In this document: one piece after another, positions 1 through 64,000 of the stretch
How the letters are laid out: every line of letters starts with the position of its first letter
Numbering within the stretch: the first letter of the stretch is position 1
DNA from: Martinezella lusitana
Lineage (GTDB): Bacteria > Pseudomonadota > Alphaproteobacteria > Rhizobiales > Rhizobiaceae
Assembly: GCF_014207095.1 (NCBI RefSeq)
Contig: NZ_JACHBG010000001.1
Location: forward strand, 496,001-560,000
Length of the DNA: 64,000 nucleotides
Reading direction: 5' to 3'
Program-made: the position numbers and the translations under genes
Notes under the pieces: model-generated
What the model saw: only the letters and a program-made list of their open reading frames with translations
The model's database searches: none
What the model was told of the DNA's origin: nothing

Positions 1-121
1 GTTAATGACGAGTTAACACCCATCTGATCCAGCCTGGCAAATCCCCTTATCCTATGTGCGGTTGACTAAGCGTGCCGGGGGGCAGTCGAACACGCCAAGG
101 GCGTTTGCTTAGGAGATTTGG

Positions 122-805
122 ATGAGTGGCGTTTCTTCAATTGGAAGCAGCATGACGGCTACCTCGTATAGTCCGCTTGATAAGAACCAGGACGGCGTTG
201 TGGATGCTCAGGAATTGCAGCAGGCGGCCCAATCGGGCCTTCTGTCGGCGAGCATTCTCAACGATGAAGACAGTGACGGCAGCAGCGATCCAAGCGCCAC
301 GGACATTTTCTCCGGAAACCTGGCGTCGATGCTGCTGCAAATGCAGCAGGCAAGTGCTGGACAGTCCGACTCCTCGACATCGAGCGATGGTTCGCCATCC
401 CAATCGCCGATGGATCAGCTATTCGCCAGCCTCGACGCCGATCAGGATGGCAAGATCTCGCAAAAGGAATTCGTCGCCGGTCGTCCGAAGGACATGAGCG
501 AAAGCGATGCCGAAAACCTGTTCGCGAGCATAGACGCGCAGAACACGGGCTTGCTGACGAAAGATCAGTTTGCCGAAGGTCTCGATGCGCTGAAGTCTTC
601 CGACACATCTGCCGCTGATATGCTGTCTTTGGAACCAGCAGCGGGCGACAGCGAGACAAGTCCGGCGACGATCGCTGAAAATGCGGTGTTCAATGCCTTT
701 CTTAGCGAGATGCAGGATCCGTCGAGCCTTTATCAGAACACCTACGGTCAGTACGACTCCGATCAGGCGAATAGCGCTGCCCAGACGGGCAGTGTTGCAG
801 CCTGA
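122..805 (+). CDS. EF-hand calcium-binding domain protein
   Basis: This 227-residue acidic protein has two canonical EF-hand loops, DKNQDGVVDAQE at residues 20-31 and DADQDGKISQKE at 105-116. A third, degenerate loop near 138-149 ends in Gln instead of Glu. The linkers are rich in Ser, Asp and Gln. There is no signal peptide and no membrane segment, so it is either cytoplasmic or exported by a route that needs no Sec signal. Calcium binding follows from the loops; the partner and role are unknown. The start ATG follows an AGGAG ribosome binding site. It stands alone and converges on the phosphatase gene downstream. Rhizobia have other EF-hand proteins such as calsymin, but orthology is not shown here. 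Confidence 0.85.
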   Translation: MSGVSSIGSSMTATSYSPLDKNQDGVVDAQELQQAAQSGLLSASILNDEDSDGSSDPSATDIFSGNLASMLLQMQQASAGQSDSSTSSDGSPSQSPMDQLFASLDADQDGKISQKEFVAGRPKDMSESDAENLFASIDAQNTGLLTKDQFAEGLDALKSSDTSAADMLSLEPAAGDSETSPATIAENAVFNAFLSEMQDPSSLYQNTYGQYDSDQANSAAQTGSVAA

Positions 806-865
806 ACCGCAGAGATGGTCTATGGATGAAGCGAACGGAGGCTGCGCAGACGCGGCCTTCGTTTT

Positions 866-1393
866 CTATGCGATGCTCCCGGACACGGGCAGCACGAATG
901 GCGCATTACCATCGGCATCCGCACCGCGGCCGATCTCTTTTACCGCCGCAACGAGCTTTCCTTTTCGCCCGAGCATATCGTCGCCGATTGCGACCAGACG
1001 CGTATTCGGCGTCGCAAAAGGCGAGGCGGAGCGCAGGCGACGGACAAGCGCCATGTCGTCCTGGTCCGGATGAACGGCGAGAGCGGCGATCAGCGCTGCT
1101 GCGGGCGAGCGTGAAACGCCCATCCAGCAATGGACGAGTAGAGGCGATGCACGATCCCACTCTCCCGCAAAGTCGACGATGGCGCGAACATGCGCCTCCT
1201 GCGGGGCGATGAGGTCGCCGGTGCCGGCAAAGCTGATATCGTTCATGCTGAGCAGCAGATGCCTGTCCGCTTTGATGACCGCCGGCCGATGAAAGTTCTG
1301 TTCCTTCGCCATAAGGCTGATCATCTCGCGCGCACCATGACGCACGGCCATCTCCGCGATGCGGGCAAGCGGCGACACGACGATGCCAGTCAC
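866..1393 (-). CDS. Tyrosine-phosphatase-like protein
   Basis: This 175-residue protein carries the cysteine-phosphatase signature HCWMGVSRS, in which Cys89 and Arg95 form the CX5R loop. An upstream Asp-containing stretch could supply the general acid. The family acts on phosphotyrosine or other phosphoesters in the cytoplasm; the substrate here is unknown. The GTG start at 1393 overlaps the stop of the HD-domain gene as GTGA. The frame is open further upstream, but that part only reads through the HD gene in another frame. The gene is the last of a three-gene run with ygfZ and the HD hydrolase, so translational coupling is likely. Confidence 0.85.
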   Translation of the reverse strand: MTGIVVSPLARIAEMAVRHGAREMISLMAKEQNFHRPAVIKADRHLLLSMNDISFAGTGDLIAPQEAHVRAIVDFAGEWDRASPLLVHCWMGVSRSPAAALIAALAVHPDQDDMALVRRLRSASPFATPNTRLVAIGDDMLGRKGKLVAAVKEIGRGADADGNAPFVLPVSGSIA

Positions 1394-2007
1394 GCGCCGA
1401 TCCTCATTTCCGCGCGTTCGGCCTCGATCTCCTCGAAGCGTTGCAGGAACTTCCGTTGGGCTTCGGTCGCCGGCATTGGCTCGATCGGCAGCATCTCCCT
1501 CGTAATGTCGCGGGGTTGTCCGAAGAACTTGCGGGCTTCTTCCGGCGTGAAACCGGCGAGCAATATCGCCTCGAAATAGGCTGAGATGGTGTCCGCCTTC
1601 TTGATTTTGTCCTTCAGCTGCGGCGCGCAATGGGGTGGCAAGGCAAAGCGACGATATATCGCCGCTTCCAGCCGCTTCTCCACTTCCTTATAACCGCCGC
1701 CGACGACGGATTTGAACGGCGAGATCATGTCGCCGATCACATATTCCGGTGCGTCGTGCAGCAGCGCGGCCAGCCACTCGTCGGGGCTTGCCGGATTGAG
1801 GTGCCGGAAGATTGCCTCAACGACAAGGCTATGCTGCGCGACCGAGAAGGCGTGGTCGCCCGAGGTCTGGCCGTTCCAGCGCGCAACACGGGCAAGTCCG
1901 TGCGCAATATCGCTGATTTCGACGTCGAGCGGCGAAGGGTCCAGCAAATCGAGCCGTCGCCCGGATAGCATGCGCTGCCAGGCGCGCGGAGTTTTGGCCG
2001 AGCTCAT
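1390..2007 (-). CDS. HD-domain hydrolase, YfbR-like
   Basis: This 205-residue protein has the HD metal-dependent phosphohydrolase pattern. A first His lies in GDHAFSVAQHS, the HD pair is in LLHDAPEYVIGD, and a later Asp is in KKADTISAYFEA. Members of this family, such as YfbR, are 5'-deoxynucleotidases, and that is a reasonable guess here. The ATG at 2007 overlaps the ygfZ stop as ATGA, which favours this start over one 15 codons upstream. The C-terminus in turn overlaps the phosphatase gene, so the three genes form one tightly packed operon. Confidence 0.88.
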   Translation of the reverse strand: MSSAKTPRAWQRMLSGRRLDLLDPSPLDVEISDIAHGLARVARWNGQTSGDHAFSVAQHSLVVEAIFRHLNPASPDEWLAALLHDAPEYVIGDMISPFKSVVGGGYKEVEKRLEAAIYRRFALPPHCAPQLKDKIKKADTISAYFEAILLAGFTPEEARKFFGQPRDITREMLPIEPMPATEAQRKFLQRFEEIEAERAEMRIGA

Positions 2008-2843
2008 GCCGAAGCCTCGTCGGCCGGCGCTGGGAAGGTGAGGCCGGACCAAGTGGGAAGCGATACCGAGACTTCGACATCTCCTGCAAGGATCGGAGTT
2101 CCCGATGCGATCGCTTCACCGGCGCGGTCGATGCGGATAATCGCAAGACCCTTGCTGCCGTCGACCGATCCCAGCGAACCCATGGGCTTGCCGCCTGCCG
2201 TCAATTCCATCCCCGACGCGGGAAGGTCCGTACTACCGTCGACGATGACGACGCGCCTGCGGGTCGTACCGCGATGATGCATGCGCGAGACAACCTCCTG
2301 GCCGATATAGCAGCCTTTGCGGAAACCGAGCCCGCCATTGAGGTCCATCAGCACATCATGCGGAAACGCATCCTGCAGCGCGAAATCACGATCGGAAACG
2401 GCGATGCCATTGGCAATGCGCAGTGCGTCGTACATCGCTCGGTCGTCGTGGCCGTGCTGACCGGGCGTGCGGGTCAGCACAATTCCAGCCTTTAGGAAAC
2501 GGCTGTCACGAGGACCGTCGCTTGCCGCGTCGCCCCAGCCGACCGTGACGCCCTCCACGTCGAGGGGAGTAAACTCGATCTTGGCGCGCAGACGATAGAG
2601 CATAAGCCGCTTCAACAGGCCTTCGCGTTGCGTCGCATCCGTTTCGATCAGAAAGTCCGCACCATCGCGCCGGATCATGAAGTCGAACAGGATCTTGCCC
2701 TGCGGCGTCAACAGCGCACCGGGGCGCACTTCGTCCGCTGCGAGCGAGACAAGGTCGGTGGTGATGAGGTTGTGCAGGAACGATTCCGCCTCCGCGCCGA
2801 CGACGCGGATGAAGGAACGATCTTTCAGAAACACGGCTGGCAT
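2004..2843 (-). CDS. ygfZ: Folate-binding protein YgfZ (GcvT-like)
   Basis: This 279-residue protein has the GcvT-like tetrahydrofolate-binding fold and the family motif KGCYIGQE, which includes the conserved Cys. YgfZ proteins help assembly or repair of certain Fe-S enzymes such as MiaB in a folate-dependent way, in the cytoplasm. The ATG at 2843 matches the family N-terminus (MPAVFLKDRS); the frame is open further upstream but shows no family similarity there. It is the first gene of the ygfZ / HD / phosphatase run. Confidence 0.93.
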   Translation of the reverse strand: MPAVFLKDRSFIRVVGAEAESFLHNLITTDLVSLAADEVRPGALLTPQGKILFDFMIRRDGADFLIETDATQREGLLKRLMLYRLRAKIEFTPLDVEGVTVGWGDAASDGPRDSRFLKAGIVLTRTPGQHGHDDRAMYDALRIANGIAVSDRDFALQDAFPHDVLMDLNGGLGFRKGCYIGQEVVSRMHHRGTTRRRVVIVDGSTDLPASGMELTAGGKPMGSLGSVDGSKGLAIIRIDRAGEAIASGTPILAGDVEVSVSLPTWSGLTFPAPADEASA

Positions 2844-2994
2844 GTTGGATCCGCTGATTTGACCGTTGCGCGTGCCGCGATCTTCCAGATCCGCTATCCA
2901 CGCCTCAGGCTTTTGATTTCGCGCATCTCGCCGCCGCAAAACCGCTACACGGCTTGGCGCGACATGATTCACCACTCAGAGGTAGGGCCTTAGG

Positions 2995-3015
2995 CGGGGA
3001 ACCGCAAGTTCCCCG
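2995..3015. terminator. Hairpin, possible weak terminator
   Basis: An 8-bp perfect stem (CGGGGAAC / GTTCCCCG) with a 5-base loop lies just past the stop of the minus-strand exported-protein gene. No T-run follows on the minus strand, so intrinsic termination is uncertain. Confidence 0.4.
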
Positions 3016-3021
3016 GTGGGA

Positions 3022-3786
3022 TCATTCGCCCGAGGTGAAGAATTTCCAGCGGCCGTCCGGCGTGATGCCGACGCGATAGAAATTGTAGCCGCCGAATTCG
3101 AGCATGTCGGCATAGTCGCCGGCCGTTACGATGCGCATCAGATCCACCTTTTCGGGCGCGGACAGTGCCTTGATGTCTTTCTGTGCGAAATAGGGCCAGA
3201 CATACATTTCGTCAGGCGTTCCCTGGCCGACATGGGCAAAGCCCGTGGACATGATATCCAGCAGGATCGACAGGATTTCGATCCCATCCGGATCGCCGGA
3301 GAGGTCATGCAGGGTCTTGATCGGATCTTCGCCGGGATCGTCCGCCGTGACCTGGGTCTGCTTGAGGCCGCCACCGACATTCATCAGCGGCCGCAGACGC
3401 TCGAGATCGCCCGAAGCGGCGGCCTCGACGATCGCCGCGCGCAGCTTCTTGACGGGCTCGGGCGCCTTGTCGATATCGAAGAGGAACTCGACCGATTTGC
3501 TGGCCGCGGAAGTGTCGTTATTGCTCTGGCCGGCCTGCTTGTTGATCAGCGGCTCAGGCGCCGGCAGCGCATTGTTGGCCGGTGCTTCCAGCGCTTGCTC
3601 GACAGGCTTTTCGGTCTTCTGTTGGCCTGAGCCTGAGGTGCCGGCGGCGCCCGGCAACTGAGCAGGCGGATTAAGCCCGGAGAAGGCGAATGCCGGCAGC
3701 GGCAAGACGGCGCTGCTCAACAACAGCGTCGCAGCAGCAACGGAGGCAATGGAACGACGGGACTCATTGCCTTGGAATATACGCAT
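3022..3786 (-). CDS. Conserved exported protein, function unknown
   Basis: This 254-residue protein starts with a basic segment and a hydrophobic stretch ending in PLPAFA, a typical Sec signal peptide of about 34 residues. A Pro/Ala/Gln-rich linker follows to about residue 85, then a mostly helical domain with a conserved-looking C-terminus (GGYNFYRVGITPDGRWKFF). I recognise no catalytic motif. The ATG at 3786 is chosen because it places the signal peptide at the N-terminus; the frame is open upstream through the neighbouring gene. A small gene lies 16 bases upstream on the same strand, suggesting co-transcription. It is probably periplasmic. Confidence 0.8.
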   Translation of the reverse strand: MRIFQGNESRRSIASVAAATLLLSSAVLPLPAFAFSGLNPPAQLPGAAGTSGSGQQKTEKPVEQALEAPANNALPAPEPLINKQAGQSNNDTSAASKSVEFLFDIDKAPEPVKKLRAAIVEAAASGDLERLRPLMNVGGGLKQTQVTADDPGEDPIKTLHDLSGDPDGIEILSILLDIMSTGFAHVGQGTPDEMYVWPYFAQKDIKALSAPEKVDLMRIVTAGDYADMLEFGGYNFYRVGITPDGRWKFFTSGE

Positions 3787-3802
3787 CAGCAATCTCTGAT
3801 TG

Positions 3803-4060
3803 TTATTGCAGGGTACGGTTCGGAGAGAATTCGCCGGCGAGCATGCGCTCACGTAGCGATTCAAGCAAAGCCTCTGCGCCCTGTTCGCCCTGAATGCGAA
3901 TCGTCTCGCGGATAGCATGCGCAATGGCTGCATCGGCAATGATTTCCGGCTCGATACCGTCGGCCATGCCGTCGGCCCAAGCTTCATTCTGGTATTCCAG
4001 CGCTGCCTGCATCTTTTCATGGACGATCATGTCGTCGATTTCATTCAGGCTGGTTTCCAT
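3803..4060 (-). CDS. Small conserved hypothetical protein
   Basis: This 85-residue acidic, alpha-helical protein (METSLNEIDDMIVHEKMQ...) has no signal peptide or metal motif. The ATG at 4060 has a GAGGAAA ribosome binding site about seven bases upstream. A start eight codons earlier, at 4084, has its Shine-Dalgarno sequence almost touching the ATG and is less likely. It sits directly upstream of the exported-protein gene on the same strand. Function unknown. Confidence 0.72.
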   Translation of the reverse strand: METSLNEIDDMIVHEKMQAALEYQNEAWADGMADGIEPEIIADAAIAHAIRETIRIQGEQGAEALLESLRERMLAGEFSPNRTLQ

Positions 4061-4164
4061 TGTTTCTTTCCTCGAGACGTTCATGTCCTTACCACTTGCT
4101 TAATAACTTTATCAGCCTTTTCCTAAAACGACACGGCTCGGTATGAAAAGGGGTTAATAAAACG

Positions 4165-4599
4165 TTAATTTCCAAAGCGGGCGGTGATTTCTGTAGCCAG
4201 TGTTGCACCTTCGTTACGGTATCGCTCCTCGGCCACAAGGGCCTGTGGCGTGCAATTCGCGTAAACCGAGGCAAATGACCGATACCCACGGTTGAATGCG
4301 GCCGTCAGTCTCTCCTTGCGCTTCGGTTCGCCTTTCGTCTCGATATCGAGCAGTTGCTGCATGTCCCCGCGCCATCCTTCCTGCTGTTTGGTGCTGCAGA
4401 GAGTGCGCAGGTAATCGATGGAGCCGAGAATTTCGGCGAGTCGCGAAAGCCGGTCGTCATAGGGTGTTGGTCGTTCGGCATCGGCATTGTCGGATGCCTG
4501 TGCCGGCGGCGCGCTTGTTGCCGGCTGCGCCACAGCGGGAAACGCTGCGGCAAGCGCAATGCAAATCAGGAGCGGTCGGCCAAGGCGGTTATGAATCAT
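4165..4599 (-). CDS. TIGR02301-like exported protein
   Basis: This 144-residue protein begins with a signal peptide (MIHNRLGRPLLICIALAAA, cleavage after AVAQ or nearby). It has an Ala/Pro-rich linker and a helical domain containing LAEILGSIDYLRTLC and GYRSFASVYANC. Two cysteines, one in each of these segments, could form a disulfide. The pattern matches the alphaproteobacterial TIGR02301 family, whose function is unknown. The start at 4599 is chosen because it gives the signal peptide at residue 1. It is likely periplasmic. A Nudix gene lies upstream on the same strand. Confidence 0.78.
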   Translation of the reverse strand: MIHNRLGRPLLICIALAAAFPAVAQPATSAPPAQASDNADAERPTPYDDRLSRLAEILGSIDYLRTLCSTKQQEGWRGDMQQLLDIETKGEPKRKERLTAAFNRGYRSFASVYANCTPQALVAEERYRNEGATLATEITARFGN

Positions 4600-4676
4600 G
4601 TAACCATGTTGACCGGACAAGCATGACGTGAACAAGGCATCATGCCGGCTTTTCACCTCGTTATTGCTCCATATCG

Positions 4677-5111
4677 TTAATATCGGTGGCCGGCCTTGCT
4701 CTCGGCGGCAATTCTTTCCACGCATTCCAGCACGCTCGCCGGCACGGGCAGGGCGCGAATCTCCTCAAGCGCATACCAGCCGATCTCGGCGGCATCGTCG
4801 GCTGCGACGGCAACGGCGTCCTTGTCGGCATCGACAAGGAAGACCGACAGCAGGAAATGGCTTGTGAGGGTGCCGTCCGACGCATGGGAGCGCAGGTCGT
4901 AGGTCTCGAACAGCCGGGGATTGCGCGCCTTGATGCCCGTCTCCTCCTCGAATTCCCGCAGCGCGGCCGCGGCAGGGGTCTCGCCCGCTTCCGCCCTGCC
5001 GCCTGGAAAAGCATACATATCGGCCGATGGCGGATTGCTGCGCAGCACCAGAAGGAATCGGCCGTCACGTTCGAGGATGGCGGAGGAGGCGGGGCGGGGA
5101 ATAGAGTTCAT
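4677..5111 (-). CDS. Nudix hydrolase
   Basis: This 144-residue protein contains a full Nudix box, GX5EX7REXXEEXG, starting at GRAEAGE and ending REFEEETGI, so it should hydrolyse a nucleoside-diphosphate-linked substrate using Mg2+. The substrate cannot be told from sequence; MutT-like sanitation or ADP-ribose-type substrates are both possible. The ATG at 5111 gives a family-length N-terminus (MNSIPRPASSAILE). The upstream extension of the frame has no similarity and enters the divergent ynfA region. Confidence 0.88.
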   Translation of the reverse strand: MNSIPRPASSAILERDGRFLLVLRSNPPSADMYAFPGGRAEAGETPAAAALREFEEETGIKARNPRLFETYDLRSHASDGTLTSHFLLSVFLVDADKDAVAVAADDAAEIGWYALEEIRALPVPASVLECVERIAAESKAGHRY

Positions 5112-5272
5112 CGGTCTGTTCGCATTCGCATGATGAGCCTTGAAGGCGCTGGCGCAATGCCATCGGTTCACGATCTCTATAGGAAACGACCCTTGCTGTC
5201 CCGCGGGAAAGCTCCTTAACTCGCCATCGTTGGACCGGCGATTCGTATTCGCCGAATAGGCGGGCGCCCGGA

Positions 5273-5593
5273 ATGATCTTCGCACTCTATGCTCTTGCGG
5301 CCCTGGCAGAGATTGCTGGCTGTTTCGCCTTCTGGGCCTGGCTGAGGCTGGCAAAGCCGATCTGGTGGCTGGCGCCTGGTCTGGTGTCGCTGGCGATCTT
5401 TGCCTGGCTGCTGGCGCTGGTGCCGAGCGAAGCCGCCGGCCGTACCTTTGCGGCCTATGGTGGTGTCTATATCGTCGCTTCCATCCTCTGGCTCTGGCTG
5501 GTGGAGGGGCGGCTGCCGGACCGGTGGGACATGTCCGGTGCTGCCATCTGTCTTGCCGGTGCAGGCCTCATCCTCCTCGGCCCGCGCGGCTGA
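5273..5593 (+). CDS. YnfA/UPF0060 family small membrane protein
   Basis: This 106-residue protein has four hydrophobic helices and the family features [29 protein letters not shown] and the C-terminal [18 protein letters not shown]. YnfA-family proteins are SMR-like inner-membrane proteins, and some reports link them to drug efflux; the substrate is not known here. It is divergent from the Nudix gene and lies 43 bases ahead of the SRAP gene on the same strand. Confidence 0.92.
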
Positions 5594-5636
5594 GCTTGCG
5601 CTTGACCCGGCGCCTTGCGGGTGCAACACAAGCTTC

Positions 5637-6401
5637 ATGTGCGGACGCTTCGCTTTGACATCGACGCCGGAATATGTGGGTGATGCGCTCGGCGTGTTGC
5701 TGCTCGACGGCTTTCCGGCCCGTTACAATATCGCCCCGACACAGCCGATCCTCGTCGTCATATCAGGCGACAGGCAACAGCCTGGCAGCAACCTGCCGGA
5801 TCGACGCGCCTTTCTTGTGCGCTGGGGTTTCACGCCTTCCTGGGTGAAGGATCCGAAAGAGTTTCCGCTGCTGATCAATGCGCGCGCCGAAACGGCAATC
5901 GGCAAGGCGTCGTTCCGGGCCGCCATGCGCCACCGCCGCATCCTCATTCCGGCCTCCGGCTTTTACGAATGGCATCGGCCGTCGAAGGAAAGTGGCGAGA
6001 AGTCGCAGGCCTACTGGATCCGTCCAAGAAGGGGAGGCGTCATCGCTTTCGCAGGACTGATGGAGACGTGGTCGTCGGCCGACGGTTCGGAAGTGGATAC
6101 CGGCGCCATCCTGACGACTGCGGCAAATGCCGCCATGCGTCCGATCCATGACCGCATGCCTGTCGTCATCCAGCCGGAGGATTTTGCGCGCTGGCTCGAT
6201 TGCAAGACGCAAGAGCCGCGAGAGGTCGCTGATCTGATGGCACCCGTGCAGGAGGATTTTTTCGAAGCGATTCCGGTTTCGGATCAAGTCAACAAGGTCG
6301 CCAATATGGGGCCGGATCTGCAGACACCGGTAGCGATTGAGCCCGTCAAGAAGCCGTCAAAGAAGTCAGATCCCGACGATGGCCAGCTGAGCTTCTTCTG
6401 A
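5637..6401 (+). CDS. SOS-response-associated peptidase family (SRAP/YedK-like)
   Basis: This 254-residue protein begins Met-Cys-Gly-Arg-Phe. After Met removal, Cys2 is the residue that forms a thiazolidine link with abasic sites in single-stranded DNA in YedK/HMCES. Other family marks are RYNIAPTQ, NARAET, the active-site Glu in SGFYEW and the His in HDRMP. The C-terminus is Lys/Ser/Asp-rich and ends GQLSFF. The start is fixed by the need for Cys at position 2. The role is protection of abasic sites during replication. No LexA box is evident immediately upstream. Confidence 0.95.
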   Translation: MCGRFALTSTPEYVGDALGVLLLDGFPARYNIAPTQPILVVISGDRQQPGSNLPDRRAFLVRWGFTPSWVKDPKEFPLLINARAETAIGKASFRAAMRHRRILIPASGFYEWHRPSKESGEKSQAYWIRPRRGGVIAFAGLMETWSSADGSEVDTGAILTTAANAAMRPIHDRMPVVIQPEDFARWLDCKTQEPREVADLMAPVQEDFFEAIPVSDQVNKVANMGPDLQTPVAIEPVKKPSKKSDPDDGQLSFF

Positions 6402-6483
6402 GCGACCGCCATTCGGCGGCCGGCGTCGCAACAGGATGTTCATGTGCCTAGGCTGCTTGGCAGCCGGCTCACGGCACTCAAGT

Positions 6484-6624
6484 TCAGGCGATTTTCTTCT
6501 TGAGCGGCTTGGTCTTCAGCATCAGATGCGCTGCAAGAACGGCTTTCAGGCCAAGCGGGCGGTAAAGCTTGCTGGGATCGATCTTTGCCTGCGGTTGTGC
6601 TGGTTCGTCTTTTTTCTGCGTCAT
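6484..6624 (-). CDS. Small basic protein of 46 residues
   Basis: A short minus-strand frame encodes 46 residues: N-terminal MTQKKDEPAQPQ, a middle DPSKLYRPLGLKAVLAAH and a lysine-rich end LKTKPLKKKIA. A GAGGAG ribosome binding site lies seven bases before the ATG, which strongly supports translation. A small hairpin (6641-6655, TGCTCC / GGAGCA) lies just upstream of the Shine-Dalgarno. There is no signal peptide or clear membrane helix. I recognise no family; similar short basic proteins exist in rhizobia as hypothetical entries, which is inference. Annotation pipelines could miss it because of its size. Confidence 0.7.
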   Translation of the reverse strand: MTQKKDEPAQPQAKIDPSKLYRPLGLKAVLAAHLMLKTKPLKKKIA

Positions 6625-6949
6625 GATTTACTCCTCACCATGCTCCCCCGGAGCACTTCGCGATTCACTGTCGTGCTTCGCTATCTCGTCGTAAATCATG
6701 ACAAATCGAAGGCGTTTTCCAATCAGCTTTTGTAAACAATGACCATATTTCGAGAGATTAGCGGAGAGTCTTCGTGCAAAAAGCCAGTCGGCGCACGGGT
6801 CGCCATACTGCAGGATAGCGCCGCTGACGGGGAAACACGACGTCCTCCCGCCTCTGCTAAGCCTCTCGAATGATAAGGGAAACTTACCGACTTGCGGTTG
6901 CGCGCGCTATTGTCGCGGGAGGCACGCACGACAGCATTTCATGCGCCTG
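6625..6949. other. Intergenic region between the 46-residue gene and pssA
   Basis: This stretch is the upstream region of the 46-residue gene and the downstream region of pssA, both on the minus strand. It holds the small hairpin at 6641-6655 and is more AT-rich around 6670-6760, which would suit a promoter, but I cannot name a convincing -35/-10 pair. A 68-codon frame at 6723-6929 has no coding character. Nothing else is seen. Confidence 0.5.
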
Positions 6950-7810
6950 CTAGATATGCCTGCCGATATCGTCGTTGGCGTCGTCAACGTCAGGGTCGCC
7001 CGGTCCGTTGATGGTGTAGGTGCCGTATTTCTTTGCCCATGAACGAGCGCCGAGCGGCAGCGACAGCAGGTAGACGACGACCGTCACCACCATCACATGC
7101 CATGTGTAGCTCATCAGCAGCGCCACATAGACCATGAGAGCGAGCATGATCGGCAATACGAGGTCGCGGCGGATGCCGTTGCCCTCCGTCTTGCCGGACC
7201 AGACGGGAAGCCGGCTGACCAGCAGAAAGCCGATGAGGACAGTATAGGCGGCGCCCCAATAGGCAAACGTCCGATCCGGCGTGAGCCCCAGGAAGCCGAG
7301 ATAAACTGGCAGCAATACCAGCATGGCGCCCGCCGGAGCGGGCACGCCGACGAAATACTCGGATTGCCAGGAGGCCTTGTGCTCGCGCTCGGCCATCACG
7401 TTGAAGCGCGCAAGGCGAAGGCCTGCGGCAATCGTATAGATGAGTGCGGCGATCCAGCCCAGCGAATGGGCCTGATCGAGCAGGAAGATATAGACCACCA
7501 GAGCCGGAGCGACACCGAAGTTGACGATGTCGGCGAGCGAATCCATCTGCGCGCCGAACTTCGATGTGGCCTTCATCAGCCGCGCGACGCGCCCGTCGAT
7601 ACCGTCGAGAAAGGCGGCGACCAGTACAGCAGCCACTGCGAGTTCGTAACGGTTTTCAAAAGCGAGACGAATGCCCGTCAAGCCAGCGCAGATCGCCAGC
7701 ACGGTGATCATGTTCGGCACGATGAGCCGCAAGGGGATTTCCCGGAGGCGCGGTCCGCGCGCTTCGTCATTGGGCCCATGCGGCTCGAAAGGCGGAAAAG
7801 GCGTTTTCAT
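6950..7810 (-). CDS. pssA: CDP-diacylglycerol--serine O-phosphatidyltransferase
   Basis: This 286-residue membrane protein makes phosphatidylserine from CDP-diacylglycerol and serine. It carries the CDP-alcohol phosphotransferase motif DGX2ARX8GX3DX3D (DGRVAR ... GAQMDSLAD) near residues 70-95, followed by several hydrophobic helices, as in the integral-membrane PssA type found in rhizobia and Bacillus. The ATG at 7810 opens MKTPFPPFEPHG. It lies downstream of psd on the same strand, so both steps of phosphatidylethanolamine synthesis are together. A RIME-like repeat sits between the two genes. Confidence 0.95.
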   Translation of the reverse strand: MKTPFPPFEPHGPNDEARGPRLREIPLRLIVPNMITVLAICAGLTGIRLAFENRYELAVAAVLVAAFLDGIDGRVARLMKATSKFGAQMDSLADIVNFGVAPALVVYIFLLDQAHSLGWIAALIYTIAAGLRLARFNVMAEREHKASWQSEYFVGVPAPAGAMLVLLPVYLGFLGLTPDRTFAYWGAAYTVLIGFLLVSRLPVWSGKTEGNGIRRDLVLPIMLALMVYVALLMSYTWHVMVVTVVVYLLSLPLGARSWAKKYGTYTINGPGDPDVDDANDDIGRHI

Positions 7811-7825
7811 CTCACTCTTGGTCCT

Positions 7826-7928
7826 AGAGCAATTCCAGCAAAGATGCGAAGCAAGCTTGCGCCAGGAACTGCGTGAAAACAATGATATGGAGCATTTCTG
7901 CGGCCCCGCTTACATGCGGAAATGCTCC
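7826..7928 (+). repeat. RIME-like intergenic palindromic repeat, copy 1
   Basis: This 103-bp element begins AGAGCAATTCCAG, has GCGAAGC and TGCGTGAAAAC in the middle, and ends with a stem GGAGCATTTC ... GAAATGCTCC. It aligns along its length with the reverse complement of the element at 15765-15867, which is also 103 bp. Such mosaic palindromes (RIME) are known in rhizobial intergenic DNA. It fills the psd-pssA spacer and could fold in the mRNA. Confidence 0.75.
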
Positions 7929-7932
7929 AGGT

Positions 7933-8631
7933 TCAGCTGCGGCGGCTAACGGTCGGGCCCTTTGAGGAGCCGAATTCGGCAATCACGGTTTCGCCGGCAA
8001 CCGCCCGCTGGCCGATGGCGACGCGCGGCGATGCTCCCTCGGGCAGGAAGATGTCAAGGCGCGAACCGAAGCGGATCAGGCCGATACGCTCGCCGGCGTC
8101 GAGCGGCTCGTTGGGATTGACGAAGCAAAGGATGCGGCGGGCGACGAGGCCTGCAATCTGTACCACGCCGATCGCGCCATGCTTCGTTTCGATGACAAGG
8201 CCGTTGCGTTCGTTCTGCTCGCTTGCCTTATCCAGTTCGGCATTGAGAAAGCTGCCCTGGCGGTAGGCGATGCTGGTGATGCGGCCACGCATCGGCGAAC
8301 GGTTCACATGGCAATCGAAGACGTTCATGAAAATCGAGATGCGCAGCATCGGCTGGTTGCCGAGATCGAGTTCCGCCGGTGGCGTCACCATCTGCACGCC
8401 CGAAACTTTGCCGTCGGCCGGCGATATTGCCAGATCATCGTCCTGCGGCGTCATGCGCTCGGGGTCACGGAAGAAATAGGCGCACCAGAGCGTGAGGATC
8501 AGGCCGATCCAGAAGAGCGGCTTGAAGATCCAGCCGAGGACCAGCGATGCGACGAAGAACCCCGCAACGAAGGGATAGCCTTCCTTGTGCACCGGAACGA
8601 TGACGTTGCGCACACTGTTGAACAAGCTCAT
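7933..8631 (-). CDS. psd: Phosphatidylserine decarboxylase proenzyme
   Basis: This 232-residue protein converts phosphatidylserine to phosphatidylethanolamine at the inner membrane. The self-cleavage site is the Gly-Ser-Ser motif at about residues 221-223 (AEFGSSKG), which makes a short alpha chain with an N-terminal pyruvoyl group. The N-terminal part has hydrophobic segments ([24 protein letters not shown]). The length fits the short bacterial PSD-A type. It is the first gene of the psd-pssA pair. Confidence 0.96.
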
Positions 8632-8661
8632 CTACGGCTTACTCCGTTAGGGCACCTCTGA

Positions 8662-8681
8662 GGCAACCGATTCCGGTTGCC
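8662..8681. repeat. Inverted repeat upstream of psd
   Basis: A perfect 8-bp stem, GGCAACCG / CGGTTGCC, with a 4-base loop, lies about 30 bases upstream of the psd start. It could be a leader hairpin or an operator. No regulator is known from the sequence. Confidence 0.45.
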
Positions 8682-8881
8682 GAGCGCGAGGACGCCAATC
8701 AAAAGATGAGAACAAGATAAGCGGTCTTGCTCTGACTACCAGTCGACGGTGACTACAGCCAAACGCCGTCATGGGCAATGCTTTCGCGCGTTCGCCGACA
8801 GCGCAATCCAAGCAAATGCAGCACATCGATGCTTGTCCACCCCTGAAAAGCCTTGCTGACGTCTGCTCGTGCGGCGCAATG

Positions 8882-8909
8882 AAAAGGCCGCCGGTGGAAA
8901 CCGGCGGCC
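8882..8909 (-). terminator. Intrinsic terminator of the acid phosphatase gene
   Basis: A 10-bp perfect GC-rich stem (GGCCGCCGGT / ACCGGCGGCC) with a 4-base loop is followed on the minus strand by TTTT. It lies 30 bases past the phosphatase stop. Confidence 0.85.
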
Positions 8910-8938
8910 GTACCTATGTTTTTATGCTCGGAGGAAGA

Positions 8939-9637
8939 TCAGAGGCCCAGAGCGGCGCGCAGCTCGGCCTTGGCACCTTCATATTCGCTCTTGTAGTCGT
9001 CATGCGTCGTGATGGTTTCGGCGATGACGGTGCCGGCGATGCGCCCGGCTTCGATGTCGGAGGCGTAGTGGATGCCGCCGACAACGCGGTTATGGCCGTA
9101 TTCCCAGGCGCGGGCCATGATGGCGTCGCGCTTCTCCGGAACCATGTTCGCCAGCACGATGCCCATCAGAGTGCCGACCGTCGTATGGCCTGACGGATAG
9201 GAGCCGGACTTGGAGAGCGGCACGATCGGCTTTACGAGATCGCTGTAGAGATGCGGGCGCGGGCGCTTCCAGACATCCTTGGCCGGATCGACAACGGCAC
9301 CTTCGGTCTCGACGACGCGGTCGAAGAAGGCCGAGAACTTCGGCAGGTTGTCCTTGGTGAACTTTGGGCTGTCGATGACGTCGGAGAAGCGCCAGACATT
9401 TTCTTCGGCATCTGCTACGGCGCGAGCTGCCATTTCCGGCGTGCGGGTAACCTGGATCGTCAGGATTTCGCCAAGTTCAGCCTTCGTCTTCGCCGAATCG
9501 TTGGCGGGCGGCGGCGGCAGGAGATTGAGGAGGTTGATCTCCTTGGCATCTGCAAACGGCTTGGCATCGTCGGCGAAAACCGGCGAGGCGACACCGACGA
9601 CGAGCAGCAACGTTAAGGCTTTGGCAAAAGTACGCAT
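8939..9637 (-). CDS. Class A non-specific acid phosphatase (PAP2 superfamily), exported
   Basis: This 232-residue protein has a signal peptide (MRTFAKALTLLLVVGVASPVFA). It has all three PAP2 motifs: KX6RP in KDVWKRPRP, PSGH in SYPSGHTT, and RX5HX3D in RVVGGIHYASD. The order and length match soluble periplasmic class A acid phosphatases of the PhoN/PhoC type, which release phosphate from many monoesters. A strong terminator follows. It is separated from the ABC exporter gene by 133 bases and is probably a single transcript. Confidence 0.93.
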   Translation of the reverse strand: MRTFAKALTLLLVVGVASPVFADDAKPFADAKEINLLNLLPPPPANDSAKTKAELGEILTIQVTRTPEMAARAVADAEENVWRFSDVIDSPKFTKDNLPKFSAFFDRVVETEGAVVDPAKDVWKRPRPHLYSDLVKPIVPLSKSGSYPSGHTTVGTLMGIVLANMVPEKRDAIMARAWEYGHNRVVGGIHYASDIEAGRIAGTVIAETITTHDDYKSEYEGAKAELRAALGL

Positions 9638-9770
9638 TGAGGGCTCCCTATTAAGTGAGCCCCGTACCTAGCAAGCTGTCATCTCAGGTTCGTGACAGTC
9701 GGAGTGCACAAGATCTTCGCCTGAAATCTCGCTGCGACCGCTGAGAGCGGCGCCGAAGACGCAAGTCTGC

Positions 9771-11657
9771 TCAGTTTGCCGGCGCAAGCCGGTTGACCAC
9801 GCCGAGATCGTCGTTTTCGCGCACCTGCTTCAGGTGTTCTTCCGCCTGTGTTGCTTCGCGCTGGCGACTCCACATGGACGCATAAAGCCCGTCTTGGGCC
9901 AGTAGGTCCGCATGCGTGCCGCGTTCGGCGATCACGCCGCTTTTCAGCACGATGATCTCGTCCGCGCCGATGACTGTCGAAAGGCGGTGGGCAATGACCA
10001 GCGTCGTGCGGTTCTTGGAGACCACGTCGAGCGCTGCCTGTATTTCCCGTTCGGTCGTCGTATCGAGCGCCGAAGTTGCCTCGTCGAGGATCAGAACCGG
10101 CGGAGCTTTCAGAATGGTGCGCGCGATGGCCACTCGCTGCTTCTCGCCGCCGGATAATTTGAGGCCGCGTTCGCCGACCTTCGTTTCGAAGCCCTCGGGC
10201 AGGTGACGGATGAAATCGCCGATCTGGGCGATCTCTGCCGCCGCCGTCACCTCTGCCTCGCTCGCACTCGGCCGACCATAGCGGATGTTGTAGGCGATGG
10301 TGTCGTTGAACAGCACGGTATCCTGAGGCACCATGCCAATCACCTTGCGCAGGCTCTTCTGCGTCACGGTTCGAAGATCCTGGCCGTCGATGGTGATCGT
10401 GCCGCTCTGCACATCGTAGAAGCGGTAGAGCAGGCGGGACAGGGTCGATTTTCCCGCTCCTGATGGGCCGACGACGGCGACCGTCTTGCCCGCGGGCACT
10501 TCGAAGGAAATGCCCTTCAGGATCGGCCGTGCCGCATCATAGGCGAAATGCACGTCCTTGAAGGAGATGGCGCCATTGGCGATCACCAGCTCTTTGGCAT
10601 CGGGGGCATCGACGACTTCGGGCTGCACTTCCAGAAGGTCGAACATTTCCTCGATGTCGGTCAAACCCTGACGGATTTCGCGGTAGACGAAGCCGATGAA
10701 GTTCAGCGGCACAGAGAGCTGCAAGAGCATGGCATTGATGAATACGAAATCGCCCACGGTCTGGTGGCCATTGAGAACGGATAGGCCCGAGATCACCATC
10801 ATGACTGTCGTGCCGAGGCCAAAGATCAGGCCCTGGCCGAAGTTCAGCCAACCGAGCGATGTCCAGACGCTGGTGGCGGCCTTCTCGTAGCGTTCCATCG
10901 ATTGATCGAAGCGCTTGGCTTCCATCTCTTCGTTGCCGAAATATTTGACCGTCTCGAAATTCAGCAGCGAATCGATCGCCTTGGTATTGGCGTCTGTGTC
11001 GCTGTTGTTCATCGTGCGGCGGATCGAGATGCGCCAGTCGCTCGCCTTGACGGTGAACCAGATGTAGAGCCAGACGGTGACCGCCGTCACCGCGAGGTAG
11101 GAAAAGCCGTAGCCGCGCCAGAAGATGATGGCCGTCAGCAGGAATTCGATGAAGGTCGGAAAGGTGTTGAGGATCGTGAAGCGAACGATCGTCTCGATGC
11201 CCTTGGTGCCGCGCTCGATGACGCGCGAAAGGCCGCCTGTCTTGCGCTCCAGGTGGAAGCGCAGCGACAGCTCGTGCATATGCACGAAGGTCCGATAGGC
11301 GAGCTGGCGAACGGCATGCTGACCGACGCTCGCAAACAGCGCGTCGCGGAGCTGATTGAGGCCGAGCTGGATGAGGCGCGTGAGGTTCGTGGCGATGATC
11401 AGCGCAATGGCGCCGAGCATGAAAACCGGCAGGATGCCTTGCATGTCGATCTTGCCGTTCAGCGCATCGACCGACCATTTGAAGAAGTAGGGAACCAGCA
11501 GCAGGAAGAACTTCGAAACCAGCAGAAAGACGGTCGCCCAGACGACGCGCATCTTCAAATCCATGCGGCCCGCAGGCCACATATAGGGCCAGAGATTGAC
11601 GATCGTGCTGAATGGATTGCTGGAATCCGCCGATATGGTCTTCTTGCCGTCTGCCAT
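9771..11657 (-). CDS. ABC exporter, Atm1/HMT1-like (fused permease-ATPase)
   Basis: This 628-residue half-transporter has about six transmembrane helices (residues about 35-320) and a C-terminal ATPase with Walker [10 protein letters not shown], signature LSGGEKQRVAIAR, Walker B VLILDEATSALD and the H-loop His in IAHRLST. The helix region (FHLERKTGGLSRVIERGTKG, TVKYFGNE) resembles Atm1-type exporters, which move glutathione-linked compounds or metal conjugates. That substrate is a family-based inference. The ATG at 11657 has a GGAGA site; a start 15 codons upstream is possible. It acts as a homodimer in the inner membrane. Confidence 0.92.
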   Translation of the reverse strand: MADGKKTISADSSNPFSTIVNLWPYMWPAGRMDLKMRVVWATVFLLVSKFFLLLVPYFFKWSVDALNGKIDMQGILPVFMLGAIALIIATNLTRLIQLGLNQLRDALFASVGQHAVRQLAYRTFVHMHELSLRFHLERKTGGLSRVIERGTKGIETIVRFTILNTFPTFIEFLLTAIIFWRGYGFSYLAVTAVTVWLYIWFTVKASDWRISIRRTMNNSDTDANTKAIDSLLNFETVKYFGNEEMEAKRFDQSMERYEKAATSVWTSLGWLNFGQGLIFGLGTTVMMVISGLSVLNGHQTVGDFVFINAMLLQLSVPLNFIGFVYREIRQGLTDIEEMFDLLEVQPEVVDAPDAKELVIANGAISFKDVHFAYDAARPILKGISFEVPAGKTVAVVGPSGAGKSTLSRLLYRFYDVQSGTITIDGQDLRTVTQKSLRKVIGMVPQDTVLFNDTIAYNIRYGRPSASEAEVTAAAEIAQIGDFIRHLPEGFETKVGERGLKLSGGEKQRVAIARTILKAPPVLILDEATSALDTTTEREIQAALDVVSKNRTTLVIAHRLSTVIGADEIIVLKSGVIAERGTHADLLAQDGLYASMWSRQREATQAEEHLKQVRENDDLGVVNRLAPAN

Positions 11658-11807
11658 GTCCGTCTCCGGCGAAAACTGAAACAGCCGGGTATTGGCAACC
11701 ATTGGGTCGGCCCGGCTGGAAAAGACCTTCAGACGCAAGGGCATGGCCGTTGCGTGAAGGCGATGAGGGTTGCGCGACGCTTATACCATTTTTATCCCGC
11801 ATAAAAG

Positions 11808-11840
11808 CATCGGCCAGGCGTTGTTCGCGCCTGGCCGATG
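11808..11840 (-). terminator. Intrinsic terminator of the LysM gene
   Basis: A 13-bp perfect stem (CATCGGCCAGGCG and its complement) with a 7-base loop is followed on the minus strand by CTTTTA. It lies 30 bases beyond the LysM gene stop. Confidence 0.85.
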
Positions 11841-11869
11841 AATGTTGTTACCGCATACTGCGGGAGGCT

Positions 11870-13918
11870 CTAAAGGTGTTCGCCCGAGAGCCGCTTGCGA
11901 TGCAGCTCCTCGGCATTCGGCAGCGCATCCTTCGGCAGGCCGAACACCTGTCCGGGCAGGATCCTGTCCGGATTGTTGATCTTGTCCTCGTTCGCCAGGT
12001 AGATCGTCGTGTAGCGCACGCCTGCGCCATAGATGCGGCGCGAGATCTGCCAGAGCGTGTCGCCTCGACGGATGATCACGGCGCCGGTATCCTGCGACAA
12101 TGGTGCCTGTTCTACCGTCTTCAGACCATTCTCACTGGAGGAGATTTCGGCCTTGGGCTTCGCCGGCGCCGTCTGCACGGGTGCGGTAATCACCGCAATC
12201 AGCTGCTCGAGACCGGGCAATGCCGCGCCGACCGATTTTGCATCTTTCGGCAGAGCCTGCAGTACGCCTAGAGCCCTGCCGGCAGCCGCTGCAACATCGG
12301 CGGCAGTCTTCTTCAGGTCGGCGGTCGCGTTGACGGACGGCCGGAACTCGGAAAGCGACTTCAGCGCGATTTCCGTGCCGGACCGAGCAGCGGCGAGCTG
12401 CTCCGCATCCGGCTGCTTGCCGTCGGTGAAGAGACCTTTCAGAAGCGCAAAGGCCTTGCCGGCACCTTCCTTGAGTTTGGTAAGCTCGCCCTGGTCGAGC
12501 GGCACCAGGCTTGCGGAAGCCGATTGTGCCTGTGTGTTAGCAGCCGGTGTCTGTGCCGCGACGGTTATCTGGTTGCCTTCCGGACGGGTGAAGTCGACGC
12601 TGCCGCGCACTGCGACCTTGCCTGCTTCATCAAGTACGTCGACACGGATCTTGTGATTGCCGACGGCCAGCGGCATCGCGCCGTCGACGACGAAATGTCC
12701 GTCTGCGCCAGCCGCACTCTCGCCGATCAGTTTGTCGTCGGCATAGGCGCGAACCTTGGCATGCGGCTTCGTGGTGCCGGCAACAAAAATATGGTCGCCC
12801 TCGATCTCCACTGCATTGACCATGACGTCGGGCCGCTCGTCCGCCTTCACATTCGGGGAGCTCGCGGCCGGGTTGGCGGATGCGATGGTTGTGTCCTGTT
12901 GCTGTTGCGGCTTGGCGGCCTGGGTCGCCGCTGCATTGCCCTGAGTGCTGGTTGCCGTTGTGCTCTCTTCCGTCGACGTTACGCGGCCCTGCTTGGCAGA
13001 TGGCGCGGTAATGATGCGGCTTGCCGTGCCGGGCTTCGACACCATTGCGAGAAGCTGTGTTGAATCGTCCTTCGGCACAGAGACGGTGGCGACTTCGTCC
13101 GAGTTGACGGGCTTGCCGTCCTTGCCGGTGGCGCGCAGCACGAGCTCATGGTCGCCGGGCGGCAGCGGATTGTCGAGTACGGCGGCAAAGTCGCCGCTGG
13201 GGCCGACATTGGTCGTGGTGACGACCTTTTCTCCATCGACGATCTCAAGCTTGGCATTCGGTTCGGCCGAACCGGCGATCACAGTCGAGCCGTCCGGCTC
13301 CACGCGAAGCACGTCGAAGGACGGGACCGAAGACTTCGCTGCAGCTTGCGGCTCGGGTGTCGGCTGACCGCTCAGCGCAGCCAACGCCTTGTCGATTGCG
13401 CTGCTTGCCTCGGCGGCATTGGAAGGCAGGGATTGAACGATGGCAAGCGCCTTGGCGGCCCCATCCTGGGCCTTCTTGGCGAGGCCTGCAGTCGCGGCAT
13501 CCATGCCTTCCGGAAGCGCGAAGCCGACGATCGACTGCAATGCGGTGATCGACTTTGTCTTCGCCGCTGCGAACGCGTCCTGGGCCGGTGTGTTGCCGTC
13601 CTTGAACAGTGCCTTGAGCTCGCCGAGCGAGGTTGTTGCGGCAACGGTCAGATCGGTGAGCTTCTTGGCAAGATCCGCCGTGTTGACTGCCTTCGATACG
13701 GCATTCTGCGTTGCTTGGCTTGCGTTCTGCGCGGTTTCGCCAGCCTTCTGCGCATTTTCCTCGATGGTATTTTTCACCGTGCTGCCGGCCTGATTGACGA
13801 CATCACCGATCGGGTTCTTGTTGCCGTTGATGCGGGGCATCACGAAAAAGACCATCAAGAGGGTCGCAATTGCCAACACCAACAGAGCCAGCCACCCGGC
13901 ACGGTTCTTCATCATCAT
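11870..13918 (-). CDS. Membrane-anchored LysM protein with Ig-like and duplicated helical modules
   Basis: This 682-residue protein has an N-terminal membrane anchor (residues 8-28) and then a large periplasmic part. A helical module at about 95-175 and a second at about 485-565 look like copies of each other: LGELKALFKDG versus FALLKGLFTDG, and ALAIVQSLP versus ALGVLQALP. Between them lie two Ig-like segments (about 200-281 and 363-446), joined by a Ser/Thr/Gln-rich linker. The C-terminus is a LysM domain (about 613-662, RRGDTLWQISRRIYGAG), which binds peptidoglycan. The likely role is linking the inner membrane to the wall. The family is seen in rhizobia as a LysM protein of unknown function. 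A terminator follows. Confidence 0.88.
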   Translation of the reverse strand: MMMKNRAGWLALLVLAIATLLMVFFVMPRINGNKNPIGDVVNQAGSTVKNTIEENAQKAGETAQNASQATQNAVSKAVNTADLAKKLTDLTVAATTSLGELKALFKDGNTPAQDAFAAAKTKSITALQSIVGFALPEGMDAATAGLAKKAQDGAAKALAIVQSLPSNAAEASSAIDKALAALSGQPTPEPQAAAKSSVPSFDVLRVEPDGSTVIAGSAEPNAKLEIVDGEKVVTTTNVGPSGDFAAVLDNPLPPGDHELVLRATGKDGKPVNSDEVATVSVPKDDSTQLLAMVSKPGTASRIITAPSAKQGRVTSTEESTTATSTQGNAAATQAAKPQQQQDTTIASANPAASSPNVKADERPDVMVNAVEIEGDHIFVAGTTKPHAKVRAYADDKLIGESAAGADGHFVVDGAMPLAVGNHKIRVDVLDEAGKVAVRGSVDFTRPEGNQITVAAQTPAANTQAQSASASLVPLDQGELTKLKEGAGKAFALLKGLFTDGKQPDAEQLAAARSGTEIALKSLSEFRPSVNATADLKKTAADVAAAAGRALGVLQALPKDAKSVGAALPGLEQLIAVITAPVQTAPAKPKAEISSSENGLKTVEQAPLSQDTGAVIIRRGDTLWQISRRIYGAGVRYTTIYLANEDKINNPDRILPGQVFGLPKDALPNAEELHRKRLSGEHL

Positions 13919-14070
13919 TCATCTCCACGCGGCGCAGTCGTCGCAACTCCTGAAATTGCTAGCGATTTCGCCTGTTTTTACAAGCTTTCTCAGCCATTTT
14001 CGCATGTTCCGACACAAGTTTTCCGTCGAAAATTCTTGACTGAGCATTTGCAGCATAGTTGTTTGCAGTC

Positions 14071-14694
14071 ATGACCGACGATTCTGTGCCAATCCGATCC
14101 ATCTGCGTCTATTGCGGCTCAAGGCCGGGCCGCGATTCTTCCTACATGGCTGCCGGCCGCGCGCTGGGCAAAAGCTTAGCCGAAAACGGCCTGCGCCTGG
14201 TCTATGGCGGCGGAACGAAGGGCATCATGGGCGCCGTCGCAAGCGGCGTGCTCTCAAACGGCGGTCAGGTTACCGGCATCATTCCGGAATTTCTCGTCGA
14301 CATGGAAGCGACCCGCCATTCGCTCGGTCAATTGGACGAGCTCATCATAACGCCTGACATGCATGCGCGCAAACATACCATGTTCGAGCGTGCCGATGCG
14401 TTTGTGGCGCTGCCGGGCGGTATCGGCACGCTGGAGGAGATCGTCGAGATCATGACGTGGGGCCAGCTCGGCCGACATGAAAAGCCGATGGTTTTCGCCA
14501 ATATCAACGGCTTCTGGAATCCGATGATGGAGTTGATACGCCACATGACGGAAGAGGGCTTCGTCCACACGGCCCATCGCGTCCAGCCGCTTGTCATCGA
14601 CAAGGTCGACGATATTATCCCGGCCATCCGCAAGCATGCCGCCGAGGCACGCGGCGACCGCGGCGGCGAAGAAGCGGTCATCTCCAAGCTGTGA
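14071..14694 (+). CDS. LOG family protein (TIGR00730), likely nucleoside-monophosphate phosphoribohydrolase
   Basis: This 207-residue protein has the Rossmann-like LOG fold, with YCGSRPG near the N-terminus, YGGGTKGIMG and the signature PGGIGTLEEIVEIMTWGQLG. LOG enzymes release free cytokinin bases from their riboside 5'-monophosphates; many bacterial members act on purine nucleotides such as AMP. Which applies here is not known. The ATG at 14071 is preferred over a TTG four codons upstream. It converges with rarD at a shared terminator. Confidence 0.92.
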   Translation: MTDDSVPIRSICVYCGSRPGRDSSYMAAGRALGKSLAENGLRLVYGGGTKGIMGAVASGVLSNGGQVTGIIPEFLVDMEATRHSLGQLDELIITPDMHARKHTMFERADAFVALPGGIGTLEEIVEIMTWGQLGRHEKPMVFANINGFWNPMMELIRHMTEEGFVHTAHRVQPLVIDKVDDIIPAIRKHAAEARGDRGGEEAVISKL

Positions 14695-14768
14695 TCAATG
14701 CATGGTCGCGTCGCGTGGAACCGCGAAGCGGTCTTGCGATAAAGACTTCTGCAGAGCCAAATAGCCGA

Positions 14769-14806
14769 AGCGCACCGGCCGACCCGAGAAGTCGCGGTGC
14801 GCTTTT
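14769..14806 (+). terminator. Terminator between the LOG gene and rarD
   Basis: A 9-bp stem (AGCGCACCG / CGGTGCGCT) with a long loop is followed by TTTATGTTTT on the plus strand. It lies between two converging genes and may serve both. Confidence 0.7.
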
Positions 14807-14831
14807 ATGTTTTGCTAACTATAATTATGGG

Positions 14832-15743
14832 TTAGCGGTCTTTGCTCTGACGCAGCATCGACCAGCTGTAGAGCACGAGCCCTGCCCAGATCAGCGAAAA
14901 GGCGATCATCTGTGTCGAGCCGAATGGTTCCTTGAACAGGAAGACGGCAATCAGGAAGACCATCGTCGGTACGATGTACTGCATGATGCCGATCGTCGAC
15001 AATCTCAGCAGCTTTGCGCCATTTGCAAAAATCATCAGCGGTAGCGCAGTCACCAGCCCACAGCCCAGCAGAAGCGCTGTATCCGTTAGGCCGGTCTGAT
15101 AGAGGTGACCTTCGCCGCGCGCTTCGAGATAGATGATATAGAGCGTTGCCGGAATGCAGAGCAGCAGCACCTCGATGAAGAAGCCCTGATTGGCGCCGAC
15201 AGGCAGCGTCTTGCGGAAAAAGGCGTAGAAGCCCCAGGAGAAGGTCAGGGACAGGGCAACCCAGGGAAGGGTGCCGGCCTTGATCGTCAGGATGACGACC
15301 GCGATCGCAGCAAGACAGATCGCGATGATCTGTACGGGCGCCAGCCTTTCTTTCAGGAGCAGTGCCCCAAGCGCGATACTGAACAGTGGGTTGATGAAGT
15401 AGCCGAGCGCCGCATCGAGCGAATGGCCGGCGCCGATCGCCCAGACATAGGTGCCCCAATTGATCGTGACGAGCGTCGCGGTCAGCGACGCCATCGCAAT
15501 GGTGCGTGGATTGCGGAAAGCGGCCCTCACGTCCTTCATGCCGCCCAGAGCCAGCAATACGGCGCCCGCGACCGGAACGGACCAGAAAATGCGGTGAGCA
15601 ATGACTTCTAAAGCCGGGATATGCGCCAAGGCTTTCATATAGAGCGGCAGAATGCCCCAGAAGAGATAGGCCGTCATCGCATAGCCGAAGCCGCGCAGAC
15701 CGTCATTGCTTTTCATTTCCGGCTTGATCGTATCGGTGGCCAT
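14832..15743 (-). CDS. rarD: RarD protein, EamA-type transporter
   Basis: This 303-residue protein has ten predicted hydrophobic helices arranged as two EamA repeats. It carries the RarD-type start of the domain (GYAMTAYLFWGILPLYMK, HRIFWSVP) and the middle GTYVWAIGAGHSLDAALGYFINPL. RarD-family proteins are inner-membrane permeases of the drug/metabolite superfamily. The name comes from a chloramphenicol-sensitivity phenotype, and the substrate is unknown. It is transcribed alone; a RIME-like repeat lies upstream. Confidence 0.94.
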   Translation of the reverse strand: MATDTIKPEMKSNDGLRGFGYAMTAYLFWGILPLYMKALAHIPALEVIAHRIFWSVPVAGAVLLALGGMKDVRAAFRNPRTIAMASLTATLVTINWGTYVWAIGAGHSLDAALGYFINPLFSIALGALLLKERLAPVQIIAICLAAIAVVILTIKAGTLPWVALSLTFSWGFYAFFRKTLPVGANQGFFIEVLLLCIPATLYIIYLEARGEGHLYQTGLTDTALLLGCGLVTALPLMIFANGAKLLRLSTIGIMQYIVPTMVFLIAVFLFKEPFGSTQMIAFSLIWAGLVLYSWSMLRQSKDR

Positions 15744-15764
15744 GAGCGTTTCCCGTCATTCCCG

Positions 15765-15867
15765 AGAGCATTTTCGCCTTTCATTGGATCGCGAAAACGC
15801 TCTCTCTTCTTGTTTCTCTACGCATTCCGGACGGAAAACCGCTTCGCGCTTTTCCTGGAAATGCTCT
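15765..15867 (-). repeat. RIME-like intergenic palindromic repeat, copy 2
   Basis: This 103-bp element lies between rarD and cimA in the opposite orientation to the copy at 7826-7928. Read on the minus strand, it begins AGAGCATTTCCAGGAAAAG, continues GCGAAGCGGTTTTCCGTCCGG and ends with the arm GCGAAAATGCTCT. Inner palindromes (AGCGTTTTCGCG and its partner) are clear. It matches the layout of rhizobial RIME mosaic elements. Confidence 0.8.
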
Positions 15868-15955
15868 GTTATTTGAGACGGGATTACTCCAAGGCGCGCG
15901 GCGTGGCCAATTCATTTCCTTGACGGCATCGTCAACCTTTTTGATGAGCGGCGCA

Positions 15956-17572
15956 TCATTCCGCGGCGATCTTGCCTGCCATATGCCGGTTCTTCATCAA
16001 CTTGTAGATGACGGAATCCATCAGAGCCTGGAACGACGCATCGATGATGTTTTCGGACACGCCGACCGTCCACCACCGCACGCCGTCGCTGTCGGTGGAT
16101 TCGATGAGGACGCGGGTGATGGCCTCGGTGCCGCCATTGAGGATACGCACCTTGAAATCCGCCAGTTCCAGATCGTCGATCTCGTGCTGGTATTTGCCGA
16201 AGTTCTTGCGCAGCGCCAGATCGAGGGCGTTGACGGGGCCGTCGCCTTCGGCAACCGACATGATGGTTTCGCCATCGATGATGATCTTGACCACGGCTTC
16301 CGAGACGATTTTCACCCGGCCATGGGAATCGAAGCGGCGCTCGACCATGACGCGGAAGCCGTCGATCGAGAAGAATTCCGGGGTTGTGCCGAGTGTCCGG
16401 CGTGCGAGCAGCTCGAAACTTGCATCCGCGCCTTCGTAGGCATAGCCGGTCGCTTCGCGCTCCTTGACGATCTGGATCAGCTGGTCGAGCTTCGGGTCGT
16501 CCTTACCCACGTCGATGCCGCGCCGCTTCAGGGCATTGATGAAATTCGACTTTCCGCCCTGGTCGGAAACCATGACCTTGCGGAAATTGCCGACGCTTTC
16601 GGGCGTCACATGCTCGTAGGTGCGCGGATCCTTAAGCAATGCCGAAGCATGAATGCCGGCCTTGGTCGCAAAGGCCGATGCGCCGACATAAGGCGCCTGA
16701 TGATCGGGTGAACGGTTCAGCAGCTCGTCGAAGGCATGCGAAAGTTCGGTGAGACCCACCAGTCGCTCCGCATCGATCGTTGTTTCGAAGCGCTCGCTGT
16801 AAGCGCGCTTCAGCGCCAGCGTCGGGATCAACGTCACCAGATTGGCATTGCCGCAGCGCTCACCGATGCCGTTCAGCGTGCCCTGGATCTGCCGCACGCC
16901 GGCTTCCACGGCGGCAAGCGAATTGGCGACAGCCTGGCCGGTGTCGTTGTGGGCGTGGATGCCAAGACAGTGGCCGGGAACGCCGCAGGCGATGACAGCC
17001 TCGACGATGGCGCGGACCTCCGGCGGCTGCGTGCCGCCATTGGTGTCGCAGAGCACAATCCAGCGCGCGCCCGCATCATGGGCCGTCTTGGCGCAGGCGA
17101 GCGCATAGGTCGGGTTGGCCTTGTAGCCGTCGAAGAAGTGCTCGCAGTCGACGAGCGCCTCTTTGCCGGCGCCCACAGCCGCCTTGACGCTCTCGCCGAT
17201 GCTTTCGAGATTTTCTTCGTTGGTACAGCCGAGAGCGACTTTGACGTGATAGTCCCAGCTCTTTGCCACAAAACAGATCGCGTCGGCCTTTGCCTGCAGC
17301 AGGCTGGCAAGACCGGGGTCGTTGGAGGCGGAGATGCCAGCGCGCTTTGTCATGCCGAAGGCGACGAAAGAGGCCGACTTCGTACGCTTCTGCTCGAAAA
17401 ACGCAGTGTCGGTCGGGTTGGCACCGGGATAGCCGCCCTCGACATAATCGAGGCCGAACTCGTCCAGCATGGTGGCGATGGCAATCTTGTCCTCGACCGA
17501 AAAATCGATGCCGGGCGTCTGCTGGCCGTCACGGAGCGTCGTGTCGAAGAGATAGATTTTTTCGCGTGTCAT
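15956..17572 (-). CDS. cimA: Citramalate synthase
   Basis: This 538-residue protein condenses acetyl-CoA and pyruvate to (R)-citramalate, a threonine-independent entry to isoleucine synthesis. The N-terminal HMGL-like TIM barrel has LFDTTLRDGQQTPG near residue 8 and the metal-binding HAHNDTGQAVANS. The C-terminal part (about 400-530) is the LeuA-type regulatory domain. The length and spacing fit CimA rather than 2-isopropylmalate synthase, but the two are related, so substrate preference is inferred. The ATG at 17572 follows a GGAGGAAA site. Confidence 0.92.
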   Translation of the reverse strand: MTREKIYLFDTTLRDGQQTPGIDFSVEDKIAIATMLDEFGLDYVEGGYPGANPTDTAFFEQKRTKSASFVAFGMTKRAGISASNDPGLASLLQAKADAICFVAKSWDYHVKVALGCTNEENLESIGESVKAAVGAGKEALVDCEHFFDGYKANPTYALACAKTAHDAGARWIVLCDTNGGTQPPEVRAIVEAVIACGVPGHCLGIHAHNDTGQAVANSLAAVEAGVRQIQGTLNGIGERCGNANLVTLIPTLALKRAYSERFETTIDAERLVGLTELSHAFDELLNRSPDHQAPYVGASAFATKAGIHASALLKDPRTYEHVTPESVGNFRKVMVSDQGGKSNFINALKRRGIDVGKDDPKLDQLIQIVKEREATGYAYEGADASFELLARRTLGTTPEFFSIDGFRVMVERRFDSHGRVKIVSEAVVKIIIDGETIMSVAEGDGPVNALDLALRKNFGKYQHEIDDLELADFKVRILNGGTEAITRVLIESTDSDGVRWWTVGVSENIIDASFQALMDSVIYKLMKNRHMAGKIAAE

Positions 17573-17709
17573 ACTGTTTCCTCCGGCGAACCGGCTTGAT
17601 TGTGGTGTGCTTTTATCCGCCACGTCCGAACCCATTGCAGGGAGGGGGAGGAGCGGCCAGCGCGAGGGGCCTTACGTCACTTTCGGCAAGGCCCTACGCG
17701 ATGCCGATG

Positions 17710-18186
17710 TCAAATCTTCAGCCCTTCCGCCGGCCAGATTTCGGTATCGTGGTCCGGATGCTGGAAGGAGATGATCTGTTCCTGTCGGGCGTAGAAATCC
17801 GGGTCCTGATGAACGGGCTTGTCGAAGATGGTATCCACCCAGGGCAGGCGGTAGGCGTAGTTGACCTGAATCTGCGGCGCCAGATCGTCGCGCTCGTCGA
17901 AGGCGCCGATGGCGATTTCGAGGCCCCCCGGATGGCGATAGGTCAGCGGCGTGCCGCAGTTTTTGCAGAAACCCCGCTCGATGTTGACGGAGGACTGGAA
18001 ATAGCTCGGTTCGCCCCGGGTCCATTCCAGGCCCTCATCCGGTGCCGTCACCAGCGCGGAGAAGAAGCTGCCGAACTGCTTTTGGCACATACGGCAATGA
18101 CAGATCGACGGCCGGCCGAGCTCGCCGCGAATGCGAAACCGCACCGCCCCGCACTGGCATCCTCCGCTTCTGGTGGCTTCACTCAT
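17710..18186 (-). CDS. GFA-family zinc protein, copy 1
   Basis: This 158-residue protein has the seven-cysteine GFA pattern: Cys10 and Cys12 (GGCQCGAV), Cys29, 31 and 34 (ICHCRMC), and Cys74 and 77 (GFCKNCG). The family includes glutathione-dependent formaldehyde-activating enzyme, but most members have no proven activity. It is the last of three related genes downstream of cysS. Its ATG overlaps the end of copy 2 by eight bases (ATGAGTGA), so translation is probably coupled. Confidence 0.92.
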   Translation of the reverse strand: MSEATRSGGCQCGAVRFRIRGELGRPSICHCRMCQKQFGSFFSALVTAPDEGLEWTRGEPSYFQSSVNIERGFCKNCGTPLTYRHPGGLEIAIGAFDERDDLAPQIQVNYAYRLPWVDTIFDKPVHQDPDFYARQEQIISFQHPDHDTEIWPAEGLKI

Positions 18187-18670
18187 GGCTCTTCTCCTCT
18201 GGCCAGCTTTGGGTATCATAGTCAGGATGTTGGTGGTTGGAGCGCTTGATCGAGACCGCGCGATCAGAGCCGTCCTCATCTGGCTCCATAGGCAGGACAT
18301 CCAGCGCATGGAACCAAGGCATCTTTCCCGCCGGGTTCGATTGCGCGATGGGTTGAACTGCCGCCGGCTCATCCAACGAGCCGAGCGTCACATTGATGGA
18401 AACCGTACCGGGAACATCATAGAACAGGGGCGTACCGCAGGTGCGACAAAAGCCGCGCCGGACAAGGTCGGACGAGTGAAACCAAGACGGTTCGCCACGC
18501 GTCAGCTCGAAATCGGCGCGTTTGGCATTCCCCAATGGCAAGGCATAATTGCCGGATGCTTTCTGGCACATGCGGCAATGGCATAGATGGGGGTAGCCGA
18601 GCGCGCCAACGGTGCGATAGCGAACCGCGCCGCACTGGCATCCACCGCTATGGCCCGTCGTCATTGTCAT
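18179..18670 (-). CDS. GFA-family zinc protein, copy 2
   Basis: This 163-residue paralogue of its neighbours has GGCQCGAVRY, LCHCRMCQK and GFCRTCGTPL, so both zinc sites appear intact. Its C-terminal half, which would shape the substrate pocket, differs from the other copies (ALDVLPMEPDEDG; HQHPDYDTQSWP). The ATG at 18670 overlaps the stop of copy 3 as ATGA; a second ATG two codons in is also possible. Activity unknown. Confidence 0.91.
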   Translation of the reverse strand: MTMTTGHSGGCQCGAVRYRTVGALGYPHLCHCRMCQKASGNYALPLGNAKRADFELTRGEPSWFHSSDLVRRGFCRTCGTPLFYDVPGTVSINVTLGSLDEPAAVQPIAQSNPAGKMPWFHALDVLPMEPDEDGSDRAVSIKRSNHQHPDYDTQSWPEEKSHE

Positions 18671-19140
18671 TTTCCGACCTCCGGCGGCCATGCCCCGGTA
18701 TCGTGATCCGGATGCTGGTACGACACGATTTCCAGCACGAAGGGCGCCTGCTCGGCATCGTCCTCCGTCCGGCATCCCGGCAGCAGATGCAGCCGGTCGA
18801 CGAAGTCAATTTTGCCTTCCGTTCCATATTGGATGACGGGCGGCAGCTGCGAGGGGTCATCAAAGGCGCCAGCCGCGACCGCAATGCCATCGGGTGCCTC
18901 ATAAGTGAGCGGCGTGCCGCAATCCCCGCAGAAGCCGCGCTTCACATAGTTGGAGGATTGAAACACCTTCCGCACGCCCCGCGTCCATATAAGTTCCGCA
19001 CCGCGTGTGGAGACCAATGGCGCATAATAGGCGCCGAAGGCCTTCTGACACATGCGGCAATGACAGATCGACGCATCCTTCAGCTCGCCCCGCACCCGGA
19101 AGCGAACCGCGCCGCACTGACAGCCGCCGGTGTGGATCAT
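18667..19140 (-). CDS. GFA-family zinc protein, copy 3
   Basis: This 157-residue member of the GFA trio lies closest to cysS; its ATG lies two bases past the cysS stop. The cysteine sets GGCQCGAVRF, ICHCRMCQK and GFCGDCGTPL are complete. All three copies end with a similar YQHPDHDTGAWPPE-like tail, which marks them as one subfamily produced by local duplication. A TTG seven codons upstream is a weaker start. The function is probably a small-molecule enzyme with zinc, as inferred from the family. Confidence 0.91.
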   Translation of the reverse strand: MIHTGGCQCGAVRFRVRGELKDASICHCRMCQKAFGAYYAPLVSTRGAELIWTRGVRKVFQSSNYVKRGFCGDCGTPLTYEAPDGIAVAAGAFDDPSQLPPVIQYGTEGKIDFVDRLHLLPGCRTEDDAEQAPFVLEIVSYQHPDHDTGAWPPEVGK

Positions 19141-19142
19141 GC

Positions 19143-20534
19143 TCACCGCTTGATCTCCCAAGTCGTGGTTCGTTCACCCGTTGCCGCGTCCTTGCCGTCC
19201 TTGAGCTGAACGCCCATTGCCGTTAGCGCTTCGCGAAGCTTGTCGGCCTCGGCGAAGTTCTTTGCCTTCAGCAACTCCAGGCGCTGGCGCACCTTGGCGT
19301 CGATTTCCGCAACGACGGCGTTGTCGACCTCCGCCTTCTTCGGTAGCAGGCCGAGGAGATCAGCACTGGCTGCGAAGGTGGGCAGGAGGCTGGCGTCGGC
19401 ATTGGCGGCCTGCGCTAGGGCATGCAGCGCCTGAATGGCCGCGACGGTGTTGAGATCGTCCCCGAGAGCGGTAAGCACCGTAGGATCCGGCAAGGCGTCG
19501 CTGACGTCAGCCGCCGGCCATTTGGCGATCAGCCGCTCTGCTTCCTCGAGGCGCTTCACCGAGAAGTCGATCGGCTCGCGGTAATGCGTCATCAGCATGG
19601 CAAGCCGCAGCACGTCGCCCGGCCATGTTCGGCCGCCGAGCTTGTCCGCCTCCAGCAGTTCGTAGATCGTGACGAAATTGCCTTCCGATTTCGACATTTT
19701 GCGGCCTTCGACTTGTACGAAGCCGTTATGCATCCAGACATTCGCCATGGCATGCGTGCCATTGGCGCAACGCGACTGGGCAAGTTCGTTTTCATGATGC
19801 GGGAAGATCAGGTCCAGACCGCCGCCATGAATATCGAAGACGTCACCGAGATAGCGGCCGCTCATGGCCGAGCACTCGATATGCCAGCCCGGACGGCCGC
19901 GACCCCAAGGGCTTTCCCAACCGGGCTCATTCTCATCCGACAGCTTCCACAACACGAAATCGCCTGGGCTCTTCTTATGCTCGTCGACCGCGACGCGTGC
20001 GCCGGCCTGCTGCTCATCGAGATTGCGCTTCGAAAGCTGTCCGTAATCGGCCATCGACTTGGTGTCGAACAGCACTTCGCCGGCCGCCCGATAGGCATGA
20101 CCCTTGGCGATCAGCGTTTCGATGATCGTGATCATCTGCTCGATACTATCGGTTGCGCGCGGCTGCACGGTTGGCTCCAGGCAACCGAGATCGGTCGTAT
20201 CCTTGCGATACTGCCGCTCCGTCTTCTCCGTTACCAGCCGGATCGCCGCGTTCAGCGGCAGGCCGGGATGGTCGCGCAAGGCACGCGCGTTGATCTTGTC
20301 GTCGAGATCGGTGATGTTGCGAACATAGGTAACGTGGCTTTCGCCATAGACGTGCCGTAACAGCCGGAAGAGCACGTCGAAGACGATGGCCGGGCGCGCA
20401 TTGCCGATATGGGCGAAGTCATAGACCGTGGGGCCGCAGACATACATGCGGACGTTGTTGCGGTCGATCGGCTGGAAACCGACCTTTTCGCGCGTCAGCG
20501 TGTTGTAGAACTTCAGTTGCAGCTCGGTGCCCAT
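19143..20534 (-). CDS. cysS: Cysteinyl-tRNA synthetase
   Basis: This 463-residue class I synthetase has the HIGH-type motif (FAHIGNARP), the KMSKS motif ([10 protein letters not shown]), CGPTVYD at the N-terminus and the zinc-site region with HIECSAM and HHENELAQS. It charges tRNA-Cys in the cytoplasm. The ATG at 20534 has a GGGAG site six bases away; an ATG six codons upstream lacks one. It heads a transcript that continues into three GFA genes with almost no spacing. Confidence 0.97.
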
Positions 20535-20729
20535 TTCATTCTCCCAAGGCATAAATCCGAAAAATACCGTCACCGGCAGGCCGGACGTTTGTCATCTTGG
20601 ATTTTGGGAGACGAAAACGGCCAGGCCAGCGAAACGCTAGCGAATAATCTTCCGGCAGATAATGCAGATAACCGTTTTCATGGGCGGCTTTATCGCGCGC
20701 CGAAAGAATTTGGTCAAGTAGGGAGTAGG

Positions 20730-20750
20730 CCTCTCCCGCACGGGGAGAGG
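20730..20750. terminator. Hairpin downstream of the SDR gene
   Basis: An 8-bp stem CCTCTCCC / GGGAGAGG is followed by GTGTTTTTTA on the plus strand and ends eight bases past the SDR stop. The T-run is on the plus strand, while the gene nearby is on the minus strand, so termination direction is unclear. Confidence 0.45.
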
Positions 20751-20757
20751 GTGTTTT

Positions 20758-21498
20758 TTATTCAGGCATCCGATAGTCGACGAGCCTGTTTTCGCGCACG
20801 ACGAAAAGCTTGCCGGTTTCGGTGACATCGGCACCCACGAGCGGCAGGATCGCCTGGGCGACATCGCGGGGATGCGGCAGCGTATCCGGATCTTCGCCGG
20901 GCATCGCCTGGGCGCGCATCGCGGTTCGGGTAGCACCCGGATCGACGCTAGTGATGCGCAGCGGTGTGCTCTGCGTTTCTCCGGCCCAAGTGCGGGCAAG
21001 TGCCTCGACGGCAGCCTTTGATGCGGAGTAGGGACCCCAGAAGGGCCGGCAGCGATGAGCCGCGGCCGAGGAAAGAATGACGGCGCGGCCGGCCTCGGAG
21101 CGCATCAGCAGCGGCTCGACGGAGCGGATCAGCCGCCAGGTGGCGGTGACGTTGATGGTCATCACCTTTTCGAAGACCTTGGCCTCGACATGGCCGATCG
21201 GCGAGATCACGCCGAGCACGCCGGCATTGGCAACGAGGATATCGAGCTTGCCCCAGCGTTCGAAAATGGAGGCGCCGAGCGCATCGATGGCGTTCATGTC
21301 GGCAAGGTCGAAGGGAACGAGCGTCGCCGAACCGCCGGCTGCCTTGATCGCGTCGTCCAGTTCCTCAAGTCCACCGACCGTGCGGGCGCAGGCGATGACG
21401 TGCGCGCCGGCCTTGGCTAGTTCCAGTGCCGTGAAGTAACCGATACCGCGCGACGCTCCCGTGACGAGGGCGATCTTATCCTTGAGATTGACGCTCAT
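20758..21498 (-). CDS. SDR family oxidoreductase
   Basis: This 246-residue short-chain dehydrogenase has the cofactor motif TGASRGIG, the NAG motif in LVANAGV and the catalytic Ser / YSASK set (LSSAAAHRCRPFWGPYSASKAA). It is a cytoplasmic NAD(P)H-dependent enzyme with unknown substrate. The ATG at 21498 (MSVNLKDKIALVTG) fits the family N-terminus; the frame runs 18 codons further without similarity. It follows purF on the same strand after 81 bases, an arrangement common in Rhizobiaceae. Confidence 0.92.
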   Translation of the reverse strand: MSVNLKDKIALVTGASRGIGYFTALELAKAGAHVIACARTVGGLEELDDAIKAAGGSATLVPFDLADMNAIDALGASIFERWGKLDILVANAGVLGVISPIGHVEAKVFEKVMTINVTATWRLIRSVEPLLMRSEAGRAVILSSAAAHRCRPFWGPYSASKAAVEALARTWAGETQSTPLRITSVDPGATRTAMRAQAMPGEDPDTLPHPRDVAQAILPLVGADVTETGKLFVVRENRLVDYRMPE

Positions 21499-21579
21499 GC
21501 TGCCTTGATCCGAATGCGTGGGAAAGAGAAAGGGGCAGGGCGCCCCTGTCAATCGTTGCTGTGTCGGCTGTTGTCGCGT

Positions 21580-23064
21580 TCAGCCGTTGCTGGCGAGAAC
21601 GGAAAGCTTGCGCACGTTGCTGGTGCTTTCCTTGTCGAGCAGGCGCGTCGGATAATCGCCGGTGAAGTAGTGGTCGGTAAACTGCGGCTGCGCATTGTTG
21701 CGCGGCTCGCCGCCGACGGCGCGGTAAAGCCCGTCGATTGACAGGAATTGAAGCGAATCCGCACCGATATAGTCGCACATGGCCTGCAGGCTGCTGTACT
21801 GGTTGGCGAGCAGCTTGTCGGCATCCGGCGTGTCGATGCCGTAGAAATCCGGATGGAAGATCATCGGGCTGGCGACGCGGATATGCACTTCGCTGGCGCC
21901 GGCATCGCGGATCATCTGCACGATCTTGACGGACGTCGTGCCGCGCACGATAGAATCGTCGACCAGTACGACGCGCTTGCCCTCGATGATGGCGCGGTTG
22001 GCGGAATGCTTGAGCTTCACGCCGAAGGCGCGGATCTGCTGCGTCGGCTCGATGAAGGTTCGGCCGACATAGTGGTTGCGGATGATGCCGAGCTCGAAGG
22101 GAATGCCGCTCGCCTGCGCGTAGCCAATGGCGGCGGGCGTACCGCCGTCCGGCACCGGCACGACCACGTCGGCGGCAACAGGTGCCTCCTTGGCGAGGTT
22201 GATCCCCATGTTCTTGCGAGCTGCATAGACGTTACGGCCGCCGACGACAGAGTCGGGACGAGCGAAATAGACATATTCGAACAGGCATAGGCGCTCGGGC
22301 TGGGAAACCTCGGGCTTACGGGCGTCCACGGTGATCGAACCATCCGGCTGGATCTCGCAGATGATGACCTCGCCGTTTTCAACGTCGCGGACATATTTTG
22401 CGCCGATGATGTCGAGAGCGCAGGTCTCAGAACAGAAGATCGGCTTGCCGTCGAGTTCCCCCATGACAAGCGGCCGGATGCCGATCGGGTCGCGCGCGGC
22501 GATCAGCTTCGTGCGCGTCATGGCGAGCATCGAATAGCCGCCTTCCATCTGCCTGATGGCATCGATGAAACGGTCTGAGGAGGAAGGATGCTTGGAGCGG
22601 GCGATGAGATGCAGGACGACTTCGGTATCAGAGGTCGACTGACAGATGGCGCCGTCTGCGATCAGCTGCCGGCGCATCGTCAGGCCGTTGGTGAAGTTGC
22701 CGTTGTGGGCGATGGCGATGCCGCCGACTTCCAGTTCGGCAAACAGCGGCTGGACATTACGCAGAATGGTTTCGCCTGTCGTGGAATAGCGTACATGGCC
22801 GATGGAGCGGTCGCCGGGCAGGCGCGCCAGCGTGGCGGGATCGGTATAGTGATCGCCGACGAGACCCATCCGCCGCTCCGAATGGAAGCGCTGACCATCG
22901 AAGGAGACGATGCCGGCCGCTTCCTGGCCGCGATGCTGCAGGGCGTGCAGGCCAAGCGCCGTCAGCGTTGCCGCATCGGGGTGCCCCAAAATGCCAAACA
23001 CGCCGCACTCTTCATGCAGCGTGTCGCCGTCGATGTCATTCTCGATGGAGAAGGAATGGTTCAT
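21580..23064 (-). CDS. purF: Amidophosphoribosyltransferase
   Basis: This 494-residue enzyme makes 5-phosphoribosylamine from PRPP and glutamine, the first step of purine synthesis. After a propeptide of 19 residues the catalytic Cys20 starts the glutaminase domain (ECGVFGILGHPDAA). The C-terminal phosphoribosyltransferase domain has the PRPP motif VVLVDDSIVRGTTS. Cysteines that could hold a 4Fe-4S cluster (for example SETCALD) hint at the Bacillus-type enzyme. It lies in a row with cvpA and radA. Confidence 0.96.
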   Translation of the reverse strand: MNHSFSIENDIDGDTLHEECGVFGILGHPDAATLTALGLHALQHRGQEAAGIVSFDGQRFHSERRMGLVGDHYTDPATLARLPGDRSIGHVRYSTTGETILRNVQPLFAELEVGGIAIAHNGNFTNGLTMRRQLIADGAICQSTSDTEVVLHLIARSKHPSSSDRFIDAIRQMEGGYSMLAMTRTKLIAARDPIGIRPLVMGELDGKPIFCSETCALDIIGAKYVRDVENGEVIICEIQPDGSITVDARKPEVSQPERLCLFEYVYFARPDSVVGGRNVYAARKNMGINLAKEAPVAADVVVPVPDGGTPAAIGYAQASGIPFELGIIRNHYVGRTFIEPTQQIRAFGVKLKHSANRAIIEGKRVVLVDDSIVRGTTSVKIVQMIRDAGASEVHIRVASPMIFHPDFYGIDTPDADKLLANQYSSLQAMCDYIGADSLQFLSIDGLYRAVGGEPRNNAQPQFTDHYFTGDYPTRLLDKESTSNVRKLSVLASNG

Positions 23065-23210
23065 GGCTGCTGGCCTTTGCTCTCAACGTGGCGGATCGGG
23101 CGGCGTCACGACAGGATACTAAAATAGCTGAAAATCCGGCCGGAAAACATATCGGGCCGGATCTTCATGTTTCTTGCCGCTCACATGGCGATTATCGCGC
23201 GGCGGGTCAA

Positions 23211-23237
23211 GCCTGTAAACGCCAGGCCTGTAAACGC
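23211..23237. repeat. Short tandem direct repeat between purF and cvpA
   Basis: The 12-base unit GCCTGTAAACGC occurs twice with a 15-base period directly after the cvpA stop. It may be a slippage product or a binding site. Nothing more can be said. Confidence 0.5.
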
Positions 23238-23241
23238 AATG

Positions 23242-23865
23242 TCAATTGTTTGTCTGCGGTGCCGGTGCGTCGTCGGACGGTGCCGCATCGTTCGGCGCCG
23301 CGTTGTCGCCGCCTTCCTGAGGTTGCGTCCGCTGCTGCTGGTTCGGAGCGATCTTGTTCAGGATCTCCGGCGGCAGCATCGCCTGTACGTTTTCAGGAAG
23401 CGCCGACTTCAGCTTCTCGACCATCGAATCGAGGAAGGGCTTGGACTTGGCGTTGTTGACCCAGTCCGGCCGCGCGGCTGGCGCGACGAGCCAGTTCCAG
23501 AAGGCGACGACGACAACCATGAGCAGCAGGCCACGAGCCGCGCCGAACAGGAAGCCGAGCGTCCGGTCGAGGGCGCCGATGCGGCTGTCGATGATAAAAT
23601 CGGCAATCCGGATGGTGATGAAGGAAATGATGATCAGCGCCAGCAGGAAGATGACGCCGGCCGAAGCGATCGTCGCGATCTTGGTATCGGCCTTGTACTG
23701 AAGCGCATAGGGAAGAAGCAGAGGATAGAGATAGTAAGCAGCGACGGCCGAACCGCCCCAGCTGACGATCGAAAGAATTTCGCGCGAAAAGCCGCGAACC
23801 ATGGCCAAAACGGCGGAAAACAGAAGAACGCCGAGAACAATACCGTCGAAAATCGTAATGGGCAT
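23242..23865 (-). CDS. cvpA: CvpA family membrane protein
   Basis: This 207-residue protein has four hydrophobic helices and the family start MPITIFDGIVLGVLLFSAVLA with GFSREILSIVSWGGSA. The C-terminal tail is soluble and rich in Pro, Gln and Ala. CvpA was named for colicin V production in E. coli and lies next to purF there as well; the molecular role is not settled, with envelope and pH or bile stress suggested. It lies between radA and purF. Confidence 0.92.
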   Translation of the reverse strand: MPITIFDGIVLGVLLFSAVLAMVRGFSREILSIVSWGGSAVAAYYLYPLLLPYALQYKADTKIATIASAGVIFLLALIIISFITIRIADFIIDSRIGALDRTLGFLFGAARGLLLMVVVVAFWNWLVAPAARPDWVNNAKSKPFLDSMVEKLKSALPENVQAMLPPEILNKIAPNQQQRTQPQEGGDNAAPNDAAPSDDAPAPQTNN

Positions 23866-23955
23866 GTATAATCCACTTCAAGACTTGCCGCGCCATGTGG
23901 CGGGCATCGGCCTCAGTATGAGCCTCTTCTACGTCAAGGACGGCTGAAGTATGGC

Positions 23956-25359
23956 TCAGTCTTCATCTTCCGCGCGCTTAAGCGCGGCCTTCGATCCGGC
24001 AATGCGCACCACCAGATCCGGCAGGCTTTCGATCTCGCTCCAGCGTCCACCATTGACCTTTGGCAGGTCGGCGGAAGCGGCAGGCAAGACGGCCGTGGAA
24101 AACCCCAGCTTCTCGGCTTCCTTGAGGCGCTGGGCGGTGTGCGCAACCGGCCGGACGGCGCCCGACAGGCTGACTTCGCCGAAATAGACGCAATCGGCGG
24201 GCAGAGCAAGACCGGCCAGGGAGGAAACCAGTGCAGAAGCGACCGCGAGGTCGGCCGCCGGCTCGGAAATGCGATAGCCACCCGCAACATTGAGGTAAAC
24301 ATCGTGCTGGCCGAGGCGAACGCCGCAATGCGCTTCCAGTACGGCAAGAATCATCGATAGCCGCGCCGAATCCCAGCCGACGACGGCGCGGCGCGGCGTG
24401 CCGAGCGAGGTCGCCGCCACCAGCGCCTGCACTTCGACGAGCACCGGGCGGGTGCCCTCCATGCCGGCGAAGACGGCGGCGCCCGGCGACTTCGAGTTGC
24501 GTTCGCCGAGGAAAAGCTCCGACGGATTGGGTACGTCGCGCAGACCCCTGTCGGACATTTCGAAGACGCCGATCTCATCCGTCGGACCGAAACGATTCTT
24601 GACCGTACGGAGGATGCGATAGTGATGGCCGCGATCGCCTTCGAAATAAAGAACGGCGTCGACCATATGCTCGACGACGCGCGGACCGGCGATCTGGCCG
24701 TCCTTGGTGACGTGGCCAACCAGCACCATCGCCGAGCCGGTCTGCTTGGCAAAGCGGATCATGGCCTGCACGCCAGTGCGTACCTGCGTCACGGTGCCGG
24801 GAGCGGATTCGGCTAGTTCGCTCCAGAGGGTCTGAATGGAATCGATGATGACGAGATCAGGCCTCTTGCCCTCGGCAAGCGTCGCCAGAATGTCTTCGAC
24901 ATTGGTTTCGGCTGCCAGCATCACATCGGTATCGGCCGCCTGCAGCCGCTGTGCGCGCAGGCGAACCTGCGCCACCGCTTCTTCGCCGGAGACGTAGATG
25001 ATCTTGTGCCCGCGTCGGGCCAGTGCTGCGGCGGCTTGCATCAACAGCGTTGACTTGCCGATGCCCGGATCGCCGCCGACGAGAACAGCCGAGCCGCGCA
25101 CAAAGCCGCCGCCCGTGGCGCGATCTAGCTCGGATATGCCGGTATGGATGCGCGGTGCTTCCTCGATCTCGCCGGAAAGCGAGGTCAGCGTCACCGGCTT
25201 GCCCTTCTTCGGCGTCCTGGCTGGACCGCCGCCGATCCCGCCCATGGGATCTTCCTCGACGATGGTGTTCCACGCGCCGCAGCTATCGCACTTGCCTGCC
25301 CAGCGGTTGTGGATCGTACCGCAGTTCTGGCAGATGAATTGTGTCCGGGCTTTAGCCAT
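23956..25359 (-). CDS. radA: DNA repair protein RadA
   Basis: This 467-residue ATPase helps branch migration in recombination. The N-terminus is a C4 zinc finger (Cys10, 13, 24, 27), followed by a RecA-like core with Walker A GGDPGIGKST near residues 95-104 and the RadA-specific KNRFG motif. The C-terminal Lon-like domain is present (GYRISEPAADLAVASAL). It is full length. It precedes cvpA and purF on the same strand. Confidence 0.97.
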   Translation of the reverse strand: MAKARTQFICQNCGTIHNRWAGKCDSCGAWNTIVEEDPMGGIGGGPARTPKKGKPVTLTSLSGEIEEAPRIHTGISELDRATGGGFVRGSAVLVGGDPGIGKSTLLMQAAAALARRGHKIIYVSGEEAVAQVRLRAQRLQAADTDVMLAAETNVEDILATLAEGKRPDLVIIDSIQTLWSELAESAPGTVTQVRTGVQAMIRFAKQTGSAMVLVGHVTKDGQIAGPRVVEHMVDAVLYFEGDRGHHYRILRTVKNRFGPTDEIGVFEMSDRGLRDVPNPSELFLGERNSKSPGAAVFAGMEGTRPVLVEVQALVAATSLGTPRRAVVGWDSARLSMILAVLEAHCGVRLGQHDVYLNVAGGYRISEPAADLAVASALVSSLAGLALPADCVYFGEVSLSGAVRPVAHTAQRLKEAEKLGFSTAVLPAASADLPKVNGGRWSEIESLPDLVVRIAGSKAALKRAEDED

Positions 25360-25513
25360 AGAATGCTGTTCTCAAAGTTCAATTGCTCCGCTTTTCGCAA
25401 CGAATCGCTTGGGCAGTCAGATAATGTCTTTCGCAGCCCATCAAAACTAATGATTTCCGTATCAATGCTGATCGTGCGAGCCTTTATGCCAGCCTTTTTC
25501 TGGATGGTGGCCG

Positions 25514-26149
25514 ATGTTCGACTATTCGCTTGCCCACTGGATTGCCTTTCTGACTGCAGCGATTCTTCTCAATCTATCGCCTGGGCCGGATATCGCCTTC
25601 ATTCTCGGCCATACGATTAGAAGTGGCATGCGCTCGGGTTTTGCCGCCCTGTTCGGGATCTGGAGCGGCGCCGGCCTGCACGTGCTCATGGCTGCCGCCG
25701 GCCTGTCGGCGATCCTTGCGGCCTCCGCTCTGGCCTTCTCGACGATCAAGTGGATCGGCGCCGTCTATCTGATCAGGCTCGGGATACAGGCGCTCCGCTC
25801 GAAGGGCGACGGCGCCTGGATCAAGGAGGCAGGTAAGGCGCTGTCCTGGGGGCGGATCTATCGGCAGGGGATCCTCGTCGCTCTCCTCAACCCCAAGGTC
25901 GCGATCTTCTTTCTCGCCTTCCTGCCGCAGTTTGTCATCGAGGGTGCCGGGCCGGTCTGGGCGCAGCTTTTGCTGCACGGCAGCCTGATCATCGTCGTGG
26001 CGGCCTTCATCGAGCCGCCGCTCATCCTGCTCGGCGGTCGCCTGACGGAGGCTCTCAGGCGAAATCGCAGCTTCGGGCTTTGGCTGGACCGCGGCCTTGG
26101 CACTTTGCTCGTCGCGCTCGGCGTGCGTCTGGCAATCAGCGCTCGGTAG
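25514..26149 (+). CDS. LysE family exporter
   Basis: This 211-residue inner-membrane protein has six hydrophobic helices and the LysE/RhtB start MFDYSLAHWIAFLTAAILLNLSPGPD with the conserved SPGPD. The family exports amino acids such as lysine, threonine or homoserine lactone; the substrate is not evident. The gene is the only plus-strand gene between radA and alr, and the 59 bases to alr leave little room, so the two converge tightly. It may be a later insertion into the housekeeping block. Confidence 0.93.
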   Translation: MFDYSLAHWIAFLTAAILLNLSPGPDIAFILGHTIRSGMRSGFAALFGIWSGAGLHVLMAAAGLSAILAASALAFSTIKWIGAVYLIRLGIQALRSKGDGAWIKEAGKALSWGRIYRQGILVALLNPKVAIFFLAFLPQFVIEGAGPVWAQLLLHGSLIIVVAAFIEPPLILLGGRLTEALRRNRSFGLWLDRGLGTLLVALGVRLAISAR

Positions 26150-26208
26150 AGCGCCGACCGCAAAGTGAGCGACAGTTTCCGCCGGCGCGGAGATACTTCA
26201 ATATCGGG

Positions 26209-27372
26209 CTATTCCTCGATCTCTTCCGAGATATACCGGCGCTCATGTCTGAGCCCCATGCTTGTCAGCATCTCGTAGCCGATCGTGCCGGCGGCTCGGG
26301 CTGCGTCATCGACCAGGATATTGTTGCCGAAGAGTTCGACATAGTCGCCGGCACGGACCAGATTTTCCGGCAGATCGGTCACATCGAAGATCGTGAGGTC
26401 CATGGTGATGCGACCGGCAACCGGGACCTTGTGTCCGGCAATGAAGCCATGGCCGGCAACCACGTCTGTCTGGCGCAGCGGCACGCCGGCGCTCGACAGG
26501 CTGCGCATGTAACCATCAGCATAACCGGCAGAGACGATCGCCAACCGGCTGTCGCGCGTCAACCGAAGCGCGCGGCCGTAGCCGACCGTTTCCCCGGCCT
26601 TGACGGAGCGGGTCTGGATGATCCGAGCCTCCGCGGTTGCCACCTGGCGCATTGGATTGGCAATGCCGGGTATGGCCTCGCCGCCGTAAGTGGCGATACC
26701 GGGGCGGGTGAGGTCGAAATGATAGTCCGGCCCGAGAAAAATGCCGGCGGAGTTGGCAAGGCTCGCCTCGATGCCTTCGAAGGCGGCGCTGACTTTGCGG
26801 AAGGCCTCGAGTTGCTGGCGGTTCATTGCATTGGAGGGATCGTCGCCGCAGGCAAGGTGGCTCATGACAAGCACCGGTGCAAAGCTTGCCGGGCGGGAGA
26901 CGTCGTCGGCAAGTGCGATCGCATCCTCCATGGGCAGGCCCAGCCTATTGAAGCCGGTATCGACCTGCAATGCGCAAGGATAGTCGCCGTATTCCGACAG
27001 GACCGACATCCAGAAGGTCAGCTGTTCTTCCGAGGCGATAACCGGAACGAGATCGTTTTCGAAGAATGTCCGCTCCATGCCCGGCCAGATGCCGCAGAGC
27101 ACGAAGATGCGTGCCTCCGGCGCATAGAGTCGCAAAGTCGCGCCTTCGTCGGCGGTGGCAACGAAGAAGTCGCGCGCGCCGGCCGCGTAGAGCGTCTCAC
27201 CGACATCCTCGATCCCGAGTCCGTAGGCGTCGGCCTTGACCACGGCCGATGTCCGGGCCTTGCCGGAACGGCGGGCCATCTCGCGCCAGTTTTCGACGAG
27301 AGCGCCGAGATCGACCGTCAACCGCAGGCCGGCGGAAGCGAAAGCGTCGTAGTCATCGAAATTGTCTGTCAT
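26209..27372 (-). CDS. alr: Alanine racemase
   Basis: This 387-residue PLP enzyme makes D-alanine for peptidoglycan. The PLP lysine is Lys46 in VVKADAYGLG, the catalytic Tyr is in SAGYADGYMRSL, and the C-terminal beta domain is complete (GRITMDLTIFDVTDLP). It lies downstream of dnaB on the same strand after a 112-base gap that contains a dnaB terminator, so it may have its own promoter. Confidence 0.96.
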   Translation of the reverse strand: MTDNFDDYDAFASAGLRLTVDLGALVENWREMARRSGKARTSAVVKADAYGLGIEDVGETLYAAGARDFFVATADEGATLRLYAPEARIFVLCGIWPGMERTFFENDLVPVIASEEQLTFWMSVLSEYGDYPCALQVDTGFNRLGLPMEDAIALADDVSRPASFAPVLVMSHLACGDDPSNAMNRQQLEAFRKVSAAFEGIEASLANSAGIFLGPDYHFDLTRPGIATYGGEAIPGIANPMRQVATAEARIIQTRSVKAGETVGYGRALRLTRDSRLAIVSAGYADGYMRSLSSAGVPLRQTDVVAGHGFIAGHKVPVAGRITMDLTIFDVTDLPENLVRAGDYVELFGNNILVDDAARAAGTIGYEMLTSMGLRHERRYISEEIEE

Positions 27373-27393
27373 GGAGCCGCCTTAACGAAGAAA

Positions 27394-27420
27394 TGGCCGG
27401 AGGTGATGTCGCTCCGGCCA
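27394..27420 (-). terminator. Intrinsic terminator of dnaB
   Basis: A 9-bp stem (TGGCCGGAG / CTCCGGCCA) with a 9-base loop is followed on the minus strand by TTTCTT. It lies 65 bases past the dnaB stop and just upstream of alr. Confidence 0.75.
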
Positions 27421-27484
27421 GGATAATGATCATCGATGAAAAGAAAAAGTGCTGCGGCGCATTATGCCCCGCAAAGCCCTCTTG

Positions 27485-28981
27485 TCAGTGCTCTTCGTAT
27501 TGAATGAACGAGGAGTCGGCGAGATCCGCAAAGCGGGTGAATTCCGACTGGAAGGCGAGCCGCACAGTGCCAGTCGGTCCGTGACGCTGCTTGGCGATGA
27601 TCACGTCGGCCGTACCCTTCACGCGCTCGAACTGGGCTTCCCATTCGGCATATTTGGGGTCGTTGATATCGCGCGGCTCGGAATTTTTAACGTAATATTC
27701 CTCGCGGAACACGAAAAGCACGACGTCGGCGTCCTGCTCGATGGAGCCGGATTCACGAAGGTCGGAAAGCTGCGGCCGCTTGTCTTCACGGCTTTCGACG
27801 GCGCGCGAGAGCTGGGAGAGAGCGATGATCGGAACGTTCAGTTCCTTGCCGAGCGCCTTCAGGCCGGTGGTGATCTGCGTGATTTCCTGGACGCGGTTCT
27901 CGTTCGATTTTCCCGAGCCGGTCATCAGCTGGACGTAGTCGACCACCAGAACGTCGAGGCCGCGTTGTCGCTTGAGGCGGCGTGCGCGCGCCGACAATTG
28001 TGCGATCGAGATACCGCCGGTCTGGTCGATATAAAGCGGCACCTTCTGCATCATCATCGAACAGGCAACCAGCTTCTCAAAGTCCGCATCGTTGATATCA
28101 CCGCGACGAATCTTTGACGAGGAGACTTCCGTCTGCTCGGAGATGATACGGGTGGCGAGCTGTTCCGACGACATTTCGAGCGAGTAGAAGCCGACGACAC
28201 CGCCGTTCTTAGCCTTGGTGGAACCATCAGCCTGTACTTCGCCTTCAAAGGAGGCGGCGATATTATAGGCGATGTTGGTGGCGAGCGAGGTCTTGCCCAT
28301 GCCGGGACGGCCTGCAAGGACGATCAAGTCGGAGCGCTGCAGGCCACCCATTTTGCTGTCCAGCGAGTGGATGCCGGTGGAAATGCCCGAAAGGCCACCA
28401 TCGCGCTCCTTGGCGACTGCCGCCATGTCGATCGCCAGCGCCACGGCATCGTTGAAGGCCTGGAAGCCGCCGTCGTAGCGGCCGTTTTCGGCAAGCTCGA
28501 ACAGCCGGCGCTCGGTGTCTTCGATCTGCGTCTGCGGCGGCATGTCGAGCGGCGCGTCATAGGCGATGTTGACCATGTCTTCGCCGATGGTGATCAGCGC
28601 CCGGCGCAGCGCCAGGTCGTAAATGGCGCGTCCATAGTCCTCGGCATTGATGATCGACACGGCTTCGACGGCAAGGCGCGCGAGATATTGCGCGACCGTC
28701 ATGTCGCCGACCTTCTCGTCCGCCGGCACGAAGCTCTTGATCGTGACCGGATTGGCCGTCTTGCCCATGCGGATGATGTCGCCGGCGACTTCGAAGATCT
28801 TCCGGTGCAGCGGCTCATAGAGATGGACCGGCTTCAGGAAGTCGGAGACGCGATAATAGGCATCATTATTGACGAGGATGGCGCCGAGCAGAGCCTGCTC
28901 CGCCTCGATATTGTTGGGCGCTTCGCGATAATGCTGCTCGGCGGGAGCAATAGCGGCAAGCTTGCGCGCAGCTTCGTTCAT
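27485..28981 (-). CDS. dnaB: Replicative DNA helicase
   Basis: This 498-residue hexameric helicase has the N-terminal helical domain (residues about 20-120) and a RecA-like core with Walker A GRPGMGKTS, VVDYVQLM (Walker B) and the DnaB-type SQLSRAVESR motif. It unwinds DNA at the fork in the cytoplasm. No intein is present. It is divergent from the marR operon and is followed by a terminator. Confidence 0.97.
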   Translation of the reverse strand: MNEAARKLAAIAPAEQHYREAPNNIEAEQALLGAILVNNDAYYRVSDFLKPVHLYEPLHRKIFEVAGDIIRMGKTANPVTIKSFVPADEKVGDMTVAQYLARLAVEAVSIINAEDYGRAIYDLALRRALITIGEDMVNIAYDAPLDMPPQTQIEDTERRLFELAENGRYDGGFQAFNDAVALAIDMAAVAKERDGGLSGISTGIHSLDSKMGGLQRSDLIVLAGRPGMGKTSLATNIAYNIAASFEGEVQADGSTKAKNGGVVGFYSLEMSSEQLATRIISEQTEVSSSKIRRGDINDADFEKLVACSMMMQKVPLYIDQTGGISIAQLSARARRLKRQRGLDVLVVDYVQLMTGSGKSNENRVQEITQITTGLKALGKELNVPIIALSQLSRAVESREDKRPQLSDLRESGSIEQDADVVLFVFREEYYVKNSEPRDINDPKYAEWEAQFERVKGTADVIIAKQRHGPTGTVRLAFQSEFTRFADLADSSFIQYEEH

Positions 28982-29327
28982 TTTCCATCTCTTCGTGCTT
29001 TAGGGTGTCGACTGGTTTGCGACGTTCCGCCGTCACGGTCAACAGCGCAAACGCATGAGCATGTCAAGCGTCACAAATCGGTCGGGTCTATCAACGTTGT
29101 TCCACTCGTCCACAGGGACAGATCTCCGCCACGTAAAAAATCTCTTGTGACCACTTTGCAACGCAAGGATCGACACACGAATCACGTAGGCGAATTAATC
29201 GTGGGGAACATTTTAGCGGGGTCTTTCAAGGTGTGCATTAGCTGTTGCTGCCATCACGCTTGAAAAATTGCGAAAATCTGTTTATTTCCTATGAGTTAGG
29301 GTAGGGTGCTAATAGTATAAAGTTGTA
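28982..29327. other. Divergent promoter region between dnaB and marR
   Basis: This 346-base spacer must hold promoters for dnaB (minus) and the marR operon (plus). The 60 bases before marR are AT-rich, with a TTAG...CTAA inverted pair at about 29296-29312 that could be part of a MarR operator. No strong -35/-10 match is seen, and no coding frame is credible. Confidence 0.45.
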
Positions 29328-29774
29328 ATGATGTCCGGAACTCCATCGAGACAAGAACTTTTCGACGACCTTTTTGCTTTCAACCGCAAGCTTCGCGCTG
29401 CGTTTGATGCGCTTGTTCGCGAACATGGCATGACGCTTTCCCGCGCCAGGGTTTTTCGCAAACTCTCCCGCAGGGATGGGATCAACCAAAGGGAGCTCGC
29501 CGACGAGCTGGAGCTCGAGACGCCGACGCTCGTGCGTATCCTCGATGCGATGGAGGCGCAGAATTTCATTGAGCGCCGCCCGGCCCAGTCCGACCGCCGC
29601 GCCAAGCAGATCTTCATGACGGAATCCGGAAAAGTCGTCGCCGCCGAGGTGGAAGCCCTTGCCACCGGTGTGCGTGCGGATATCTTGGAGGGAATTTCGG
29701 ACGAGGACGTCGGCGTGGCGCTCAAGGTTATCCGCGCGATGACGGCCAACGTCCAGAACGTGGGTAAATCATGA
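29328..29774 (+). CDS. MarR family transcriptional regulator
   Basis: This 148-residue winged-helix protein has the MarR core ELADELELETPTLVRILDAMEAQNFIERRPAQSDRRAKQIFMTESG, with helices for dimerisation at both ends. It most likely represses the adjacent efflux genes and itself, released by a small ligand. It is the first gene of a three-gene run; the next start lies eight bases past its stop. Two ATG codons in tandem open the gene, so the start may be one codon later. Confidence 0.93.
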   Translation: MMSGTPSRQELFDDLFAFNRKLRAAFDALVREHGMTLSRARVFRKLSRRDGINQRELADELELETPTLVRILDAMEAQNFIERRPAQSDRRAKQIFMTESGKVVAAEVEALATGVRADILEGISDEDVGVALKVIRAMTANVQNVGKS

Positions 29775-29782
29775 GGTAGCGT

Positions 29783-31429
29783 ATGAGCGGTGATCCGGGT
29801 TCGGTCGCCAACACGGAAGCCAACGCCGTTCCCCCCGCTTCGCCGCCTATGCCGGGCTGGAAAGTGCCGCTCTATATTGCGGCATCCGTCATGTTCTTTT
29901 TGACCCAGGGCTTGGGTCTCAATCTCGCTTTTGCCAATCTCACCCAGATTCAGGGAACGATCGCGGCAACGACCACCGAATCCGCATGGCTCTCGGCCGC
30001 ATATATGGCGCCCAATGTCAGTCTCGCCATTGCGTTGGTGAAAATCCGCCTGCAATATGGAGTGCGTAATTTTGCCGAGGTCAGCATTCTCGGCTTCGTG
30101 CTCGCCTCGCTGCTCAATCTCTTCGTCTCCGATCTGCACTCGGCAATCGTCGTCCGCTTTCTGAGTGGCATTGCCGGTGCGCCGCTCTCGACGCTCGGCT
30201 TTCTCTACATGCTGGAAGCCTTCGAGCCGGCCAAGAAGATGACCGTCGGCGTCAGCCTGGCGATGATGAACACACTGCTTGCCGCTCCCGTCACCCGCCT
30301 CGTATCGCCCTCGCTTCTCGATTACGGCGAGTGGCGCGGGCTTTACACGCTCGAGATGGCGCTGGCATTGCTGGTCATGCCAATCATCTATCTCCTGCCG
30401 TTGACGCCGCCTCCGCGCGTCAAGGTCATCGTCCTCGGCGATATCTTCAGCTATCTGCTGGTGGCGATCGGCTTCGGCTGTCTTGCGGTGGCGCTTTCGG
30501 TCGGCCGTCTTTACTGGTGGCTGGAAGTGCCCTGGCTCGGCGTCGTGCTGGCGCTCGGCATCGCGTCGATCACCGCCGCTATCGTCGTCGATCTCCGACG
30601 GTCGACACCGCTTATCGACGTGCGCTGGCTTTTGCGGCCGGAAATCCTGCATCTGACGGCGATCCTGCTGATCTTTCGCCTGATTGCTGCCGAGCAGACC
30701 TATGTCGTCATGACCTTCTACCAAAACGGAATCGGGCTGCTCTACGACCAGCTCTCCATGCTGTACTGGATCATCCTCGCGTTCTCGATCATTGGCGGTC
30801 TCATCTGCACCGTGTTCATGAACTATGGCTTCACCTGGCAGATACAGTTCGTCGCGCTCATCCTGATGGCGGCGGGTTGCTTGATGGACTCGCAGGTCAC
30901 GAACCTGACGCGGCCGGAGCAGATGTATCTCAGCCAGGCGCTTGTCGCTGCGGGAGCGGCATTGTTCCTGCCGCCGTCCATGTCGGAAGGCTTCAGGGCG
31001 GCCATATCCAAGGGGCCGCCCTATCTGGTGACCTTCTTTGTCGTTTTCACCTTCACGCAGAGTATCGGCGGCCTCATCGGCTCTGCCTTTTACGGCACGC
31101 TGATTATTATTCGCGAGAAGTTCCATTCGGCGATCCTGACCGAGCGCGTATTGCTGACCGATCCGCATGTGGCCGATCGCGTCAGCCGGCTTTCGGCCTC
31201 TTATGGCAAGGTGATCGGCGACAGTGCCCTTCTGAAAGGGGAAGGGATGGCGCTGCTCGGCGCGCAGGTGAGCCGCGAAGCCAACATGCTCGCCTATGGC
31301 GATGCATTCCTCGTTGCCGCCGTGATTGCCCTGCTGTCGCTGGCGGGCCTTACAATCCATGTTTTCTATCGCTTCGTTCGGACGCGGCTCGCGGACGATC
31401 AGTCGCGGGTCGTGACATCCAACCCATGA
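29783..31429 (+). CDS. MFS exporter, EmrB/DHA2-like
   Basis: This 548-residue protein has about 14 hydrophobic helices, as in the DHA2 drug:H+ antiporters, and lies between a MarR regulator and a HlyD-type adaptor as EmrB does. The usual loop motif A (GXLADRXGRR) after helix 2 is replaced by IRLQYGVRNF, so it is a divergent member. Substrates are unknown; hydrophobic drugs, phenolics or plant compounds are plausible for a rhizobium. Confidence 0.9.
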   Translation: MSGDPGSVANTEANAVPPASPPMPGWKVPLYIAASVMFFLTQGLGLNLAFANLTQIQGTIAATTTESAWLSAAYMAPNVSLAIALVKIRLQYGVRNFAEVSILGFVLASLLNLFVSDLHSAIVVRFLSGIAGAPLSTLGFLYMLEAFEPAKKMTVGVSLAMMNTLLAAPVTRLVSPSLLDYGEWRGLYTLEMALALLVMPIIYLLPLTPPPRVKVIVLGDIFSYLLVAIGFGCLAVALSVGRLYWWLEVPWLGVVLALGIASITAAIVVDLRRSTPLIDVRWLLRPEILHLTAILLIFRLIAAEQTYVVMTFYQNGIGLLYDQLSMLYWIILAFSIIGGLICTVFMNYGFTWQIQFVALILMAAGCLMDSQVTNLTRPEQMYLSQALVAAGAALFLPPSMSEGFRAAISKGPPYLVTFFVVFTFTQSIGGLIGSAFYGTLIIIREKFHSAILTERVLLTDPHVADRVSRLSASYGKVIGDSALLKGEGMALLGAQVSREANMLAYGDAFLVAAVIALLSLAGLTIHVFYRFVRTRLADDQSRVVTSNP

Positions 31430-31446
31430 GGAAATGAAGTAGCTCC

Positions 31447-32514
31447 ATGCCGAGGCTCGTTCGCTCCCCCATCGAAGTCATTGCGGTTCTCGCCGGTATC
31501 GGCGGTGTCATGCTCGTGCTTTATGCCTGGCACCTGCCGCCGTTCAAAACCTCGGTGGAGACCACCGACGACGCCTATGTCAAAGGCTATGTCACGACCA
31601 TCAGTCCTCAGGTGAGCGGCTACATTACCGACGTGCCGATCAAGGACTACAAGCTCGTCAAGGAAGGCGATGTGCTCGCCCAGATCGACGACCGCATCTA
31701 CAAGCAGAAGGTGGCGCAGGCGCGCGCGACACTTGCCGGGCAAAAGGCGGCACTCGCCAATTCACAGCAGCAGGAACAGGCGGCCAAGGCCGGCATCGTC
31801 TCCAGTCAGGCGCAGATCGACAGCGCCGATGCGGCGCTGAAACGTGCCCAGCTTGCCGCCGATCGCGTGACGACGCTGGTCGCCAGAGGCGTGTCGACGA
31901 CAAGCGATGCCGAGCAGGCGCAGGCAACGCTGCGGCAGGCCCAAGCCTCGGTCAATCAGGCTAAGGCGGCCCTCGACGTCTCGCAGCAGAATCTGACGAC
32001 CATCATCGTTAACCGAGCTTCGCTGGAGGCCGGTGTCAGCGGCGCGGAGGCGGCAGTGCAGCTCGCCGATATCGATCTGGACAACACGACGATCAGGGCG
32101 CCCCAGGACGGCCGCGTCGGCGAAGTCGGTGTTCGCCTTGGCCAGTATGTGACTTCAGGCACGCAGCTCATGGGGCTGGTGCCGAAGGATGTCTGGGTCA
32201 TCGCCAATTTCAAGGAAACACAGCTTAATGGCATGAAGCTCGATCAGCCGGCCACGATTGCGGTGGATGCACTCGGCCATCGCGAAATCAAGGGCCGCAT
32301 CCAGCGCTTCTCGCCGGCCGCCGGTTCCGAATTCGCCGTCATCAAGCCCGACAATGCGACAGGTAATTTCACCAAGGTTGCTCAGCGCATCGGCGTCCGG
32401 GTGAAGATCGAGGATGGTCAGCCTTTGGCGAGCGAACTGGCGCCCGGCATGTCGGTTATCGTCTCGATCGACAAGGATTCGGCGCCGCTGCCGGAGGCCA
32501 AGGCCGGCGATTGA
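31447..32514 (+). CDS. HlyD/EmrA family periplasmic adaptor
   Basis: This 355-residue membrane-fusion protein has one N-terminal helix (EVIAVLAGIGGVMLVLYAW), a biotinyl-lipoyl half (AYVKGYVTTISPQVSGYI), a long coiled-coil hairpin (about residues 85-200) and the second lipoyl half with the beta-barrel (TIRAPQDGRVGEVGVRLGQYV). It should link the MFS pump to an outer-membrane channel; no TolC gene is present in this window. It starts 17 bases after the MFS stop. Confidence 0.94.
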   Translation: MPRLVRSPIEVIAVLAGIGGVMLVLYAWHLPPFKTSVETTDDAYVKGYVTTISPQVSGYITDVPIKDYKLVKEGDVLAQIDDRIYKQKVAQARATLAGQKAALANSQQQEQAAKAGIVSSQAQIDSADAALKRAQLAADRVTTLVARGVSTTSDAEQAQATLRQAQASVNQAKAALDVSQQNLTTIIVNRASLEAGVSGAEAAVQLADIDLDNTTIRAPQDGRVGEVGVRLGQYVTSGTQLMGLVPKDVWVIANFKETQLNGMKLDQPATIAVDALGHREIKGRIQRFSPAAGSEFAVIKPDNATGNFTKVAQRIGVRVKIEDGQPLASELAPGMSVIVSIDKDSAPLPEAKAGD

Positions 32515-32547
32515 CAGAAGGAATTGCTTTCGGCCGGCAAACAAAAA

Positions 32548-32571
32548 GCCTGGGTCGCGAGACCCAGGCTT
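32548..32571. terminator. Bidirectional terminator between the efflux operon and rplI
   Basis: A perfect 10-bp stem (AGCCTGGGTC / GACCCAGGCT) with loop GCGA has TTTTTGTTT on the minus strand and TTCTT on the plus strand. It lies between the converging HlyD and rplI genes and can stop both. Confidence 0.9.
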
Positions 32572-32602
32572 CTTCATAGGCAATGCTGCGAAGACGTGAA
32601 GA

Positions 32603-33181
32603 TCAAGCTTCGTCTTCGTTGTCGCGGTCAGCTTCCGGATCGAAGAAGTCTTCCGGACGCAGGGCGTCTTCGTCGATGCCGTAGATGGCGTCGGCGGAGG
32701 TGAGGGTTTCGCCCTTGGACTGACGCTCGGCTTCTTCGGCGGAACGGGCAACGTTCAGCTCGACCTTGATTTCGACTTCGGCGTGAAGAGCGATGGCAAC
32801 GTCGTGTAGGCCGATAGCCTTGATCGGCGTGTTCAGGTGAACCTGGCTGCGGCCGATGTTGAAGCCTTCTGCAGCGAGGATTTCGACGACGTCACGAGCA
32901 GCGACCGAACCGTAGAGCTGGCCGGTTTCGCCAGCCGAGCGAACGACGATGAAGGACTTGCCGGCGAGAACGTCGGCAACCTTCTGGGCTTCGCTCTTGC
33001 GCTCGAGGTTACGGGCTTCGAGCGTCGAGCGCTCAGCTTCGAAACGGGCCTTGTTGGCGGCGTTGGCGCGCAGCGCCTTGCCGAGCGGCAGCAGGTAGTT
33101 ACGGGCAAAGCCGTCGCGAACCTTTACGGTTTCGCCCATCTGGCCGAGCTTGGAGATGCGTTCGAGAAGAATGACTTCCAT
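32603..33181 (-). CDS. rplI: 50S ribosomal protein L9
   Basis: This 192-residue protein has the L9 N-terminal RNA-binding domain ([32 protein letters not shown]), a connecting helix and the C-terminal domain. It carries an acidic C-terminal extension (about residues 150-192, ending [10 protein letters not shown]), typical of alphaproteobacterial L9. The ATG at 33181 follows an AAAGGAAC site. It is the last gene of the rpsF-rpsR-DUF2232-rplI run. Confidence 0.97.
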
Positions 33182-33200
33182 TTTCTTGTTCCTTTCGATG

Positions 33201-34181
33201 TCAGATTTTCGTGTCGGTTGGTTTGGATGTATCGGCATTCTTGTGCGGGGTCAGTGATATCGCCTTGCGGATATCATAGAGGCCGAGAACAAGGATGATG
33301 AGGAGCGGTAGCGTCAGCAGGAAAGACGCGAGGTAGCAAAGCACCAGCACCGGAATGCGCCAGTCCTTGCCACGCGTGCGGTAATGCAACGACGCGAAGC
33401 CGGAAACGATGAAGCCCGCGCCGAAGGCACCGAGCACGGCGGCTGCGATGAGCGCCAGCACGCCACCGAAGAAGATGACCACGATCGCCGCCAGGAAAAC
33501 GAAGATGGCGTTGCGGTTCATGCGCAGCGACGAGGGGATGTCCTCGCGCGGACGAAGATTGTGTTTCGAGGCGGCAACGATACGTGTGGCCACATAATAG
33601 GCTGCCAGCATCATCATAACCCAGATCATGCCCCAGGCGATGGGGATGGCGTAGAGCATGAGGAGCTTGGTCTTTGCGATCGCCATCGGATCGACGTCCA
33701 GCGTCGGCTGCTGCTGGCTCATGACCTTGACGTAGACGTCCACCACCTGGCTGACGAGATCGGCATTATAGCCCATGACCGCGCCGGCGATGATGATGAC
33801 GACGGCGGCGAGGCCGCAGAGGTGGAGCATAATGTCGGAGAGCGGATACCAGGCCATCAGGTGATCCGGGCCGCCAAGCTCGGATGCAGGCCGTGCCAGA
33901 TTGGCAAGATGGCTCAGCCATGCCGGAATCAGCGCCAGTACGACGGCAAATACCCCGAAATACATCGACTGCACGAATGTGCCGACAATACCGGCTGCCA
34001 CGACGGCGGTGATGACGGCCACATTGCCCCAGCCGAGGCCGACGATCAGGATGGGAAGAGCTGAAAGCGCACCGAAGAGAATGAACAGCAATGGCTGAAG
34101 CGTCGCGCCGTACACGAGTAAGGCGGCGGTCAGACCGGCGAGAGCGCCGATGCCAAGCTCTTTTGCGTTCAACTTCTTCAC
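33201..34181 (-). CDS. DUF2232 membrane protein (YybS-like)
   Basis: This 326-residue inner-membrane protein has about eight hydrophobic helices and no soluble enzymatic domain. Its position between rpsR and rplI is kept in many alphaproteobacteria, and the related YybS of Bacillus also lies near rplI. The role is unknown. The start is a GTG with an AGGA site eight bases upstream. The C-terminal tail is basic. Confidence 0.85.
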
Positions 34182-34344
34182 GTCGCTGTCCTGCTTCGTA
34201 TCGAGCAGTTAGAGGATGCTCTCGGCACTCGGGCCAGAAAGCCGTCCCCAACATGGGGTTTCAAGGTTCCGATCCGCGCCCATCGCGAAAGGGAGAAGAG
34301 AAGGCATTGCTGCCTTCCCCTTATTCATTCTGCGTCCGGCGCTA

Positions 34345-34593
34345 TTAAGCGACGACGTAGGGCAGCAGGCCGAGGAAACGGGCGCGCTTGATCGCCTGGG
34401 CGAGTTCGCGCTGCTTCTTCTGGGAAACGGCCGTGATGCGGGAAGGAACGATCTTGCCGCGCTCGGAAATGTAGCGCTGCAGGAGACGAACGTCCTTGTA
34501 GTCGATGCGCGGCGCATTGGCACCCGAGAACGGGCAGGTCTTGCGACGGCGATGGAACGGACGGCGGACCGGTGCGGAGGAAACTTCAGACAT
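34345..34593 (-). CDS. rpsR: 30S ribosomal protein S18
   Basis: This 82-residue basic protein has the S18 core ([56 protein letters not shown]). It pairs with S6 on the platform of the small subunit. A strong AAGGAGAT site precedes the ATG at 34593; the ATG two codons upstream is not used. It lies 12 bases after rpsF. Confidence 0.98.
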
Positions 34594-34605
34594 TCTCAAA
34601 TCTCC

Positions 34606-35052
34606 TTATACGCGGTCTTCGCGCGGACGGCGCGGACGGTCTTCGCGGTCACCACGATCCGGGCGCGGACCACGATCGCCGAAGCTGCGCTCCGGACGGT
34701 CGCCGTCACGACGCGGACGGTCGTCACGGTCGCGCTTCTGCATCATGGCAGACGGGCCTTCTTCGTGCTTTTCGACAGCGATCGTCATGTAACGCAGGAC
34801 GTCTTCGCTGATGCGCATCTGGCGTTCCATTTCCTGGATCGCAGCGGCCGGAGCATCAATGTCCATCAGGGCGTAGTGGGCCTTGCGGTTCTTCTTGATG
34901 CGGTAGGTGAGGGACTTGAGGCCCCAGTTCTCGATACGCCCGACTTTACCGCCGTTAGCTTCGATAACACCCTTGTACTGTTCTACGAGGGCGTCGACCT
35001 GCTGAGCGGAAATATCCTGCCGGGCAAGGAATACATGTTCGTAAAGAGCCAT
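34606..35052 (-). CDS. rpsF: 30S ribosomal protein S6
   Basis: This 148-residue protein has the S6 fold ([43 protein letters not shown]) and an Arg/Asp/Gly-rich C-terminal tail of about 40 residues ([17 protein letters not shown]). The tail is long for S6 but common in rhizobia. It is the first gene of the operon and has a leader of more than 200 bases, which could carry S6:S18 feedback control. Confidence 0.97.
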
Positions 35053-35356
35053 GGATAGCTTTGCCTTTCTTGCGTTGGTCTGAACCCGATATTCGGCGGC
35101 TAAGCCTCAACGACTGCTCCTGAGAGGGTAAACCCAAGCAAGAAAAGCGTTTCCGAGACGGTCGAGAGCGGAGACACGGGAGGCTGGAACGCTTCCGTTC
35201 CGAACGATTCCCCTCTCGGAAAACCGGCCCTCCGTTCAGCCACCAGCCAGAAGACCGGGTTGCGAACAGGGCGGCTTATACGGATTTTTCTCAGAAAGGC
35301 AAGGGGAGTGACGAAATTCGAAGAAATCGACACGGAGTTCTTATAGTAGATGTCGC
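35053..35356 (-). promoter_or_regulatory. rpsF operon leader and promoter region
   Basis: The 304 bases upstream of rpsF contain a candidate promoter: on the minus strand TTGCCT at 35302-35297, a 16-base spacer, then TATAAG at 35280-35275. That leaves a leader of about 215 bases before rpsF. The leader has short hairpin potential, including CCGAATATCGG near 35086-35096, and several CCG trinucleotides of the kind used in S6:S18 leader motifs, but a match is not shown. A 77-codon frame across the region is not considered real. Confidence 0.5.
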
Positions 35357-36499
35357 CTACTTGTTCGACAGCAAATCGCCACAGCAGACTTCCCGGACAT
35401 ATGTATTGCCATAGGTGACAAATGCGGCCTTCGGAATAGCATTGCTGGCACGCAGCATCTGATACAGGGATTTTTGGGTGTCGTTGTTGCCCGTCGCTCT
35501 GACCGCGACCGCGAACCTGCCATTTGTTGTGAGATGCACCGCCAAAGGGAGTGCGGAAGTCAGAACGAGCGACTTCGCCGCCTCCAGATTATCCTCGCTC
35601 TTGATCTGAATATAGCTTTTCCCGAATGGTCCCTCGTCGAATTCGCGAACCCATACCCAGGTTTGCTGCATATATCCGTTATATCCACCGATCGAGACCT
35701 CATACCATTCGCCCTTGCTGGCCTTGATCTCAAGCCCGCTTCCGCTCGCAAAATCGGCAATTGTTTTTGTATTCTCCGTGGCGTTCGCCATTAAGGGTGC
35801 CGTGCCTTTCGGATGCTGGACAATTCCATTCTTCGCGACAGGAATTTCAAGATCGACAGCCGCGCTCTCGGGGGCTTGCGGTTCCGCCGCCGCTGCCGGC
35901 TCATCTGCATCCGGGGTCGTGACACGATAGAGCTTCATCTCACTTGCAGAAAGATAGCGCATGTCATCGGAATCATATTGCAGGGAGAGCTTCAACAATC
36001 CGGGATCGGCACCCATATCCGTCATGTAGGATATGACATCGGCGGTTATCGTCTGGACCGCTGCGACGGCCTCTTCAACGCGCATACCCTTTGTGTCGTT
36101 GAACGAAGCCTTGTGGACACCGATCGATCCAGCATCCGCAATGCGAACGACGCCGCCAAGGAATGCCAGAGAGCAGGCGGATGCGCATTCTTGTACACGC
36201 ACGGCGACCGTGTTCATTCCAAGCGAGCGGATCAGTCTTCCAAGTTCGATCGCCTTCCGGATATTTCCACCAGGGCTATCGAAGGTGACCGCGTTCGCAC
36301 GATAAGATTTCACTGCCTTGCGAAATTTGTTCAGGTCGTCGTCCGCTTCGAACGAGCCGTCCACAATGACATAGCGCAATCCGTCGTCAGTCGTCATGTG
36401 GCTGTAGCTGAGACGGGCAACCGCATCGCTTGCAAAAAAGATCATGCCCAAAACTAAGGCGCAGCCTATTTGAAATGGCCTCACCACGCTCACCCCCAC
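35357..36499 (-). CDS. Periplasmic ClpP-like protein with SH3-like and SPOR-like regions
   Basis: This 380-residue protein has an N-terminal hydrophobic export signal (to about residue 28). A ClpP/crotonase-like domain follows (about 40-190) with SPGGN, a candidate nucleophile Ser107 in CASAC and His129 in GVHKA, as in COG3904 predicted periplasmic proteins. A bacterial SH3-like segment follows (about 243-290, GEWYEVSIGGYNGYMQ, WVWVREF). The C-terminus (about 294-378, YIQIKSEDNLEAAKSL, GRFAVAVRATG, TYGNTYVREVCC) looks like a SPOR domain. The start is uncertain: several GTG codons occur within 15 bases. The function may be wall-associated proteolysis, which is inference. Confidence 0.8.
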   Translation of the reverse strand: MGVSVVRPFQIGCALVLGMIFFASDAVARLSYSHMTTDDGLRYVIVDGSFEADDDLNKFRKAVKSYRANAVTFDSPGGNIRKAIELGRLIRSLGMNTVAVRVQECASACSLAFLGGVVRIADAGSIGVHKASFNDTKGMRVEEAVAAVQTITADVISYMTDMGADPGLLKLSLQYDSDDMRYLSASEMKLYRVTTPDADEPAAAAEPQAPESAAVDLEIPVAKNGIVQHPKGTAPLMANATENTKTIADFASGSGLEIKASKGEWYEVSIGGYNGYMQQTWVWVREFDEGPFGKSYIQIKSEDNLEAAKSLVLTSALPLAVHLTTNGRFAVAVRATGNNDTQKSLYQMLRASNAIPKAAFVTYGNTYVREVCCGDLLSNK

Positions 36500-36684
36500 C
36501 CATCGCAGATTATGATTTTCATAGGTTTTGATTTTCTACAAGGCCGCGCTTACTTTTGACTCTCGTTAACGTTGAAATTGTGGAAGCGGCAACTTGCAGG
36601 CCTGCCGATCTTGTCGCCTCATTGCGTGAGGCTGGCTCTTTGGTCATGATGCGATGATATCAATGGCGGCAGCACGGTCTGTTC

Positions 36685-37431
36685 ATGCGTATCTTTCTGG
36701 TCCGGCACGGCGAATCCCTCGGCAATATCGACGACAGCGCCTACCGGCAGTTCGGTGATCACAACGTTCCGCTGACAGAGTGGGGACATCGGCAGGTGCT
36801 GCGGGCGGGTCAGGCGATCGCGAGCTATCTCAAAGAGCTACCCGGTGCCGAACTGCGCAGGCTGAACGTCTGGTATTCGCCTTTCCTGCGCACGCGGCAG
36901 AGCAAGGATGCCTTGCTGGAGGTTCTGCCGGCCGATCTGATCGAGGATGTCAGGGAGGACTACCTGCTGCGCGAGCAGGATTTCGGGCTCTTCACCGAAA
37001 TCTATGATCATGCCGAACAGAAGCGGAAATTCCCCGACGAATTCGAGAAATGGGCGAGGCTTCGCAACAACAACGGCAAATTCTATGCGCGACCGCCGGA
37101 TGGAGAGAGCCGCGCCGATGTCGCCCAGCGCGTTCGTCTGTTCCTGCAGACCGTCATGCACGACGCCGAAAACGGGAAGAACAATATCATTATCGTCGGC
37201 CATGGCGTGACCAACCGGGCCTTCGAGATGAACTTCCTGCATCATCCGGTCGACTGGTTCGAACGCTCGGACAATCCGGGCAACGCCGATGTCACCTTGA
37301 TCGAGGGGCGGCATTCTGACGGCTATCGCTCGATCCTGCTTCATAAGTCCGTGGACAGGGCTCAAGGGCAGGAAGAGTTGCGTGGGGCCTATGGTTCTGA
37401 GCCCGACGTTGTGTCCAATATTGAAAAGTAA
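36685..37431 (+). CDS. Histidine phosphatase family protein
   Basis: This 248-residue cytoplasmic protein has the phosphoglycerate-mutase-like signature FLVRHGESLGN (His8 nucleophile), the second Arg region (YSPFLRTRQS) and the second His in IIVGHGVTNRAF. The length and inserted acidic helices place it in the broad branch of phosphatases with unknown substrate. No strong ribosome site is evident before the ATG. A terminator follows. Confidence 0.9.
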   Translation: MRIFLVRHGESLGNIDDSAYRQFGDHNVPLTEWGHRQVLRAGQAIASYLKELPGAELRRLNVWYSPFLRTRQSKDALLEVLPADLIEDVREDYLLREQDFGLFTEIYDHAEQKRKFPDEFEKWARLRNNNGKFYARPPDGESRADVAQRVRLFLQTVMHDAENGKNNIIIVGHGVTNRAFEMNFLHHPVDWFERSDNPGNADVTLIEGRHSDGYRSILLHKSVDRAQGQEELRGAYGSEPDVVSNIEK

Positions 37432-37476
37432 GGCATCGGCGGAGCGCCTTCTAATCTCACTTCTTAGATAGGCTGC

Positions 37477-37506
37477 GGCGCCCCGCGGTAAATTGGGGGC
37501 GCCTTT
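37477..37506 (+). terminator. Intrinsic terminator of the histidine phosphatase gene
   Basis: An 8-bp stem (GGCGCCCC / GGGGCGCC) with an 11-base loop is followed by TTT on the plus strand, 45 bases past the stop. It also lies just before the end of the converging aldo-keto reductase gene. Confidence 0.7.
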
Positions 37507-37512
37507 CCAGCC

Positions 37513-38556
37513 TCACATCGGCATCGGATACTTCCGGTGAACCTGCTCGATCTCCGCCAGGGCTTCGGTCGGCAACGTCACATAAGCGGCGGCCACATCG
37601 GTCTCCAGCTGCGCCATCGTTGTCGCGCCGATGATGACCGAGGTCATGAAGGGTTTGGTGAGGCAGTAGGCGAGCGCCTGCTTGGAAGGATCGATGCCGT
37701 ACTTGGCGGCGATTTCCAGATAGGCCTTGACCGGCGGTTCCTGCAGCGGCTGCAGGCGGCCGCCGATATCCTGGTTGATCGAGCCGCGCGAGCCGGCCGG
37801 CCGTGCGCCGCCGACATATTTGCCGGTAAGGATACCGCCGGCCAGCGGCGAGTAAGCGAGCAGCCCGACATCTTCGTGATGCGATAGCTCGGCCAGATCG
37901 AGGTCGAAATGCCGGTAGAGCAGGTTGTACTCGTTCTGCGTGGTCGCCACGCGCGGCAGGCTCTTCTGCTCGGCAATCGTCAGATATTTCTGAATGCCCC
38001 AGGTCGTCTCGTTTGACAGGCCGATGGCGCGGATCTTGCCGGCCTTCACCAATGCGCCCATCGTTTCGAGGATCTCGGTGATGTCGGCGACCGCCTTCGC
38101 GCGATCCTGATTGAAAGGATTATATCGCCAGTTCTGGCGGAAATGGAAATGTCCGCGGTTCGGCCAGTGAACCTGATAGAGGTCGATATAATCGGTCTTC
38201 AACCGTTTCAGGCTGGCGTCAACAGCCGCATTGATATTGGCGGCGTCGGGGCCTTGTCCGCCGCGCAAATATTCGCGGCCAGGACCGGCGACCTTGGTGG
38301 CGAGCACCACGTCCTTCCGCTTGCCCGTCTTCTCAAACCAGGTGCCGATGTACTCTTCCGTGCGCCCTTGCGTCTCCGGGCCCACGGGTGTCGTCGGGTA
38401 CATTTCGGCCGTATCGAAGAAATTGATGCCTTTGCTGATGGCGTAATCCATCTGCTCATGCGCTTCGGCTTCGCTGTTCTGCGTTCCCCAGGTCATTGTG
38501 CCCAGACAAATCTGCGAGACGGAAATATCGGTGCGGCCTAAATTCTTATATTTCAT
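37513..38556 (-). CDS. Aldo/keto reductase, Tas-like
   Basis: This 347-residue NADPH-dependent reductase has the aldo-keto barrel features LGRTDISVSQICLGTMTWG, the catalytic Asp/Tyr pair in FFDTAEMYP, Lys in VVLATKVAG and His in LYQVHWPNR. The overall match is to the Tas group of E. coli. The substrate is unknown. The ATG at 38556 gives the family N-terminus (MKYKNLG); the frame stays open for another 400 codons but that part only mirrors fabD in antisense. Confidence 0.93.
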   Translation of the reverse strand: MKYKNLGRTDISVSQICLGTMTWGTQNSEAEAHEQMDYAISKGINFFDTAEMYPTTPVGPETQGRTEEYIGTWFEKTGKRKDVVLATKVAGPGREYLRGGQGPDAANINAAVDASLKRLKTDYIDLYQVHWPNRGHFHFRQNWRYNPFNQDRAKAVADITEILETMGALVKAGKIRAIGLSNETTWGIQKYLTIAEQKSLPRVATTQNEYNLLYRHFDLDLAELSHHEDVGLLAYSPLAGGILTGKYVGGARPAGSRGSINQDIGGRLQPLQEPPVKAYLEIAAKYGIDPSKQALAYCLTKPFMTSVIIGATTMAQLETDVAAAYVTLPTEALAEIEQVHRKYPMPM

Positions 38557-38751
38557 GAGAAAACCTTGGAAGACGAAAGAAAAACCTGAGGGAGGGGATA
38601 GCGGGAATTTAGGCTCGAATTGAGCGAGTGCAAGAAGAAAATCATGCTGTTTCGCATGCGCAAAAGCTTGTGGCTCCGGGACTTGCGCTATTGACTCCAC
38701 CGCAAACAATGTCATTGGGAAGCAAAACGACCCCCAAAAGGACGCTTTATA

Positions 38752-39696
38752 ATGACTGTTGCTTTCACATTTCCCGGCCAGGGCAGCCAAGCCGTCGGCA
38801 TGGGCAAGGACCTTGCCGACAATTTCGCCGAGGCGCGTGCCGTCTTCGAAGAGGTCGATGAAGCGCTCGGTGAAAAGCTCTCCGACGTCATCTTTAATGG
38901 CCCGGAAGACAAGCTGACGCTGACGGCCAATGCACAGCCAGCGCTGATGGCCGTCTCGATGGCTGTCATCCGCGTTCTGCAGGCACGTGGCCTCGATCTG
39001 AAGAGCAAGGTCGCCTATGTGGCCGGTCATTCGCTTGGCGAATATTCCGCTCTCTGTGCAGCCGGCACCTTCTCGCTTGCAGACACGGCGCGGCTTCTGC
39101 GCATCCGCGGCAACGCCATGCAGGCGGCTGTTCCGGTCGGTGTCGGCGCGATGGCCGCGATCATCGGCCTCGAGCATGCTGATGTTATCGCCGTCTGTGC
39201 GGAAGCATCGGCGCTGGGCGCCTGCCAGATCGCCAACGACAATGGTGGCGGCCAGATCGTCATCTCCGGCGAGAAGGCTCCCGTCGAAAAAGCTGCCGAG
39301 CTTGCGACCGACAAGGGCGCCAAGCGCGCCATCCTGCTGCCGGTCTCCGCACCCTTCCATTCGGCGCTGATGGCGCCGGCCGCCGAAGCCATGCGCGAAG
39401 CGCTTGCCGGCGTCGCCAAGGCCAATCCGGTCGTGCCTGTTATTGCCAACGTCAAGGCGGCTCCGGTGATGGACGCCGACGAGATCGCCAGGCTGCTGGT
39501 CGAACAGGTCACCGGCCAGGTGCGTTGGCGCGAGACGGTGGAATGGTTCGCTGCCAACAATGTCACGACATTGTATGAGATCGGCGCCGGCAAGGTGCTG
39601 ACGGGTCTGGCCCGCCGCATCGACAAGTCGGTCAACGGCATTGTCGTCAACAATGCTGCCGATATCGACACGGCGCTTGCAGCACTGCTCGGCTGA
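38752..39696 (+). CDS. fabD: Malonyl CoA-acyl carrier protein transacylase
   Basis: This 314-residue enzyme loads malonate onto ACP. Its active-site Ser94 lies in GHSLGE, and the catalytic His is in SAPFHSALM. The N-terminus FTFPGQGSQAVGMG is typical. An AAGGAC site precedes the ATG. It is the first gene of fabD-fabG-acpP-fabF, and fabG follows after 23 bases. Confidence 0.97.
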   Translation: MTVAFTFPGQGSQAVGMGKDLADNFAEARAVFEEVDEALGEKLSDVIFNGPEDKLTLTANAQPALMAVSMAVIRVLQARGLDLKSKVAYVAGHSLGEYSALCAAGTFSLADTARLLRIRGNAMQAAVPVGVGAMAAIIGLEHADVIAVCAEASALGACQIANDNGGGQIVISGEKAPVEKAAELATDKGAKRAILLPVSAPFHSALMAPAAEAMREALAGVAKANPVVPVIANVKAAPVMDADEIARLLVEQVTGQVRWRETVEWFAANNVTTLYEIGAGKVLTGLARRIDKSVNGIVVNNAADIDTALAALLG

Positions 39697-39719
39697 AAAT
39701 CTAGAAGCGAGGGAAACAC

Positions 39720-40457
39720 ATGCTTGATTTAACCGGCCGCAAGGCCCTGGTAACCGGCGCATCCGGCGGCATCGGCGAAGAAATCGCCCGGCTCCTGCAC
39801 AAGCAGGGTGCCATTGTCGGCCTGCACGGCACGCGCGTCGAAAAGCTGGAAACGCTGGCGTCCGAACTGGGCGATCGCGTCAAGATCTTCCCGGCCAACC
39901 TGTCGGATCGCGACGAGGTGAAGGCGCTTGGCGTCAAGGCGGAAGAGGAACTCGGCGGCGTCGATATCCTGGTCAACAACGCCGGTATCACCAAGGACGG
40001 CCTCTTCGTGCGCATGAGCGACGAGGACTGGGATGCGGTTCTCGAAGTCAACCTGACGGCCGTCTTCCGTCTGACGCGGGAACTTACCCATCCGATGATG
40101 CGTCGCCGTTATGGCCGTATCATCAACATCACCTCGGTCGTCGGCGTCACGGGCAACCCCGGCCAGGCGAATTACTGCGCCTCCAAGGCCGGCATGATCG
40201 GCTTCACCAAGTCGCTGGCGCAGGAAATCGCCACGCGCAACGTCACGGTTAACTGCGTTGCGCCTGGCTTCATCGAAAGCGCGATGACGGGCAAACTGAA
40301 CGATAAGCAGAAGGAAGCCATCATGGGAGCCATTCCCATGAAGCGCATGGGCACAGGCCAGGAAGTTGCTTCCGCCGTCGCCTATCTCGCTTCCTCGGAA
40401 GCCAGCTACGTCACGGGTCAGACGATCCACGTCAATGGCGGCATGGCGATGATCTAA
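39720..40457 (+). CDS. fabG: 3-oxoacyl-ACP reductase
   Basis: This 245-residue short-chain reductase has TGASGGIG, NNAGITKDGLF and the Ser-Tyr-Lys triad (ITSVVGVTGNPGQANYCASKAG), as in FabG. It reduces beta-ketoacyl-ACP with NADPH. It starts 23 bases after fabD with a GAGGGAA site and is followed by a strong hairpin before acpP. Confidence 0.97.
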   Translation: MLDLTGRKALVTGASGGIGEEIARLLHKQGAIVGLHGTRVEKLETLASELGDRVKIFPANLSDRDEVKALGVKAEEELGGVDILVNNAGITKDGLFVRMSDEDWDAVLEVNLTAVFRLTRELTHPMMRRRYGRIINITSVVGVTGNPGQANYCASKAGMIGFTKSLAQEIATRNVTVNCVAPGFIESAMTGKLNDKQKEAIMGAIPMKRMGTGQEVASAVAYLASSEASYVTGQTIHVNGGMAMI

Positions 40458-40464
40458 AGGAATT

Positions 40465-40494
40465 GCTATTGGAGGGAACTTTCCCTCCAATAGC
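40465..40494. terminator. Strong hairpin after fabG
   Basis: A perfect 14-bp stem (GCTATTGGAGGGAA and its complement) with a 2-base loop begins seven bases past the fabG stop. No T-run follows, so it may act as a terminator, an attenuator or a 3'-end stabiliser that lets acpP be expressed separately. Confidence 0.6.
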
Positions 40495-40741
40495 ATGTTG
40501 AGCAACCCGGAGCCGGCTATTTTCTGGCTTTGCGACGGACTTAAACCGTGTTAAGCGGGCCATGACTGTGAACAGTCGTCCGGAAAATGCAGACGGACTG
40601 GGCCGCATTCAAGGCGCTGGACCGGATCTCAATGCCGGGTTGAACGGGTTTGCCAGCGGCGTCAGGACAGATGCTGCAGGTTTGAATAGGTAGGGATGTC
40701 ACAGGGCATTCTGATCAGGATATAAGGTCGAGGAAACCGAC

Positions 40742-40978
40742 ATGAGCGATATCGCAGAACGCGTAAAGAAAATTGTTGTTGATCATCTTGGCGTTGACGC
40801 CGACAAGGTTGTTGAAAGCGCAAGCTTCATCGACGATCTGGGTGCGGACTCGCTCGACACCGTCGAACTGGTCATGGCTTTCGAGGAAGAATTCGGCGTT
40901 GAAATTCCGGACGACGCTGCTGACTCGATCCTGACGGTCGGCGACGCGGTAAAGTTCATTGAGAAGGCTCAGGCCTAA
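40742..40978 (+). CDS. acpP: Acyl carrier protein
   Basis: This 78-residue acidic protein carries the phosphopantetheine Ser37 in [17 protein letters not shown]. It carries growing acyl chains for membrane lipids and lipid A. A GAGGAAA site precedes the ATG. The 284 bases upstream, which include the fabG hairpin, probably contain its own promoter, as expected for such an abundant protein. Confidence 0.98.
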
Positions 40979-41092
40979 TCTTCTGCGCTTTTTGAAGGGG
41001 CGGGCTGAAGAGTCCGCCCTATTTCGTCCGGCGAAGCCGCACGAAGCATTTTTACACGCATATCATCATAAAAAGACGGGGGTCTGCGGGCG

Positions 41093-42355
41093 ATGAGACG
41101 TGTCGTTATCACGGGTACCGGCATGGTATCACCTTTGGGCTGCGGCACCGAAGTGTCTTGGTCGCGCTTGCTTGCCGGCCATAATGGTGCTCGCCTCGTA
41201 ACCGAATTCGAGGTCGAAGATCTCGCTGCAAAGATCGCCTGCCGCATTCCAGTCGGCGATGGCACCGATGGCACCTTCAATGCTGACGATTGGATGGAGC
41301 CGAAAGAGCAGCGCAAAGTCGACCCTTTCATCATCTATGGCATGGCAGCCGCCGACATGGCGCTGGCTGACGCCGGTTGGCATCCCCAAACGGATGAAGA
41401 TCAGATCGCCACGGGCGTCATGATCGGCTCGGGCATCGGTGGCCTCGAAGGCATTGTCGAAGCCGGCTACACATTGCGCGACAAGGGCCCGCGCCGCATC
41501 TCGCCCTTCTTCATTCCGGGGCGCCTCATCAATCTCGTTTCCGGCCAGGTCTCGATCCGCCACAAGCTGCGCGGTCCGAACCATGCGGTCGTCACCGCAT
41601 GTTCGACGGGCGCACATGCGATCGGCGACGCTGCCCGCCTGATCATGCTCGGCGATGCCGACGTCATGGTTGCCGGCGGTGCCGAAGCGCCGGTCTGCCG
41701 CATCTCGCTTGCCGGCTTTGCAGCCTGCAAGGCTCTTTCGACGGACTTCAACGATACGCCGCAGAAGGCTTCGCGCCCCTATGATCGTGACCGCGATGGT
41801 TTCGTCATGGGCGAGGGCGCCGGCATCGTTGTGCTGGAAGAACTGGAGCATGCCAAGGCGCGCGGCGCAAAGATCTATGCCGAAGTCGTCGGCTACGGCC
41901 TTTCCGGCGATGCCCACCACATCACCGCTCCGTCGGAAGATGGCGAAGGCGCATTCCGCTGCATGACCTCGGCGTTGAAGCGTGCTGGATTGGCCGCAGC
42001 TGATATCGACTATATCAATGCCCACGGCACCTCGACCATGGCCGACACGATCGAACTCGGCGCCGTCGAGCGGCTGGTCGGCGATGCCGCATCGCGGATT
42101 TCGATGTCGTCCACCAAGTCGGCGACGGGCCATCTGCTTGGCGCTGCCGGTGCGATCGAAGCGATCTTTGCGACGCTTTCCATTCGCGACAATATCGTTC
42201 CGCCGACGCTCAATCTGGACAATCCGGAACGGGAAACAGCCATCGATCTCGTTCCGCACAAGGCGCGCAAGCGGGACGTCAATGTCGCCCTGTCGAACTC
42301 CTTCGGCTTTGGCGGCACCAATGCATCGCTTGTCCTGCGTCGGTATGAGGCATAG
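41093..42355 (+). CDS. fabF: 3-oxoacyl-ACP synthase II
   Basis: This 420-residue condensing enzyme has the catalytic Cys170 in VVTACSTGAHAIG and the two His residues in NAHGTSTM and SATGHLLGAAG. It elongates acyl-ACP, including unsaturated chains. It lies 114 bases after acpP, and a terminator-like hairpin follows. Confidence 0.97.
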   Translation: MRRVVITGTGMVSPLGCGTEVSWSRLLAGHNGARLVTEFEVEDLAAKIACRIPVGDGTDGTFNADDWMEPKEQRKVDPFIIYGMAAADMALADAGWHPQTDEDQIATGVMIGSGIGGLEGIVEAGYTLRDKGPRRISPFFIPGRLINLVSGQVSIRHKLRGPNHAVVTACSTGAHAIGDAARLIMLGDADVMVAGGAEAPVCRISLAGFAACKALSTDFNDTPQKASRPYDRDRDGFVMGEGAGIVVLEELEHAKARGAKIYAEVVGYGLSGDAHHITAPSEDGEGAFRCMTSALKRAGLAAADIDYINAHGTSTMADTIELGAVERLVGDAASRISMSSTKSATGHLLGAAGAIEAIFATLSIRDNIVPPTLNLDNPERETAIDLVPHKARKRDVNVALSNSFGFGGTNASLVLRRYEA

Positions 42356-42408
42356 TAACTGCGAAAGCGGGAATGTTCTTCGGCAAGCCCATGCGCCGTT
42401 CCCGAATG

Positions 42409-42443
42409 TTACCCCTATGCATCCGGATGATGCACAGGGGTAA
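42409..42443 (+). terminator. Hairpin after fabF
   Basis: A 15-bp stem with one mismatch (TTACCCCT.TGCATC / GATGCA.AGGGGTAA) and a 5-base loop lies 54 bases past fabF. No T-run follows. Confidence 0.55.
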
Positions 42444-42556
42444 TGTCTGATCGGTCTAAGTCGGAACCTCAACAGGCCCCGGCTTATCCTCTGGACCTGT
42501 TTTTTGCCGCATTGCTTGGCCAAAGAGCAGGCAATTAAAAAGGGAAGGGATTGCCG

Positions 42557-43768
42557 GTGAGCGATACGAACCAGAGCAACGGAACTCCAAACGGACAAAA
42601 GGGGCCGATCATACCCAAATCGGCAAATGAAGCCCTGCGTCCGGAGCGGGTTCCGGATCCGCCGAAGCGTTCGCGTAAAGCTCGCAGCCAGATGGTGATT
42701 TTCCTGAACTTCCTGATGACGCTGGTGGTTTTCGTCGTCATTGCGGCCGTTGCAGGCACCTATTATGCCTTCTCCGTGTATCAGAGCCCAGGTCCGCTGA
42801 CGACCAATACCAATTTCATCGTGCGCAATGGCGCCGGCCTGAATGAAATTGCCAACCGGCTGGAATCAAACAACATAATCACCGATCAGCGCATCTTCCG
42901 CTGGCTGACGACCACTTATCTGCACGGCGAAACGCTGCGCAATGGTGAGTACGAGATCAAAGCGGGCGCTTCCATGAAGGATATCATGGAGCTGCTGAAG
43001 TCGGGCAAATCCATCCTGTACTCGGTAACCTTGCCCGAGGGGCTCACGGTTCGGCAAATTTTCAACAAGCTGCAGGCCGATACCGTGCTGGAAGGCGATT
43101 TGCCGTCGGCGCTGCCGCCCGAGGGTAGCCTGAGGCCCGACACCTACAAATTCACGCGCGGAACCAAGCGGACTGAAATCGTCGATCAGATGGCGGGCGC
43201 GCAGAAAAAGCTGGTCGACCAGATCTGGGAGCGCCGCGATTCAACCGTGCAATTGGCGAACAAGCAGGATTTCGTGACGCTTGCCTCTATCGTCGAGAAG
43301 GAAACCGGCCTTGCGGATGAGCGCGCTCACGTCGCCTCCGTCTTCCTCAACCGTCTCGGCAAAAGCATGCGCCTGCAGTCGGATCCGACGATTATCTATG
43401 GTCTCTTCGGCGGCGAGGGAAAGCCTTCCGATCGTCCGATCTTCCAGTCGGACCTGAAGAAGGAGACGCCGTATAACACCTACATCATCAAGGGCTTGCC
43501 GCCGACGCCGATCGCAAATCCGGGTAAGGATGCGCTTGAGGCTGTCGCCAACCCCTGGAAGACGCAGGACCTCTATTTCGTTGCCGACGGCACGGGCGGT
43601 CATGTGTTCGCAGCGACGCTGGAAGAGCACAATGCCAACGTCAAGCGCTGGCGCAAGCTTGTCGCCGAAAAGGGCGAAGATCCAAGCTCCATTGCCGTCG
43701 ACGGCCAGCCTGACGACGGCACGACGGCCCCAGGCTCCGGCGCCCAGCAGAAAAAGAAGACCAACTGA
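42557..43768 (+). CDS. mltG: Endolytic transglycosylase MltG
   Basis: This 403-residue membrane-anchored enzyme has one N-terminal helix (about residues 50-78) and a YceG domain with LASIVEKETGLADERAHVASVFLNRL and LQSDPTIIYG; the Glu in EKETG is the expected catalytic residue. It cuts new glycan strands and so sets their length. The GTG at 42557 has an AAGGGA site about seven bases upstream; a TTG two codons earlier lacks spacing. Confidence 0.95.
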   Translation: MSDTNQSNGTPNGQKGPIIPKSANEALRPERVPDPPKRSRKARSQMVIFLNFLMTLVVFVVIAAVAGTYYAFSVYQSPGPLTTNTNFIVRNGAGLNEIANRLESNNIITDQRIFRWLTTTYLHGETLRNGEYEIKAGASMKDIMELLKSGKSILYSVTLPEGLTVRQIFNKLQADTVLEGDLPSALPPEGSLRPDTYKFTRGTKRTEIVDQMAGAQKKLVDQIWERRDSTVQLANKQDFVTLASIVEKETGLADERAHVASVFLNRLGKSMRLQSDPTIIYGLFGGEGKPSDRPIFQSDLKKETPYNTYIIKGLPPTPIANPGKDALEAVANPWKTQDLYFVADGTGGHVFAATLEEHNANVKRWRKLVAEKGEDPSSIAVDGQPDDGTTAPGSGAQQKKKTN

Positions 43769-43878
43769 TCCTTGTTGCGCCATGGGTTCGGCGAAGGTCA
43801 TGGCGCGGTTTCACTTTACATTGATCCGTAATCCGATGATTTTCGACGGATAGGGGATAGGAATTTTCGGAGGCTTGC

Positions 43879-44766
43879 ATGGCATTGCAGTCCATGACCG
43901 GTTTTGCCCGGCGTGAGGGAACGAGCGGGCGTGGTCGCTGGGCGTGGGAGTTGCGATCCGTAAACGGCAAGGGGCTGGATGTCCGGTTGCGTCTGCCGCA
44001 GGGGCTGGAGCGACTGGAGACGGATGTTCGTAAATTGATCTCCGATCGGTTCTCCCGCGGCAATCTCCAGGTCGGTCTGTCGCTGTCGGTCGAGGATAGC
44101 CGCGTCGAGGTCGTCGTGAACCAGGATGCGCTCGCAGCCGTGCTCGCCTTGCGGGATCAGCTCACCGGTGTCATCGATCCCGCGCCGTTGCGTCTGGATA
44201 GCCTCATGGCGGTTCGCGGCCTGGTGGAATTCAAGGAAGCCGAGGAAAGCGAAGAGGCGCTTGCCGCGCGTGATGCCGATATCATGGCGGGCCTCACGGC
44301 TGCTCTTGGCGATCTTCGTGATATGCGGGGCGGGGAGGGGCAAGCACTCGGCCAGATCCTGCTTGGTCATGTCACCACGATCGAGACGCTGACAGACACC
44401 GTCGAGCGTGATCCTTCGCGTTCGCCGCAGGAGATTGCTGGTCGGTTGGCCACACAGGTCTCCATGCTGCTTGAGGGCTCGGCGGGTCTTGACCGCGACA
44501 GGCTGCATGCCGAAGCGGCTCTCCTTGCCACCAAGGCCGATTTGCGCGAAGAGATCGATCGGTTGAAGGCCCACGTGGCTGCAGCGCGCGACCTCCTTTC
44601 CAAGGGCGGGCCTGTTGGCCGCAAGCTCGATTTTCTTGCACAGGAATTTAACCGGGAATCGAATACCATCTGTTCCAAGTCGAATGCAGCAGCGGTGACT
44701 GCTGCCGGCATCGAGCTGAAGGTGGTCATCGACCAGTTCCGCGAACAGGTTCAGAATTTGGAGTAG
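43879..44766 (+). CDS. yicC: YicC/YloC family endoribonuclease
   Basis: This 295-residue protein has the YicC N-terminal domain (MALQSMTGFARREG, WELRSVNGKGLDVRLRLP) and C-terminal DUF1732 (GRKLDFLAQEFNRESNTICSKSN). Family members have been reported to cut RNA. It starts after mltG and ends three bases before the gmk start, so the two are co-transcribed, as in many proteobacteria. Confidence 0.95.
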   Translation: MALQSMTGFARREGTSGRGRWAWELRSVNGKGLDVRLRLPQGLERLETDVRKLISDRFSRGNLQVGLSLSVEDSRVEVVVNQDALAAVLALRDQLTGVIDPAPLRLDSLMAVRGLVEFKEAEESEEALAARDADIMAGLTAALGDLRDMRGGEGQALGQILLGHVTTIETLTDTVERDPSRSPQEIAGRLATQVSMLLEGSAGLDRDRLHAEAALLATKADLREEIDRLKAHVAAARDLLSKGGPVGRKLDFLAQEFNRESNTICSKSNAAAVTAAGIELKVVIDQFREQVQNLE

Positions 44767-44769
44767 GCC

Positions 44770-45432
44770 ATGAAGCCGGCGACATCCACTTCCATTCCGA
44801 TTGCCCGCCGAGGGCTGATGCTTGCGATCTCCTCGCCGTCAGGCGCAGGCAAGTCGACGATTGCGCGCACCTTGCTCGATAAGGATAAGCAGGTGAGCCT
44901 TTCGGTCAGCGTCACGACCCGGCAGCGCCGGCCGAGTGAAATCGAGGGCGTGCATTACCATTTCGTCTCGCAGCGCGAGTTCGAGCGCCTTCGCGATTCC
45001 GACTCGCTGCTCGAATGGGCCGAAGTCCATGGCAATTTCTATGGCACGCCGCGCGAGCCTGTGGAGACGGCCATGTCAGAGGGACGCGATATGCTCTTCG
45101 ACATCGACTGGCAGGGCGCTCAGCAGTTGCAGGAGAAGATGCCGGCCGACGTCGTCTCCATCTTCGTGCTGCCGCCGACCATGACGGAGCTGCAATCGCG
45201 CCTGCATCGCCGGGCAGAGGATTCCGAAGAGGTCATCGCCATGCGCCTCGCCAATTCGCGGGCCGAGATCGGGCATTGGCGCGAATATGATTACGTCATC
45301 GTCAATGACGATCTGAACGTCGCCTTCGACGCCGTCCAGTCGATCGTCAAGGCCGAGCGCCTGCGCCGCGATCGCCGTCACGGCATGTTCGATTTCGTTC
45401 GGGATTTGCTGGAAGAGACACCGAAGCTCTGA
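44770..45432 (+). CDS. gmk: Guanylate kinase
   Basis: This 220-residue kinase has the P-loop [10 protein letters not shown] at residues 21-30 and the GMP-binding region ([38 protein letters not shown]). It makes GDP from GMP. It is directly coupled to yicC and followed by a repeat before the converging rsmA. Confidence 0.97.
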
Positions 45433-45438
45433 GAATAG

Positions 45439-45545
45439 TCTGAAGCGCGCGGCGATCTTTCAGATTAACGTCTCGCGCTTCAGATCTTTGCGTTTGCACA
45501 TGTCGTGCTCGCCAAATCGCTGAGCATTTTCGCGCAACATTGTTC
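45439..45545 (-). repeat. Third palindromic intergenic repeat, between gmk and rsmA
   Basis: The 112-base spacer is nearly filled by palindromic DNA. A perfect 11-bp stem TCTGAAGCGCG / CGCGCTTCAGA spans 45439-45484, and a degenerate second palindrome (ACATGTCG ... GCGCAACATTGT) follows. It resembles another subtype of rhizobial mosaic repeats and may also end both converging transcripts. Element limits are approximate. Confidence 0.55.
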
Positions 45546-46372
45546 TAAAGAGCGTTCGCCAACCGGCAGAATTCTTCCACCGAAAGCGTTTCAGCCCTGC
45601 GCTGCGGGTCGATATCGGCCTTGAGCAGCAGCGCTTCGCCGCCGATCGGCTTCAAGCTCTGACGCAGCATCTTTCTGCGTTGGCCAAAGGCCGCCTGAGT
45701 CACAGCCTCAAGCTTCTCGACAGCGCAAGGAATGGGATGTTCCTTCGGGATTAGGTGCACCACCGTCGACGTTACTTTCGGTGGCGGTGTGAAGGCCTGT
45801 GGCGAGATGTCGAACGCCATCTGCGCTTGTGTGCGCCAGCCGCAGAGCACGCCGAGACGCCCGTAGTGATTGTCGTCTTCCTGGGCAACGATCCGCTGGC
45901 CGACTTCCTTCTGGAACATCAGAGTCAGCGACTGCCAGAACGGCGGCCATTGCATAGGCAAGAGCCAGTTCACCAGAAGCTGTGTTCCGACATTATAGGG
46001 CAGGTTGGCGATGATCTTGACTGGCCCCTGCGGAGCAAGAGCCGAAAAATCCGTTTTCAGCGCATCGCCTTCTATGACCTCAAGCCGGCCGGGATAATGG
46101 TCGGCGATTTCCGCCAGCGCCGGCAGGCAGCGCGCGTCCCGCTCGACCGCGATGACCTTCGCGGCTCCGAGTGCGAGGATTGCGCGCGTCAAGCCGCCTG
46201 GCCCAGGGCCGACTTCGAAAACGGTGACGCCTTCGAGAGAGCCTGCCGTGCGGGCAACCTTCTGGGTCAGGTTGAGATCGAGCAGGAAGTTCTGGCCGAG
46301 TGCTTTGCGCGCGTCGAGGCCATGACGCTGGATCACATCGCGCAGGGGCGGCAGGCCATCGAGAGCAGCCAT
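45545..46372 (-). CDS. rsmA: 16S rRNA dimethyladenosine transferase
   Basis: This 275-residue methyltransferase modifies two adjacent adenines near the 3' end of 16S rRNA. It has the SAM site [16 protein letters not shown] and the catalytic NLPY motif. Its ATG overlaps the pdxA stop by one base (TGATG), so it is coupled to pdxA. The frame is full length for KsgA. Confidence 0.97.
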
Positions 46373-47397
46373 CAGGTGTTGTTTCCAGTCTTGCCGCTGA
46401 TCGCACTCGCCAGCCTGAGGGCGGCCACCAGGCTGTCTTCCTTGGCGATGCCCTTGCCGGCGATGCCAAAGGCCGTGCCATGATCGGGGGACGTGCGGAC
46501 GAAGGGGAGCCCGAGCGTCACGTTGACGGAATCGTCGAAACCGAGCGCCTTGGCCGGGATCAGCGCCTGATCGTGATACATGCAGATGGCGACGTCATAC
46601 CGGCGGCGGGCCTCGTCGTGGAACATCGTGTCTGCCGGCAAGGGACCGAAGGCATCGATCCCCTCAGCACGGAGGACATCGATTGCCGGTCTGACGATCT
46701 CGTCATCTTCCTTGCCGAGTGCGCCGTTCTCTCCCGCGTGCGGATTGAGGCCGGCAACCGCCAGGCGCGGCTTGGCAATACCGAAACGGGTGCGCAGGTC
46801 GTGGTCGGTGATCCTGCAGGTCTCGGCGATAAGATCTGAGGTCAGCACCTGCGGTACATCCCTCAGGGGAATATGAATGGTGACCGGGATGGCGCGAAGC
46901 TTCGGACCGGCGAGAAGCATAACCGGCATGTGCGGTTTGCCTGTCGCACGCGTTGCAAGGTCCGCCAGGAATTCGGTGTGACCCGGAAAACCGAAGCCCG
47001 CATCGTAAAGAACGGACTTGGCGATCGGATTGGTGACGATCGCCGATGTCTTGCCCCTCATGCTGAGCGAAACGCCCATCTCAATGGCGGCAATAGTGCC
47101 TCGTGCCGTTTCGACGTGCGGCTCTCCGGCGACAACAGCCCTTCCTGCATCGATCTGAAGGATCGGCAAGGCATCACGAAAGATCTCGCATGCCGTCGCC
47201 GGATCGGCCTCCTGCAGAGGCACATTCAGGCCTAGCTGGGCGGCCCGCTCTCGAAGAACGGTTGTGTCTCCAAGAAACAGGAAAGGCAGCAGCTCAAGCT
47301 CGTCGCGCCGTAGCCATGCTGCAAGCGTGATATCTGGACCTATGCCTGCCGGATCCCCTTGCGTGAGCGCCAGAGGAATGGATGGGTGCGAGGACAT
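46372..47397 (-). CDS. pdxA: 4-hydroxythreonine-4-phosphate dehydrogenase
   Basis: This 341-residue NAD-dependent enzyme of pyridoxal phosphate synthesis has the metal-site segments [32 protein letters not shown] and [10 protein letters not shown], and the ending [14 protein letters not shown]. The start at 47397 ([18 protein letters not shown]) lies eight bases past the SurA-like gene. The order surA-pdxA-rsmA is the same as in E. coli. Confidence 0.96.
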
Positions 47398-47405
47398 TTT
47401 GGCGA

Positions 47406-48350
47406 TCAGCGATAGACGATCTGCGCCTTGCCGCGCAGCTCGTCCATGTACTTCTTGTCGTTGGCGCTGACGCCCTGAGCATTGTTCTTGCCGATGTCTT
47501 CGGCGCGGAACACAGCCGCTGCGGCTACGTCGTCGTTGACCTGACGTTGAGAGCAAATGGCGATGTATTCGACGCCGCGGTCGGTGACGACGGATGCGGT
47601 CGTATTGCCGGATGCCTTCTCGAGCAACGGCTTCCAGATTTCCGGGACGTCGGGTGCGAGTACGCGGCCAAGATCCTGAACGGAAACATCCCGCATGGTC
47701 GCAGCAAAGGCCTTTGCCTGGTCGCAGCCCGGGAATTTCGATCGCGATGCATCCGCTTCCGCCTTGCGCGACTTCAGGACGGCATTGCGCTTTGCCGCTG
47801 GGACAACGAAAACCATCTGCTTCAGGAAGTATTCCGTCGTAACAGGCTTCGTCTTGTTCTCCGTCATCCGGGTAACGAGAGCGTCGTTGGAGAGGCGGCT
47901 AGCCGAGCCGAAGCGCGCATTAACGACGCGCGGCCAGCTCATGGAAACGGCGATATAGGATTTGAAGTGATCGACCGTCACCCCCATTTTGTCGAGGATC
48001 TGGCCGAGCTGCTGGGTTGACATCTTGTTGCTGGCGGCAAAGCGCCCAAAGGCTGCGTCGACTTCCGTTGTCGATACCGACATGCGCAGGCGGGAGATTT
48101 CCGACCGCTTCAGCGTCTCATCGACAAGCTGTTCTTTCGCCATCTTATTGAGGTCGCCCTTCTGACGCTGCAACTTCAGGAAGTTGATGCGCTTGGCGAT
48201 GTCGCCCGATGTGATGACCTGGCTGTTGACAAGGACCTTTACCTCGCTTGCCGCGAAAGCGACATCGCTGCTCGGCACGGCGAAGCTTGCCATGACCAGG
48301 GCTGCAGCTCCGAACACCAGAGCGCGAATCGGTGTCTTTCCAGAAAACAT
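47406..48350 (-). CDS. SurA-like periplasmic chaperone
   Basis: This 314-residue protein has a signal peptide (cleavage near AFAASE), a SurA N-terminal chaperone region ([39 protein letters not shown]) and one region with faint parvulin character. It would guide outer-membrane proteins, including LptD encoded just upstream. It is shorter than E. coli SurA (428 residues), which has two parvulin domains. The ATG at 48350 has a GGGG site; the preceding TTG is less likely. It lies between lptD and pdxA. Confidence 0.86.
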
Positions 48351-48513
48351 CAACTACCCCTTCCCAAAGGTCTTTCTGTCGGCGTGCGCCATATCCGCAC
48401 GCCATAGGCGCAATACGGCAAGTTTGCGCCACATGTCTACATCAGGCGCGATGAATTGCAAAATCCTTGCGGCGAAACAATGACGCAAAGGAATTGCGGC
48501 TCATGTTGGAACA

Positions 48514-48541
48514 ATAAAGCCGGCCACGAGGCCGGCTTTAT
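48514..48541 (-). terminator. Terminator after lptD
   Basis: A perfect 12-bp stem (ATAAAGCCGGCC and its complement) with loop ACGA lies 17 bases past the lptD stop and ends TTTATTG on the minus strand. It would end or reduce transcription before the SurA-like gene. Confidence 0.8.
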
Positions 48542-48557
48542 CTGCTATTTCAATGGA

Positions 48558-50942
48558 TCAGAACGTTGCGTTCTGCACATTGCCGAGGTTGATGTCGCCA
48601 AGCGTGCGGAAGGTGATGCGAGCGCCAATGGACCAATCGCTTGCGGCCTGGGAGGTCGAATCCTTCTTGTCGAGGAACGAGACCGTGAAGATCGTGCATT
48701 CGTCTTCATACGAGAGACCGACACCCTGGCGCGTAAATTGACCATTGTTGATGTCGTAGCTGACTGTTCCGAAAACCGACCAGTATTCCTTGAACTTGAT
48801 CTGAGCGCGCGACTGTATTTCGTCCTGATTGCTCGTAAAGCCGTATTGCGGCTGGGCAGCAATATGGGTGTAGATCAAGGAAGTCTGGAATATGTCGTTT
48901 GCGAAGCCGACCGACGTGTCGCCACGGCGGAAGGCGAAGTCCTTCTCATCGAAGCGATAGGAGGTAGCCAGTGAGATGCCCTGCGGCGTCGTCAAGCCGA
49001 ACATCGTGACATAGTCGGATCGGGTCGTCTCAAGACCGGAATCCGAGCCGACGCCCGCCAGATCCGTGGACGCAAACGAGTTGCGGCCCGCCAACTGGTA
49101 GGACTGGCCGAAGATATGCTGCAACCTGTAGCCGTTGTCGAAGCTGCCGGTATAGCGCCAGCCCAGATTGGCTCGCGTACCGCCTTCTACCCGGTCGAAG
49201 CCGGAGAACTTGTCACGATCGAACAGATTGGTCGCATCGAAGACGAAGCTCTGTGCATCCTCGTTTGGCAATCGTCCGCCAAGCTGCTCGTCCGGGCGCA
49301 CATAGACCTGCGCGATCGGCTCGAACACATGCGTACTGTTGTTCGTGGTGATCAGGAACGGATATTTGGCCTCGAGACCTGCGGTGACCATACCACGCGT
49401 CGCATAGTCGCTGCCGTCATAGTTCCCGGAATAGGTGCCGATGCCCGGGGAGTTCATGCCCAGACCATAAACATCGCCTCGAGCCGCAGCGAGCGGCGTC
49501 AGCACCAGTCCCTCATCGGTGGTGAAGGTGCGCTGCCACTGCAGTTCGGTGCTGAGGCGGGTATAGTCCCCCTTGAGGCCGAGATAACGGTCATTGAGGG
49601 CCGGATCGCCGAGCGCGGTGGTGGCGTCGAGCACCGAAGTCTTGTCACGCGACAGGTGCGTGAAGTTCATCGTCGCCGACAGCTCGCCGCCATAAACCGA
49701 TTTCGGATCGACATAGTGATAGTCGATGCTCGGATAGACATATGCCTGCTGCTTTTGCGCCGTGTTGCTATCATCGGCATTCTGCACATTATAGTAGAAG
49801 GCGCGCATATCGAAATAGTTGCGCTTTCCGATGCCGGTCAAATAGGCCTGGTTTGTATGTGTGCTCTGGTTAATGCCATCCAGACCATAGGTACGCGAGA
49901 AGTTATTGTCGGTCTGCAACATAACATCCCAGCCGAAGGTCCAGCGCGGGTTGATTCTGAAGTCCCCTTTAGAGGAAATCATGCCGCGATTCTTGTGCTC
50001 GGCATCGCTTGAGCCCGCGGTAAATGTCCCGGGATCCATCTGACTGATACCGGCAACGCGCAGGGTGTGCGTGCCGTTTTCCAGACGTTGACGGAATTCG
50101 CCTTCAAGCAGCAGTCCCTGGTTCGTGAAGCCGGTGGCGGTGACCGTGGCATCCATGCTGGGCGATATGACGTAGTAGTAAGGAACTCTCACGCCAACGC
50201 CGAGCCGCTGCGATATGCTCGCCGACGGGAACAGGAAGCCGGACTTGCGCTTTACCGTGTTATCGGGAACTTCGATCCACGGGACATAGGCGATCGGCTG
50301 ACCGAACAGCTCGAAGCGAGCATGCTCAAGACGGATGGTATGGGTGACGCCATTCTGAACGACGCGCTGAGCCTTGACCTGCCATAACGGCGCGCGGCCT
50401 TGCTCGGAGCAGGCCATACAAGCCGTATAGACGCCCTTCGTCAGAATCATCTGCGTGCCGCCGACACGTTCGCCTTTCTCGGCGACCATGCGGGTATTGT
50501 CGGGCATTTCGACGCGTAACGCGTTTACGAACCCGTCGGAAAAACTGTCGGTGACATCCATCTTGTCACCATACATGCGATTGCCGTCCGGAGTGATCAG
50601 CTCGACATTGCCGAGAGCCATCATCCGACCGGTTTTCTGATTATATTCAACCTTTTGAGCGACCATCTTATAGCCGCCATAGTTGATCTGAACGGCACCG
50701 GTGGCGGTGACGATCTGTGCGTCCTTATTATAGGTCAGTTCATTGGACGAGAGGACAAGTTTCGAGCCCTCCGGCACGTTGACCTTTACGGGAGAGGTCA
50801 CAGCGCCAGTGCCGCCATTGCTGTTGCTATTATTCGACTGGGCGTACGCGACGACCGGGCTCATAACATATGCACATGCAGCCGTGCCCGTAATAAGGGC
50901 AGCTACAATCTTTCTGATACTCTCGCGGTTGCCTGCCGCCAC
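48558..50942 (-). CDS. lptD: LPS-assembly protein LptD
   Basis: This 794-residue outer-membrane protein inserts LPS into the outer leaflet. After a signal peptide it has the OstA/LptA-like jellyroll domain (about residues 55-200, SNELTYNKDAQIVTATGAVQ) and then a large beta-barrel of about 26 strands. Cysteines at the end of the first domain (CMAC) can pair with others. The GTG start directly follows the lptG stop (TAAGTG). It is full length. Confidence 0.95.
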   Translation of the reverse strand: MAAGNRESIRKIVAALITGTAACAYVMSPVVAYAQSNNSNSNGGTGAVTSPVKVNVPEGSKLVLSSNELTYNKDAQIVTATGAVQINYGGYKMVAQKVEYNQKTGRMMALGNVELITPDGNRMYGDKMDVTDSFSDGFVNALRVEMPDNTRMVAEKGERVGGTQMILTKGVYTACMACSEQGRAPLWQVKAQRVVQNGVTHTIRLEHARFELFGQPIAYVPWIEVPDNTVKRKSGFLFPSASISQRLGVGVRVPYYYVISPSMDATVTATGFTNQGLLLEGEFRQRLENGTHTLRVAGISQMDPGTFTAGSSDAEHKNRGMISSKGDFRINPRWTFGWDVMLQTDNNFSRTYGLDGINQSTHTNQAYLTGIGKRNYFDMRAFYYNVQNADDSNTAQKQQAYVYPSIDYHYVDPKSVYGGELSATMNFTHLSRDKTSVLDATTALGDPALNDRYLGLKGDYTRLSTELQWQRTFTTDEGLVLTPLAAARGDVYGLGMNSPGIGTYSGNYDGSDYATRGMVTAGLEAKYPFLITTNNSTHVFEPIAQVYVRPDEQLGGRLPNEDAQSFVFDATNLFDRDKFSGFDRVEGGTRANLGWRYTGSFDNGYRLQHIFGQSYQLAGRNSFASTDLAGVGSDSGLETTRSDYVTMFGLTTPQGISLATSYRFDEKDFAFRRGDTSVGFANDIFQTSLIYTHIAAQPQYGFTSNQDEIQSRAQIKFKEYWSVFGTVSYDINNGQFTRQGVGLSYEDECTIFTVSFLDKKDSTSQAASDWSIGARITFRTLGDINLGNVQNATF

Positions 50943-52028
50943 TTAGCCGTCCTCCTGATGAAGCAGGATCGTTGCTCCGAATGCCAATGCGACGATCACG
51001 GGTACCCATGTCGCCACGAAGGGAGGAACCACTCCGCTGCTCCCGAATGCCTTTACAAGCACGGTGACAACATAAAGCACGAAGCCTGAGAGGATTCCAC
51101 CCAGAATCACGGAACGCGATTGGTTGAATCTGCTGAATTTTAGGGACACAGTTGCTGCGATCAGCGTCATTGCCACCAGAAGGAGTGGTTGCGACGCGAG
51201 CGAATAAAACTGCGTTTCGAGTGCGTTGGTCGAGATGCCGAAGGACCGCGCGACCTTTATTCGATTAGAAAGATCATAAAAAGCAATGGTTTCCGGCTGC
51301 GCCAGACGCTGGGATACGAAATCCTGTTTCAGATTCGTACGAACCTGCATCGAACTCTTGTGATCCGGTATCTCGCCGGGCCGCCGTTCGATGACATTGT
51401 TAAGAAGCCAGTAACCATCTTGCAACTTTGCCGACTGGGCGTCCTGCCGGGAGACGATGTTTCCCTGTGAATCAAAGTGGATAAACACGACACCCATCAG
51501 CGTCGTTCCATTGTCCAAAATGGCCTTGGCGCCGATGATCGTGTCGTCTTTTCCGCTCGACTGACGCAGCCACGGGACGGAAAGACGGTTGTGATAGGAA
51601 GGATCGCCGCGCAGATCGGCTTCCATCGTTTCGGCTTGGCGTTGACCCCATGCCGCGACCGGATTGAGGGCGAGGGTGGTCAGCAATCCCACGCAAAAAG
51701 CGCCTACGATGAACGGCGCCATGAACTGCCAGACGGAAATGCCCGCCGCGCGCGCGATGACCAGCTCACGGCGCCGATTGAGCGCGATCAAAACCGTCAT
51801 GCCGACGAAAAGTGCGATGAAGGGCACTGTCTGCTGCAGAATGAGCGGCAGTCTGACGGCCGTCATGATCAGGCCGAGCGAAACCGTATAGCCGGGCAAG
51901 CCGGAAAGCCTGCCGGCATTTTCGCTGAAATCGACGAGGTACACGATCGAGACAACGCCAAGCAAGAACCAGAACGTTGTTACGATGTAGCGGCTGAAGA
52001 AATAGCGTCCGAGCGTGCCGAAAATCAT
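50943..52028 (-). CDS. lptG: LPS export permease LptG
   Basis: This 361-residue inner-membrane protein has three helices at each end and a periplasmic jellyroll in between, as in the YjgP/YjgQ family. With LptF and the ATPase LptB it draws LPS from the inner membrane. Its ATG overlaps the lptF stop (ATGA) and its stop abuts the lptD GTG. Its assignment as LptG rather than LptF follows from the order; the two are alike. Confidence 0.95.
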   Translation of the reverse strand: MIFGTLGRYFFSRYIVTTFWFLLGVVSIVYLVDFSENAGRLSGLPGYTVSLGLIMTAVRLPLILQQTVPFIALFVGMTVLIALNRRRELVIARAAGISVWQFMAPFIVGAFCVGLLTTLALNPVAAWGQRQAETMEADLRGDPSYHNRLSVPWLRQSSGKDDTIIGAKAILDNGTTLMGVVFIHFDSQGNIVSRQDAQSAKLQDGYWLLNNVIERRPGEIPDHKSSMQVRTNLKQDFVSQRLAQPETIAFYDLSNRIKVARSFGISTNALETQFYSLASQPLLLVAMTLIAATVSLKFSRFNQSRSVILGGILSGFVLYVVTVLVKAFGSSGVVPPFVATWVPVIVALAFGATILLHQEDG

Positions 52029-53203
52029 GCGCCGCTCCCGTTCGAACCGTCTGGCGCAGTCGGTATGCGATCCTGGATTTTCTGCCTCCAATTGTTGAGG
52101 CGATTCCGGATCGTAACCGGCATCGTCATCTTGCGGCTGCGCAACAACAGGGCAATGGCGATGAGAGCGGAAAGAATGTTGATGGCGTAGAGAACGCCAA
52201 CGAACTTGGGATTGCTGTCGATCTGGTTGGCCGCATAGAAATCGGCCCAGCGCAGCGCAAAAGCGATCGTCATCGCCGAAACCATCGGATGCAGCCGCGC
52301 CTCGCGATGTGAGCGTGCATCACCGGCTATCACCAGCGAGATCAGCGCAAATATCGCCGGAAGGGCCCACTCATTGAGGCGGCGATGCAGTTCCGAGCGA
52401 TAATTGCCCGGCCGTGCTTTGACATCAGGATCATTCGGATCCGGATTGAGCAGGAAGCCGAGGCTGCGGTCGCTGGCACGCAAAGTTGCCTGGCCACGGC
52501 TCTGGGTCATATCCGAGAGGTCGAAGGAGTAAGAATCGAATTTGATGACGGAGACGTTGCCATCGGCGGTCTTGCGGTGAACTTCGCCGTCCTTCATCAG
52601 CAGGGATGTGCCGCTCGGATCAACGGCGCCTTCCTTTGCGTAATAGATGAGATCGAAAGAGGGGTCTCTGGAATCCACGACGAAGAGGCCCTTGAGGATA
52701 CGACCCGACAGGCGCTGCGAGATCTGCACATAAAGGCCATCTTCGATACGCCGGAAATTCTTTTCTTCGATCACTGTCGAGAGAAGGTCGGCATAGGCTT
52801 CCGCCACCATCTGGCGACCGGCGACACGGGCCTTGGGTTCGACGACATTATCTACAAAGAACGAAAACGCGCTGACCACGATAGCGAGAATCATGATCGG
52901 GCGGATGATGATGCTCCGCTTGGCGCCGGCCGCCTCCATGACAGTCAGCTCGGAATCGCTGTTCATCGCAGTCAATGTCTGTGTAATGCCGATGACGAGT
53001 GCGAAAGGCAGAACGATCGGAATGATCGTCGGCAGAATGAGGGTCGCGAGTTTCGCGAACGACCCCATCGACTGGCCGCTATCTGTTACGAGATTGATTC
53101 GCTGCAGGACCTGAGTGGTCCAAATGATAGCGAGCACCGGCAGCAACGCCACCAGGAACATCATACCGGCACGCCGTGCGATATAGGTTTCGAATAACTT
53201 CAT
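52025..53203 (-). CDS. lptF: LPS export permease LptF
   Basis: This 392-residue YjgP/YjgQ-family permease starts MKLFETYIARRAGMMFLV and has six helices in two sets around a periplasmic domain. It forms LptBFGC with its partners and opens the lptF-lptG-lptD operon. The start at 53203 is preferred to one seven codons earlier. The C-terminus extends past the last helix and is basic. Confidence 0.95.
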   Translation of the reverse strand: MKLFETYIARRAGMMFLVALLPVLAIIWTTQVLQRINLVTDSGQSMGSFAKLATLILPTIIPIVLPFALVIGITQTLTAMNSDSELTVMEAAGAKRSIIIRPIMILAIVVSAFSFFVDNVVEPKARVAGRQMVAEAYADLLSTVIEEKNFRRIEDGLYVQISQRLSGRILKGLFVVDSRDPSFDLIYYAKEGAVDPSGTSLLMKDGEVHRKTADGNVSVIKFDSYSFDLSDMTQSRGQATLRASDRSLGFLLNPDPNDPDVKARPGNYRSELHRRLNEWALPAIFALISLVIAGDARSHREARLHPMVSAMTIAFALRWADFYAANQIDSNPKFVGVLYAINILSALIAIALLLRSRKMTMPVTIRNRLNNWRQKIQDRIPTAPDGSNGSGA

Positions 53204-53306
53204 GCCGGCCCTTAAACGCAACACTCGCCGGGCGAACCGACAGAGATTTCATCCTCATCTACGCTGTTTGCGTTTTTTTGGCGACAACCAACTTGCGAAA
53301 AAATCG

Positions 53307-54092
53307 TTAATTTTCCGAGATTCTTCTGTTGTGTGTTGTTTGAGATAATGCCAGCAGGGCAGCGAATACGACGAGCGAAGACAGCCAGCCAAGCACGGCA
53401 TCGGACAGGTAGTGCGCGCCAAAAGCCACCCTAAGCGCCGGAATCAGCAATGAAACGACGGCAATCGGCATCGCTACGAGAGAGCGCATCGGTTTCGGTA
53501 TGATGAAGATCAGGCAAAACAGCCAGCCCGCCGACGCCGCTTCACCGGAGATGAACGAACAGTTGCTGACGCATTTGCCGGCAAAGGAGCCCGCTTGGAC
53601 GAAATCGAGCGCACCGCCGAAGAGGTCGGTCTGCCGCGGACGCGGCCGGCCAGAAAAGGCTTTCAGCCAAAGATTGACGATAAGGACCGGGCCGATCAGT
53701 AGCGTGCCGAGCGCGAGCTTGAGGTTTCTTGCTCGGAGGCTGTTGAAAGTTGCCCCATGATGCTGCCAGCAGCGGAACAGCATCCAGACGAGAACGAATG
53801 CTACGATATAGGGCAGGTCGAGAAACGCTTCCCGAAGCAGACGTAGGATCCGGTCATCGCTGTAGGGGAAAGATCCGCAGATTTGCCCGGGGCTCGATGG
53901 AACCAGACATTGCTTGGGTACGAAGAACAGCTTCGCGACCGCAAGGTCGATTTGTGGAAAGAGCGAAAACAGACCCAGCAGGCCCCACCAGAGACAAAAA
54001 AGGCTGATGAAGGCATCGCCAGCGTTGCGTGGACGCAGAAGCTCGGGAAAGCGACCGCCGCGGCTCGGGCTGTTGGAGTCTGTGATCAAGAT
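53307..54092 (-). CDS. PAP2 family membrane phosphatase, LpxE/LpxF-like
   Basis: This protein of about 261 residues has six hydrophobic helices and the PAP2 motifs KX6RP (KAFSGRPRP) and RX5HX3D (RVAFGAHYLSD), but the middle motif is ISGE, with Glu where PSGH has His. Rhizobia carry related enzymes that remove lipid A phosphates, and its place beside lptF supports an envelope lipid role, though this is inference. The start is likely TTG at 54092 with an AAGG site; TTG at 54107 is an alternative. Confidence 0.8.
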   Translation of the reverse strand: MLITDSNSPSRGGRFPELLRPRNAGDAFISLFCLWWGLLGLFSLFPQIDLAVAKLFFVPKQCLVPSSPGQICGSFPYSDDRILRLLREAFLDLPYIVAFVLVWMLFRCWQHHGATFNSLRARNLKLALGTLLIGPVLIVNLWLKAFSGRPRPRQTDLFGGALDFVQAGSFAGKCVSNCSFISGEAASAGWLFCLIFIIPKPMRSLVAMPIAVVSLLIPALRVAFGAHYLSDAVLGWLSSLVVFAALLALSQTTHNRRISEN

Positions 54093-54297
54093 TGCCTTTC
54101 GCAGCAAAACTAATGTCGCCAGGTTCCGCGAAACGCCAGCCTTACAATTTTAGGTGCATTGAATGACAGGAAATATGTGGCCGTCAATCCGCTTCCTCCG
54201 GGAATATGCCGCCAATCGCTTGTATTCCCTAATGAAACCTTGAATGATGGTTGTAAAGGAATTCACCTGATGAATATGCGTAATTAGTGGAGCAGAG

Positions 54298-55794
54298 ATG
54301 TCTGTGAAATTCGAGATTTCCTTCGCCAAGTCGACTCGCCTCAGCGGTGGTCTGGCCATTCTTCTGAAAGGTACGGATGGAGACTTGCCCGCGGGAGCCG
54401 AGAGCGCCGATCCGGCCAATGTCTTCGCCAGAGCCGCGCCGGTCTCCGGCTTCAAGGGCAAGGCGTTGAGCAGCCTGGACATTATCGCTCCCGAAGGTGC
54501 GCCGGTCGATCGGATTATTGTGATAGGCACGGGCAAGGCGAAGGATGTCAGCGCCCATGACTGGCTGAAACTCGGCGGCAGCGCAGCCGGGAAGATTCGC
54601 AATGTCGAGAAAGTCGCCATTTTCGTCGATGCGCATGGCGTCGATGTCGGAGCCAAGCAAGCCGCCGATTTTGCCCTGGGCATGCTGCTGCGGGCCTACA
54701 GCTTCGATACATATAAGACGAAGAAGGGCGATGAAGAAGAGAAGGGCAATGGCCGCAAGGCCGTGAAGGTCACGATCGTCACACAGGAAGCGGCTTCTGC
54801 GAAGAAGCTCTTCGCCGCATCCGAGGCCATCGCCGGCGGCGTGATCCTTGCGCGCGATCTCGTCAACGAACCACCGAATGTTCTCGGCCCGGTCGAGTTT
54901 GCAGCCAAGGCCAAGGAGTTGGAAAAACTCGGTGTCGAGGTCGAAATCCTGACGGAGCGGGAGATGCGCCGGCTTGGAATGGGCGCGCTGCTCGGCGTGG
55001 CTCAAGGTTCCGCCCGTCCGCCGCGTCTGGTGATCATGCAATGGAAGGGCGGCAAGGCGAAGGACAAGCCGGTCGCCTTCGTCGGCAAAGGCGTCGTGTT
55101 CGACACCGGCGGCATTTCGATCAAGCCGGCAGCCGGCATGGAGGAGATGAAGGGCGACATGGGCGGCGCCGCAGCCGTCACCGGCCTCATGCATACGCTT
55201 GCGGCCCGCGGCGCCAAGATGAACGCCATCGGCGTCATCGGCCTGGTCGAGAATATGCCCGATGGCAATGCGCAGCGCCCGGGCGATATCGTTACCTCCA
55301 TGTCCGGCCAGACGATCGAGATCATCAATACGGACGCCGAAGGCCGCCTCGTTCTCTGCGATGCGCTCTGGTACACCAACGATCGCTTCAAGCCGCAAAT
55401 CATGATCAATCTGGCGACGCTGACCGGTGCCATCCTCGTTGCGCTCGGCAATTTGCAAGCTGGCCTCTTCAGCAACGACGACACGCTGGCGGGTGAACTC
55501 ACGGCAGCAGGCCTCGTCACCGACGAGCGCTTGTGGCGCATGCCGCTCGGCAAGGATTACGACAAGATCATCGATAGCAAGTTTGCCGACATGAAGAACT
55601 CCGGCGGTCGTTATGCGGGTTCGATCACCGCCGCTCAGTTCCTCAAGCGTTTCGTTGGGGAAACGCCTTGGGCGCATCTCGATATCGCCGGCACGGCAAT
55701 GGGTTCGGTTCAGGATGAGATCAACCAGTCATGGGGTTCCGGCTTCGGCGTGCGCCTGCTCGACGAACTGGTTCGGGCCAACTACGAATCGTGA
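54298..55794 (+). CDS. pepA: Leucyl aminopeptidase
   Basis: This 498-residue M17 peptidase removes N-terminal residues in a di-metal, hexameric enzyme. The metal and catalytic residues are in [17 protein letters not shown] and the signature [12 protein letters not shown]. It is full length and cytoplasmic. holC follows on the same strand after 32 bases, a pairing found in many proteobacteria. Confidence 0.97.
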
Positions 55795-55826
55795 CCTGCC
55801 GGGCTTTGTGAGATAGAAGAGGCCGC

Positions 55827-56276
55827 ATGACAGACGTACTCTTCTATCACCTGACAGAATCGAAACTCGAAGATGCCCTGCCGCCGCTGCTCGACAAAAG
55901 CGTCGAGCGCGGCTGGCAGGTCGCCGTTCAGTTGCGCGAGCCCGCGCGGCGCGATCTTCTCGATACCCATCTCTGGACATATCGTGAAGATAGTTTCCTG
56001 CCGCATGGCACCGACGAAGAGGAGACGGCAGGCCGTCAGCCGGTTTTGCTGACCGTTTCGCCCGACAATATAAATAGCGCCACCGTACGCTTCTTCATCG
56101 ATGGCGCCGAAGTCACGGATGTCGGAGCTTATCAGCGCGTCGTGCTGATGTTCGACGGCTATGATCAGGAGCAGTTGGAAAGCGCGCGCGCCCAGTGGAA
56201 GCGCCTGAAGGGCGAGGGACATAACCTCACCTACTGGCAGCAGACGCAGGATGGCCGCTGGGAAAAGAAAGCTTGA
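55827..56276 (+). CDS. holC: DNA polymerase III subunit chi
   Basis: This 149-residue protein has the HolC fold (MTDVLFYHLTESKLEDALPPLL, WTYREDSFLPHG, RFFIDGAEV, VLMFDGYD). Chi links the clamp loader to SSB during replication. It is the second gene of pepA-holC. Confidence 0.94.
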   Translation: MTDVLFYHLTESKLEDALPPLLDKSVERGWQVAVQLREPARRDLLDTHLWTYREDSFLPHGTDEEETAGRQPVLLTVSPDNINSATVRFFIDGAEVTDVGAYQRVVLMFDGYDQEQLESARAQWKRLKGEGHNLTYWQQTQDGRWEKKA

Positions 56277-56306
56277 GCGCATCCCGTCGTCTGGCGGGGA
56301 GCTGCT

Positions 56307-56852
56307 CTATTCGCCTTCCGAAAGGATCTTCTGGATAAAGTCCTTTTTCGCAGCGGTGTAGGCCGCGCGATCATTGGCGTATTTCGCCGCCAGCTCGACT
56401 TTCAGCGCTTCATAGGCATGCGCCAGCTCCGGCTCCCTGCGCATTCGGTCGCGAAACATGAGGAAATTGCGCCAGGTCGGACCACCATATTCGACGACAT
56501 GCACCAGATGGGTGCGGGTGTCTCCCGCAATGTCGCGGCCGAAAATATGATCGTCGGGGACTATATTGCTGCCGGCGTAGACGTAGCCGATGGATGCCAT
56601 CGGCTCGATGCAGGCGAGGCCGTCGTCGAAACGCCGCACCCCCACCGCGATATCGATGATCGGCTTGGCCTTGATCTCCGGAATGGAGGTGCTGCCGAAA
56701 TGCTGGACATCGACGGCAAGTTCGCCGAGAGCGCCGCGGATGGCGGCTTCTTCCAGCAAATAAGCCTCGTGCCAACTTTGATTTGGCTCGGCGAGCCTGA
56801 CAGATTTGTGACCAACGCCGAGCCCGAAGGATTGTTCATGTTCCGATGCCAT
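56307..56852 (-). CDS. GrpB family protein (UPF0157, nucleotidyltransferase fold)
   Basis: This 181-residue protein has the GrpB core (VRLAEPNQSWHEAYLLEEAAIR, VQHFGSTSIPEIKAKPIIDIAVGV). The GSTS and the DI pair look like the nucleotidyltransferase active site. No activity is established. The ATG at 56852 has a GGAG site about nine bases upstream; three codons earlier another ATG overlaps the site. Confidence 0.88.
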   Translation of the reverse strand: MASEHEQSFGLGVGHKSVRLAEPNQSWHEAYLLEEAAIRGALGELAVDVQHFGSTSIPEIKAKPIIDIAVGVRRFDDGLACIEPMASIGYVYAGSNIVPDDHIFGRDIAGDTRTHLVHVVEYGGPTWRNFLMFRDRMRREPELAHAYEALKVELAAKYANDRAAYTAAKKDFIQKILSEGE

Positions 56853-56928
56853 AGGCATCATCTCCGATGAGGACTATACGCTACGCTAGCACGTTGCGGA
56901 GCGTATTGTCTTCACCGGGAAATGTGTA

Positions 56929-57852
56929 TCAATCGTAAAATGCTTCGACGAATTTGCGTTTGCCGAGCATGAAGGCGTCGGCGACATGACGCAGTGGCGA
57001 GACATCGACGTCCGATGTGCCGGCTTTGACGATCTCGGCAAAACGGCGGTAGAGCGAAGGATATTCGGCTTCCGGCGCCGAGAAGGTCAGCTCGCCGTTG
57101 ACGGAAAGCTTGGAGCCGCCATCGGCCAGAACCATCTGGCCCCCTGCCGTTTCGGCGACGATATCCCAGCTCTGCTTGCCGGTCTGGCGCCAGTCGAATT
57201 CCGCGTGAACGGGAAGGCCAGCGCCGCTCTTGAAGTGCAGGTCCGCAGCGATCGGGGAATCGCGATTTTCAGGGAATGCCAGCGTTGCGCCGGTCAGGAA
57301 GAGTGGCGGCAGAATGTGGGTGACGATCGATAACGCATTGATGCCGGGGTCGAAAACGCCAAGGCCGCCAGCCTGCCAGATCCACTCCTGGTTCGGATGC
57401 CAATGGCGTACGTCTTCTTTCCAGATAACATGGGCGCTGTGTATCGTCGTGCCCGCAAGGAAGGCCTTGGCGGCTTCGACGGCGGGTGCATAGCGCGAAT
57501 GCCAGCTGGCAAAAAGGGAGACGCCCTTGGCCTTCGCCAGGTTTTCGAGATCGACCACTTCGCTCAAGGTCGCGCCGGGCGGCTTCTCAAGGAAGACATG
57601 CTTGCCGGCGGAAAGCGCCTTGTGGGCGGCTTCATAACGATACTGCGGCGGCATGCAGAGCGAAACGGCGTCGATCGCGGGCACGGCATCGAGCATGGCT
57701 TCGATGGTCGTGAACGCCGGGATACCGTCGACGGTGCCGTGACGGCTCGCCGTAGCGATGAGTTCGAAATCCGCGTTGTTCGCGATGGACGGAAGGTGCT
57801 GATCACGGACGATCTTGCCGACGCCAACGATAGCGAGCTTAATGGGGGACAT
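56929..57852 (-). CDS. Gfo/Idh/MocA oxidoreductase, L-arabinose/D-galactose 1-dehydrogenase-like
   Basis: This 307-residue NAD(P)-dependent enzyme has the Rossmann start VGVGKIVRDQHLPSI, the catalytic Lys in HVFLEKPPGATL, and the distinct segment WKEDVRHWHPNQEWIW with GGLGVFDPGINALSI. That segment recalls bacterial L-arabinose / D-galactose 1-dehydrogenases, which start the non-phosphorylated sugar route. No lactonase or dehydratase gene is nearby, so the pathway is not confirmed. Confidence 0.87.
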   Translation of the reverse strand: MSPIKLAIVGVGKIVRDQHLPSIANNADFELIATASRHGTVDGIPAFTTIEAMLDAVPAIDAVSLCMPPQYRYEAAHKALSAGKHVFLEKPPGATLSEVVDLENLAKAKGVSLFASWHSRYAPAVEAAKAFLAGTTIHSAHVIWKEDVRHWHPNQEWIWQAGGLGVFDPGINALSIVTHILPPLFLTGATLAFPENRDSPIAADLHFKSGAGLPVHAEFDWRQTGKQSWDIVAETAGGQMVLADGGSKLSVNGELTFSAPEAEYPSLYRRFAEIVKAGTSDVDVSPLRHVADAFMLGKRKFVEAFYD

Positions 57853-58015
57853 GTGTGTCTCTCGATTAGTATGATTATTGATGCGATCTTTAACAGAATG
57901 CCGCCGACGGGCAAGGGTGGTTGATCGCGATGGGGCAGCTCGTTTACGCGCCGCCCCCGCAAATCACGCTCCTCACGCTTTTTCTTGGTGACATCAAAGA
58001 GCGTCGGGCGATGGG

Positions 58016-60088
58016 TCAGGCACCCTTCGCTTTCACGATCGTCTCGCGCAGGAAGCTGTATCCCAACGCGGTACGAGCCGCCAATTCGCTCGACGCACCG
58101 TCGCCGCCATGGCCGCCCGAACCGAATTCATGGAAGAGCGGATGATGGCCGAGTTCCTCCAGGCGCGCGGCAAATCGGCGTGCATGGGATGGATGGACCC
58201 GGTCGTCGTTGCTCGAGCTCTCGATATAGATCGGCGGATAGCTGATCTCGGAGGCCGGCTTGATGTTGTGCAACGGCGAGTAGGACCGCAGATAGTCGAG
58301 ATCGGCCGGATTTTCAGGATTGCCATATTCGTCGATCCAGGCTTTGCCGGCTGGGAAGGTATGGAAGCGGGTCATGTCGAGCACGGGCACCTGGCACCAG
58401 ATGGCGCCGAAGTCCTGAGGATATCGCGTCGCCATGACACCCGTTAGCAGCCCGCCGTTGCTGCCGCCGTTTCCGGCAATGCGGGACGGTTTGGAGTAGC
58501 CGCGCGCCACGAGGTCGCAGGCGACCGCAGCAAAATCCGCAAAAGCCTTGTGGCGGCCGCGTCCTTTGGCGGTGCGATGCCAGTTCGGGCCTAATTCGCC
58601 GCCGCCACGAATATAGGCCATCACATAGGCGTTGCCCTGTTCCAGCCAGCGGCCGATGACGCCGGAATAATACGGCCCGAGCGAGACATCGAACCCGCCA
58701 TAGCCATATAGCAGCACCGGCAGTTCGCCCTTGGTCCAGCTTTTCGGCAAGGCGATGTGATAGGGCACTTTCGTACCGTCTTCGGAAGTGGCTTCCAGCA
58801 GGAAGGACGTCATGCCTTCGCTGTTGAAATAGCTGGGCGCGCTGGCGATGAGCTTGAGCTCCAGTGGTTCCTGGCGATTGCTGAGGTTCAGGTGGTAGCA
58901 GGAAGGCTTCTGCACAAAGCCCGAGCCGTAGACCTGCAGCGTGTCGTCTCCGAGATGCAGATCCGAGTAGAGCGTCTGGAGAGACAGGGTCTGGACATCC
59001 GCGGGCAGCGCGATTTCCTGAATTTCAGCATCCGGCTTGGTCAGATCCAAAACGAAAAGATGCGGCTCCATATTGTCCGAGACGACGAAGGCACACCATT
59101 CGCGCATGAGCAGGAATTGCGAAACCGATTGCCGCTCGCCGGGTGAGAACAGGATGCGCCTCGTGTCGGTTTGATCAGGCTTCAATGGCAAAGGCTGCAG
59201 CGCCAGGCTTCCGGCCGGTATCCGTTCGTCTGTCTTGGCCAGCCAGACGAGATGAGACTGATTGAAGCCGAAATCGATATCCGTCGGCAGATCGATCCTC
59301 CGCAAGGAGGCGTCGTGATCTTCGATGAACAGGCTGCAATTGCTGATCTCGTGGCTGGCGGTGAAGATACGGATCGGCCGGGTGGTTGCATCCGTTGCCA
59401 GGCCGGCAAGCACCGGATCGAAGACGGCGCAGGAGCCGTAAACGTCGCTATCGGCGGCGGCATAAAGAATCGGCGCATCCGCCGGCGCCTGTCCGCGCCT
59501 CAGGCGGCGGCCGACGCGCGGCCAGCCCGAGCGCGTCGATGATTCTCGGTCGATCGAGCCGAAATAGGCGATTTCGTCGCGGCTGAGCCATGTCGCGTGG
59601 CTCCGCACCGCCGGCGTATCGAAGCCGCCTTCGACGATGCTCTTGGCTTCGCAGTCGAATTCGAGCATGCGGATGGGGTCGGAGCCACCGTCGGAAAGGC
59701 AGATCAGCACGCGTGTCGGCTCCCACGGGCAGGTGAGTGCGCCACGCCAGAGCCACAGCTTATTTTCCCGTGCGCAGAAGGCGTCGAGATCGAAGATCGG
59801 CTCCCAGGGCGCATCAGGCAGGGGAGCAAGGTCGGCCGGCAGTCGATACCAGCGGCCGAGCGGATGATCGGCACTGCGATGAAAATCGAATAGCCAGTTG
59901 CCACGCCGCGTCGTGGCGATCAGCCGGTCCTCGCGTTCGATCATCGCCTTGATGGCGTCGCGGTCCGCCTCGAACTCCGGGGTCGTCAAGACGCGCTCGG
60001 ATTCGGCGTCTTTCTCGGCAACGAATTGCAGGGTTTTGGGGTCGTCGTCGTGCTCAAGGTGGAGGTGCATCGAGGCTCGCCATTCCAT
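58016..60088 (-). CDS. S9 family prolyl oligopeptidase-like peptidase
   Basis: This 690-residue protein has an N-terminal beta-propeller region (about residues 60-400) and a C-terminal alpha/beta-hydrolase domain with GYGGFDVS, the Ser nucleophile in GNGGSNGGLL, Asp in SSNDDRVHPSHA and His in FGSGGHGGD. It cuts short peptides in the cytoplasm. No signal peptide is evident. The start may instead be the ATG six codons downstream (MHLHLEHDDD); neither has a strong ribosome site. Confidence 0.92.
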   Translation of the reverse strand: MEWRASMHLHLEHDDDPKTLQFVAEKDAESERVLTTPEFEADRDAIKAMIEREDRLIATTRRGNWLFDFHRSADHPLGRWYRLPADLAPLPDAPWEPIFDLDAFCARENKLWLWRGALTCPWEPTRVLICLSDGGSDPIRMLEFDCEAKSIVEGGFDTPAVRSHATWLSRDEIAYFGSIDRESSTRSGWPRVGRRLRRGQAPADAPILYAAADSDVYGSCAVFDPVLAGLATDATTRPIRIFTASHEISNCSLFIEDHDASLRRIDLPTDIDFGFNQSHLVWLAKTDERIPAGSLALQPLPLKPDQTDTRRILFSPGERQSVSQFLLMREWCAFVVSDNMEPHLFVLDLTKPDAEIQEIALPADVQTLSLQTLYSDLHLGDDTLQVYGSGFVQKPSCYHLNLSNRQEPLELKLIASAPSYFNSEGMTSFLLEATSEDGTKVPYHIALPKSWTKGELPVLLYGYGGFDVSLGPYYSGVIGRWLEQGNAYVMAYIRGGGELGPNWHRTAKGRGRHKAFADFAAVACDLVARGYSKPSRIAGNGGSNGGLLTGVMATRYPQDFGAIWCQVPVLDMTRFHTFPAGKAWIDEYGNPENPADLDYLRSYSPLHNIKPASEISYPPIYIESSSNDDRVHPSHARRFAARLEELGHHPLFHEFGSGGHGGDGASSELAARTALGYSFLRETIVKAKGA

Positions 60089-60121
60089 TGTTGGTGGTGG
60101 TCGCCTGCAACCAAATCAAAC

Positions 60122-60157
60122 AATAGCCGCGGAAGCAACCGTGCTTCCGCGGCTATT
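60122..60157 (-). terminator. Terminator of the polysaccharide deacetylase gene
   Basis: A perfect 15-bp stem (AATAGCCGCGGAAGC and its complement) with a 6-base loop is followed by TGTTTGATTT on the minus strand. It lies 33 bases past the deacetylase stop. Confidence 0.85.
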
Positions 60158-60189
60158 TAGTCCTACGAATCCGTGGTGGCTGATCGGCT

Positions 60190-61080
60190 TCAGCGCACCA
60201 TCGAGGTTTGGGCTTGGGCGACAAGGTTGGTCGCAGGCGTCGGGTTGCGCTTGTATTTCAGCGTGACGACCTTGTAGCCCTCCTTTTCGAGGCGGCTGAG
60301 AAGAACGGGCAGCATCCGGACCGTACGCTGGTGGATGTCGTGCATCAGGACGATGCCGCGGCCGCGCTGACCAAGCTGCTTCATGGTGCGCTCCACCACA
60401 GAGGTGGGCGTCGAGGTGAAGTAATCCTTGCTGTCGATGTCCACGTCCATGACGATCATGTCGTGCGCGGCCATGGCATTGCGCAGGCGCTTGGAGTCAG
60501 CGAGATAGGGGAAGCGGAAGAACGGCACATCCGTGCCGATCGCCTTGGTCACGGCATCCTTGCCGCGGGCGATCTCGTTCATGGCCGCGTCGAAGGTCAT
60601 CTTGTCGAGATCGGGGTGACGGAAGGTATGGCTGCCGATGGCGTCGCCATGCGCGAGAACTTCGCGAGCGGTCGCGGGGTGCGCCTGCGCCATTTCCCCG
60701 ACCATCATGAACGCCGCCTTGACGCCGAACTTGTCGAGCGTGGCAAGAATGCGATCCGTCTTGCCCGGGGCGGGACCGTCGTCGAATGTCAGGATGACTT
60801 CTTTGTCGACGAGCCGGATGTCCTTGAGGGAGGCGACTTCCAGCGTCCGGCCGGCAAGATCATGCGGGCCGTTCATGCCTTGCAGCTCCCGCGTCTCCAA
60901 GTCGGCAACGAGCCATTTTTTCGGCTCCATGTCGACAGGGTCGTTAGCCTTCAACGGCTTATGACGCGACTCTTCGGCTGCATAACCGGTTTTGAGCGAA
61001 GCATCGTTGGTCGGCTTGGACGCGCATCCTCCCAGTACCAGGGACACGGCTAGCCCAGCCAATAAAACACGGTAATTCAT
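60190..61080 (-). CDS. Polysaccharide deacetylase lipoprotein (NodB-fold)
   Basis: This 296-residue protein has a lipoprotein signal with Cys19 (VLGGCAS). The NodB homology domain has the metal Asp pair in ILTFDDGP and the His pair in SHTFRHPDL, plus the RFPY segment. It should remove acetyl groups from a cell-envelope glycan in the periplasm. The Nod-factor deacetylase NodB is a cytoplasmic relative, so this is not a nodulation gene. A terminator follows. Confidence 0.91.
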   Translation of the reverse strand: MNYRVLLAGLAVSLVLGGCASKPTNDASLKTGYAAEESRHKPLKANDPVDMEPKKWLVADLETRELQGMNGPHDLAGRTLEVASLKDIRLVDKEVILTFDDGPAPGKTDRILATLDKFGVKAAFMMVGEMAQAHPATAREVLAHGDAIGSHTFRHPDLDKMTFDAAMNEIARGKDAVTKAIGTDVPFFRFPYLADSKRLRNAMAAHDMIVMDVDIDSKDYFTSTPTSVVERTMKQLGQRGRGIVLMHDIHQRTVRMLPVLLSRLEKEGYKVVTLKYKRNPTPATNLVAQAQTSMVR

Positions 61081-61186
61081 GGGAATCGCTCAACACTCGA
61101 TGTCAATGAAGGTTGAGCGCACTTTCGGTAATTATGGTTAATGATCGGTTAGGATCTGTCTCGGAACCGTTAAGAATTCGCTGAGA

Positions 61187-63076
61187 TCAACCGGCCATCG
61201 CGCTTTCATATTCGGATGACAATTCCAGCCATTGTTCCTCGGCCAGGGCGAGCTTGTCGGCTGCGTCGGAACGCTGCTTTGCCTTCTCCGCGGCCTTGGC
61301 GGGCGCCTTTTCGTAAAGGGCGGGATCTGCAAGTTCCGCATCAAGCGCCTGAATCAGTTTTTCAAGCTTGCCGGTCAAGGACTCGATTTCGTTGATCTTT
61401 TTCTTGAGCGGCGCGAGCGAGGCGCGGCGATCGGCATTGAGCTTGCGCTGATCCGCCTTGGAAACGGAATCGTCACCGCCGTTTGCCTTGCCCCTGTCAT
61501 CCCTCAGCTTGGGGCTCGCAACGACGAGGCTGCGATAGTCTTCAAGGTCGCCGTCGAAGTTCGAAACCGTGCCATCGCGCACCAGCCACAGCCGGTCGAC
61601 CGTCGCTTCGATCAGATGGCGGTCGTGCGAGATGAGGATGACGGCACCGGAATAGTCGTTCAACGCCTGGATGAGCGCATTGCGGCTGTCGATATCGAGA
61701 TGGTTCGTCGGTTCGTCGAGGATCAAGAGGTTCGGCGCATCGAAGGCGGCAAGGCCCATCAGCAGGCGAGCCTTCTCGCCGCCGGAGAGATCCTTGACCT
61801 GCGTGTCCATCTTCTCGGTCGCCAGGCCCATCTGCGCGACGCGAGCGCGCACCTTCGCCTCCGGTGTTTCGGGCATGCGGCGGCGCACATGCTCGACGGC
61901 GGTCTGGTTGGGAATGAGATCGTCGAGCTGATGCTGGGCGAAGAAACCGATCTTCAGGTTCGGAGCGAGCCGGACATCGCCGCTTTCGGCATCAAGCCGG
62001 CCGGAAATGAACTTAGCGAATGTTGACTTGCCGTTGCCGTTCGAGCCGAGCAGGGCGATACGGTCGTCGGCGTCGATGCGCAGGTTAAGCCGCTTCAGGA
62101 TCGGCTTTTCCGGCTCGTAGCCGACGGCGCCGCCGCTGATGGCGATGATAGGTGAGGCGGGCTGCTTCTCGGGTTCCGGGAAGCTGAAACCCATCACATG
62201 ATCTTCAATAACGGAGGCGACCGTTCCCATCCGCTCCAGTGCCTTGACGCGCGATTGTGCCTGCCGCGCCTTCGAAGCCTTGGCCTTGAAGCGGTCGATG
62301 AAGCTCTGCAGGTGCTTGCGCGCCGCATCGTTCTTCGCCTTCGCCTTCATCTGCAGCTCGTCGGCTTCGGCCTTTTGCCGCTCGAACTGGTCATAAGAGC
62401 CGCGATAGAAGGTGAGCTTCTTCTGGTCGAGATGCACGATGGAATTGACCGCCGTATTCAGGAGATCGCGGTCGTGCGAGATGATGATGACCGTGTGCGG
62501 ATAGCGGCGGATGTAATCCTCCAGCCAGAGCGTGCCCTCAAGATCGAGATAGTTCGTCGGTTCGTCGAGCAGCAGCAGATCCGGCTCGGAAAACAGCACG
62601 GCTGCGAGCGCGACGCGCATGCGCCAACCTCCGGAGAAGGAAGAGGCCGGGCGCTTCTGCGCCTCATGATCGAAGCCGAGACCGGCAAGGATGCTGGCGG
62701 CACGCGCTTCGGCCGAATGGGCGCCGATATCGGCCAGCCGGGTCTGGATATCGGCGATGCGGTGCGGGTCGGTCGCCGTTTCGGCTTCCACAAGCAATGC
62801 CGCACGCTCCTTGTCGGCCGCAAGCACGATATCGATCAGCGGCTCCTCGGTGCCGGGTGCTTCCTGCGCAACCTGGCCGATGCGCGCATTGCGCGGGATC
62901 GAGACCGAGCCGCTTTCGGCAGCGAAATCACCGGTAATGATCCTGAACAGCGTGGATTTGCCCGCGCCGTTCTTGCCGACAAGGCCAGCCTTCGTGCCCG
63001 CCGGAAGCGTCACGTTGGCATGGTCGATGAGAAGGCGGCCGGCAATGCGGGCGGAAAGGTCTGAAATCGAAATCAT
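61187..63076 (-). CDS. ABC-F family ATPase
   Basis: This 629-residue protein has two ABC ATPase domains. The first has Walker A GKNGAGKST and LSGG-like FSGGWRMRV; the second has GSNGNGKST and LSGGEKARLLM. A basic linker of about 80 residues joins them (FIDRFKAKASKARQAQSRVKALERM), and a C-terminal coiled coil follows. There is no membrane domain. ABC-F proteins act on ribosomes; a YheS/Uup-like housekeeping member is likely. Confidence 0.95.
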   Translation of the reverse strand: MISISDLSARIAGRLLIDHANVTLPAGTKAGLVGKNGAGKSTLFRIITGDFAAESGSVSIPRNARIGQVAQEAPGTEEPLIDIVLAADKERAALLVEAETATDPHRIADIQTRLADIGAHSAEARAASILAGLGFDHEAQKRPASSFSGGWRMRVALAAVLFSEPDLLLLDEPTNYLDLEGTLWLEDYIRRYPHTVIIISHDRDLLNTAVNSIVHLDQKKLTFYRGSYDQFERQKAEADELQMKAKAKNDAARKHLQSFIDRFKAKASKARQAQSRVKALERMGTVASVIEDHVMGFSFPEPEKQPASPIIAISGGAVGYEPEKPILKRLNLRIDADDRIALLGSNGNGKSTFAKFISGRLDAESGDVRLAPNLKIGFFAQHQLDDLIPNQTAVEHVRRRMPETPEAKVRARVAQMGLATEKMDTQVKDLSGGEKARLLMGLAAFDAPNLLILDEPTNHLDIDSRNALIQALNDYSGAVILISHDRHLIEATVDRLWLVRDGTVSNFDGDLEDYRSLVVASPKLRDDRGKANGGDDSVSKADQRKLNADRRASLAPLKKKINEIESLTGKLEKLIQALDAELADPALYEKAPAKAAEKAKQRSDAADKLALAEEQWLELSSEYESAMAG

Positions 63077-63125
63077 GGCGCGGTTTTGGCCGAACTCGGC
63101 GCCGAAGGCAAGAGTGCGAGAGCGT

Positions 63126-63626
63126 TCAGGCGCCCGCGCTGCGCGATGGCTCCGGCGGGGTTGTGCAGTTTCTCAGCCTCTCGGTCAGCTCCGTTTCGTA
63201 GAGCATGAGATTGCTGAGCGATGCGTTGAGGCTGTCGAGCGCATCGCTTGTATTGGATGCCTGTTCGATGGTCCGGGCGAAATGCTGCTTCTTCATCAGC
63301 CCCTTGGCGAGCTGATCCGCCACTTCGCGCAGCATTTCCGCCGCATCGCTTTCCGATTTGCGAGCAACGAGCCCGCAATGGCTGACGAGACGATACTTCA
63401 GGCCGATTTCGTCGAGCCCGCTTTGCGGGGGAAGGGGGCCTAGCGCCTCGATCTCAGCAGCAAGATCACCATTCTGGCCATAGAGCGCCTCATGAAAGAG
63501 CTGATAGTTGCGCGGCAGGTTCCTTACCTTCAGCCGCATCATGAAGCGGCCGATGACTTCAAGTTCGGTTTCCGTCTCATCTTCATCGATGGAATATGCC
63601 GAAACGCCTGTCTGCGAGTTCTTCAT
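63126..63626 (-). CDS. Stand-alone domain resembling the N-terminus of GGDEF proteins
   Basis: This 166-residue protein has the pattern RLKVRNLPRNYQLFHEALYG, then ALGPLPPQSGLDEIG and a long helical part (LREVADQLAKGLMKKQHFARTIE). It resembles the domain that precedes GGDEF in many alphaproteobacterial diguanylate cyclases, but no GGDEF follows: 49 bases later comes the ABC-F gene. It may be a truncated remnant or a solo regulator. Cytoplasmic, function unknown. Confidence 0.65.
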   Translation of the reverse strand: MKNSQTGVSAYSIDEDETETELEVIGRFMMRLKVRNLPRNYQLFHEALYGQNGDLAAEIEALGPLPPQSGLDEIGLKYRLVSHCGLVARKSESDAAEMLREVADQLAKGLMKKQHFARTIEQASNTSDALDSLNASLSNLMLYETELTERLRNCTTPPEPSRSAGA

Positions 63627-63782
63627 GCCTGCTCATGACCGTGATCTGATATATCTTCTCAATCTGCAGGTCGGCAGGTTAAGGGAACATGAACAAAATG
63701 CCCTATTCACGCTGCGCCGCAACAAAATGAGGCAGGTGCTCAACGCTTCGGCGAACGCGGAAAATTGCGGCTCGCCTCTTGC

Positions 63783-64000
63783 TCACATCCAATGTGTCCC
63801 TTCACTGCGCAGGAAGTGCAGCAGGTCCAGCACCAGCGACGGCTTGCCCATGGATGTGAGGATCGTATGGCACTGGCCGCGGTGGTGGGTGTGGTGATTG
63901 AACATATGCGATATCGCCGCGTGGAGGGGAACGGTAATGGCGCCCGGCCGCAGGATCGAGGTGTAGGTAATATTGACGGCAAGCGCATCGGCATCGAGCG
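63783..64000 (-). CDS. DinB family protein, partial (C-terminal part)
   Basis: The last 71 codons of a minus-strand gene run off the window edge. The fragment reads LDADALAVNITYTSILRPG, then SHMFNHHTHHRGQCHTILTSM and DLLHFLRSEGTHWM. The His-rich FNHHTHHRGQ is the metal site of DinB/YfiT-fold proteins. The role (perhaps a damage-inducible thiol transferase) is unknown. The start is outside the window. Confidence 0.85.
   Translation of the reverse strand, partial: LDADALAVNITYTSILRPGAITVPLHAAISHMFNHHTHHRGQCHTILTSMGKPSLVLDLLHFLRSEGTHWM

Follow-up and report, generated by a model that had tools for sequence, protein, structure and literature searches.

Judging from sequence comparisons, it is fairly probable that one gene of the window, i.e. 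the whole stretch of 64,000 nucleotides of Martinezella lusitana DNA analysed here, encodes a serine peptidase that is exported and then anchored to peptidoglycan through a C-terminal SH3-SPOR module. Comparison of related proteins showed this module to be portable, and it is found on a trypsin-like protease in five genomes of the genus. As the module is portable, the wall-directed tail would be the constant part of such proteins and the proteolytic head the exchangeable part. A first-pass annotation had proposed three parts for the product of this open reading frame, and the ClpP-fold, SH3 and SPOR-like parts were all detected (Table 1).

The 380-aa protein, which is apparently exported, has relatives at 94, 81, 70 and 69% identity; by name, the closest belong to Rhizobium sp. 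ASV20 (94%), R. miluonense (81%) and R. mayense (68%), which places the genome in Rhizobium or very close to it. Translation could start at any of several in-frame GTG codons (residues 1, 3, 5 and 6), which leaves the exact start uncertain. The gene is alone at its locus, with the rpsF side on one flank and a divergent histidine phosphatase on the other (rpsF and its neighbours were named by eye). A function based on an operon was considered and set aside on this ground.

Table 1. Features of the gene and of its predicted product (positions in the window)
Feature	Positions	Strand	Residues and details	Basis
Whole gene, ClpP-like / SH3 / SPOR-like protein with signal peptide	35357..36499	(-)	380 aa + stop, GTG start	
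Signal peptide	36416..36499	(-)	1-28 (AVA before R29)	by eye from sequence; A28 invariant in 22 A1 orthologues
ClpP-fold domain	35903..36415	(-)	29-199: GGN77-79, C105, Ser107, C109, His129, candidate Asp179	VIA-align and residue counts over 48 domains
Ala/Pro-rich linker	35852..35902	(-)	200-216 (17 codons)	low model confidence; relaxed dN/dS
SH3-like domain	35636..35851	(-)	217-288	SH3_4 4.2e-5 in query; SH3_3 above cut-off in many orthologues
Divergent SPOR domain	35381..35635	(-)	289-373, Gln298, terminal Cys372-Cys373	hhalign; L025 Pfam match; strand/helix order

Residues 34-200 of the AF2 model superpose on ClpP with a VIA-align Z score of 14.9 (rmsd 3.4, 154 aligned residues), and a Foldseek search with the model matched ClpP at E 1.1e-6. 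This model was built from a 51-row alignment (pLDDT 87.8, pTM 0.53) and replaced a 22-row model of pLDDT 56; with this pTM the relative placement of the domains is uncertain. Sequence searches gave weaker signals. The query alone had weak NCBIfam matches (ClpP-related head maturation protease, E 0.0046; SppA, 0.08) and no match to Pfam CLP_protease (PF00574); the one match to this family among the 22 orthologues had E 0.23 and 11.8 bits versus a cut-off of 20.2. When the query sequence was searched against the PDB, neither SPOR nor ClpP was found. The protein resembles ClpP in the fold of this region, in a long helix at 141-161 of the model and in the succession and approximate distances of Ser, His and the candidate Asp. 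It differs from ClpP in its apparent export, its fusion to SH3-SPOR, the CxSxC motif at the nucleophile, an identity of about 15% and a score below the Pfam CLP_protease cut-off.

The motifs C105-A-S107-A-C109 and G127-V-H129 are present where the first-pass annotation had located them, and the ClpP-like domain with the Ser107/His129 pair that it had proposed is supported by the fold and by residue conservation; the assignment to the COG3904 type is that of the annotation. In sets collected by similarity to the family, which therefore overstate conservation across the fold at large, Ser107, His129 and Asp179 are each invariant in the 22 orthologues of alignment A1; in the 48 ClpP-like domains of alignment A4, Ser107 and His129 each occur in 47, C105 and C109 in 48 and Asp179 in 39; and C-x-S-x-C followed by His is found in 69 of all 71 collected ClpP-like ORFs covering the nucleophile. 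The two misses are L002, a paralogue from the same genome without Ser and His, and L066, with a broken frame. A1 was made without the truncated L009, the broken frames L024 and L026 and, because their C-terminus differs, L029-L033. A4 left out the near-duplicates L005, L013, L014 and the L022 protein with SPOR, as well as some of the ClpP-like ORFs, among them L003, L004, L074, L079, L080, L083-L085, L087 and L088; the truncated L054 was kept. Asp179 is a candidate for the third member of the catalytic triad, but it is not universal in the wider set. Cysteines at -2 and +2 of the nucleophile are a hallmark of the family, being present in all A4 rows, 47 of which have the Ser itself, and C105 and C109 may be joined by a disulphide next to the active site.

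The paralogue encoded in the same genome (L002:925-2106:-, contig C34) has Glu in place of the Ser and Ser in place of the His, and its C-terminal region has no Pfam match; it is probably a pseudoenzyme. As it has lost both residues, the ClpP-like fold can persist without catalysis. This, and the fact that no ATPase partner is known in the periplasm, would fit a ClpP-like domain that acts in binding or as a scaffold and is no working protease, with SH3-SPOR as its anchor. We consider such a role quite unlikely, given that Ser and His are invariant in every A1 orthologue and that the head is replaced in five genomes by an unrelated protease with a motif-intact triad, which is hard to explain by scaffolding alone.

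ClpP-like genes also occur in tandem, as in R. leguminosarum pRLN2 (L122:5932-7083:+ and L122:7079-8374:+, WP_105009430/WP_105009431) and likewise in L037-L040. One gene of the pair carries SH3-SPOR; the product of the other ends in an unlike region of some 210 aa for which Pfam gave no significant match, and this second gene is broken in L040. Such a pair is possibly a two-subunit peptidase. Relatives of the query were found on 326 plasmid records, including 126 from Pseudomonas and 58 from Phaeobacter. At least 80% of the query is covered in just 4 of these 326 records, and most of them therefore presumably match the ClpP-like domain alone.

Both domains of the tail were recovered, in orthologues and by profile comparison. 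For the SH3-like segment announced by the first-pass annotation, the query reaches 23.7 bits with Pfam SH3_4, just under the cut-off of 24.1. When the 22 A1 orthologues were searched with Pfam at E<=1, SH3_3 was found in 19, SH3_4 in 15 and SPOR in 7, not always at the C-terminus in the case of SPOR. SH3_3 exceeded its cut-off of 27 bits in 6 of the 10 proteins of one individual scan and 8 of the 10 of another, and it reached 32.4 bits in L025, a protein from another family of the order.

The C-terminal SPOR-like part is also real according to our comparisons, though divergent. No SPOR match was obtained for the C-terminus of the query with Pfam. A SPOR match at residues 257-274 of the query (18 residues, E 0.72) lies inside the SH3 region, as does one in L028, and both were rejected as SPOR evidence; such weak matches were discounted because an SH3-only profile itself reaches 32% versus SPOR (P 4.8e-4) over only ten columns, corresponding to a WYRV-type motif. 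L025 is the only individually scanned protein that passes the Pfam SPOR cut-off (PF05036) at its C-terminus (residues 302-360; 22.4 versus 21). When 28 C-terminal domains were compared by hhalign with 18 bona fide rhizobial SPOR domains, the probability was 95.2% and P 2.7e-8, with 66 of 85 columns collinear. The reference alignment (A6) derives from a Pfam SPOR search of 31 genomes (the source and relatives), 18 of the 30 loci being aligned, and it is a valid reference, since its profile finds the SPOR structures of CwlC, FtsN and RlpA. As controls, a ClpP-only profile gave 0.1% versus SPOR (P 0.47) and the SPOR-like profile 0.9% versus ClpP (P 0.06). A mixed profile (A3) gave 9.1% versus SPOR, with a best match of ten columns in the SH3 part; this control is unclean because A3 includes some full-length rows with SH3 and SPOR. 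In the AF2 model, residues 295-372 form strand-helix-strand-strand-helix-strand, the order of a SPOR domain. A structure search with the full model returned lists filled by ClpP chains and was uninformative for the SH3 and SPOR parts.

Could the C-terminal domain be an RNP-like ferredoxin fold functionally unrelated to SPOR, its likeness being convergent? The query and most orthologues score below the Pfam SPOR cut-off, both SPOR arginines are missing (see below), the SPOR-only profile A5 found no SPOR structure, and no ClpP, in the PDB, and the ten-column match of the SH3-only profile indicates that short look-alikes occur. We nevertheless regard convergence as very unlikely: L025 is above the cut-off, the domain adjoins an SH3 domain at the C-terminus, and the 66-column collinear match, which includes the Gln position, is far beyond the controls.

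The dN/dS ratios were calculated by NG86. Against L005, the nearest orthologue, they are about 0.06 for the ClpP domain, 0.12 for SH3 and 0.11 for SPOR, versus about 0.5 for the 17 codons of the linker. With L006, the three domains give about 0.06, 0.13 and 0.15, respectively. All three domains are under purifying selection.

The SPOR-like domain keeps some of the residues of classical SPOR domains and lacks others. In PMC6895207, conserved Gln270 of RlpA and a patch formed by Arg302, 309 and 311 are described as contacting glycan, septal localisation of FtsN is stated to need residues including Gln251, Trp283 and Arg285, and other SPOR domains are reported to build the basic patch, which contacts the NAM lactyl group, from other residues. 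Equivalences with RlpA and FtsN were taken from the hhalign alignment and from the spacing given in PMC6895207, and hold at the sequence level only. The column of Gln298 in strand 1 (RlpA Q270, FtsN Q251) has Gln in 23 of 28 domains and Glu in 5. The Trp-like column has Trp in 19 of 28, with Arg in the query. The Arg pair of YRVR, part of the basic patch in RlpA, is replaced throughout: the first is Ala in 28/28, the second Thr in 24 and Ala in 4, compared with 15 of 18 reference rhizobial domains for each Arg. A Cys-Cys pair closes the domain in all 28, behind either type of protease; the Cys pair of most of the 18 reference domains is absent here. Replacement of the basic-patch pair in 28/28 means that binding to denuded glycan may be altered or lost, and glycan binding of the classical type is uncertain. 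The idea of a peptidase directed to division sites, put forward in the first-pass annotation, hence stands only in part: most domains retain the Gln that contacts glycan, but none has the Arg pair.

Bacterial SH3 domains are often of the wall-binding type. The same peptidase could have a tail that merely retains it in the envelope, by general binding to peptidoglycan or protein, with no delivery to septum or pole. The replaced Arg pair, the patchy, accessory distribution described below and the fact that SH3 is the better-conserved Pfam match of the tail are all compatible with such retention. However, the glycan-contacting Gln is kept in most domains, and the SPOR-like profile and its constraint are maintained, and we hold retention alone to be rather unlikely. 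Of tethering to peptidoglycan and septal targeting in particular, tethering is the likelier.

The portability of the module is seen in the trypsin forms. In L045, L046, L061, L126 and L127, Trypsin_2 was detected at E 1.7e-25 to 2.2e-27 and the His/Asp/Ser motifs are intact in all five; SH3_3 is above its cut-off in each, and the SPOR scores of 13.5 to 20.7 bits fall short of the cut-off of 21. The same type of trypsin head occurs with two PAN domains instead in R. leguminosarum pSK03 (WP_094088726) and in Rhizobium sp. CB3171. Such trypsin-like proteases of Rhizobium, in which two PAN domains are the alternative to the SH3-SPOR tail, are encoded at L123:2513-3715:+ and L124:2468-3721:+. In 20-residue blocks, L126 is 65-95% identical to the two trypsin-PAN proteins at residues 21-200 (within the trypsin domain, as for WP_094088726), 40-60% at 201-240 and at most 30% beyond 240. 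Against two ClpP-SH3-SPOR proteins, it shows 0-35% up to residue 260 and 45-87% thereafter. The similarity therefore switches from trypsin-PAN to ClpP-SH3-SPOR at about residues 240-280. When 33 modules were placed in a tree, those borne by the five trypsin forms grouped together (87/82; 86% of bootstrap trees), beside ClpP-borne modules of the same genus with a shared node at 100/99. For the direction of the swap, ClpP to trypsin is the simpler reading because ClpP forms are widespread, but the tree is without an outgroup root. Mutual exclusion of the two forms was also considered: none of the five trypsin genomes has an intact ClpP-borne module, but chance alone would give less than one co-occurrence (about 0.7, from 5 x 22/148), and no exclusion is claimed.

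Searches with the SH3-SPOR profile covered 148 genomes of the genus, 397 across the order and 289 across the class. The tail was matched in 32, 16 and 1 of these, respectively, the single match in the class sample being the source genome, and none was found in the 288 other genomes of that sample. The combination, already called unusual in the first-pass annotation, was thus seen only within the order among the sampled genomes. The 32 genomes of the genus comprise 22 with an apparently intact ClpP form, 5 with the trypsin form and 5 in which all copies are truncated, broken or partial (G089, G030, G078, G037 and G045). The 16 matches in the order sample consist of the source genome, 8 intact ClpP forms, 4 truncated copies or fragments, the rearranged L057 and 2 weak matches to SH3 only. 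L057:1448-2872:- (G293) is a protein of 475 aa with a distant SH3 and a SPOR-like stretch near its N-terminus and a different C-terminal part; no protease domain was found in it by Pfam. When the tail of L061, a trypsin form, was searched against 72,556 plasmid records, six matches were obtained, in Rhizobium, Neorhizobium, Peteryoungia and Sinorhizobium. Copies of the gene or of its module that are truncated, broken or fragmentary were seen at L009, L024/L064, L026/L065, L042, L054, L055, L056, L058 and L062, and these damaged copies suggest an accessory gene that has been lost repeatedly. The gene is apparently intact in 27 of the 148 genomes of the genus, which makes it accessory and not a core division factor; its patchy distribution and the broken copies likewise indicate an accessory function.

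The peptidase anchored at peptidoglycan, our preferred reading, would work as follows. The protein would be exported by Sec, as its signal peptide suggests. Ser107 and His129, probably with Asp179, would then cleave peptides or exposed segments of proteins near the wall, and would do so without an ATP-driven unfoldase, none being expected in the periplasm. The SH3 and SPOR domains would tether the protein to peptidoglycan, perhaps on amidase-processed glycan at the septum and the new pole. The protein has in common with RgsS (FtsN-like, of S. meliloti), FtsN, DamX and RlpA a C-terminal SPOR-like domain with a conserved Gln in strand 1; unlike them, it has a protease head and lacks the Arg pair of YRVR. 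According to PMC6895207, every SPOR protein known has a role in division or morphogenesis. For S. meliloti, PMC7822825 describes a SPOR domain that gathers at the septum and helps to confine its protein to the new pole, and further indicates that in Rhizobiales the target of SPOR would include the growing pole, SPOR binding helping to mark the pole of growth. Given this behaviour, a protease bearing a SPOR domain that still binds would be active at newly made wall.

A broader proposal may be made, tentatively and at less than even chances. In Rhizobiales, a portable SH3-SPOR module would serve as an address by which serine proteases with unrelated folds, either ClpP-like or trypsin-like, can stand in for one another and reach amidase-processed peptidoglycan, forming a system for wall-directed proteolysis at the division site or the growing pole. 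The relatives in R. leguminosarum pRLN2 and Peteryoungia are annotated as 'hypothetical protein', and no title describing a ClpP-like/SH3/SPOR fusion was found in our searches of the open-licence literature. Each of the domains is known, and as far as these searches go their combination and the swap of heads appear undescribed. That a SPOR-type tail occurs on two proteases unrelated to each other would suggest that proteolysis is localised where new wall is made, an idea that rhizobia allow to be tested directly. Because the head has been exchanged in nature, targeting and catalysis are already separated, and ready-made reagents are at hand.
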